34,382 nt of DNA, taken from assembly GCA_001805055.1 (NCBI GenBank), contig MHDZ01000040.1, forward strand, positions 67,492-101,873. Direction: 5' to 3'. The position numbers and the translations under genes are program-made. The notes below the pieces were generated by a model. The model was not told the origin of the DNA. It saw only the letters and a program-made list of their open reading frames with translations, and searched no databases. Positions 1 to 34,382 of this stretch are shown one piece after another. This stretch comes from Nitrospirae bacterium GWC2_57_13 (GTDB lineage Bacteria > Nitrospirota > UBA9217). Each line of letters opens with the position of its first letter. Positions within the stretch are counted from its first letter, which is position 1.

Positions 1-463
1 TGCCCGCGATGTTCTCGCCGATGACCACCACGATGCCGGAGATCGCAGCGCCCGCAGCAAGTCCTTCCCAGTTGTCTCTGGCAATGTCCGTGGAACCCAG
101 AGCCCCCGTGAAGATCGGCAGGTTGAGCTTGATCTTGTGCTTGAAGCCGATCTCGGTCTCCGTGGAAACAGCCGGAAATATGGCCTTGTCCGGATCAGGA
201 TCAACACCGACGGCGCCCACGCAGGTGCCCTGGATGTTCAAATGGGAATAATCAATGGGATACTTCTTCGTCGCGCCTGCCGTGATCTTTCCAAATGGCC
301 CGGGATAGATCACCTCCCTGCCGCGGTAGGAGGACTTCCCGACCTCGCACAATCCCGTGCAGCCATCGAGGCAGACCGAGCATATCCCTGACTGCGGCGC
401 CGCATCCTGAACCCTTGTCTTTGTTCCCGTTGCTGAACTTGCGTTTGCCTGCCCTGGTCCCAT
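1..463 (-). CDS. FMN-binding glutamate synthase-like protein, N-terminal part (cut by window edge)
   Basis: Only the first ~154 codons are in the window; the frame is open to base 1. The translation aligns closely with the start of the neighbouring gene at 598-2190: both share a CX2CX3CX3C motif near the N-terminus (here ICSVCLDGCTGLCEV), then YPGPFG, a YPIDYSHLNI block and an IFTGALGST block. It is therefore a tandem paralog of the glutamate-synthase-like (GltB FMN/alpha-subunit type) family. ATG codons lie at 472, 469 and 463. I chose 463 because a GAGGAG ribosome site at 473-478 is spaced 9 bases from it and too close to the other two. The gene follows its paralog by about 135 bases, so the two are probably co-transcribed. 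The catalytic barrel is outside the window, so activity cannot be judged. Confidence 0.88.
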   Translation of the reverse strand, partial: MGPGQANASSATGTKTRVQDAAPQSGICSVCLDGCTGLCEVGKSSYRGREVIYPGPFGKITAGATKKYPIDYSHLNIQGTCVGAVGVDPDPDKAIFPAVSTETEIGFKHKIKLNLPIFTGALGSTDIARDNWEGLAAGAAISGIVVVIGENIAG

Positions 464-527
464 GATCATCATCTCCTCGTGTTGAACGAGATTTTATCGC
501 ACGTACCTGGTGCAACGGACAGCCGGT

Positions 528-560
528 GGCAAGGCCTCCCTCCGCGCCGGAGACCTTGCC
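528..560. repeat. GC-rich hairpin between the glutamate synthase-like paralogs
   Basis: The arms GGCAAGG (528-534) and CCTTGCC (554-560) are perfectly complementary, and an inner CTCC/GGAG pair (540-543 with 549-552) can extend the stem. No T-run follows on the transcribed side, so it does not look like an ordinary intrinsic terminator. It may be an mRNA processing or stability element between the two genes. Confidence 0.45.
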
Positions 561-597
561 ATCCGATCTGGCCGCAACTACCGCGTGGAACACACTA

Positions 598-2190
598 TCA
601 GGAATTGAGTATTTTCATCGCTTCTTCGCGATAGGAATCCATAAGGTACGGTATGCCCGTGACCTTGGCGCACTCCTCGGTAAGGGACATGAGCTCGTTC
701 CTCGTGATCGAATCGATGTTGAAGCACCGGGCGCCCGCCATCATCTGCTGCAGCCCCACCTTGATCTTGTTCGAATAGCTGAAAATGCCGATCGCTCCAA
801 GCGGGACATTTTTGATCTCGTCGGCGCCGACCAGCTTTTTCACGTCCTCATAGTTGACGAAGATCTCTTCGACCGTGTTGCCAAACTCGCTCACCGTCTT
901 CGGGAGATCGTTGTCCTTGATCCAATGCTCGATATTCTTTCCGACCATGCCCGGGATCATTAATGCGCGGCCCATGCATATCGCTTTCACGAAAGGCGCA
1001 CCCATGGCCAGAGCCTTGAACACACCGTCCTCGCTGCTGAACCCGCCGGCAAAGGCAATATCCGGTACGCGCTCTCCCTTGTCGGACAGCTTCTTGGCGA
1101 ATTCATACGCAGCGGCGTGCAGATAGAGCGAGGGCATGCCCCACTCCTCCATCATGCGCCAAGGGCTCATCCCGGTGCCACCCGGAGCTCCGTCGATGGT
1201 CAACAGGTCGATCTTGGCCTTGGAGCTCCACTTGAGGGCCATGGCAAGCTCACGCAGGCCATAGGCGCCGGTCTTCAGGGTTATCCGCTTGAACCCGAGC
1301 TTCCGCAGCCGGGTAACCTCTGTGTAGAATTCCTGCTCGCCGATGAATCCCAGGCGGCTGTGGCGCTCGAACTCCTTGATTGCCGTATCGTGAAAGGCCG
1401 CCTGTACGACCGGATCAGAGGGGTCCGGCGTCACGATGTAGCCGCGCTTTTGGAGTTCCAGGGCGCGCTCCATGCTGTTCACCTTGATCTCGCCGCCGAT
1501 GCACTTGGCGCCCTGGCCCCACTTCAGCTCGATCGTGTCCAGTTTGTGCTTGTCGATGATGTATTCGGCAACGCCCAGCCGGGTGTCCTCGACGTTCATC
1601 TGCACCAGGATCTCGCCGTACCCCTGGTGGTACTTCTTATACAAGGCGATCCTGCGGTCCATATCCGGCGCCTTCTTGACCAGCTTGTTGCTGCCGAGCT
1701 CAAGTTCCGGATCAATGCCGCATACGTTCTCGCCGCAGACGATCGTCACGCCGGAGATGGCCGCCCCGACGGCGAAGTGCTCCCAGTTCTTGCGGGCGAT
1801 CTCGGTGGATCCGAGCGCGCCGGTGAAGATGGGAACGTGCATCTTGACCTTTTTGTCCCACCCATAGTTTGTCTCGGTACTGACATTCGGGAACCTGGCC
1901 GTGTCGGGGTTCCCCACCTGGCCTGCGGGAAGCCCCTTGGCCCCTAATGCATAACCATGGATATTGAGGTGTGAGTAGTCGATGGGGTAGTTCTTATCGC
2001 CGCCGGCGGTGATGCTCCCGAAAGGCCCCGGGTAGAGCAGCTCTCTTCCCCTGAAGGTCGCCTTGAACACCTCACAATTCCCTTTGCATCCGTCCACGCA
2101 GCGGGTACAGAGCCCGCTCATGGGAGAAACATTCCTCGATCGATTTGCTGTTCTTGTAGCGTCATTCGCATTTGGCTGTTGCAGATTCAT
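598..2190 (-). CDS. FMN-binding glutamate synthase family protein
   Basis: A 530-residue protein of the glutamate synthase large-subunit-like family (FMN-dependent barrel). It corresponds to the central and FMN domains of GltB without the glutaminase and GXGXG domains. The N-terminus carries a four-cysteine motif, CTRCVDGCKGNC (CX2CX3CX3C), which suggests an Fe-S cluster, although the classic GltB 3Fe-4S cysteines sit elsewhere. The C-terminal half has the FMN/phosphate-binding glycine-rich segments (IDGAPGGTGMSP, AFAGGFSSEDGV, GAPFVKAICMGRALM). An AGGAGAG ribosome site precedes the ATG. Stand-alone proteins of this type are often annotated as glutamate synthase but usually lack a proven substrate. 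The tandem paralog downstream and the upstream XRE-cupin regulator suggest a small regulated unit. The family is clear; the reaction is inferred. Confidence 0.93.
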   Translation of the reverse strand: MNLQQPNANDATRTANRSRNVSPMSGLCTRCVDGCKGNCEVFKATFRGRELLYPGPFGSITAGGDKNYPIDYSHLNIHGYALGAKGLPAGQVGNPDTARFPNVSTETNYGWDKKVKMHVPIFTGALGSTEIARKNWEHFAVGAAISGVTIVCGENVCGIDPELELGSNKLVKKAPDMDRRIALYKKYHQGYGEILVQMNVEDTRLGVAEYIIDKHKLDTIELKWGQGAKCIGGEIKVNSMERALELQKRGYIVTPDPSDPVVQAAFHDTAIKEFERHSRLGFIGEQEFYTEVTRLRKLGFKRITLKTGAYGLRELAMALKWSSKAKIDLLTIDGAPGGTGMSPWRMMEEWGMPSLYLHAAAYEFAKKLSDKGERVPDIAFAGGFSSEDGVFKALAMGAPFVKAICMGRALMIPGMVGKNIEHWIKDNDLPKTVSEFGNTVEEIFVNYEDVKKLVGADEIKNVPLGAIGIFSYSNKIKVGLQQMMAGARCFNIDSITRNELMSLTEECAKVTGIPYLMDSYREEAMKILNS

Positions 2191-2390
2191 GGTTCTCTCC
2201 TTGACTATGGATTTTTAATTTACTCTGTCCTGTTCTGATGCTGCCTTTAATGAAGACACTTCCTGGTTTTTACTCAACACTATTAGCGCTACTTAAGTTT
2301 TTCATGATCAATTAAGCATTGCTTTAGTTGGCAGGCAAAAAAAATACGCTCTCGTTCCTCTCGGTACATAGACCTCAATGAGCAACGCTG
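2191..2390 (-). promoter_or_regulatory. Leader region of the glutamate synthase-like genes
   Basis: This AT-rich 200-base gap lies between the regulator's stop codon and the glutamate-synthase-like start. It contains an 11-base palindrome, AAGCA-T-TGCTT, at 2314-2324 that could be an operator. I see no promoter close enough to consensus to call, and no copy of the CACTCGGCA motif found at the regulator's own promoter. Confidence 0.3.
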
Positions 2391-3650
2391 CTATTCCCGG
2401 ACAACGAGTACCTGCGCTTCACCACCTCCTTCGTTCTTCCATGCCGAGGGGAATGATTCCGTAAAACAGAGAGCATCACCTGCCGCGATCCGCTCCTCCC
2501 TGCCTTCCACGGTCACCACCAGAGTTCCTTCCACGACATAGATGAATTCGTCGCCCCGATGATAGGAAAAATGGCCTTTGATGTCCACGCCGGAAGGAAG
2601 CACCACGAGCTGGGCAGCCAGTTTCCGGCCCGAAGCAATGCTGTATGTCCGCGCCTTTCCCTCCATCGACGGATCGGACGAAAGAACTGATGTTTTCCGA
2701 TGGAGCCACGGAGTTGCAACAGGCGCTCCGCTCTCGACGAACAGGCCGGGCTGAATGTCCAGGGACCGGCAGATATGAAAGAACGTGCTGAGCGACGGGC
2801 TCGTAAGGTTCGCTTCGATCTGGGACAGGGAACTCGGCGTGATCCCCACCTTGTCGGCCAGATCCTTCTGGCTCATGCCGGTCCGTGTCCGCGCCTCCTT
2901 GATCTTGGCACCGATGTCCGCAACCGGCTCTTTCCTGGCAGGGATAAGGCAAACATGATCATCTCGGACCTCGTAGGCGTGGGACTTGAAGGCCTCCCGG
3001 TCCTGCCTCCCCTCCAGTTTGAGGGCCTTGAGATAGAGGCTGCTCTTTCTCCGCTGCAGGTCGAGCACGACCTGTGTAATGTGCCGCAGGTTCGCCTTGA
3101 ACTTCGGGCTGTGGGCCTCCTTTTCGAGGATCCAGTAGGCCACGGTATTGAGATCGTACAGCCGCGGACACATGTAGGTGAAGAACCGGTGGGTCTCGTT
3201 CTCATCTCCCCACAGATCCTGCATTCCCGTGAGGCTGTCGAACACGTATCGGGCGCCCGGATGCAGGCTGTCTTCGATTTCGTTCAACGTCTGCGTGAAG
3301 CGCTTGATGTTCTTCGGGTCCGTTATCCTTACGGTCTTGACGTCAGACTGTTTATCATAGAATCGCAGAAAGGTGTTGTCGTTCTTGCCCTTGCCTGAAG
3401 TGAAGCAGTCGATGAAAATAAAATGGACGGGAGAGATAATACCGGTCAACGCCGCCAAAACGCTCTGCGGCGACCTGTTGAAGCTCACATAGATCACCTT
3501 TTGCTCGTCTTTGAAGGACCGGCTGATGAAATCCCGTATGAACGCTTCATAGGAAGCGCCAGCGTCCACCTCCCAGACGACATTGTCGCCGATATGGAGA
3601 GACCCGATCAGGGAATCAAGACCCTGTACGCCCGATGATATCTTTGTCAT
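2391..3650 (-). CDS. RecA/KaiC-like ATPase domain fused to XRE helix-turn-helix and cupin
   Basis: A three-part protein of about 419 residues. Residues ~1-225 resemble a KaiC/RadA-type RecA fold: it opens KISSGVQGLDSLIG, and a Walker B-like YVFDSLTG is present. The P-loop position reads VDAGASYEAF, with no GKT/S, so nucleotide hydrolysis is doubtful. Residues ~245-300 are an XRE helix-turn-helix (IKEARTRTGMSQKDLADKVG, then a SLSQIEAN recognition helix). Residues ~330-419 are a cupin barrel (YHRGDEFIYVVEGTL). XRE-cupin proteins are usually ligand-sensing repressors. ATG codons also occur at 3671 and 3701, but the fold begins at 3650 and the upstream ATGs lie within or beside a palindrome cluster. 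No strong ribosome site precedes any of them, so the start is uncertain. The likely target is its own promoter; the glutamate-synthase-like genes are a second guess. Confidence 0.88.
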   Translation of the reverse strand: MTKISSGVQGLDSLIGSLHIGDNVVWEVDAGASYEAFIRDFISRSFKDEQKVIYVSFNRSPQSVLAALTGIISPVHFIFIDCFTSGKGKNDNTFLRFYDKQSDVKTVRITDPKNIKRFTQTLNEIEDSLHPGARYVFDSLTGMQDLWGDENETHRFFTYMCPRLYDLNTVAYWILEKEAHSPKFKANLRHITQVVLDLQRRKSSLYLKALKLEGRQDREAFKSHAYEVRDDHVCLIPARKEPVADIGAKIKEARTRTGMSQKDLADKVGITPSSLSQIEANLTSPSLSTFFHICRSLDIQPGLFVESGAPVATPWLHRKTSVLSSDPSMEGKARTYSIASGRKLAAQLVVLPSGVDIKGHFSYHRGDEFIYVVEGTLVVTVEGREERIAAGDALCFTESFPSAWKNEGGGEAQVLVVRE

Positions 3651-3673
3651 AGTGGTGATGTCGGCCGGCATTG

Positions 3674-3715
3674 GCCGAGTGGCCCGGGAGCCACTCGGCA
3701 TACCATTGCCGAGTG
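3674..3715. promoter_or_regulatory. Paired 24-base palindromes, candidate operator
   Basis: Three alternating copies of one 9-base core form two overlapping palindromes. GCCGAGTGG starts at 3674, its complement CACTCGGCA lies at 3692-3700, and TGCCGAGTG lies at 3707-3715. Repeats 2 and 3 form a perfect palindrome with a 6-base spacer. Repeats 1 and 2 form another with a short spacer. The cluster overlaps the predicted transcription start of the regulator gene, the usual position for autorepression by a dimeric XRE protein. At the RNA level the same arms could form mutually exclusive hairpins. Confidence 0.65.
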
Positions 3716-3720
3716 CGGTA

Positions 3721-3750
3721 AGAATACAACGAGGGGGTTGCCGTCGTCAA
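3721..3750 (-). promoter_or_regulatory. Predicted sigma70 promoter of the KaiC-XRE-cupin gene
   Basis: On the minus strand the -35 hexamer TTGACG (3745-3750) is separated by 18 bases from a -10 hexamer TATTCT (3721-3726). Transcription would begin near 3713-3715, at the edge of the palindrome cluster. This supports a translation start well inside the longest reading frame. Confidence 0.55.
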
Positions 3751-3824
3751 GCTGAAAGTGCGCTTTTTTGGCTCTTGCCGGGAATGCCGCATGTGTCCTC
3801 GGCGGACGCTTTGGCGACGGATCA

Positions 3825-3852
3825 ATTCGGAGTGCGGGGTGCAGAATTATGG
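3825..3852. repeat. Degenerate 7-base tandem repeat (4 units)
   Basis: The units ATTCGGA, GTGCGGG, GTGCAGA and ATTATGG follow each other in exact 7-base phase. The array sits about 80 bases beyond the stop codon of the reductase gene. It is followed (about 3868-3915) by a GTTAACTCGGTGGGCTCTGTGG-type segment resembling other intergenic repeats in this window. Confidence 0.6.
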
Positions 3853-3932
3853 AACACTCCAAAGCCACGTATTTCGCGGTTAACTCGGTGGGCTCTGTGG
3901 CAAACGAGATCTTCTCTTCGATAATACCGTTC

Positions 3933-5018
3933 TTACCGAACTTTCACCCTCTTGCCCGGATCATTCCGGTGCTTCTGGTAATATTCCACGCAGTTCCCGA
4001 TATAATCCTTCAGATCCGGACACCGGATGCCTGTGCCACGGAGATCCTTCTGGGCATGGGCCGTGTCGTAATAGGCAGGGGAGTGAAAATACTCCAGTGT
4101 CTCCTTCTCCACCCCTATCCACCGGCGGAACCACGCCAGAGACAGCGCAGCAGAGACGAAATAGGACGGAATGGTGAAGAAGGGCCGCTTGCTGAGGAGC
4201 CGCTCGCAGATCATCGTATAGACCTCGCGGGCAGTATGCGGAGACGGGTCGGTGAGGTGATATACCCTGTTCACTGCAGAATGAATAAATGCGAAATGGG
4301 CGGCTGCTTTGACCACATAATCTACCGGCACTATATTGAAGGGGCTCTGTCCCTTGCCGATGTTCGGGATCGGAAGCCTCCGGAACCGGTCCAGGAACCG
4401 CATGATGAAGTACATGCCGTCGAACTTGGCCGTCTCGCCGGTCGTGGAATGTCCCACCGTGACCGCCGGTCTTATGATCGTGGTCGGCACCGATGACATG
4501 AGGGCCTGTACCAGACGCTCTGCTTCGAATTTGGTTGATTCGTAATGGTTCTTGAAGTTCTGGCCCTGGTCCAGCTCTGACTCGAGGATCCTGCCCATTC
4601 TCCGTCCCGACACGTAGGCAGTGCTGAAATACACGTACCGTTTCAGGTTCCGCAAATCCCGCACAAAACGGTTCACCTTGCGCGTTCCTGTAATGTTCAC
4701 CTGGTAGGCCGTCTCTGCAGGCACCGCGAGATCATAGACCGCTGCAAGGTGGAACAGATGCGTAACTTCAAGCTGCATCCGGTAATAGGTCACGCTGTCA
4801 AGGCCCAGAAGCTCCTGTGTGATGTCCCCCGGAATGAGCTCGAAGCGTTCCTGGGGGCCCATACCTTCATGAACAAGCCGCTTGACCGTCTGTTGCGCCG
4901 CTTCTGCCTGGGATGAGTGAACGAGCAGACGGAACCGCGACCCTCTGTCGCGCTGGTTGAGGGCGCGAACGAGATAGGTTGCAAGAAATCCGGGGAAACC
5001 GGTGAGGAAGAAGGCCAT
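3933..5018 (-). CDS. NAD(P)-binding SDR-family protein (thioester reductase / epimerase type)
   Basis: A 361-residue extended short-chain dehydrogenase with a Rossmann fold. The N-terminal nucleotide-binding motif is LTGFPGFLATYL (residues 5-16), where the usual third glycine is alanine. The active-site pair is Tyr159 and Lys163 (YESTK), with Ser132/Thr133 in FSTAYVSG. The overall pattern resembles the thioester reductase / fatty acyl reductase-like branch (NAD-binding 4) more than sugar epimerases. Such proteins reduce acyl thioesters or act on sterol-like or polyketide substrates; the substrate here is unknown. A short hydrophobic stretch near residue 290 (SYFVSAALSLAWF) hints at membrane association. 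It stands alone, with a repeat-filled gap before the XRE regulator and a toxin-antitoxin pair upstream. Confidence 0.85.
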   Translation of the reverse strand: MAFFLTGFPGFLATYLVRALNQRDRGSRFRLLVHSSQAEAAQQTVKRLVHEGMGPQERFELIPGDITQELLGLDSVTYYRMQLEVTHLFHLAAVYDLAVPAETAYQVNITGTRKVNRFVRDLRNLKRYVYFSTAYVSGRRMGRILESELDQGQNFKNHYESTKFEAERLVQALMSSVPTTIIRPAVTVGHSTTGETAKFDGMYFIMRFLDRFRRLPIPNIGKGQSPFNIVPVDYVVKAAAHFAFIHSAVNRVYHLTDPSPHTAREVYTMICERLLSKRPFFTIPSYFVSAALSLAWFRRWIGVEKETLEYFHSPAYYDTAHAQKDLRGTGIRCPDLKDYIGNCVEYYQKHRNDPGKRVKVR

Positions 5019-5077
5019 GAGCCAAAACCCTTTTAAGCCACAGATTCACCCCGTAAGAGGTAAAGAGCTCTGAAATG

Positions 5078-5512
5078 CTACGGCTCCTTTATCGGAATGT
5101 TACTGTCGGGCCATACTCGCTTAAAATCCGCAGAATTGAACGTAAGGATCTGATCCACGCCGGCCTTAAGGGCCGCTTTGATGATCAGCGCGTCATAGGT
5201 AGATCCGCCAATAATCCCAAGATCAGCCAGATGTTTTATCGTTGCGAGATAGTCGGAAACGGAAAGCGGGATAATAGACGCCATGCTTTCGATGTTCTCA
5301 TGGATAAGACGGTGCGCCATTCCGGCTGTGATACGGGGACTCACCGGAAGTGTCGTAAGGACCGCGTATAATTCTGCAATGGAATAGGCCGAGACCACGC
5401 ACTCGAGTTTGCCCGATGATGCACGGCCAAACCAGGGAAGGGCCCGCTGATGGGCCGGATGCGGCTGAACAAGGGCCGCCACAAGCACGGAAGTGTCGAA
5501 CAGGACCTTCAC
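5078..5512 (-). CDS. vapC: PIN-domain ribonuclease toxin (VapC type)
   Basis: A 144-residue single-domain PIN protein. The acidic metal-binding residues are visible: Asp6 (LFDTSVL), Glu47 (SIAELYA), Asp107 (TYDALI) and Asp129 (NSADF). PIN toxins cleave RNA, often tRNA or rRNA, and are held inactive by the partner antitoxin. The start is a GTG codon overlapping the antitoxin stop (GTGA), which implies translational coupling. All four acidic residues are kept and there is no frameshift, so the toxin looks intact. The family is clear; the target RNA cannot be read from sequence. Confidence 0.92.
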   Translation of the reverse strand: MKVLFDTSVLVAALVQPHPAHQRALPWFGRASSGKLECVVSAYSIAELYAVLTTLPVSPRITAGMAHRLIHENIESMASIIPLSVSDYLATIKHLADLGIIGGSTYDALIIKAALKAGVDQILTFNSADFKRVWPDSNIPIKEP

Positions 5513-5772
5513 GCCTTTTTTACCGAAGAAAGCCTTCTGATGTGTTCATCTCTACCGGCGCTGACACTCCCCTCGATGTCTCCTGTCGACGCACCGGTGA
5601 ATACGAGCACCCCGTCCTTCATCTGGAGCGGGACGATGTCATCTGCCGGCTTCAGGACTACCTCGCGCCCGTGCTCCTCTATCTCGATCTCATCGCCTGG
5701 CCGCAATCCGAGCCTGTCCCGGATATCCTTCGGGACCACCAGCCTGCCGAACTTATCTAGGGTAGTTTTCAT
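5509..5772 (-). CDS. AbrB/MazE-type (SpoVT-AbrB fold) antitoxin
   Basis: An 87-residue protein. The N-terminal half is a swapped-hairpin AbrB DNA-binding domain (KFGRLVVPKDIRDRLGLRPG, then EIEIEEHG). The C-terminal half is variable and presumably wraps the PIN toxin. I chose the ATG at 5772 over the longer frame (5814) because GAGGTG sits 5-6 bases upstream and the domain begins there. The gene lies directly ahead of the PIN gene with a 4-base overlap, the normal antitoxin-then-toxin order. Antitoxins of this fold repress their own operon through a palindrome, and one lies within the predicted promoter just upstream. Confidence 0.92.
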   Translation of the reverse strand: MKTTLDKFGRLVVPKDIRDRLGLRPGDEIEIEEHGREVVLKPADDIVPLQMKDGVLVFTGASTGDIEGSVSAGRDEHIRRLSSVKKA

Positions 5773-5809
5773 TACAGCACCTCGTTGCCGTTCCTCAAGC
5801 CATCTAATT

Positions 5810-5845
5810 GCCATTATAGCATGTCAATTGGCAATTATCAATGGC
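5810..5845 (-). promoter_or_regulatory. Promoter and nested palindromic operator of the toxin-antitoxin pair
   Basis: On the minus strand TTGATA (5836-5841) and TATAAT (5813-5818) are separated by exactly 17 bases. An 11-base palindrome (AATTG-C-CAATT, 5826-5836) occupies the spacer. A wider inverted repeat, GCCATT/AATGGC (5810-5815 and 5840-5845), brackets the whole promoter. This is a good geometry for autorepression by an AbrB-fold antitoxin. Confidence 0.7.
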
Positions 5846-6074
5846 ATTAACCCCATGCTTAGCTCATCTCACTCACCTGTAGTTCTTATCCGCGTGAAGA
5901 TCTGTCCACCCGCGTCCAACATGCTTTTGCTTCTCGCCTTACACTCGCATGAATTTCTTATCCGTGTCCATCCGATCCTATCCGTGGCAAGCAAGCCTTT
6001 GCTCATGGCTTTCCACTCGGACTTAATCTTTTATCCCTGTCCATCCGTGGCAAAAAAGCATTTTCAAAATCGCA
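5846..6074. repeat. Gene-free spacer with dispersed TATCCGTG-type repeats
   Basis: There is no credible gene between the antitoxin promoter and the YwiC-like stop. The spacer holds several diverged copies of a TTATCCGYGT...CATCC...GTGGCAA block (about 5886-5920, 5958-5995 and 6029-6060). The same block recurs at 7045-7080 and 7155-7185. Confidence 0.55.
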
Positions 6075-6767
6075 TCAAGAATAGTAAATCGCTATCAGCA
6101 CCAGAAAAACCACGCTCTTTGCCACCTCGATCCATCCCGTGGTCTTAAGCTTCACCTGATACGGAACTGCGGAGAAGAGCAGGTTGTCGGCAAGGGGCAG
6201 GAGGAGAATGAGGGGGAGTTTGGCGACGAGATATATGATGACACCTGCGACAACGGCTGTGGCGGAGATGATGCGGTCCCTGTCGGTCTTGCGAAGCTGA
6301 ACGCGGATTTTGAATACGCCCACGCAGAAGAAGACCGCCACGGCGATGAACAGCCGGTAATCAAGGCTGAGGCTGACAGCATATTTTGCGATTGGTGCTG
6401 CAAGGGAAAGAAGCAGGAAGCCCAGGACCTCGGTGGCTAGGGCATGCTCCCCTGCTATCCGGTTCACAGCCAAATAGGCAGCAGGGATGATGAGCAGAGG
6501 CAGGAGCGGCGCTACGCCGCCGTGGAACACATACAGGAGCAGGAGCGTGGCAAAGGCTACCTGGCCAAGAAAGACCGTGAGGGACTGGGTATCGCGCCGC
6601 TGCCTCAACCATAGAGTGAAGGCCTGTTTGGAGTTCACGAGCATGGCCAGAGCGATCAGAACCGGAAAGGCCTCAGGTGTAAGCCTTCCCCCGGCAAAAA
6701 GCCCGGCGATGTAGGCAACGAGCAGCACGCTCCAGGAGCCGTATTCCTTCAAGAAGTAGCTTTTCAT
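6075..6767 (-). CDS. YwiC-like integral membrane protein
   Basis: A 230-residue, strongly hydrophobic protein with about six to eight predicted membrane spans. The opening LKEYGSWSVLLVAYIAGL and the closing GWIEVAKSVVFLVL match the hallmarks of the YwiC-like family, whose function is not established. A charged loop near residue 155 (RKTDRDR) separates the last spans. No clear ribosome site precedes the ATG. The gene stands alone between two repeat-rich spacers, so neighbours give no functional hint. Confidence 0.75.
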   Translation of the reverse strand: MKSYFLKEYGSWSVLLVAYIAGLFAGGRLTPEAFPVLIALAMLVNSKQAFTLWLRQRRDTQSLTVFLGQVAFATLLLLYVFHGGVAPLLPLLIIPAAYLAVNRIAGEHALATEVLGFLLLSLAAPIAKYAVSLSLDYRLFIAVAVFFCVGVFKIRVQLRKTDRDRIISATAVVAGVIIYLVAKLPLILLLPLADNLLFSAVPYQVKLKTTGWIEVAKSVVFLVLIAIYYS

Positions 6768-7329
6768 GAAGGTAATTATGTCATAAAATTATGCTCTTGA
6801 ACAGAGAAAATCTATCCTTCCCCAGGATAAAAAATCATAAAAAACTTATTCTCTCGCAAAGGCGCAAAGGTCGCAAAGAAATACGAGATAACATGAGTAC
6901 ATGAAATTCAGAGAATTAGGAATGGGCAGGAATGCATAAAAGCTTTGCATCTCGCGGAGGCGCAGAGGAAGGCATGGCGTGGCGAATGTGGAATGTGGAG
7001 TGCAGAATTTACACCCTAATCTTATAAATCAAGTTCTTCTGTGACCTATCCGTGTGAAGACCTGTGCATCCGTGGCAAAAAACCCTGCCTATGGCTTTTA
7101 ATTTCAAGAACTCTTCGCGTACATTCGCGGCCATTACGCCCCTGCTTTGAGTTCTTATCCGTGTTCATCCGTGGCAAAATTGCTTTTGACCTTCTCTGTG
7201 CCCTCTGCGATCTCTGTGGCGAAAAACAGTTCGGAGTTCGGCGTTGGGAGTTCGGAGATCAAAATGCGGAATGCGGAGTACTGCTTTCCAAATTCCGAAT
7301 TCTGAATGCTGGCTGCTGAATGCTGAACG
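6768..7329. repeat. 562-base gene-free mosaic of short-period repeats
   Basis: No gene is supported here. The stretch is a patchwork of short-period degenerate repeats: CGCAAAGG-type 8-9-mers (about 6855-6880), four heptamers ending GGAAT/GGAGT (6981-7008), TATCCGTG blocks (7045-7080, 7155-7185), a CTCTGTG/CTCTGCG run (7193-7222), and four GTTCGGA-like heptamers (7229-7256). Two ATGCGGA units (7264-7277) follow. The last array is six phased heptamers from TTCCAAA to TGCTGAA (7286-7327), which ends 2 bases from the nuoN stop codon. Confidence 0.75.
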
Positions 7330-8784
7330 CTACAATATCGCCGCAATGGACGCCCGGGCGAAGTTCAACACGTTGTCAGGATACACGCCGATGTAGATGA
7401 CCGTGACCAGGGAAAAAACCAGGGCGATTGCCAGCGACGGGGCCGTGGCGAGCTTGAACTCGGCCTGGGGCTCGCTCATATACATGACCATGATGACCCG
7501 GAGATAGAAATAGGCGCTGATGGCCGAGAAAATGACGCCCACAACGGCGAGCCAGACCATGTCGGCCTGGATAGCGGCCTTGAAGATGTAAAACTTGCCC
7601 ATGAACCCTGCCGTGGGCGGGATACCGGTGAGCGAAAACATGAAGATCAGCATGAAGAATGCGGCCATCTTGTTCGTCTTGCCCAGGCCCGCGAAATCCT
7701 TTATCTCCTCGCCGCGCTCACCCGACCTGCGGAGCATGATGACGATGCCGAAGGCGCCCATGTTCATGACGGCATAAATGAAGACGTACATCATCACGCT
7801 GGCGACCCCTTCGGGACCGCCGGCGGCAATGCCAACAAGGGCGTAGCCTGCGTGGGCGATGGAGCTGTAGGCCAGCATGCGCTTGATGTTCGTCTGGGAC
7901 AGGGCGATGATGTTGCCCACGGCCATGGTGAGCACCGCGATGCCCGCGATGATGGTCGTCACATCATGCTGCAGGGGCTGGAGGGCATAGGAAAAAACGC
8001 GCAGCAGCACGGCAAACCCCGCGATCTTCGGGCCTGCAGACATGAAGGCCGTGACCGATGTGGGAGCGCCTTCGTACACGTCCGGCACCCACATATGGAA
8101 AGGCGCAGCAGCGATCTTGAAGCCAAAGCTCACGATCAGCATGATCATGGCAAGAAAGACCATGGGATTCGCCAGGTCAGCGCCGCGCAGGAACGCGTGA
8201 ATGCCCGCCAGGTTCGTGGTGCCTGACATGCCGTAGAGCAGCGACATGCCGTAGAGCATGATGCCTGACGAGAAGGAGCCGAGCAGCAGATACTTGATTG
8301 CAGCTTCGTTGGAACGGCTGTCGCGGCGCATGAAGCCGGCAAGCACGTAAATGGACATGGCCATGAGCTCAAGACCGAGATAGATGGTGATGAGGTCCCC
8401 TGCTGACGCCATGAGCATCATGCCTGCCGTGGCGAAAAGCATCAGGGCGTAATATTCGCCGCGGTGAATGTCCTCTATCTTGAGATAGTTGATGGAAACG
8501 AGGATGCCGAGGCTGCAGGCCACGTAGAAGGAGAACTTGAAGTAAACCGAAAAACGGTCGAGCAGAAAGGTCCCGGCAAAGAACGACCCGGTCACACCCA
8601 TGAGCTTGAAGGTGGCTAGGGCGGCGATGATGACGCCTGCGAGGCTGTACCAGCCCAGGGACGACTTCTGCTCCTTCCTGACGAAGAGATCGAGCAGCAG
8701 CACCGTGAGCGCCACGGTGATCACCACGACCTCGGGATAGATCGGCGTCATGAGCGTAAAAAATTCCTGCAGCGTACTTGGCAT
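7330..8784 (-). CDS. nuoN: NADH-quinone oxidoreductase subunit N
   Basis: A 484-residue antiporter-like membrane subunit of complex I and the last gene of the locus. Conserved family segments include the glutamate in LGLELMAMSIYVLAGF and the lysine/histidine-bearing block KIAAAPFHMWVPDVYEGAP. A second lysine lies in SAGPKIAGFA, and a third in QTNIKRMLAYSSIAHAGY. These buried charges form part of the proton path. I placed the start at the ATG at 8784: GAGGTG lies 6 bases upstream, and the in-frame GTG at 8793 would be inside that site. A repeat-filled 204-base gap separates it from nuoM. Confidence 0.97.
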   Translation of the reverse strand: MPSTLQEFFTLMTPIYPEVVVITVALTVLLLDLFVRKEQKSSLGWYSLAGVIIAALATFKLMGVTGSFFAGTFLLDRFSVYFKFSFYVACSLGILVSINYLKIEDIHRGEYYALMLFATAGMMLMASAGDLITIYLGLELMAMSIYVLAGFMRRDSRSNEAAIKYLLLGSFSSGIMLYGMSLLYGMSGTTNLAGIHAFLRGADLANPMVFLAMIMLIVSFGFKIAAAPFHMWVPDVYEGAPTSVTAFMSAGPKIAGFAVLLRVFSYALQPLQHDVTTIIAGIAVLTMAVGNIIALSQTNIKRMLAYSSIAHAGYALVGIAAGGPEGVASVMMYVFIYAVMNMGAFGIVIMLRRSGERGEEIKDFAGLGKTNKMAAFFMLIFMFSLTGIPPTAGFMGKFYIFKAAIQADMVWLAVVGVIFSAISAYFYLRVIMVMYMSEPQAEFKLATAPSLAIALVFSLVTVIYIGVYPDNVLNFARASIAAIL

Positions 8785-8988
8785 GCGTTTCACCTCGAAG
8801 AACCCTAATAAAATCGTTTAGGACGCAGATAACATCTGATAAACGCGGATAAAAAATCCGAAACTGAAAAAAGCGAAGCTCTCTCTAGAACTGAATGTCA
8901 GGTCCTATCCGCGAAAATCCGCGTTCATCCGCGTCCAACAACTGCTCTCAGGATCATCAATTCCCGTAGTATAAAGACTCCGAACCGC
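8785..8988. repeat. nuoM-nuoN spacer with phased 10-base repeats and inverted counterpart
   Basis: Three 10-base units, TATCCGCGAA, AATCCGCGTT and CATCCGCGTC, run in exact phase at 8906-8935. About 60 bases away (8820-8855) lies an inverted, more diverged copy (GGACGCAGAT ... ACGCGGATAA), so the spacer RNA could fold into a long imperfect hairpin. No gene is seen. Confidence 0.65.
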
Positions 8989-10533
8989 TCAGTTCCCTAC
9001 TGCCGTGCTGATGGCCTGGGCAACGGCCGGGACCACCTGTGCCTTGGCATGCACGTGGGCGATGAGATTCTCCACCGAGGCGTTCATGATCGTGAACGTC
9101 GGGTTGGGATAAAGCCCGATGTAGAACACCAGCGCAACGAGCGGCAGTACAGCGGCTATCTCGCGATAGTTCATGTCCTTCAAGGCTTCGTTGTGAGGGT
9201 TCGTGATCTTCCCGAAGGCCACGCGCTGGTACAACCAGAGCATATAGCCGGCGCCCAGGATAACACCAAGGGCCGCGATCACGGCGTAGACCTTCTGGAA
9301 CTTGAAGGCGCCGAGCAGGATGGCGAACTCGCCAACAAACCCGTTCGTGCCCGGCAGGCCGATGGACGAAAGTGTGATGATCATCAGGATCGTTGCATAG
9401 ACCGGGACCTTTGCAGCGATGCCGCCGTAATCAGCAATCATGCGCGTATGGGTCCGTTCGTAGATGACGCCGACGAGCAGGAACAGCGCTCCTGTGGACA
9501 CGCCGTGGTTGATCATCTGGATCAGGCCGCCTGCCACGCCCTGGCTGTTCAAGGCAAAGATGCCGAGGGTCACAAAACCCATATGGCTGACGCTTGAATA
9601 GGCGATCAATTTCTTGAAGTCTGTCTGGGCAAAGGCCATGTAAGCGCCGTAGATGATGGCGATGACGGACAGTATCATGATCGCAGGCGTCCAGGCAATG
9701 GACGCGTCAGGGAAGAAGGGCAGCGAAAAACGCAGGAACCCATAGGCGCCCATCTTGAGCAGGATGCCGGCCAGGATGATGCTGCCTGCCGTGGGAGCTT
9801 CGACGTGGGCATCAGGCAGCCAGGTGTGGAACGGGAACATGGGCACTTTCACGGCAAAGGCTAGGAAAAATGATGCAAAAACCCAGAGCTGAAAGGTATA
9901 ACTGTACTTGAAGTTCATGAGCGTAAGCACGTCAAAGGTCCCGCCTGCGTAGAAATAAACAGCCAGGATGCCGATAAGCATCAGTACGCTGCCCACGAGG
10001 GTATAGAGAAAGAATTTGACGGCTGCGTAAAGACGGTTCGGTCCGCCCCAGACGCCGATCAACAGGTACATGGGGATGAGCATGGCCTCCCAGAAGATGT
10101 AGAAGAGGAACATGTCCAGGGCCATGAACACGCCGATCATGCCGGCCTCGAGGAAGAGCAGGGCGATCATGAACTCACGCACACGGTCAGTGATGGCCTT
10201 CCAGGAGACCATGATGGAAATGGTCGTGAGCAACGCCGAGAGCGCTACGAACAGCACACTGATACCGTCCACGCCCAGCTTGTAATGGATGTTCCAGGCC
10301 TTGATCCACTCATAGCTCTCTCCGAACTGCATATGCGGGATGGAGGGATTAAAGTGCATCAGCAGGGGCGCGCAGAGCGCAAGCTCTACCAGGGAGAAGG
10401 CCAGCGCCACTGTGCGGGCAAGCGCCGCGTTCCTGATGAACAGCAGGATGGCAGCCCCGAGCACAGGCACGGCGATCAGCAGGGTGAGCAGCGGATAGTC
10501 TATCTGTTCCGTGTATGGTATCAGTTCGAGCAT
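8989..10533 (-). CDS. nuoM: NADH-quinone oxidoreductase subunit M
   Basis: A 514-residue antiporter-like proton-pumping subunit of the complex I membrane arm. Key blocks are present: the glutamate in FWEAMLIPMYLLIGVWGG, the lysine and histidine in KVPMFPFHTWLPDAHVEAPT, the lysine in ILLKMGAYGF and FKKLIAYSSVSHMGF. The start is the ATG at 10533, which has AAGGAGA 7 bases upstream; the longer frame to 10572 has no ribosome site. It lies between nuoL and nuoN in the usual L-M-N order. Confidence 0.97.
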   Translation of the reverse strand: MLELIPYTEQIDYPLLTLLIAVPVLGAAILLFIRNAALARTVALAFSLVELALCAPLLMHFNPSIPHMQFGESYEWIKAWNIHYKLGVDGISVLFVALSALLTTISIMVSWKAITDRVREFMIALLFLEAGMIGVFMALDMFLFYIFWEAMLIPMYLLIGVWGGPNRLYAAVKFFLYTLVGSVLMLIGILAVYFYAGGTFDVLTLMNFKYSYTFQLWVFASFFLAFAVKVPMFPFHTWLPDAHVEAPTAGSIILAGILLKMGAYGFLRFSLPFFPDASIAWTPAIMILSVIAIIYGAYMAFAQTDFKKLIAYSSVSHMGFVTLGIFALNSQGVAGGLIQMINHGVSTGALFLLVGVIYERTHTRMIADYGGIAAKVPVYATILMIITLSSIGLPGTNGFVGEFAILLGAFKFQKVYAVIAALGVILGAGYMLWLYQRVAFGKITNPHNEALKDMNYREIAAVLPLVALVFYIGLYPNPTFTIMNASVENLIAHVHAKAQVVPAVAQAISTAVGN

Positions 10534-10582
10534 GAACGTCTCCTTAAACGACTTGCAGAAAGCGCAGCGCAAAGGATCAAAC

Positions 10583-10610
10583 CCTTTGCTCCATGCTCCA
10601 TGCCCTATGC
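10583..10610. repeat. Degenerate 7-base tandem repeat after nuoL (4 units)
   Basis: CCTTTGC, TCCATGC, TCCATGC and CCTATGC are in exact 7-base phase. The array begins 5 bases downstream of the nuoL stop codon (reading leftward) and lies in the short nuoL-nuoM spacer. Confidence 0.7.
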
Positions 10611-10614
10611 ATTC

Positions 10615-12540
10615 TTATTTCAACACGTAGTACAGCCCCATCAACACCACAAGGCCCAGGCCCATGACAAAGGCATACTCCTGAACAAAGCCTGTCTGCA
10701 CTTTCCGGCTGCCCTCGCTGGTTCGCCGGATCATGCCGGCAATGCCGTTCACCGCGCCGTCGATGATCTTCACGTCTGTGATGTTGTAAAGGAACCTGGC
10801 GAGCCGGTGCACGAGACCGTCTACAAAGATGAAATTGTAGACCTCATCCACCTTGTACTTGTTCAGCAGCAGATTATAGGTTCCCTTGAAACTCCTGGCC
10901 AGCCGGTCGGGCATCGAAGTATTCTTCACATAAAGACTATAGGCTAGCCGGATGCCTGCCAGCGCAACCATGACAGAAAAGACCATGAGCCACCGTTCGA
11001 GGCCGTGGTTTGCGACGCCGTGTTCCAGGACTGGAAAAACGGGCGCCAGGAAATCGCCGAACAGGTTCGCGTGGGGTATGATGGCGCCGGGCATGCCGAT
11101 CCAGCCAATCGTTATGGCAAAGAATGCAAGGATGACCAGGGGTATGGTCATCACCTTCGGCGACTCATGCACATGGTGCTCAACCTCGTGGTCTATGCGC
11201 GATTTTCCGTAGAACGTGAGATAAATGAGCCGGAAGGAATAGAAGGCCGTGAGGAATGCGCCGAAGACCCCCAGCATCCAGAGCACCCGACCCACTTCGC
11301 CGGCATTATGCGCGCTCCAGAGGATCTCGTCTTTGCTGAAGAAACCCGCAAAAGGGAAGATGCCGGCCAGAGCAAGAGAGCCGACCAGGAACACGCCATG
11401 GGTCACCTTGATCTTGCGCTTGAGCCCCCCCATCTTCTGCATATCCTGCTCTCCTGACAGGGCGTGGATCACGCTGCCAGAGGCGAGGAAGAGCAGTCCC
11501 TTGAAAAAGGCATGGGTCGTGAGGTGGAAGATGCCTGCGGCAAAGGCGCCGACGCCGAGGCCCAGAAACATGTACCCGAGCTGGCTGATCGTCGAGTAGG
11601 CGATGACGCGCTTGATATCATTTTGCACCAGGCCGATGGTGGCGGCAAAGACCGCCGTGAGACCGCCCACGATCGCCACGGTGGTCATGGCTGTGGGTGA
11701 GAGCGAGAAAATCGGCGCGCAGCGCGCAACCATGAAGACGCCGGCCGTGACCATGGTGGCCGCGTGGATCAGGGCGCTGACCGGCGTGGGGCCTTCCATG
11801 GCGTCAGGCAGCCAGACATAGAGCGGAAGCTGCGCTGATTTGCCCATGGCGCCCACGAAGAGCAGCAGCGAGATCAACGTCATCACGCCGATCTCGGCGC
11901 CGAGCAGCATATAGCTCTGTGCCGCCGCTGGACCGGAAAGAGCCGCAAAGACGTCGGTGAAATCAAGGGTGCCGAAAGTCAGAAAGATAAGGAACATGCC
12001 GAGGAGGAATCCGAAGTCGCCTACGCGGTTCACCACAAAGGCCTTTATGCCCGCGTCAGAAGCCGATTTTTTCTCATACCAGAACCCGATCAGCAGGTAG
12101 GAGCAGAGCCCCACGCCTTCCCAGCCAACGAACATCAGGACAAAGTTGTTCGCCATGACCAGAACAAGCATGAAAAAGGTGAACAGTTCCAAATAGGCGA
12201 AGAAGCGGGCGTATCCCTTGTCGCCATGCATGTAGCCTACGGAGTATATATGGATGAGGGTACTGAGCGTGGTCACGACCAGGAGCATCACCGCAGTGAG
12301 CTGGTCGATCTGGAAGCCCACGTTCACCGTCAGATTGCCGATAGCGAACCAGGAGTAGAGGTTCTCATCGATGATAGTGCCGCCCAGCACGTCGATGAAG
12401 GCGCTCACGGACAGGATGAAGGACCCGGCAACGCCGGCCACGGCCGCGTAGGCGGCCCGCTCCTTCAGGTATTTCCCGAAGAGCCCGGCGATCAGGAATC
12501 CCGCGAAGGGCAGCAGCGGTATGAGAGCGTATTTAAGCAT
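10615..12540 (-). CDS. nuoL: NADH-quinone oxidoreductase subunit L
   Basis: A 641-residue subunit, the largest antiporter-like proton pump at the distal end of complex I. It has the glutamate in VGWEGVGLCSYLLIGFW, the lysine in MGKSAQLPLYVWLPDAMEGP, the histidine segment SALIHAATMVTAGVF, and the downstream NDIKRVIAYSTISQLGYM block. The long C-terminal region fits the lateral helix and final span. The ATG at 12540 follows GAGG by 5 bases; the in-frame GTG at 12546 overlaps that site and is rejected. A 159-base spacer carrying a REP-like structure separates it from nuoK. Confidence 0.97.
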   Translation of the reverse strand: MLKYALIPLLPFAGFLIAGLFGKYLKERAAYAAVAGVAGSFILSVSAFIDVLGGTIIDENLYSWFAIGNLTVNVGFQIDQLTAVMLLVVTTLSTLIHIYSVGYMHGDKGYARFFAYLELFTFFMLVLVMANNFVLMFVGWEGVGLCSYLLIGFWYEKKSASDAGIKAFVVNRVGDFGFLLGMFLIFLTFGTLDFTDVFAALSGPAAAQSYMLLGAEIGVMTLISLLLFVGAMGKSAQLPLYVWLPDAMEGPTPVSALIHAATMVTAGVFMVARCAPIFSLSPTAMTTVAIVGGLTAVFAATIGLVQNDIKRVIAYSTISQLGYMFLGLGVGAFAAGIFHLTTHAFFKGLLFLASGSVIHALSGEQDMQKMGGLKRKIKVTHGVFLVGSLALAGIFPFAGFFSKDEILWSAHNAGEVGRVLWMLGVFGAFLTAFYSFRLIYLTFYGKSRIDHEVEHHVHESPKVMTIPLVILAFFAITIGWIGMPGAIIPHANLFGDFLAPVFPVLEHGVANHGLERWLMVFSVMVALAGIRLAYSLYVKNTSMPDRLARSFKGTYNLLLNKYKVDEVYNFIFVDGLVHRLARFLYNITDVKIIDGAVNGIAGMIRRTSEGSRKVQTGFVQEYAFVMGLGLVVLMGLYYVLK

Positions 12541-12582
12541 AAGCACCTCGATGATAAATCCGGAAACTGGGATGACGGCAAC

Positions 12583-12668
12583 GGTTACGAAGCCCGTTTC
12601 GTCATTCGGTTACGTCGTGCGTATGGCGCCGTTGTCGCTTGCCGCTCCTCCATACGGGCCTCGTTACC
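12583..12668. repeat. REP-like inverted repeat cluster between nuoK and nuoL
   Basis: Three related sequences occur in 86 bases: GGTTACGAAGCCCGT (12583-12597), GGTTACGTCGTGCGTATGG (12608-12626) and the inverted CCATACGGGCCTCGTTACC (12650-12668). The first and third pair at 13 of 15 positions, the second and third at about 14 of 19. The result is alternative stem-loops downstream of the nuoK stop codon, similar in layout to REP/BIME elements that stabilise mRNA or mark a mobile hairpin. Confidence 0.6.
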
Positions 12669-12699
12669 GAGAAACACTGCCTGCCTTGAACGTTCCCTG

Positions 12700-13002
12700 C
12701 TATCCCTTCATCAGATTAAACTCATCCACATGCACGCTGCCGCGATTGCGGGCCAGCAGGATGATGATGGCCAGCGCCACGGCTGCCTCGGCGGCCGCCA
12801 CGGTGATGATGAAGATCACGAAGATCTGGCCCGTAAGGTTCTGAAGATAATGCGAGAAGGCGACCATATTGATGTTAGCTGCATTCAGCATCAGCTCGAT
12901 CGACATCAGGACAATGAAGACGTTCCTGCGCGACAGTACGCCCACTACGCCGATGGTGAAGAGCGCGGCACTCAGCAACACATACCAGTACAAGGGAACC
13001 AT
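12700..13002 (-). CDS. nuoK: NADH-quinone oxidoreductase subunit K
   Basis: A 100-residue three-span membrane subunit, the family's normal length. The conserved membrane glutamates are visible in [18 protein letters not shown] and in [17 protein letters not shown]. The ATG at 13002 has TTGGAGGTT about 6 bases upstream, whereas the longer frame starting at 13050 would add a non-homologous tail. It lies between nuoJ and nuoL as usual, but spacers on both sides are unusually long and repeat-bearing. Confidence 0.97.
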
Positions 13003-13027
13003 ACGATCAACCTCCAAAATGCGGCAG

Positions 13028-13109
13028 GCAGTATACTGCAGGCGGTACACAGGGAACTGCGCGATCCGTCCCCCCTGCTATCTGCTGTATGCTGTCTACC
13101 GTCTACTGT
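13028..13109. repeat. Palindrome and 7-base tandem repeat between nuoJ and nuoK
   Basis: A perfect 12-base palindrome, GCAGTATACTGC, lies at 13028-13039. Five phased heptamers (CTGCTAT, CTGCTGT, ATGCTGT, CTACCGT, CTACTGT) fill 13075-13109. The array is about 10 bases beyond the nuoJ stop codon. Confidence 0.7.
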
Positions 13110-13119
13110 TTACGTCTAC

Positions 13120-13626
13120 TTAATCCTTGATCTTCTTCGCCAGCATCACCGCGCCCACGAGTCCGACCAGCAGGATCACCGAAGCGATCTCGAAAGGAAC
13201 CAGGTATTTTGTGTACAGCTCAATGCCCAGATCCCGCACGCTCCCGACTGCGAGCGTCATGGGCTGCTGCCCTGCGTCAGCCGGGAACGAACCGCGCAGA
13301 ACAAGGAATGAGATCTCCGCGGAGATCAGCAGTCCGAACAGGGTGAGCCAGGGCCAGTAGCGGTTCGCCCGCGGCGCGGCGCTCTCCCGGTCAACATTCA
13401 ACAACATGACCACAAAGAGATACAGGATCAGAATGGCGCCCGCATAGACGATGAGCTGCACGGCAGCGAGGAACTCGGCGTTCAGCAGAACGAAGAGCCC
13501 GGCAATATGAAAGAACAGAAGCAGCATGAACAGCACGCTGTGCACGGGGTTACGGCGCGTGATCATGAGCAGCGCAGAACCAATGCAGACAGCGGCGAAA
13601 TAGATGAAGATGGCCTTATGCAGCAT
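13120..13626 (-). CDS. nuoJ: NADH-quinone oxidoreductase subunit J
   Basis: A 168-residue five-span membrane subunit linking the quinone module to the antiporter subunits. NuoJ hallmarks are the ITRRNPVHSVLFMLLLFFH and NAEFLAAVQLIVYAGAILIL segments. The ATG at 13626 is internal to a longer frame and overlaps the end of nuoI by 11 bases. An AAGGGGG ribosome-like site is upstream within nuoI, so translation is probably coupled. The longer start (13719) would encode a non-homologous extension inside nuoI and is rejected. Confidence 0.96.
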   Translation of the reverse strand: MLHKAIFIYFAAVCIGSALLMITRRNPVHSVLFMLLLFFHIAGLFVLLNAEFLAAVQLIVYAGAILILYLFVVMLLNVDRESAAPRANRYWPWLTLFGLLISAEISFLVLRGSFPADAGQQPMTLAVGSVRDLGIELYTKYLVPFEIASVILLVGLVGAVMLAKKIKD

Positions 13627-14098
13627 TCTTGCCGACCCCCTTTTTGCCCTCATACCGGTCGCCGACCTCGATGAGACGCTCCTTGGTATAGAAGGCGTCC
13701 CTGCGCGAAGTACAGGCAAGCTCGAACTCAGGCGTCATCTGAATGGCGAAGACCGGACAGGCATCAACACAGAATCCGCAGAACACGCAGCGGAGCAGAT
13801 CAAGTTCGTATGCGGTCACGATCTTCTCATGGTTCTTGCCCTCGGCAGTCACCACGGCAATGGCTTTTGAGGGGCAGACAGCCTCGCAGAGGCCGCACCC
13901 GATGCACCGCTCCTTCAGGCCCGAGTCGTCGCGCCGCAGGGCATGCAGCCCCCGGGAGCCCGAGAAGGGTTTCCGCTTCTCCATCGGATACTGGCGCGTC
14001 ACCGGCCGCGTGAACATGGTGCGGAAGGTGAGCGACATGCCCTTTGCAATGTCGACCAGAAAGATGGTATTGAGCAGCTTCTTTATCCGTTTCATCAT
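13616..14098 (-). CDS. nuoI: NADH-quinone oxidoreductase subunit I (8Fe ferredoxin type)
   Basis: A 160-residue peripheral-arm subunit carrying clusters N6a and N6b. Two 4Fe-4S motifs are intact: Cys65, 68, 71 and 75 (CIGCGLCEAVCP) and Cys104, 107, 110 and 114 (CVFCGFCVDACP). The N-terminus has a TFRTMFTRPVTRQYP segment typical of the membrane-contacting helix. The first ATG (14098) follows an AGGTT ribosome-like site. It overlaps nuoJ downstream and lies 107 bases from nuoH. Confidence 0.97.
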   Translation of the reverse strand: MMKRIKKLLNTIFLVDIAKGMSLTFRTMFTRPVTRQYPMEKRKPFSGSRGLHALRRDDSGLKERCIGCGLCEAVCPSKAIAVVTAEGKNHEKIVTAYELDLLRCVFCGFCVDACPVFAIQMTPEFELACTSRRDAFYTKERLIEVGDRYEGKKGVGKNAA

Positions 14099-14205
14099 TC
14101 AACCTCGATTGAACAAACCGGAACTACCTGCCTGCTCGTATCAGCAGCTCGGCCTGTTGTTTAACGTACTCATCTGACGTACTATCCGGCTACAGCGCCC
14201 TGCTG

Positions 14206-15300
14206 CTATAATAATCCCGCCTGCTTCAGGAATGCAGTTGCGAGCAGGGTGACAAGCGACAGGGGCAGCAGTATTTTCCAGGAAAACTTCATAAGCTGAT
14301 CATACCGCAGCCGCGGCAGCGTGGCCCGTATCCAGATAAAGCAAAAGATGAAGAAATAGACCTTGGCCAGGAGCCAGAGCACCGGCGGCACTGCCCGCAT
14401 GGCCGTATTGACCCAGCTTATGGGCGCCATGCCGCCGAGCCAGGACACGGAGGGGAATATCTGCAGCGGCAGCCAGCCGCCGAAAAACATGATGCTGATG
14501 AGCAGCGCCACGACGACCATGTTGGCGTATTCGGCCATAAAGAACATGGCGAACCGCATGCCCGTGTACTCCGTGAAGAAACCGGCAACCAGTTCGCTTT
14601 CCGCTTCCGGCAGATCAAAGGGCGCGCGGTTCGTTTCCGCTATGCCCGAAACAAGATACAGAAAGAACACCACGGGCCCCACATAGGTGAAGATGAACCA
14701 TTTCCCGGTCTGGGCATTCACGATCTCCGTCAGGTTGAGCGATCCCGCCATCAGCACAACGGTGATGATGGCAAAGGCCATGGGGATCTCATAGCTGATC
14801 ATCTGCGCAGCCGAACGAAAACTGCCCAGGAGCGAGTATTTGTTGTTCGATGCCCACCCGGCCATGATCACGCCGTAGGTCCCGATACTGGCCAGGGCCA
14901 GCACATAGAGCACGCCGATGTTCAGGTTGGTGACCCAGAGCGGAACTGCATTCTCGGGCGACAGGATACCGAAGAGTCTCGTGGGCGGGCCGAAGGGAAT
15001 GACCACAAAGGAGGCGAGGGACATGACGAGCAGTATCAGGGGCGCGACAATGAAGACCCACTTGTCCGCCTTGGCAGGGATGATGTCTTCCTTGAAGAAC
15101 AGCTTGACGCCGTCTGCGATGGGTTGGAGGATGCCGTGATAGCCCGCCATCATGGGGCCCATCCGCGACTGCATCCACGCCAGCGTCTTGCGCTCCATGT
15201 AAGACAGATAGGCTGCGTTCAGCATGATGAAACCGAACAACACGGCCACCGGTATGAGGATGGTGTAGACGATGTTCAAGATCTGCGCCATGTCGGCCAT
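14206..15300 (-). CDS. nuoH: NADH-quinone oxidoreductase subunit H
   Basis: A 364-residue membrane subunit that forms the quinone-binding chamber with NuoB and NuoD. The acidic cytoplasmic loop (ETNRAPFDLPEAESELVAG, then FFTEYTGMRFAMFFMAEY) is intact, as is the N-terminal ERKTLAWMQSRMGP block. The ATG at 15300 follows a GGGAGAAGGA ribosome site and lies 10 bases after the nuoG stop. The longer frame to 15336 overlaps nuoG and is not needed. Confidence 0.97.
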   Translation of the reverse strand: MADMAQILNIVYTILIPVAVLFGFIMLNAAYLSYMERKTLAWMQSRMGPMMAGYHGILQPIADGVKLFFKEDIIPAKADKWVFIVAPLILLVMSLASFVVIPFGPPTRLFGILSPENAVPLWVTNLNIGVLYVLALASIGTYGVIMAGWASNNKYSLLGSFRSAAQMISYEIPMAFAIITVVLMAGSLNLTEIVNAQTGKWFIFTYVGPVVFFLYLVSGIAETNRAPFDLPEAESELVAGFFTEYTGMRFAMFFMAEYANMVVVALLISIMFFGGWLPLQIFPSVSWLGGMAPISWVNTAMRAVPPVLWLLAKVYFFIFCFIWIRATLPRLRYDQLMKFSWKILLPLSLVTLLATAFLKQAGLL

Positions 15301-15310
15301 TTCCTTCTCC

Positions 15311-17494
15311 CTATTTCCCCGTTGCGACCTTGACACGCCGGATGGTGCTGATCTCCTGCGACCGCGTAATGGTCATGCCTGAGGAGAACAGCAGACGGTC
15401 GGACGTTATCACTTCGTCCTTCATGATCGTGCCTGAGGCAAGCGAAAGATCGGCGTCCGTGCCGGCGATGGGCGAAAGCTCCGCGGGCCAGCAGGCGCCC
15501 GGAGCGAGGTCCCGGTACTGCGGGACGACGGATCTGATCTCGGCAAGAACGTCCTTTGGTGAAGCGTAGTTCATGGCGCCGCCCATTTTTCTGGCGATCA
15601 GCTGAATGATCTCCCAGTCGGACTTTGCTTCGGCCAGGGGCTCCTCGGCCTGCGACAGCTCCTGGAGCCGTCGCTCCACGTTCGTGAAGGTGCCTGACTT
15701 CTCTGCCGAACCGGCCGCGGGAAGAACCACATCGGCAAGCTTCGCTGTCTCGCTCATGAAGATGTCCTGGACCACGAGGAATTCAAGGTCCTTCAGGACC
15801 GGAGCAAGCTTCCGATCGCTGCCCACGGGATCATCACCCATGATGTACAGGGCGGCTGTTTTTTTGGAAGCGATGCCTTCCAGCATCTGCAGGGCGTTCA
15901 TGCCCGGCTTATCAGGGAGCATGGCGTTCCATGATGCGGCAAATGCGGCCGTCGTGTCCTCGCCCTGTTTTCGGTAACCGGGATAATAGTCTGAAATCAC
16001 ACCCATGTCAAGGCCGCCCTGGAGATTGCTCCGCTTCACGAGCGGATAAAAAGTCACTCCCTGCAGCAGACCGGCAAGCTGTTTGATCAGTGAGACCTCT
16101 TTGGCGGACACGCGGGCTGGAACGATGATGGCGACGCTCGGCTCCTCCAGCAGGACGACGGCGGCGCGCCTGATGTCTTCACGCACACCCTGTCCGCCCG
16201 GGCTCAGGGCGGCGATCAGGCCGGTCAGCGCAGCTTCGGCGCTGTCAACGATCACCGCCTCGGCAAGAACGTTGAATTTGTTCTCGCCTTTGTTCACCAG
16301 GACCAGCCTGCCGCCGCGCCGGTTCACGGCATTCACGATCTCGATGCCCGTGCGCGGATTGATCTCACCCACGTCAGCGTCAAGAACGAGGATCGCCCGA
16401 TGGCTCCGGATCTTCGCCAGTTCGCCGGAAAAGAACGCGGAGTCCAGGCCCCGGGGGATGCGAAGTCGCCCGAGCATGTCGACATTGTTCGTCCCCACGA
16501 CAGCACGCAAAAATTTCTGGAAGACATAGTTGTCCTCGTTCGTGGTTCGCACGGACCCGAGGCCGCCGATCGTGTCGACGCCGCGCTTGGTCCGTATCAC
16601 GTTGAGGTTCGTGGCAATGACCGAGACGGCTTCTTCCCAGGTGCAGTCGACAAGCTTGCCGCCCACGCGCATCTTGGGTGTCATGATCCGGTCGGCGTGA
16701 TGAACGGCGTCCCAGCCGAAGCGGCCCTTGGAACAAAGGTAGTTGTCGTTCGGCGCCACGACGCGCACGGCCCTGCCGTCGCGGGTATCATATCGGATGA
16801 CGCAGCCGCAGCCGCAGTAGTTGCAGACCGAACGGGCCGAGGCGAGGTTCCAGGGACGCCCCCTGTAGCGGAACTGCCGTGTTGTCAGGGCGCCCACCGG
16901 GCAGATGTCCACACATTCGCCGCAAAACTCGCAGTTCAGCGGGCGGTCGAAGTCGGTGCTGATGCGGGCCTTCGTACCGCGGCGCGTAAATGCCCACTCG
17001 CCCACGGCGTTCTGCTCATCGCAGATCCGTACGCACTTGCCGCAGAGGATGCAGCGGCTGATGTTTCGCTCGATGATGGGGCTTTCGTAATCGGCGGGCA
17101 GATACTTCTTCACGGGATCGAACCGGGGCTTGCCCAGTCCGTATTCGTGGACCAGGTCCTGGAGCCTGCACTCGCCGGCCTTATCGCAGACCGGACAGTC
17201 GAGAGGATGGTTGATCAGCAGCAGCTCCAGCACGGTCTTTCGGATGTCGATTATGGCCGGCGACATGGTCCGCACCACCATGCCCTCCATGGCCGGCGTC
17301 GTACACGACGGCGTGAACTTGCGCGGCGAGCCTACCACCTCGACGAGGCAGATGCGGCAGGAGCCGAAAGGATGGAGATTATCATCCTGGCACAAGGTAG
17401 GGACCTTCGATCCCACGGCCTTTGCCGCGTCAAGGATCGTTGATCCGGCCTTTACCGTTACGGGTTTGTCATCTACTGTCAGTTTTATTTCCAT
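15311..17494 (-). CDS. nuoG: NADH-quinone oxidoreductase subunit G
   Basis: A 727-residue peripheral subunit carrying the electron wire from NuoF to NuoI. Ligands in order are: 2Fe-2S Cys35, 46, 49 and 64; His96 with Cys100, 103 and 109; two ferredoxin-type clusters at Cys148-158 and Cys188-198; and a CNYCGCGC plus distal Cys motif from 224, as in N7-type/molybdopterin families. A molybdopterin-oxidoreductase-like domain follows, with no sign of catalytic selenocysteine. A formate dehydrogenase alpha subunit is less likely given its length and its place between nuoF and nuoH. This is the only NuoG in the window, although two NuoEF modules are present. AAAGGA precedes the ATG. Confidence 0.95.
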   Translation of the reverse strand: MEIKLTVDDKPVTVKAGSTILDAAKAVGSKVPTLCQDDNLHPFGSCRICLVEVVGSPRKFTPSCTTPAMEGMVVRTMSPAIIDIRKTVLELLLINHPLDCPVCDKAGECRLQDLVHEYGLGKPRFDPVKKYLPADYESPIIERNISRCILCGKCVRICDEQNAVGEWAFTRRGTKARISTDFDRPLNCEFCGECVDICPVGALTTRQFRYRGRPWNLASARSVCNYCGCGCVIRYDTRDGRAVRVVAPNDNYLCSKGRFGWDAVHHADRIMTPKMRVGGKLVDCTWEEAVSVIATNLNVIRTKRGVDTIGGLGSVRTTNEDNYVFQKFLRAVVGTNNVDMLGRLRIPRGLDSAFFSGELAKIRSHRAILVLDADVGEINPRTGIEIVNAVNRRGGRLVLVNKGENKFNVLAEAVIVDSAEAALTGLIAALSPGGQGVREDIRRAAVVLLEEPSVAIIVPARVSAKEVSLIKQLAGLLQGVTFYPLVKRSNLQGGLDMGVISDYYPGYRKQGEDTTAAFAASWNAMLPDKPGMNALQMLEGIASKKTAALYIMGDDPVGSDRKLAPVLKDLEFLVVQDIFMSETAKLADVVLPAAGSAEKSGTFTNVERRLQELSQAEEPLAEAKSDWEIIQLIARKMGGAMNYASPKDVLAEIRSVVPQYRDLAPGACWPAELSPIAGTDADLSLASGTIMKDEVITSDRLLFSSGMTITRSQEISTIRRVKVATGK

Positions 17495-17588
17495 AGTCCT
17501 TTACCTGTCCTGACGGCGACAGATGCGTCTCCCGGAGAGATCGCAGCGTCAATGGTTTCAGAAGCTCCGGCCCCGAAGGACCCCTTCG

Positions 17589-19385
17589 TCAATCAATGGA
17601 CCAGAACCTGCATGCCTTGATGCAGCTCTTGCATTTCGTGCACTTCTCGGGGTCGATGTAGGCCGGCTTTTTCTTCTCCCAGACGATCGCGCCGGCCGGG
17701 CATGCCTTGAAGCAGAGTCCGCACATCTTACACTTCTCCTGGTCCACCACGAACTTGACGAGTGGAGTGCAGACCCGGGCGGGGCAGCGATGCTCCTTGA
17801 TGTGGGCCTCATACTCATCACGGAAATATCTGATCGTGGTCAGAACGGGATTGGGCGAGGTCTGGCCGAGGCCGCAGAGCGACGATTCCTTCACCTGCAG
17901 CGACAGCGTCTCGAGCAGCTCGATGTCCCCTTCCCGGCCTTCGCCGTTCGTTATCCGTTCCAGGATGTTCAGCAGCGTCTTGTTCCCGACCCGGCAGGGT
18001 ACGCATTTGCCGCACGATTCGTCCTCGGTGAATTCGAGGAAGAACTTTGCCATGGCAGGCATGCACGTGGTCTCGTCCATCACCACCATGCCGCCGGAAC
18101 CCATGATCGCGCCGGTCTTGTTGATATTCTCGTAGTCAACGGGCGTATCCAGGAGCGACTCGGGAATGCAGCCGCCTGACGGGCCGCCGAGCTGCACGGC
18201 CTTGTACTTGCGGTTGCCCTTGATGCCGCCGCCGATGTCCTGGATGATGGTCCTGAGGGGAATGCCCATCGGCACTTCGACGAGACCGATGTTGTTCAGC
18301 GCGCCGGACAGCGCAAACACCTTCGTGCCCTTGCTCTTCTCCGATCCGATCCCGGCGAACCATTCCGCGCCGTTCAGAATGATAGGCGGCACATTGGCGA
18401 AGGTCTCCACGTTGTTCAGCACCGAGGGGCGCTGCCACAGCCCCTTGACGGCGGGAAAGGGCGGCTTGGCCCGCGGCATGCCGCGTTTGCCCTCGATGGA
18501 AGCCATGAGCGCCGTTTCCTCGCCGCAGACAAAGGCGCCGGCGCCCTGATAGATCTCGATATCGAGGTCGAACCCGGAGCCCAGGATGTCCTTGCCCAGC
18601 AGCCCCTGCTCCATGGCCTGGTCGATGGCGAGCTGGAGACGGCTCACGGCCAGGGGATATTCGGCGCGCACATAAATGTAGCCGTAGTGGGCCCCGATAG
18701 CCTTGGCGGCGATGATCATGCCTTCGAGCACTGAATGCGGGTCCGCTTCCATGATGCTCCGGTCCATGAACGCGCCGGGATCGCCCTCGTCACCGTTGCA
18801 CAGGATGTACTTGATCTCGCCGGGAACGCGGGCACAGAGCTCCCACTTGAGCCCCGAGAGAAAGCCGGCGCCGCCCCTGCCGCGCAGCCCTGACGACTTC
18901 ATTTCAGTGACGATCTGCTCGGGCGTCATTTCCGTGAGGGCCTTGCCCGCTGCAAGATACCCGTCGCGGGCGATATACTCCTCGATCTTTTCGGCGTCGA
19001 TGAGGCTCCGGTTCCGGAGCGCCCGCAGCACCTGGTGCTTGAAGAAGGGAATCTCGCTCATGACCGGGATGGCTTCCGTGCGGGCCGGCGGCGTGTACAG
19101 GAACTTCTGCACCGGCCTGCCCTTGATGAAATGCTCCTCCACGAGATGGGGCACATCCTCGGCCTTCACCTGCTGATAGAAGATGTCTTCGGGGTACACG
19201 ACGATCACCGGACCCTTGGCGCAAAACCCGTTGCACCCGGTCAGAACGATCTTGACCTCGTTCTGCAGGCCGCGCCTGATGAGCTCTATCGCCAGGGCGT
19301 CCTTGAGCTTCAGGGAGCCGTTCGCCACGCATCCGGTCCCGGCGCAGATCATGATATTGGAACGATAAGAAGTTGTTTCCACCAT
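17589..19385 (-). CDS. nuoF: NuoF-like NADH-binding subunit with extra Fe-S domains (HndC/HydB type)
   Basis: A 598-residue flavoprotein, longer than classical NuoF. It has an N-terminal thioredoxin-like 2Fe-2S domain (Cys14, 19, 51 and 55). The NADH/FMN core follows, with GRGGAGFLSGLKWE and NGDEGDPGAFMDR. The N3-type cluster is at Cys458, 461, 464 and 504. Two C-terminal ferredoxin clusters lie at Cys552-562 and Cys582-592. This is the architecture of HydB/HndC in electron-bifurcating hydrogenases, which oxidise NADH and exchange electrons with ferredoxin. It lies directly before nuoG and after the HndB- and HndA-like genes. The ATG at 19385 is preferred: a GTGGGGTAA site precedes it, and the longer frame runs into a hairpin repeat. 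Whether it docks on NuoG or on another partner is inference. Confidence 0.93.
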   Translation of the reverse strand: MVETTSYRSNIMICAGTGCVANGSLKLKDALAIELIRRGLQNEVKIVLTGCNGFCAKGPVIVVYPEDIFYQQVKAEDVPHLVEEHFIKGRPVQKFLYTPPARTEAIPVMSEIPFFKHQVLRALRNRSLIDAEKIEEYIARDGYLAAGKALTEMTPEQIVTEMKSSGLRGRGGAGFLSGLKWELCARVPGEIKYILCNGDEGDPGAFMDRSIMEADPHSVLEGMIIAAKAIGAHYGYIYVRAEYPLAVSRLQLAIDQAMEQGLLGKDILGSGFDLDIEIYQGAGAFVCGEETALMASIEGKRGMPRAKPPFPAVKGLWQRPSVLNNVETFANVPPIILNGAEWFAGIGSEKSKGTKVFALSGALNNIGLVEVPMGIPLRTIIQDIGGGIKGNRKYKAVQLGGPSGGCIPESLLDTPVDYENINKTGAIMGSGGMVVMDETTCMPAMAKFFLEFTEDESCGKCVPCRVGNKTLLNILERITNGEGREGDIELLETLSLQVKESSLCGLGQTSPNPVLTTIRYFRDEYEAHIKEHRCPARVCTPLVKFVVDQEKCKMCGLCFKACPAGAIVWEKKKPAYIDPEKCTKCKSCIKACRFWSID

Positions 19386-19402
19386 TGTTACCCCACTTGA
19401 CG

Positions 19403-19477
19403 AATTAACAAGGCTTCGCCTCACACCAGCAAGGCTTGCAGAACTATTAGCGAGGCAATGCCTCAGGCCAATTAATT
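19403..19477. repeat. Imperfect inverted-repeat element upstream of the HndC-type nuoF
   Basis: Outer AATTAA (19403-19408) and AATTAATT (19470-19477) flank nested GC-rich pairs: AAGGCTTCGCCTC near 19410-19422, and a perfect hairpin GAGGC-AAT-GCCTC at 19452-19464. The layout resembles a small hairpin repeat lying just ahead of the gene's ribosome site. It could insulate this gene from upstream translation or alter mRNA stability. Confidence 0.45.
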
Positions 19478-19585
19478 AAGACCAAAAAACAGAAAACCAT
19501 GACATATCACAGGTCGCCACGAAGGAAAACGATTCTAAATTCAGCATCACCCGATTCGCCTTTGTGCCTTTGTGTGAAAATCAGA

Positions 19586-19969
19586 CTAATAGGTCGTTTC
19601 GTGGCCGGCAACAAGGGCAAAATCCTTCACCGCTGTGCCGCCCATGACGTGCTCGGCGAAGATCCTGTGCGTCTTGTCTGGCGTCAAGGCGACATACCGC
19701 ACCGGCGAGTCGCCGCTCCGCTCCACCGTCATCATGGGCTCCTTGCTGCAGAGGCCCGCGCAGCCCGACGTGGTGATCACCACATCCTTGCGGCCCGACG
19801 CAGCCAGATCTGCCATCACCGTGTCCATGATCCCCCGCGCACCGGCTGCGATCCCGCAGGTGCCCATGTGCACGGTCACCTTCACGGTAAATGCGCCTTC
19901 GCGCAGTGTCTGGTTGGCCCGGTACTCGTCCTTGATCTTTTTCAAATCCGCGATCGTCAGTTTCGCCAT
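19586..19969 (-). CDS. HndB-like 2Fe-2S ferredoxin-domain protein
   Basis: A 127-residue thioredoxin-fold ferredoxin-like protein. Recognisable family segments are HMGTCGIAAGARG (Cys38) and SGCAGLCSKEP (Cys70 and Cys74). Only three cysteines are present in the whole protein, so either the cluster has a non-cysteine fourth ligand or it is not a standard 2Fe-2S centre. Its place between HndA-like (nuoE) and HndC-like (nuoF) genes matches the hndABC order, where this small subunit joins the NADH module. The ATG at 19969 has AAGGGGGG upstream, partly within a CCCCTTAAGGGG palindrome. Spacers on both sides (over 100 bases each) contain repeats. Confidence 0.88.
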   Translation of the reverse strand: MAKLTIADLKKIKDEYRANQTLREGAFTVKVTVHMGTCGIAAGARGIMDTVMADLAASGRKDVVITTSGCAGLCSKEPMMTVERSGDSPVRYVALTPDKTHRIFAEHVMGGTAVKDFALVAGHETTY

Positions 19970-19975
19970 ATAGCC

Positions 19976-20016
19976 CCCCTTAAGGGGAAATCCTAAATCC
20001 GAATTTCGAAACTCAA
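19976..20016. repeat. Shine-Dalgarno palindrome and 7-base tandem repeat
   Basis: CCCCTTAAGGGG (19976-19987) is a perfect palindrome that includes the ribosome site of the HndB-like gene, so a hairpin could mask it. Immediately next to it are four phased heptamers: AATCCTA, AATCCGA, ATTTCGA and AACTCAA (19989-20016). The array lies about 57 bases past the upstream nuoE stop codon. Confidence 0.6.
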
Positions 20017-20072
20017 ACGCTTCGGTTTATTCGGCGGTATCCAGGATTTCGATATTCGTGCTTAGAATTTTA

Positions 20073-20603
20073 TCACTCGTATTTATTAACGATGTCCATC
20101 ACCTTCGTTGCCGCCACGGCCCCGTAGGTATCCTGTCCGACCACCACCACGGGAGCGAGGCCGCAGGCCCCGAGGCACCGCACCGCTTCGATGGAATATT
20201 TGCCGTCCTTGGTGATCTCGCCCACCTGGATGCCGAGCTTTTCCTTGAGTTTATCGACGATCTCTTCGCTCCGATTCACATAGCACGCAGTACCGAGACA
20301 GACCCTGATCACATGCTTGCCCCGGGGAACCAGGGTGAAGAAGGAATAAAAGGTGGCAACGCCGAAGACCACGCTCGGCGAAATCTTGAGCCCCGCTGCG
20401 ATGTAGCGCTGCACCTTGTCGGGAAGATAGCCGCAGACCTCCTGGGCCTGCTGAAGAACGGGAATGAGCGAGCCCGGCCTGGACCGGTACTTCTCGATGA
20501 TCCTGTCGATCTTCCGGTACATCTCGGGTTTGATGCTCATATCCCGAAGATCTACCCCTTCGTTCGGCGTCTCTGTTACGCCTGCGGCTGGTTCCTGACT
20601 CAT
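20073..20603 (-). CDS. nuoE: NuoE-like 2Fe-2S subunit (HndA type)
   Basis: A 176-residue NuoE/HndA-family protein with an N-terminal helical bundle (CGYLPDKVQRYIA) and a thioredoxin-like 2Fe-2S domain. The four ligands are Cys102, Cys107 (CLGTAC), Cys143 and Cys147 (CLGAC). NuoE works with NuoF at the NADH site. The ATG overlaps the stop of the upstream ATPase gene (ATGA), so the two are translationally coupled. It is the second nuoE of the locus and is more like the HndA/HydC partner of bifurcating enzymes, given its neighbours. Paralog comparison with the gene at 24882 shows the same fold but clearly different sequence. Confidence 0.94.
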   Translation of the reverse strand: MSQEPAAGVTETPNEGVDLRDMSIKPEMYRKIDRIIEKYRSRPGSLIPVLQQAQEVCGYLPDKVQRYIAAGLKISPSVVFGVATFYSFFTLVPRGKHVIRVCLGTACYVNRSEEIVDKLKEKLGIQVGEITKDGKYSIEAVRCLGACGLAPVVVVGQDTYGAVAATKVMDIVNKYE

Positions 20604-21148
20604 GACTTGTCCCTCGTTCTGAGAATAAATTCGCTCGCGAGCGTGGCGCGGAGCGCCTGGAGGACCGCCGGATCGGAGATCGGCACGCCCTCAAGCTCCC
20701 GCTTTATCTCTACCGTATCCAGGCGGGAGACAGCTTCACCGTCCCGCTCCTCGTACAGGATATCCACCTCCGGGTGGCCCGCAATCAGCGTCAGCACGGT
20801 GCCTGCCAGATCTCCCAGCGCCGGCCGGTCGATATGGCTTAACCGGAAGCGCGCAGTAACGCGCGTTCCCTTACCCGGGGCCGACAGGACGGACAATTCG
20901 CCGCCGGCCTGTTCTGCGGCCTGGGCAAGAAAGGGAATGCCCAAGCCTGTCTTCTTCCCTTTCGTCGTGAAGAAGGGGTCCCGGATCCGGGAAAGCGTCC
21001 CGGCATCCATGCCCTTACCGTCATCAGCGACCTCGACGGTCAGCAGGTCCTCGCCTGCTTCCCTGGTCACGATGATCTCGATGCGCCGCGCTTCCGCCCT
21101 CAGCGCGTTCTCGGCGATGTCGAGAATATGGAGGGAAATATCCTCCAT
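20600..21148 (-). CDS. Histidine-kinase-like ATPase-domain protein
   Basis: A 182-residue protein that is essentially a GHKL ATP-binding domain without a phospho-accepting histidine domain. Motifs are the N-box HILDIAENALRAEA, the G1 box VADDGKGM, and the G2-like TTKGKKTGLGIPF. A C-terminal ~65 residues has no recognised motif. I chose the ATG at 21148, where the domain begins; AAGG lies close upstream. It overlaps the HndA-type nuoE by 4 bases, and the PHP gene ends just ahead of it. From memory, ATP-binding proteins like this accompany bifurcating hydrogenase operons in Firmicutes and Thermotogae, where their role is unproven. It may be a serine kinase or anti-sigma-like switch; that is inference. 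Confidence 0.85.
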   Translation of the reverse strand: MEDISLHILDIAENALRAEARRIEIIVTREAGEDLLTVEVADDGKGMDAGTLSRIRDPFFTTKGKKTGLGIPFLAQAAEQAGGELSVLSAPGKGTRVTARFRLSHIDRPALGDLAGTVLTLIAGHPEVDILYEERDGEAVSRLDTVEIKRELEGVPISDPAVLQALRATLASEFILRTRDKS

Positions 21149-21153
21149 TGCCT

Positions 21154-21900
21154 TCAGCAGTCCACTGCCCTGCCGTCTGTCCCGGCAAGGGCCTTTTTGA
21201 TCTCCCCCACGGTGCCGTCCTGCATGGTGAAGCACAGAACAGAGCTCCCGATGTCTTCGGGCTGATGCGCATCGGATCCCGTAATGACCGGATACCGCCG
21301 GCAGTCGGGAAATCGTCGATTCGCTTCCCCCCTGTCAATGCGCCGCGTTGTCTCCACAGCATCGAGGTCCAACTCCTCAGGGATGAAACCAAGCTGCCCG
21401 ATGATGCTGTACACTTCCCTGTCCACATGCGCCGCTATCACCAGGCTCTCACCCGCGCTGGCCCGTGCAGCCGCGACGATCTGTTCGACGGTCAGCGACG
21501 TGGCGCCGATCAGCAGCCGGCTGCAGAAGCCCGTAACGCCGTCCTGTTCATCGGCAATCACCTGCTGGCCGAAGGCTTTCTCGTCATTCACGCCGTCCAG
21601 ATGCCGATAGACTGTTTCCTGGAACCGGAGCAGGTCGTCATCGCGGTCGAAAAAGACCAGGATATGGGCTTCTTCAGACGAGGCGACCTCCATGCCGCCC
21701 AGGACCGTTACTCCGTGCTCCCGGCCGGCCTTCTTTGCCGCCAGAACATTCTCGGCAGAGTTGTGGTCGCAGACGCCGATAAGTTCCAGACCTTTCCGTG
21801 CGGCCTCCAGCACCACGGCGCGGGGTGACATATCCAGCCCCGCGCAGGGGGAAAGGCAGGTATGAATGTGCAGGTCCGCTCTAATCCGCCTGAGCGCCAC
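21154..21900 (-). CDS. PHP-domain metal-dependent phosphoesterase
   Basis: A ~248-residue PHP protein. The metal ligands of the polymerase-and-histidinol-phosphatase fold are visible: DLHIHTCLSP near the N-terminus, VCDHNS, the glutamate in GGMEVAS, the histidine in IAAHVDR, and GSDAHQPED near residue 215. These proteins hydrolyse phosphoesters of nucleotides or other small molecules. The start is taken as GTG at 21900, with AAGGCGG about 7 bases upstream inside the preceding DRTGG gene (20-base overlap). The longer frame to 21936 lacks homology. Position amid nucleotide-sensing genes suggests it makes or removes a signal; the substrate is unknown. Confidence 0.88.
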   Translation of the reverse strand: MALRRIRADLHIHTCLSPCAGLDMSPRAVVLEAARKGLELIGVCDHNSAENVLAAKKAGREHGVTVLGGMEVASSEEAHILVFFDRDDDLLRFQETVYRHLDGVNDEKAFGQQVIADEQDGVTGFCSRLLIGATSLTVEQIVAAARASAGESLVIAAHVDREVYSIIGQLGFIPEELDLDAVETTRRIDRGEANRRFPDCRRYPVITGSDAHQPEDIGSSVLCFTMQDGTVGEIKKALAGTDGRAVDC

Positions 21901-22231
21901 GGATACCCGCCTTGTACAGCCTGCCCACAAGCTCAAAGGCCGAGAGATCGCTCACCATGACCGGGATCTCTTCCTTCTCGGCCTTGGCTAATGTGTCCTG
22001 GTCGGGCTGCCTGCCCTGAACCAGAATGATCCCCGCCAGCCCCTTGTGGGACGCAACGGCCACGATGTTATGATGAATATGAAGCGTGACCCAGATGCTC
22101 CCCTCGCCGCCGTGCGCCAGAACGTCGGAGAGCAGGTCGCTTGCGTATCCGCCCGTCACTTCGCGGTCGAGGTGGGCGGCGCCGGCCTTCACGTCCAGGC
22201 CGAATTCCTTTATTAAAGCGTTCAAGTCCAT
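21881..22231 (-). CDS. DRTGG-domain protein (first copy)
   Basis: A 116-residue single-domain DRTGG protein; the diagnostic stretch reads DREVTGGYASDLLSDVLAHG. DRTGG domains also occur in some phosphotransacetylases and CBS proteins and are thought to bind a ligand, but no ligand is established. The protein has no cysteine motif or membrane span. It sits 10 bases after the CBS-ATPase gene and overlaps the PHP gene downstream. A second, diverged protein of identical length lies on the other side of the CBS-ATPase, so the pair may form a heteromer or two sensing states. Confidence 0.88.
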   Translation of the reverse strand: MDLNALIKEFGLDVKAGAAHLDREVTGGYASDLLSDVLAHGGEGSIWVTLHIHHNIVAVASHKGLAGIILVQGRQPDQDTLAKAEKEEIPVMVSDLSAFELVGRLYKAGIRGAQAD

Positions 22232-22241
22232 TTCGATTCCG

Positions 22242-23198
22242 TCAACTCGTAAAGTAGAACCGCATCGTCAGATGGGTCCCCTCAGGGACCGAGGATGTGA
22301 AATCCATTTCATCGGAACACTTCTTGATGTTCACCAGGCCCATGCCGGCGCCAAAACCCAGTTCCCGGACCCAATCGGGCGCGGTGGAATACCCCGGCTG
22401 GAGCGCCTGCTCCACATCGAGGATCCCCGGTCCGCTGTCAAGTACCTCAACCGAGACGCCCCATTTCTCGATGGTCGCCCGGATCTCGCCGCCCTGCGTA
22501 TAGGAGGCGAGATTTATCTCCGCCTCGTACACGGCCACTCCGATCCGGCGAAGGAGCGGCGGACAAACTCCCAGTTTCTTAAGCGCGTTCTTCAGTTCGC
22601 TGGCTGCCGTTCCGGCGTGCTGCAAGGTCTGACCGACGATGTTGTACTTGAACGTGAAGCTGATCTCATCGGCAAAAACATCCTCAAAGAACTTCCGCAT
22701 CGCGGGCCGCTGCCTGGCCGCACTGACCTTTGTCTCGGTCTGCTCATACTCGATCTCGAGCTTCCTGAGCAGCCCTTCGACGATGTTTCCCTTGGTGATG
22801 ATCCCTTCGAGTTCCCCTTTCCGATTCAGCACCGGGTACCGGGTGTGCCCGAGCCGGTAAAACTTGGCGATACAGTGTACCAGTGACTCGTCGGAATACA
22901 GGCAATCCACATCCGTCGTCATTCCCTCGCGGATGGGAACGTCGATGCGCTTTTCGAGCAGGGCGTTGATCAGATCCTCGATGCTGATCATGCCCACGAG
23001 CTTTCCGTTTTCGACCACCGGAGCTCCCGAGATCCGGTTGTCCCGCATCAAGATACGGATCTCCGACATGGTCTGGTCCGGATGCACGGTAACGACATTG
23101 TCGGACATCACCTCTCCCACGGTAAGCTCATAGAGCATTTCCTGGGTCCGGGTGACCCTGTCATCGTCCCCGGCGCGGCGTTTGAGGTCCTGAGCCAT
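22242..23198 (-). CDS. CBS-pair protein with C-terminal anti-sigma-type ATPase domain
   Basis: A 318-residue fusion. Residues ~25-140 are two CBS domains (VGEVMSDNVVTVHPDQTMSE, then GMTTDVDCLYSDESLVHCIA), which usually bind adenine nucleotides. Residues ~175-318 are a GHKL ATPase resembling the SpoIIAB/RsbW kinases: RIGVAVYEAEINLASY N-box, LDSGPGI, and GFGAGMGLVNIKKCSD. I chose the ATG at 23198, where similarity begins, though the ribosome site is weak. It lies between two DRTGG genes. The architecture suggests an ATP/AMP-sensing switch kinase acting on a partner protein. The partner is not identified; no STAS anti-sigma antagonist is nearby. Confidence 0.88.
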   Translation of the reverse strand: MAQDLKRRAGDDDRVTRTQEMLYELTVGEVMSDNVVTVHPDQTMSEIRILMRDNRISGAPVVENGKLVGMISIEDLINALLEKRIDVPIREGMTTDVDCLYSDESLVHCIAKFYRLGHTRYPVLNRKGELEGIITKGNIVEGLLRKLEIEYEQTETKVSAARQRPAMRKFFEDVFADEISFTFKYNIVGQTLQHAGTAASELKNALKKLGVCPPLLRRIGVAVYEAEINLASYTQGGEIRATIEKWGVSVEVLDSGPGILDVEQALQPGYSTAPDWVRELGFGAGMGLVNIKKCSDEMDFTSSVPEGTHLTMRFYFTS

Positions 23199-23206
23199 CG
23201 TTCTGT

Positions 23207-23557
23207 CTACTCTTCTACCGGCTTCAGCCCCTCGGCATAGAGGATCCCGCAGGCCTCGAACATTGTGTACTTTGTTACGAAAAACGGAATTTCCTTCTCC
23301 TTTGCCAGGGCCACTGCCGCCTGCTCGGGTCGCTTCCCTCGGACGAGACATACCGCCTTGATGTCGGCTATGTCGGCCGTACGGACCGCCTGAATGTTCG
23401 CAAGACCCGTGATAAGGATCCCAAAATTATGCGAACGGGCGAGGACGTCGCTCATGAGGTCTGCGACAAAGCACCGGTCGATGTCCAAGCCGTCCAGGAA
23501 CTCATCACCCGTGATCACCGTCGCCTTCAGAAGATTGACGATCTGCCGAACCTTCAT
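23207..23557 (-). CDS. DRTGG-domain protein (second copy)
   Basis: A 116-residue paralog of the DRTGG protein at 21881-22231, with the same length and block order. The signature is drifted (DIDRCFVADLMSDVLARS in place of DREVTGGYASDLLSDVL). Shared later blocks are the LVRGKRPEQ/LVQGRQPDQ segment and KEIPFFVTKYTMFE/EEIPVMVSDLSAFE. Divergence at the TGG positions suggests a changed or lost ligand site. It follows the canonical nuoF gene by 36 bases and precedes the CBS-ATPase by 8, so it belongs to the same transcript. Confidence 0.82.
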   Translation of the reverse strand: MKVRQIVNLLKATVITGDEFLDGLDIDRCFVADLMSDVLARSHNFGILITGLANIQAVRTADIADIKAVCLVRGKRPEQAAVALAKEKEIPFFVTKYTMFEACGILYAEGLKPVEE

Positions 23558-23593
23558 GAAATGCCGCCCTTCACAGTCCCGCGCAGAGCGGGA

Positions 23594-24871
23594 TCAATGC
23601 ACCATGGGTCTGCAGACCTTCTCGCCGCACCCGCCGCCGGCGCACTTCTCGTAGTCGGCGCGAAAATACCTGATGCTCGACAGGACGGGCTGGATTGCGC
23701 CTTCTCCCAGGGGACAGAAGCACTTACCCTGGATGCTGTCGCAGATCCGGAGCAGCAGGTCCGCGTCGCCGTCCCGGCCCTGACCGTTCAGCATCCGTCG
23801 ATAGACCTGATAGAGCCATCCCGTGCCCTCGCGGCAGGGCGTGCACTTGCCGCAGGACTCATGCTTGAAGAAGCGAATGAGCACCGCCGCGGCGCTCACC
23901 ATGCAGGTGCTGTCATCCATCACGATCACGGCGCCGGAGCCGAGCATGGAGCCCGCTGCCACAAGCGACTTGAAATCCAGTTTTACGTCCAGATGGTCCG
24001 CGGTCAGCATCGGTGTTGAAGCGCCGCCCGGGATCACAGCCTTGAGCCGCCGCCCCCCACTGATCCCGCCGCAATGATCGAATATCAGCTCCCGCAGCGT
24101 GGTGCCCATGGGCAGTTCATACCCGCCGGGCTTGTTCACGGCGCCGCTCACGGCAAAGAGCTTGGGGCCCGGCGAGCTTTCCTCGCCGATCTTCTGGAAC
24201 CCCTCGGCGGTAAGGGTGATGACAAAGGGGACCGCGGCAAGGGTCTCGACATTATTGACCACTGTGGGCTTTCGCCACGCCCCTTCAATGGCCGGAAAAG
24301 GGGGCCTCATCCGCGGCTGGCCGCGTTTGCCTTCCAGGGACTCGATAAGCGCTGTTTCCTCGCCGCAAATATAGGCGCCGGCGCCCGTATGGACCGCCAG
24401 ATCGAAGTTCACGCCTTTTCCGAGGATGTTGCTGCCCAGGTAGCCCCGCATGTAGGCCTGGGCCACCGCCTTTTCCAGAATGTCTCGCTGCGCCGGGTAT
24501 TCGGCCCGGATATAGATGTATCCCTGCGTTGCTCCGATGGCATAGGCGGAGATGATCATTCCTTCGATCAGAAGGTGGGGATCATGTTCCAGAATGAACC
24601 GGTCCTTGAACGTGCCCGGCTCACCCTCGTCGGCATTGCACAGAAGATATTTCTCGCTGCCGGGGACGGTTGCGCAAAATTCCCATTTGAGACCCGTCGG
24701 AAAGCCCGCGCCTCCCCTGCCGCGCAGGCCCGACTGCTTCACTTCATGCACCACATCGGCGGGCCGCATCCGGAACGCCGGCTCCAGGGCTGCATAGGCC
24801 CCGAGCTTCAGGGCCGCATCGATCTCGGCCGACTTCGCTTTGCCGACCCGATTGAGGAGCATCTGTTCCAT
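23594..24871 (-). CDS. nuoF: NADH-quinone oxidoreductase subunit F, canonical type
   Basis: A 425-residue NADH- and FMN-binding subunit of normal NuoF length, without the N-terminal 2Fe-2S domain or C-terminal ferredoxin domains of its paralog. NADH/FMN blocks are GRGGAGFPTGLKWEF and NADEGEPGTFKDR. The N3 cluster ligands are Cys340, 343, 346 and 386. The tail holds three further cysteines (CAGGGCGEKVC) of unknown role. The ATG at 24871 has GAAGGA upstream and follows the partner nuoE stop by 10 bases; a reading frame extending to 25195 would overlap nuoE out of frame and is rejected. It forms a standard E-F pair. Confidence 0.95.
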   Translation of the reverse strand: MEQMLLNRVGKAKSAEIDAALKLGAYAALEPAFRMRPADVVHEVKQSGLRGRGGAGFPTGLKWEFCATVPGSEKYLLCNADEGEPGTFKDRFILEHDPHLLIEGMIISAYAIGATQGYIYIRAEYPAQRDILEKAVAQAYMRGYLGSNILGKGVNFDLAVHTGAGAYICGEETALIESLEGKRGQPRMRPPFPAIEGAWRKPTVVNNVETLAAVPFVITLTAEGFQKIGEESSPGPKLFAVSGAVNKPGGYELPMGTTLRELIFDHCGGISGGRRLKAVIPGGASTPMLTADHLDVKLDFKSLVAAGSMLGSGAVIVMDDSTCMVSAAAVLIRFFKHESCGKCTPCREGTGWLYQVYRRMLNGQGRDGDADLLLRICDSIQGKCFCPLGEGAIQPVLSSIRYFRADYEKCAGGGCGEKVCRPMVH

Positions 24872-24881
24872 GCGGCTTCCT

Positions 24882-25346
24882 TCAGGTGTACTGCTGCAGG
24901 ATCTCGTCGATCTTTCCGGGCGTGAGATTGTCGTATGAGTCCTTGCCGACCAGCATAGACGGCGCTCCATCACACCTGCCGATGCATTCGATCCGCTCAA
25001 AGGAGAACCTGCCGTCGGCCGTGGCCTGCCCTTCCGGCACGCCCAGTTTCTTTCCCAGATGATCGAGCAGCGTCTCCGCGCCGAGAAGCGAACAGGACAG
25101 ATTGTGGCAGACGTGGATGACGTGCCTGCCCGACGGTTTCCACCGGAACAGGGAATAAAAGCTTGCGGCGCCGAAGGCCTCCGGCGCGGGAACATTCAGC
25201 TCTTCGGCAACGGATCGGACAGTGTCCAGGCTCAGATGCCCCAGCTCATCCTGAAGGATGGTGAGCGCCGGGATCAGGGCCGCCCGCCGTTCAGGATACC
25301 GGTCCGCCGTCTTCCGTATCCGCTCGATCACCGCCTCGCTGATCAT
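24882..25346 (-). CDS. nuoE: NADH-quinone oxidoreductase subunit E, canonical type
   Basis: A 154-residue 2Fe-2S subunit pairing with the nuoF just downstream. Ligands are Cys80, Cys85 (CHNLSC), Cys121 and Cys125 (CIGRCDG). The N-terminal helical bundle has LGHLSLDTVRSVAEEL. The ATG at 25346 has AAGAGGTAGGG upstream and lies 7 bases after the cNMP-binding gene. Sequence differs substantially from the HndA-type nuoE at 20073, so the two are old paralogs rather than a recent duplication. Confidence 0.95.
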   Translation of the reverse strand: MISEAVIERIRKTADRYPERRAALIPALTILQDELGHLSLDTVRSVAEELNVPAPEAFGAASFYSLFRWKPSGRHVIHVCHNLSCSLLGAETLLDHLGKKLGVPEGQATADGRFSFERIECIGRCDGAPSMLVGKDSYDNLTPGKIDEILQQYT

Positions 25347-25353
25347 GCCGGCC

Positions 25354-25833
25354 CTACCTCTTCGTCCTGCCGAACATGTATCCGGCAAGATCGATGTACT
25401 GCGAATTCATCTTGCGCACCAGATGAATGATCTCATGCACAATGTTGAAAAGTATCTTGTACCCTGTCTGGGGATGGCCCAGTACAAAGGAATCGAAGTC
25501 CTTGCGGTCTATCTTGAGCACCACTGCTGCATCCGTCGCCGTCGTTATCGTCGCCGAATGTGGCTTGCCGTCCAGAAAGGACATCTCGCCGAAAAAGCTC
25601 TCTTCCCGCAGCACCGAGAGGGTCAGAAAGTCGCCGTCCTTGTTCCGCTTCGCCACGTCTACCCGGCCTTTCTGGACGATGTAGATGCAGGGGCAGTCGC
25701 ACTGGCCTTCCTCGAAGACCGTCTGCCCCTTTTCATAGACCTCGGAGGATACGATGGAGGTCACGGCCTTCAACTCGTCGGCAGCAAGGCCCTGGAACAG
25801 CGTCAGATGCTGAATGTCCTTCGCGTCGACCAT
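25354..25833 (-). CDS. Cyclic-nucleotide-binding (cNMP) domain protein without DNA-binding domain
   Basis: A 159-residue protein consisting almost wholly of a Crp/cNMP-type beta-barrel (LFQGLAADELKAV; GQTVFEEGQ; FFGEMSFLDGKPHSAT). The phosphate-binding cassette resembles FGEM...R/S-AT, with Ser-Ala-Thr after the His-Pro turn. After the C helix there is no helix-turn-helix, only a charged tail (GYMFGRTKR). It therefore cannot act as a Crp-like regulator by itself and more likely senses a ligand and binds another protein. The ATG at 25833 has AGGAGG 6 bases upstream. It is inserted between nuoD and nuoE, where no structural subunit is expected. Confidence 0.88.
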   Translation of the reverse strand: MVDAKDIQHLTLFQGLAADELKAVTSIVSSEVYEKGQTVFEEGQCDCPCIYIVQKGRVDVAKRNKDGDFLTLSVLREESFFGEMSFLDGKPHSATITTATDAAVVLKIDRKDFDSFVLGHPQTGYKILFNIVHEIIHLVRKMNSQYIDLAGYMFGRTKR

Positions 25834-25852
25834 GCCGCGCCTCCTGGCCGGT

Positions 25853-27061
25853 CTACCGGTCGCACTCGCCAAGCACGATGTCGATCGTGCCGATGCATGC
25901 AATCAAATCGGCTATCATATGGCCTGTTGCCATCTTCGGGATCGCGCTCAGGTTCACATACGATGGAGCGCGGATCTTGATCCGATAGGGCTTCCCGCTG
26001 CCGTCGCTCACGATGTAAAACCCGAGTTCGCCTTTGGGCGCCTCGGTGGCGATGTACACCTCTCCCTTCGGCATGGGCACCCACTTGCTCATCAGCACGA
26101 ACTGGTGGGCCAGAGTGCTCATGTCGTTCATGACCTGGAGCTTGTCGGGTATGGCGTAGCGCTGGTCGTCGGTCATTATAGGGCCGGGCTTCATCAGTTC
26201 CAGACACTGGCGGATGATGCGAACGCTCTGGCGCATTTCCTCGACGCGGACGATGTACCGGTCATAGACGTCGCCGTTCTTGCCGAGAGGAACATCGAAC
26301 TCGACCTTGTCGTAGGCGGCATAGGGCTCCACCTTGCGCAGGTCATAATTGACGCCCGACCCTCTGAGCGTTGCGCCTGTCAAACCGTAGTTTATGGCTT
26401 CTTCAGCCGACATTACACCGATACCCTTTGTGCGTTTGAGCCAGATGCGGTTTTCACGGAGCAGCGTGTCGTAGTCGTCGATCCTTTTCGGGAACAGTTC
26501 CGTAAACTCGCGGCACTTATCAAAAAAATCTCTCGGCAGATCGTTCCGAACTCCTCCGATCCGGGCGTAGCTCACGGTCTGGCGTGCGCCCGTCGCCATC
26601 TCGAACAGATCCAGGATAAGCTCCCGCTCTCTCAGCCCATAAAAAATGACCGTCAGGGCGCCCAGGTCAATGGCGCTGCTGCCGAGCCAGATGAGATGAG
26701 AGCTGAGGCGCGAGAGCTCGGCGGTAAGCGTCCGTATGAAGTGAGCGCGTTCAGGAACCTCGATGCCTGCGAGCTTTTCGACGGCGACAACGTAGCCGAT
26801 ATTGTTGTTCATGCATGAGATGTACTCGAGCCGGTCGGTCATCGGAATGATCTGGTGGTAAGTCCTGCTCTCCATCCACTTCTCGATGCCCCGGTGGAGA
26901 TAGCCCGGCCGGGGATCGACCCCCACCACGGTCTCTCCCTCAAGATCAACCACCAGCCGAAGCACACCGTGGGTACTCGGATGCTGGGGGCCCATGTTGA
27001 TGGACATCTCTTTCTTGATGGTGGTTTGGTCCGTTGTCTTTTCCGTATCGGTCACTGCCAT
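25853..27061 (-). CDS. nuoD: NADH-quinone oxidoreductase subunit D
   Basis: A 402-residue 49-kDa-type subunit that helps form the quinone site with NuoB and NuoH. The hallmark N-terminal block GPQHPSTHGVLRLVVDLEGE and the RPGYLHRGIEKWME block are intact. The C-terminus ends in LGECDR, as in the family. I prefer the ATG at 27061, which follows AGGGTGA by 5 bases, over a TTG at 27088. It is separate from nuoC (33-base gap), not fused as in some enterobacteria. Confidence 0.97.
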   Translation of the reverse strand: MAVTDTEKTTDQTTIKKEMSINMGPQHPSTHGVLRLVVDLEGETVVGVDPRPGYLHRGIEKWMESRTYHQIIPMTDRLEYISCMNNNIGYVVAVEKLAGIEVPERAHFIRTLTAELSRLSSHLIWLGSSAIDLGALTVIFYGLRERELILDLFEMATGARQTVSYARIGGVRNDLPRDFFDKCREFTELFPKRIDDYDTLLRENRIWLKRTKGIGVMSAEEAINYGLTGATLRGSGVNYDLRKVEPYAAYDKVEFDVPLGKNGDVYDRYIVRVEEMRQSVRIIRQCLELMKPGPIMTDDQRYAIPDKLQVMNDMSTLAHQFVLMSKWVPMPKGEVYIATEAPKGELGFYIVSDGSGKPYRIKIRAPSYVNLSAIPKMATGHMIADLIACIGTIDIVLGECDR

Positions 27062-27093
27062 AGGTTCACCCTGAATTCCGGAGCTCAATTGGT

Positions 27094-27564
27094 TTAGTAA
27101 CCCTTTACCGGGTATTCCTTCCGAAGCGGATGTCCTTCCCAGTCTTCGGGAAGAAGTATCCTGCGCAGGTCGGGATGGCCGTCGAACCTGATCCCCATGA
27201 GGTCCCAGGTCTCGCGTTCATGCCAATTCGCCGTGTTCCATACGGAAGCTACGCTGTTGATGCGCGGATCCTCGCTGTCCAGCCGCACTTTCAGCCGGAT
27301 CCGGTGGCGGTAGGTGGTCGAAATAAAATTGTACACGACCTCGAACCGCGGTCCCTTGTCGTCGGGATAGGCTGAAAAATCGACAGCCGTAAGGTCGACC
27401 AGGAGATCCATCCTGAGCAACGGCTCATCGCGCAGGTAGAGGCAAATGTCCCTGATCTTGTCCTTCCGGAGCATCACGCCCACCTGCCCCGCGTGGGACA
27501 CCGTGCCGAGCACCTGGTCCGAAAACTTTTCCTCTATCATTTTTGCAATCTGCACTGGGTCCAT
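27094..27564 (-). CDS. nuoC: NADH-quinone oxidoreductase subunit C
   Basis: A 156-residue 30-kDa-type subunit of the peripheral arm. The C-terminal signature RILLPEDWEGHPLRKEYP is typical, and WHERETWDLMGIRFDGHPDL marks the core. The ATG at 27564 follows GGGAAAGAGA. It is a free-standing gene placed between nuoB and nuoD. Confidence 0.97.
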   Translation of the reverse strand: MDPVQIAKMIEEKFSDQVLGTVSHAGQVGVMLRKDKIRDICLYLRDEPLLRMDLLVDLTAVDFSAYPDDKGPRFEVVYNFISTTYRHRIRLKVRLDSEDPRINSVASVWNTANWHERETWDLMGIRFDGHPDLRRILLPEDWEGHPLRKEYPVKGY

Positions 27565-27588
27565 ATCGTCTCTTTCCCGCGCTGCGGT

Positions 27589-27600
27589 GCCGGTACCGGC
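27589..27600. repeat. 12-base palindrome in the nuoB-nuoC spacer
   Basis: GCCGGTACCGGC is a perfect palindrome in a 49-base GC-rich spacer and could form an RNA hairpin between the nuoB stop and the nuoC start. No T-run follows, so it does not look like a terminator. Confidence 0.4.
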
Positions 27601-27613
27601 CGCCGCGGCGACC

Positions 27614-28093
27614 CTACTTTCTGAGATACTTCTCTTTCATGATCTGCTCCCGGAGCTTGATGATGCCGTACAGCAGAGCCTCCGGGCGCGGCGGACAGCC
27701 CGGGATATACACGTCCACAGGAACGATGTTGTCAACGCCCTGCACCACGCTGTAGGTGTCGAAGATGCCGCCGGAGCTGGCGCAGCTCCCCATGGCGATG
27801 ACGTATCTCGGCTCGGGCATTTGATCGTAAACGCGGCGCAGGACCGGCGCCATCTTCTTGGTAAGAGTGCCTGCAACGAGCAGCAGGTCGGCCTGCCTCG
27901 GCGAAGGGCGGAATATGTTGCCGAACCGGTCAAAATCGGACTGGGGAGCGGCAATATACGAGATCATCTCGATTGAACAGCATGCAAGCCCGAAGGTCAT
28001 CGGCCAGATGGAATTGGCGCGGAGATAATTGATCACCTCGTCGAGCTTGGTCGTGATAAATCCTTCATTGAACAGGTTCTGCATTACTCCCAT
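27614..28093 (-). CDS. nuoB: NADH-quinone oxidoreductase subunit B
   Basis: A 159-residue subunit holding the terminal cluster N2 at the quinone site. All four ligands are present: adjacent Cys38-Cys39 (GLACCSIEM), Cys104 (GSCASSGG) and Cys133 (PGCPPRPEA). The ATG at 28093 overlaps the nuoA end by 10 bases and has AGGGGG 7 bases upstream. A second ATG in frame at 28084 is possible but has poorer spacing. Confidence 0.98.
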
Positions 28094-28458
28094 TCCAGTG
28101 CCCCCTTCTTCCAGGCGTACACATATCCCACGAAGAGTATGATGATGAAGATCACCATCTCGATGAGCGCGTACAGGCCTATCTGGCCGTAAGCCACCGC
28201 CCAGGGATAGAGAAACACGGCTTCGATAGCAAATATGAGGTAAAGCATTGCGATCAGGTAATAACGGATGGAGAATTTCTGACGGGCGTCCATGAAGGGA
28301 GTGATGCCGGATTCATAGGTCAGCAGCTTTTCGGGATAGGGCCGCCGTGGACGGAAGAACCAGCCGACAACGAGAATGCCGATTCCGAAAACCGTACCCA
28401 GAATCAAAAAAATGACAACGGGAAGGTAGTGCTCTGGAAGGTATGCACCGGGCGTCAT
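28084..28458 (-). CDS. nuoA: NADH-quinone oxidoreductase subunit A
   Basis: A 124-residue three-span membrane subunit and the first gene of the locus. The loop signature TYESGITPF is present, as are the conserved [20 protein letters not shown] segment and an acidic third span. AAGGAGTG sits 4-5 bases before the ATG. It overlaps nuoB downstream. A consensus-like sigma70 promoter lies about 60-85 bases upstream. Confidence 0.97.
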
Positions 28459-28515
28459 GTGCCACTCCTTGCAGGACTATTAAATTTTGAATTTGATAAC
28501 TTCTAAAACGCGAGC

Positions 28516-28544
28516 ATAATAAGACAACCACGTTCTGATGTCAA
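28516..28544 (-). promoter_or_regulatory. Predicted sigma70 promoter of the nuo locus
   Basis: On the minus strand TTGACA (28539-28544) and TATTAT (28516-28521) are separated by exactly 17 bases. The -35 is a perfect consensus. Transcription would start near 28509, giving a leader of about 50 bases before nuoA. Confidence 0.72.
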
Positions 28545-28645
28545 GAAAAAAGGTTTAATCAAGACTATAAGAGTACTGTTTGCTTTCGCCGATCCGTCTC
28601 GACAGGCATAACACTGTTGTATAGTTTCGATTCTACTGAACGACC

Positions 28646-28675
28646 TTGCATTCGCCACGGTACCTGCGGTATACT
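28646..28675 (+). promoter_or_regulatory. Predicted sigma70 promoter of the methyltransferase gene
   Basis: TTGCAT (28646-28651) and TATACT (28670-28675) are 18 bases apart on the plus strand. They are followed by an AAAGGAGAA ribosome site and the GTG start at 28705. The divergent nuo promoter lies about 100 bases away. Confidence 0.6.
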
Positions 28676-28704
28676 AACCACCTGCTTAATAAAGGAGAAA
28701 CGAC

Positions 28705-29328
28705 GTGGACCCCTATTCCAAGGACCAACTGCTATCGTTCTATAATATGCATTTAAAAAAATTCGGCGACCGGCCGGAAGCGCTCCGATGGACGCCGGAA
28801 GGCCAGCTCATGCGCTACCACGCGCTGCTTGACATCGCGCCGGACCTGAACAATGCGACCGTTCTGGACTTCGGCTGCGGAACCGGCGATTTTTACCGCT
28901 TCCTGACGCGGCGGGGCATCACGGTACAATACACGGGCGTTGACATCAACGAGAACTTCATCAACCTGGCGCGGGAAAAGTATCCGGAATGCACGTTCAA
29001 CGTGATGGACATCGCGGAAGAGGAGCCGGAAGGGTTCTTCGACTACATTGTCATCTGCGGCGTCTTCAACCTTCTCGTACCCGGCGTATCCGACGACACG
29101 AAGCACACCCTTACCGCGCTCTTCCGCCACTGCAACAAAGGGCTCGCCCTGAACGCCTTGTCGTCACACACCCCGATCAAGGATTATGAACTGAACTACA
29201 CCTCGCCGGAAGAGCTGCTCGCCTTTTCGCTCAAAAACCTCTCGCCCTCCGTGGCCTTGCGGCATGACCGCATCCAGAACGACTTTACGCTCTTCGTCTA
29301 CGCGTCGTATAACGAAATCGACCTGTAA
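28705..29328 (+). CDS. Class I SAM-dependent methyltransferase
   Basis: A 207-residue protein. Motif I is VLDFGCGTG (residues 53-61), followed by the acidic residue ending beta-2 (Asp80 in TGVDINENF), which binds the ribose of S-adenosylmethionine. The start is GTG at 28705, with AAAGGAGAA 7 bases upstream and a promoter ahead. The substrate cannot be read from the sequence; no companion biosynthetic gene adjoins except a decayed SDR gene. It is the only intact rightward gene in the window. Confidence 0.87.
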   Translation: MDPYSKDQLLSFYNMHLKKFGDRPEALRWTPEGQLMRYHALLDIAPDLNNATVLDFGCGTGDFYRFLTRRGITVQYTGVDINENFINLAREKYPECTFNVMDIAEEEPEGFFDYIVICGVFNLLVPGVSDDTKHTLTALFRHCNKGLALNALSSHTPIKDYELNYTSPEELLAFSLKNLSPSVALRHDRIQNDFTLFVYASYNEIDL

Positions 29329-29340
29329 AAGGAGCGGTCC

Positions 29341-29584
29341 ATCACTGCAAAAAAGACAGCGCTCGTCACGGGCGCAAACAAGGGACTGGGGCTCGCGAAG
29401 CGCCGCGAAGGGCATGGCGGCGGCAAAGGAACTGCAGACCGAGGGCCTTCCCGTTGAATTCATTCTGCTCGACGTTGCGAAGCCCGATCAGATCAGGAAG
29501 GCCGCGGCTGAGATCAAAAAACGGTTCAATAAGCTCGACATCCTCGGCATATCTTCATGCTTTCCTGTTTCTTCAGGTGTTTGA
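29341..29584 (+). pseudogene. Decayed short-chain dehydrogenase/reductase fragment
   Basis: Right after the methyltransferase stop, an AAAGGAG ribosome site precedes a stretch encoding KKTALVTGANKGLGLA, the nucleotide-binding start of a classical SDR. The first codon is ATC, not ATG. The frame then shifts at about 29400. A second frame continues AAKELQTEGLPVEFILLDV and KKRFNKLDIL, which in intact SDRs lies some 20 residues further on and is followed by VNNAG. Here the sequence turns into unrelated residues and stops. A start mutation, an internal deletion with frameshift and loss of the last ~60% make this a relic. It ends 12 bases from the convergent CHAT gene's stop. Confidence 0.8.
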
Positions 29585-29595
29585 CGGTGTTGCCC

Positions 29596-32382
29596 CTATT
29601 CCGGCTTTCCTGTCATTACAAATGCACCCCAGTAAAATGGATTCTGTTTCTTCACCATCATGTTCAGTTTTGCCTGTCTCAGTGCCTCAGCCTTGGATCT
29701 GCCATTTGCCATGAACATATAAAAATCCGTCATCATCTCTGTTGTCTCCGCGCTCGGGACGCTCCATAAACTCATAACAAGAGTTTTTGCACCCGAGAGT
29801 ATGAATGCTCTCTTTAACCCAAACACCCCTTCCCCGTTTTTCACATCTCCAACACCGGTCTCACACGCAGACAGCACAACAAGGTCTGTCCCTTTCAGAT
29901 TCAGTCCGAGTATTTTTTCCGCGCTCATCATGCCTTCGTCCCTGCCGGCTTTGAGCGAGGCATTTACTCCCGAAAACACTATCCCGGAACGGAGCATCGG
30001 GTTTTCAATATTCACGGTCTCATTTGTTGCCGAAAAATCTTCGTTCAGTTTTATGGTGACTCCTCTTGTCTCATTGCTTCCCTTGACTTCTTCATCGTTA
30101 AGGAAATAACCATGCGTTGCGAGATGAAGTATTTTGGGTGTCTCCGATGAGAACATCATTTCTTCAATTGCTTGTGTGTTCTGATAGTTCTTTACTTTAA
30201 TTTTCTTTTTGTCAGTCAGAATCTTCTCAATGGCATCTGCCTCCTGCTTTGTATCAGGAAGCCTGTTAAAGTTGAGGTTAGAGGCATCCCTTGACACATT
30301 GCCTCTGATCGTCTTTGCAACATTAAGCTCCTTTGCCGCCTTATCCCTCTCTGTCAGCCCCATGTCATAGTCAGGGTCTGCGATGATAAGTGCATCGCCT
30401 TTGGCCATGGTTGTATCGGTAAACCTGATTATGTCCCTTCCTGCCGCGATATAATTAATTGTATGCTCTTCCATAAGGTATTTATTTGATGGTGTTACCA
30501 GCGCTTCAAAGGAGATCAGGTTGAGGTTCCCGTCAGGACTGATAAATAACTGCTTCCTGCCATCCATGTACTTCTCCAATGGTTTGATCGCAATATCATA
30601 TATCGCGCGGGCGGCCGTGTCCAAGGCGGCTTTGTCTGGGACATTGCCTGATGTCTTTATTTTGTTCATCTCCTGAAGGTATGCCTTGACATGCTTTTCT
30701 ATATCGGCGGCGTCTGATATTTCAATTAGTTTCACGTGCGGCTCTTTCTGCGGTATCAGGACAAATGCAAGGTATTTCGGTTTGTCCAATTTGTTTTTCT
30801 TAAAGTCATAAAACTCAATCTTTGCAAAGTCTATATAGACCGAATCTTTCGGCAATATTGCTGATATTTTGTTTGCATCAGCCCTGCCGATCGTCTTTTC
30901 AAGGGCAAAATCCTTGCTCAGTCTGCTCAACTCTGCTTCAAGTGTCTCTTTTTGCTTTTGAAGCGCATCAATTCTATTTCTGTAAGCCTCAAATCCATCC
31001 TTGCCTGGCTTTGATAACTGCATCTTTGCTATCTCCCTGCGGATAGCAGTAAGTTCATCAAGCTTCTTTTTTACCTCAGGGTCGCCGGACTGCATTGCCG
31101 CATCCATGTATCTTCCTTGTGCCTCTGCAACAGCGCCCTTCCACTTGAGCCATGCGTTAAAGGTGTCGGTTATTGCCTGCGGGGATGCTTGCATGTGTTT
31201 GACTGAATGGGACATAAAGGCATGGATAGAGCCTTCATTCTGATTCATATAGCTCATTTTCTGTTTTTCATTAAGGACAAAAAATACATTCTCTCTCTTT
31301 ACGTCATCCATAGAAACACTTCTTTTAAAAAGATTTTGGCTTTCTGGATGTCTCTCTGTTGCGGCATAAAGAAACGCCAGATGGTTAAGACTGGGAACTA
31401 CACCAGGATGCTCGCTGCCAAGTTGTTTCTCCCATATCGCGAGGGCCCTCTTATACAATGGTTCAGCCTCTCCATACCTGCCGGTGGCTCTGTAAAGCTC
31501 TGCCAAAGGGCTTAGGATATGTGCTACAGCAGGATGTTCCCTGCCAAGAACTTTCTCCTGTATGGCAAGTGCCCTCGTATACAATGGCTCGGCTTCCGCA
31601 TATCTGTCGGTTGAATAATACAGCATGGCCAGTTTGCTGAGACTTGCTGCTACAGAAAAATGTTCTTTGCCGAATGCTTTCTCAACTATTTCAAGCGATC
31701 TTTTATACAGTGGTTCGGCCTCTGCGTACCTGCCGGTTACTCTGTAAAGCTCTGCCAGCAAGCGAAGAGCGACCGCAGTCTCAGGATGTTCCCTGCCGGA
31801 TACTTTCTCTCTTATTTCGAGCTCCCTTTTATATAATGGTTCGGCTTCTGCATACCTGCCGGTGGATTCATACTGTCCTGCCAGAAGTCCAAGGCTTTGT
31901 GCCACATCAGGATGTTCGCTGCCAAGCGCTTTTTCCCTTATCGCAAGTGCTCTCTTGAATAATGGTTCTTTTTCTTCATACCTGCCGCCGATAAATGAAT
32001 AAAGTACTGCCAGATTGCTCAGGCTTGCTGCCACATCAGGATGTTCGCTGCCAAGCGCTTTTTCCCTTATCGCAAGCGCCCTCTTATACAATGGCTCAGC
32101 CTCCGCATACCTGCCGGTGGATTTATAAAGCTGCGCCAGATTGTTAAGGCTTGATGCCACGGAAAGATGGTCTTTACCAAGGGCTTTTTCCATTATCTCC
32201 AGCACTTGCTGTACATAAGTAATTGCTTCATTATATTTCCCTTGCTTGTATAGTTCTGTAGCTCTTAGGTTAAGTCTTTTCGCGTCCTCAAGCGACTGCT
32301 CGCCCATTGTAACTTGCGAACACAGTAGCGACACGAAAAAAAACATCACTAATAGGATCCCTGCAATTTTTCCGGTTCTCAT
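29596..32382 (-). CDS. Exported TPR-CHAT protease
   Basis: A 928-residue protein. Residues ~1-27 form a hydrophobic signal peptide. Residues ~40-345 are about eight TPR units of the kinesin-light-chain type with a near-perfect 42-residue period (GRYAEAEPLYKRALAI, LGSEHP). The C-terminal ~300 residues are a CHAT (caspase-HetF-TPR) domain with the catalytic dyad His757 (LHLATHGYF) and Cys840 (LVVLSACETGVGD). CHAT proteases cleave partner proteins after activation through the TPR part. A GGAGGGTGA site precedes the ATG. It is the third gene of the leftward operon with a DUF4384 and a caspase gene. Base composition looks more AT-rich than in nuo, hinting at transfer (not computed). Confidence 0.93.
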   Translation of the reverse strand: MRTGKIAGILLVMFFFVSLLCSQVTMGEQSLEDAKRLNLRATELYKQGKYNEAITYVQQVLEIMEKALGKDHLSVASSLNNLAQLYKSTGRYAEAEPLYKRALAIREKALGSEHPDVAASLSNLAVLYSFIGGRYEEKEPLFKRALAIREKALGSEHPDVAQSLGLLAGQYESTGRYAEAEPLYKRELEIREKVSGREHPETAVALRLLAELYRVTGRYAEAEPLYKRSLEIVEKAFGKEHFSVAASLSKLAMLYYSTDRYAEAEPLYTRALAIQEKVLGREHPAVAHILSPLAELYRATGRYGEAEPLYKRALAIWEKQLGSEHPGVVPSLNHLAFLYAATERHPESQNLFKRSVSMDDVKRENVFFVLNEKQKMSYMNQNEGSIHAFMSHSVKHMQASPQAITDTFNAWLKWKGAVAEAQGRYMDAAMQSGDPEVKKKLDELTAIRREIAKMQLSKPGKDGFEAYRNRIDALQKQKETLEAELSRLSKDFALEKTIGRADANKISAILPKDSVYIDFAKIEFYDFKKNKLDKPKYLAFVLIPQKEPHVKLIEISDAADIEKHVKAYLQEMNKIKTSGNVPDKAALDTAARAIYDIAIKPLEKYMDGRKQLFISPDGNLNLISFEALVTPSNKYLMEEHTINYIAAGRDIIRFTDTTMAKGDALIIADPDYDMGLTERDKAAKELNVAKTIRGNVSRDASNLNFNRLPDTKQEADAIEKILTDKKKIKVKNYQNTQAIEEMMFSSETPKILHLATHGYFLNDEEVKGSNETRGVTIKLNEDFSATNETVNIENPMLRSGIVFSGVNASLKAGRDEGMMSAEKILGLNLKGTDLVVLSACETGVGDVKNGEGVFGLKRAFILSGAKTLVMSLWSVPSAETTEMMTDFYMFMANGRSKAEALRQAKLNMMVKKQNPFYWGAFVMTGKPE

Positions 32383-32405
32383 TTATATCACCCTCCGGCA
32401 AAGTA

Positions 32406-33269
32406 TTACTTTCCCGTTTTTAGGACAACTTTGTCTTCATAGAACTCCGATGCTGCAGGAACTGAGCCGCCATTCTTCTTTTCCGTGAGCTTAACGCCCC
32501 GCGTCATTGCAGGAATGTCTTTCGGTTTTGTTTTTACCTGGTACACACTTCCACCGGTTTGTACTTCGATCTCACCGAGCGGCGCGGAACCTGCGTAGAC
32601 TATAACGCTCTCCTCACCGAAGGGCTGGCTTACTTCGAGATCAAACTTATCGTTTCCGGCCGGAATCTCGTAGACCGCCCCGCCGTTGAAGTAATTGTCG
32701 CTCCGGTATGGATTCGGCAGGAGCTGCACTAATTCTCCTCCCGCGTCCTTGTACAGCACCCGTGCGTAGAAAGGCTTGTTTCCCTTGATGTAGACCTTGA
32801 TCTTCTCGCCAGCCTTGTATTCCTTCTTGTCTGTCCAGACCTTTACGGCAAGCGGCGCTGAAGGATCATCAGCAACATCCTTACTCTTTGAAATCCGCTC
32901 CATCCCCTTTTCATCAGGAACAACCTCGGCCTTGATCTTCACCTTATAGCAGTCGCCCGCGGCCAGGTCCTTGTACCATGACTTTTCAAGCTCCTGGATG
33001 ATCTTCACCTCGGCCTTGGCATAGGCGGCCAGCAGGTCCTTCTCAAGGGCGAAATTTTTCACCTGCGTCTCGCTTTTGATGTAGGTCGAGGCGAACTCCA
33101 CCGCTTTTCTCTTCGCGTCCATCAGGGCGTCCTGCTCGGTCTGTTTCTTGGACTTGTCAACTCCCATGCATGAATATCCTTCCGCCTCGGTGATGGTGGA
33201 CTGCGCGGCATACAGGCTCGAAGCCAGACACAGGCTTAACAACAACGTTGACACAAGTGTCTTTAACAT
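32406..33269 (-). CDS. Secreted DUF4384-domain protein
   Basis: A 287-residue protein. Residues 1-22 are a clear signal peptide (LVSTLLLSLCLASSLYA). Residues ~25-120 resemble the LPP20/FlgT-N-like fold, with an EQDALMDAKRKAVEFASTYI helix and a CYKVKIKAEV strand. Residues ~140-230 match DUF4384 (TDKKEYKAGEKIKVYIKGNK, PNPYRSDNYFNGG). DUF4384 domains often accompany extracytoplasmic kinases or caspase-like proteins and may bind peptidoglycan or protein; no activity is established. AAAAGGAGG sits right before the ATG. It lies 11 bases after the caspase gene and 23 before the TPR-CHAT gene, so the three form an operon. Confidence 0.85.
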   Translation of the reverse strand: MLKTLVSTLLLSLCLASSLYAAQSTITEAEGYSCMGVDKSKKQTEQDALMDAKRKAVEFASTYIKSETQVKNFALEKDLLAAYAKAEVKIIQELEKSWYKDLAAGDCYKVKIKAEVVPDEKGMERISKSKDVADDPSAPLAVKVWTDKKEYKAGEKIKVYIKGNKPFYARVLYKDAGGELVQLLPNPYRSDNYFNGGAVYEIPAGNDKFDLEVSQPFGEESVIVYAGSAPLGEIEVQTGGSVYQVKTKPKDIPAMTRGVKLTEKKNGGSVPAASEFYEDKVVLKTGK

Positions 33270-33280
33270 AGATCCTCCTT

Positions 33281-34382
33281 TTATTTTATCTTCCCGACCG
33301 GGAACCCCTGGCCGCTGATGGAGATAGTCGGATACTGGGCTTTTTTGAAGATCTTCTCCGCCAGAATAGGAACCTCATTATCCACATAATCCGCCAGTTC
33401 TGTGGTCCGGACGTATCCCGTCTTGCCCTTGTCTGCTTTTCCCTGAAGGCCCTCAGAAAGTACATACGTAAAGAGCCCATGGCCGTTGTATCCTTCCAGG
33501 GCTTCCTGAATGGACGTGGACGCGGAGAGCACGGTTGATCCCACCGCACGGCTCAGGACCTTCATTGCAGTGTCTTCGCTCATACCCCGCGTGAGCATCG
33601 CGGTCTGGATGGCGCCGCCCAATGCGCCGGCATTACAGGTATCTATGATGATCAATTTCTTTGTTGCGGGTATATTGGCAATCAGCTCCTTGAAGACCGT
33701 CTGGCTGACTGCGTCGGCCCTGAGCTTCTCAGTCCGGGTGGATCCCACGTTCGAGGTAATAAGGAAATATTCTCCGTCATCCACGGTCCCGTGGCTTGCC
33801 ACATAAAAGACGAAAAGGTCATCGGGGTTCAGCGAACGCATGGCTTTCAGTTCCTTGATGATATTTTCGTTCGTTGTCGCCTCTGCCGTCGTGAGCATTT
33901 TAATATGTACTTTCTCAAAAAGACCAGAGGCTCCCTTCTTCAGGCTGCCTGAAAAAAGGGTCGCGTCCGCCACTGCATAGTTAAGTTGGAGCTTGGGATT
34001 TTTATAATCATTTATCCCAATCACCACTGCATAGAGAGCCGGCTTCGTATCGGCCTGGAATGTGGCGGTTATCTCATAGAGGGCATCGCTGCTCTGCATG
34101 GTGTTGTCGCCGTTGAAGGCGATCGCCCGCAGGGAATTCAGACCCTTGGTAAGCTTTAAATTATAGGTTTTGCTGATTTCATTCTGACTATTTGATACGA
34201 CCTTCACTCCTCTTGAGCTGTCCAGCATGACCGCGGCGCCGTTCAAATAGAGCCGTATATCCCCAATGCCTCCGCCGGAATCTATAATCTTGAGGGTAAC
34301 GCCTGCTTCATCCTTATCAACGCTTGCCGGCGTGTTCACGATCGAGACCATTGGCGGCTGTTTTATATCGGATAATTTTGCA
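33281..34382 (-). CDS. Caspase-family (peptidase C14) protein, 5' end outside window
   Basis: The frame stays open to the right-hand edge: the codons before the ATG at 34351 read AKLSDIKQPP and continue the domain. The visible 366 residues start with an Ig-like or beta-sandwich segment (about 95 residues, IDSGGGIGDIRLYLNG). A peptidase C14 domain follows (VVIGINDYK). The catalytic dyad is His187 (FYVASHGTV) and Cys229 (IIIDTCNAGA), counted from the ATG. The fragment ends GQGFPVGKIK. Bacterial caspase homologues act in regulated proteolysis, stress death or defence; which applies is unknown. It leads the operon with DUF4384 and TPR-CHAT genes. Its own N-terminus, including any signal peptide or repeats, is not visible. 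Confidence 0.9.
   Translation of the reverse strand, partial: AKLSDIKQPPMVSIVNTPASVDKDEAGVTLKIIDSGGGIGDIRLYLNGAAVMLDSSRGVKVVSNSQNEISKTYNLKLTKGLNSLRAIAFNGDNTMQSSDALYEITATFQADTKPALYAVVIGINDYKNPKLQLNYAVADATLFSGSLKKGASGLFEKVHIKMLTTAEATTNENIIKELKAMRSLNPDDLFVFYVASHGTVDDGEYFLITSNVGSTRTEKLRADAVSQTVFKELIANIPATKKLIIIDTCNAGALGGAIQTAMLTRGMSEDTAMKVLSRAVGSTVLSASTSIQEALEGYNGHGLFTYVLSEGLQGKADKGKTGYVRTTELADYVDNEVPILAEKIFKKAQYPTISISGQGFPVGKIK

Follow-up and report, generated by a model that had tools for sequence, protein, structure and literature searches.

A KaiC-type pseudo-ATPase fused to XRE and cupin modules: a candidate regulator of glutamate synthesis in Nitrospirota

A gene of Nitrospirae bacterium GWC2_57_13, hereafter REG, encodes a KaiC-type domain that has lost its ATPase motifs, joined to an XRE-type helix-turn-helix (HTH) and a cupin, and it lies in a cluster of glutamate-synthase genes. 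We propose, with a probability of about 0.62, that REG is a one-component transcription factor for glutamate synthesis and ammonium assimilation, sensing via its KaiC pseudo-ATPase and standing under NrpR. Positions refer to the window, i.e., the whole stretch of 34,382 nucleotides that was analysed (contig MHDZ01000040.1, positions 67,492 to 101,873). An initial annotation of this DNA, made from the letters alone, described the protein correctly and interpreted it in part correctly; the link to glutamate synthesis had escaped it.

A KaiC-type domain without ATPase motifs

REG and its parts occupy the following positions:
2391..3650, minus strand: REG, 419 aa, composed of a KaiC-fold pseudo-ATPase (residues 1-238), an XRE HTH (246-305) and a cupin (341-418)
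2937..3650, minus strand: inactivated KaiC domain, residues 1-238, without the Walker A Lys and without the catalytic EE
2736..2915, minus strand: XRE-type HTH, residues 246-305, with the HTH_3 match at 250-302
2397..2630, minus strand: cupin, residues 341-418, of low conservation and with no conserved set of metal-binding His residues

The chain is intact and starts with the ATG at 3650; initiation at another in-frame ATG, at 3701, would lengthen it to 436 aa, but the relatives align to the 3650 start. In Pfam, HTH_3 (residues 250-302, E 3e-13) and Cupin_2 (residues 350-417, E 3.5e-12) both score above their curated cut-offs, which places REG among the XRE-cupin regulators. The best NCBIfam match, PuuR (NF007408), reaches 47 bits against a cut-off of 211, so that REG does not belong to the PuuR equivalog; it has the HTH_3 and Cupin_2 layout of regulators such as PuuR and carries the KaiC domain in addition. 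The three modules announced by the initial annotation are thus all found in one intact open reading frame. Of the 52 loci that we obtained by scanning genomes, 38 (L001-L038) encode the same KaiC-XRE-cupin architecture or a part of it cut by the contig end; the remaining 14 (L039-L052) have only the XRE-cupin part and were excluded from the counts. In the open-licence literature, we found no paper on a KaiC, XRE and cupin combination or on a nitrogen role of such a protein, at least among the matches listed, in agreement with the earlier remark that no characterized protein is known to have this domain order.

As a single sequence, the N-terminal part matches no family above cut-off, with weak hits to PAXNEB (Pfam) and KaiC_arch_4 (NCBIfam). 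With 28 family members joined in a profile, matches to solved KaiC chains and to PH0284 appear, and 20 of these members match Pfam KaiC (PF06745) at E<=1; profile comparison between the family domain and KaiC gives E 4.3e-6 over 212 columns. The AlphaFold2 model of REG, built with 31 sequences, has a mean pLDDT of 87.3. Its residues 2-238 superpose on PH0284 (2dr3_F; Z 24.7, rmsd 2.1 over 217 residues) and about residues 1-238 superpose on KaiC (7s65_B; Z 24.3). According to this model, REG residues 1-238 have a KaiC-type RecA fold, and the structure prediction proposed earlier as a check on the fold came out RecA-like.

The nucleotide-binding motifs are lost throughout the family. In REG, GDNVVWEVDAGAS occupies the place of the KaiC GxxGxGKT loop, and GDN[VIA][VI]W...G aligns at the Walker A position in a 31-member alignment; the near copies L102 and L023 were omitted from alignment A3. 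The signature G[DPE]x..W is present in 121 of the 128 sequences collected from two phyla; the other seven comprise fragments, a GHNVVW variant from a single genome that was read twice, an ORF in the wrong frame and the divergent G459/G484 type. GK[ST] never follows this signature (0/128), nor does G-x(2-5)-GK[ST] occur at that place in any of the 128, which bears out the absence of GKT/S stated in the initial annotation. As a positive control, the KaiC copies of the home genome (L207) keep the P-loop (GGAGCGKT and GTAGTGKT), unlike the REG family. The position of the KaiC EE is occupied by DR, NR, NK and the like, never by EE (110 readable sequences of 128). The Walker B-like DSLTG, also seen earlier, is at residues 138-142; the DS is kept in most members and the Walker B Asp is replaced by Glu in many. 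Other conserved motifs of the domain are GDNVVW, DCFTxGKG, FDSLTGMQDLWGDE and AYW..EK.AHS. A pattern for the HTH motif left 67 of the 128 sequences unmatched, a figure that reflects a pattern that is too narrow and several fragments and is not a tally of architectures.

Judged from these sequences, the broken P-loop is a fixed family trait, and the N-terminal domain of REG is an inactivated-KaiC (iKaiC) domain, i.e., a KaiC-like domain with lost ATPase motifs in a signalling fusion. The conserved fold and the Walker B-like DS of most members could point to a site that still binds and hydrolyses ATP in a non-canonical way, yet a protein family with neither Walker A nor EE, and with Glu for the Walker B Asp in many members, is extremely unlikely to do so.

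Linkage of REG to glutamate-synthase genes

Two homologues of FMN-type glutamate synthase (gltB-FMN; proteins with a Glu_synthase domain) are present at the left end of the window:
598..2190, minus strand: gltB-FMN (A), Glu_synthase domain, 530 aa, next gene downstream of REG and its probable target
1..472, minus strand: second gltB-FMN homologue (B), running off the left window edge

On the home contig, REG and the two gltB-FMN copies (A, then B) are followed on the same strand by NrpR, a GATase-like gene, a GltB2 that includes ferredoxin domains, and a fusion of GXGXG with a pyridine-nucleotide oxidoreductase. This is a glutamate-synthase cluster; its GATase-like gene has no Pfam match and its name is our reading. 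The nitrogen repressor NrpR (NRD1_2), best known from methanogens, is a separate protein that shares with REG the gene cluster, the nitrogen theme and the O1 boxes described below. The copy B is broken by a run of N in the assembly at the left window edge (L084:8425-9964). Elsewhere in the window, a PIN-domain gene (5078-5512, minus strand) adjoins a MazE/AbrB-type gene (5509-5814, minus strand), forming a VapBC-like toxin-antitoxin candidate, and a NuoN-like gene for a complex-I subunit is located at 7330-8793 (minus strand).

The next same-strand gene after REG is gltB-FMN in 29 of the 29 Nitrospirota loci with downstream sequence, a count outside which L005 and L029 fall, both ending at REG. 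The gap between the two genes measures 100-247 bp in 28 of the 29; in L037, a spurious antisense gene call masks the start of gltB-FMN, placed at 1109 by tblastn. Among 295 Nitrospirota genomes, REG is present in 45 (46 with the domain, which G269 has only in a 920-aa ORF), gltB-FMN in 50 and NrpR in 63, alongside REG in 40. Both REG and gltB-FMN occur in 44 genomes, REG only in one, gltB-FMN only in six and neither in 244 (Fisher p 1e-44, which, for related genomes, is not a probability of independent events). In G218, REG is present and we found neither gltB-FMN nor any O2 element (see below) above score 15 within the 17.9 kb read.

The domain is also encoded in 70 of 198 genomes of a second phylum, the Thermodesulfobacteriota, that of Desulfoluna limicola: shorter ORFs (209-612 aa) carry it in 44 genomes and longer ones (823-1194 aa) in 29, including four genomes with both; one further genome has it in short pieces only. 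The link to gltB-FMN recurs there. Ten of 19 REG loci read contain gltB-FMN, one contains PII-AmtB (L197) and eight contain neither; in further loci, gltB-FMN is present in four of eight. No nitrogen gene was found near REG in L030-L036 (Desulfoluna and others).

Two palindromic elements around REG

The intergenic regions on both sides of REG contain palindromes:
3694..3713, no strand assigned: O1 palindrome CTCGGCATACCATTGCCGAG before the REG gene, probably an NrpR operator in a weak variant (score 14.6)
2337..2344, minus strand: T8 run (A8 on the plus strand), 8 bp ahead of O2 copy 1 and belonging to the conserved element
2308..2328, minus strand: O2 palindrome copy 1, ACTAAAGCAATGCTTAATTGA on the minus strand, in the REG-gltB gap, candidate REG operator
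2278..2298, minus strand: O2 palindrome copy 2, ACTTAAGTAGCGCTAATAGTG, 30 bp from copy 1

The palindromes at 3674-3715 had earlier been proposed as the operator of the protein itself. They do exist, and their consensus, GGTAACCGNTTACC (GGTA-N6-TACC), overlaps the REG promoter/start region in most Nitrospirota loci, as autoregulation would have it. Against this, O1 before REG (score >=14) occurs in 27 of 27 NrpR-positive genomes read and in only one of five NrpR-negative ones (p 1.4e-4, for 27 of the 40 genomes with both REG and NrpR and with the cut-off of 14 chosen after seeing the scores; a weak O1-like site in G290, score 12.6, thereby counts as absent). O1 also precedes gltB-FMN in G204 and G210, both without REG, and G218 has O1 with no NrpR found. 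The O1 matrix was made from REG upstream regions, so that matches there are by construction; over 383 kb it scores above 16 at 47 places, against zero in three mononucleotide shuffles. The independent matches are located before GATase/GOGAT genes (9), second gltB-FMN copies (3) and gdhA (1), and a tighter O1 pattern matches the home genome exactly at one place only, some 83 bp upstream of the GATase gene. GGTA-N6-TACC has been described as the NrpRI operator of Methanosarcina mazei (PMC3177094).

O1 has the sequence of an NrpR operator, and its presence or absence before REG largely goes with that of NrpR. Since its consensus matches the NrpRI operator and it is mostly missing where NrpR is missing, O1 is most likely bound by NrpR and not by REG, with REG belonging to the NrpR regulon. 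We rejected O1 as the operator of REG itself, a reading that we regard as very unlikely; the palindromes are best explained as NrpR boxes. In the open-licence literature, no relevant paper was found on NrpR in Thermodesulfovibrio, Nitrospirae or Deltaproteobacteria.

O2, between REG and gltB-FMN, consists of a T-run, 8 bp, a palindrome of the TTAAG-N5-CTTAA type, 30-32 bp and a second copy; the spacings observed, 30-32 or 21-22 bp, are compatible with helical phasing. A model of this element, R1, finds matches in 43 of the 295 genomes at E<1e-4, and 41 of the 43 are among the 45 genomes with REG. The four REG genomes without such a match have weak elements (G095, G143), a short spacing (G159) or none (G218). 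O2 is kept where NrpR is missing. It also precedes second gltB-FMN copies in G220, G284, G282, G141 and G179, and gdhA in L009 and L149. A genome that has REG also carries a strong single O2 site some 35 bp ahead of carB (L147:1201). Above score 14, there are 70 O2 sites in the loci and 8 and 15 in two mononucleotide shuffles; we do not trust weak single sites, because the shuffles also give matches above 14.

In the second phylum, R1 detects the full element in L178 (E 3.6e-5) and L157 (E 2.4e-8), with the same layout of T-run, 8 bp, site, 30 bp and site. In L236 (2477-2576, minus strand; L157/L236), the full element is located between REG and a NuoEF-like gene instead of gltB. The core TNAG-N5-CTNA is present upstream of gltB-FMN in six of nine second-phylum loci (expected 0.30), with a pattern shaped with those loci in view, and in two of six held-out loci (expected 0.28, p 0.03). 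Recognition helices with SQM go with CTGA variants of O2, a correlation confounded by relationship.

From this distribution, REG probably binds O2, which is a better candidate than O1 for its own operator. Another protein or an RNA role could nevertheless own the element, because O2 is complete in G272, where no REG was found, and persists in G086 and G187 beside a broken REG. In G086 (L111), REG has decayed to a 113-aa cupin stub (1730-2071, minus strand), and in G187 (L112) only its C-terminal end remains, around 2407-2800. O2 could also act as a leader RNA, since it ends at the ribosome-binding site in many loci, where a promoter would hardly fit behind it. If O2 were the site of another regulator or a leader or attenuator of gltB-FMN, with REG controlling something else or only itself, the T-run within the element and the O2 copies before second gltB-FMN genes away from REG would also find an explanation. 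This alternative is unlikely, though it retains some weight: of the two genomes with the element that lack REG, G187 has the REG remnant; gltB-FMN is without O2 in the REG-less G204 and G210 (in G072, the sixth genome with gltB-FMN only, the contig starts there); and the element stands before gdhA, carB and, next to REG, the NuoEF-like gene. RNAalifold predicts no pair in the consensus of the element and Rfam yields no match of note for window positions 1900-4000, the two results obtained when a riboswitch or other RNA leader was considered. We also considered, by eye, that the T-run might belong to a sigma-54 promoter and dropped this idea, as the spacing is not constant. Separately, a leader that combines a hairpin of the AGACAAAGGYGTC type with a GACRCCTTTTTT terminator matching it is present upstream of gltB-FMN in L183, L188, L193, L199, L156 and L158, and we take it to resemble an ANTAR antitermination leader.

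The sensor domain, its relatives and a possible circuit

Conservation differs strongly between the three modules. Of the 238 positions of the KaiC part, 41 are invariant, as are 10 of the 60 HTH positions; the cupin, with 2 of 78, is the least conserved domain of the family. The ends of strands 1-5 form the nucleotide-binding face in RecA proteins, and 21 of the 41 invariant residues are within the corresponding 55 of 234 positions (odds ratio 4.9, p 2e-5), which we chose from the strand list of the AlphaFold2 model. This distribution suggests that the KaiC part probably still binds something on the old nucleotide face, and, of the nucleotide-binding and the purely structural sensor offered by the initial annotation, we lean towards a domain with a binding site rather than one that only serves as scaffold, because the invariant residues concentrate there. 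In the cupin, the metal-binding His/Glu set is only partially conserved and no second-motif His is conserved among 31 aligned members. Four second-phylum relatives (L183, L184, L190 and L191) consist of the KaiC part and the HTH only. With the cupin so poorly conserved and missing from these four, and the KaiC part strongly conserved, the latter looks like the main sensor. The two-signal regulator of the initial annotation is therefore retained as a fusion, and the cupin as its second signal is weakened.

KaiC relatives assemble via the KaiC fold, and in XRE-cupin regulators sensing is usually done by the cupin; moreover, a model cannot show a ligand. The dead KaiC part could accordingly be a structural oligomerization module only (a ring or dimer scaffold), with the cupin as the real sensor. 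We consider this improbable in view of the state of the cupin in the family, the concentration of conserved residues on the old nucleotide face and the reuse of the same dead-KaiC domain on an enzyme. This reuse is seen in proteins of about 860-990 aa from Nitrospirota and Desulfobacterota, termed here KaiC*-PPDK_N, whose N-terminal domain is the closest relative of that of REG (hhalign probability 99.9, E 9e-32) and is also without P-loop. Their output is a PPDK_N (ATP-binding phosphotransferase) domain, whereas that of REG is DNA binding. Such genes were noted in L016 (1978-4584), L018 (3188-5794, by similarity only), L184 (381-2987) and L192 (69-2705), all on the minus strand. In L016 and L018 the gene has REG nearby; in L192 and L184 it is near PII-AmtB, NrpR or gltB-FMN, with PII-AmtB beside it in L192 and NrpR in L184. 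The patterns used found no PPDK-type relative in viral contigs, and the open-licence literature held nothing relevant on KaiC, PPDK and glutamate synthase among the matches listed.

DcmR and other MEDS-HTH regulators likewise join an inactivated-KaiC-type sensor to a DNA-binding part. Their sensor domain has no detectable sequence relation to that of REG: membership in MEDS (PF14417) was rejected, with no match among 28 members at E<=1 and an hhalign probability under 1 percent. The archaeal KaiC-like ATPases PH0284 and SSO2452, as well as KaiC, have the fold of REG residues 1-238, and PH0284 also shares a 'D.FT.G.GK' stretch. Inactivated KaiC domains in archaeal signal transduction, including iKaiC-REC, DUF835 and MEDS, which is labelled iKaiC, are described in PMC5847659; they resemble REG in a KaiC fold with lost ATPase motifs fused to signalling modules. 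REG differs in being bacterial, in its own motifs (GDNVVW and FDSLTGMQDLWGDE), in its fusion to XRE(-cupin) and in being sister to the PPDK_N proteins. Inactivated KaiC in signalling (PMC5847659) and XRE-cupin regulators were known already; their combination and its nitrogen context appear to be new, judged from the open-licence papers listed.

In the mechanism that we propose, the KaiC pseudo-ATPase domain of REG would bind, at the former nucleotide site, a small ligand that signals the nitrogen, carbon or energy state. The ligand would alter the seating of the XRE HTH on the paired O2 palindromes (TNAG-N5-CTNA, two copies in helical phase), through which REG would control gltB-FMN together with certain further glutamate or redox genes. 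An optional second input, or dimerization, may be the role of the cupin. The REG gene is probably controlled by NrpR. In NrpR-bearing relatives, NrpR would repress REG and the glutamate-synthase operon via O1, giving a two-step circuit in which it sets the level of both from above. For this circuit, we infer the sign of regulation and an action of NrpR as in methanogens, with 2-oxoglutarate as inducer.

The sister proteins suggest one receptor with two outputs. Tentatively, and with odds somewhat below even, a single dead-KaiC receptor of nitrogen or carbon status may serve both the REG transcription factor and a PPDK-type phosphotransferase of PEP/pyruvate metabolism, with NrpR as the upper switch. 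If so, a former clock/RecA ATPase face would have become a metabolite receptor coupling nitrogen assimilation to carbon flow. NrpR is indicated as a nitrogen switch in Nitrospirota, and a conserved bacterial dead-KaiC family has a strong metabolic address, namely glutamate synthase, PII-AmtB and NrpR. Since the family offers a candidate DNA site, a minimal form that lacks the cupin and a sister fused to an enzyme, its ligand and its DNA binding become directly testable.
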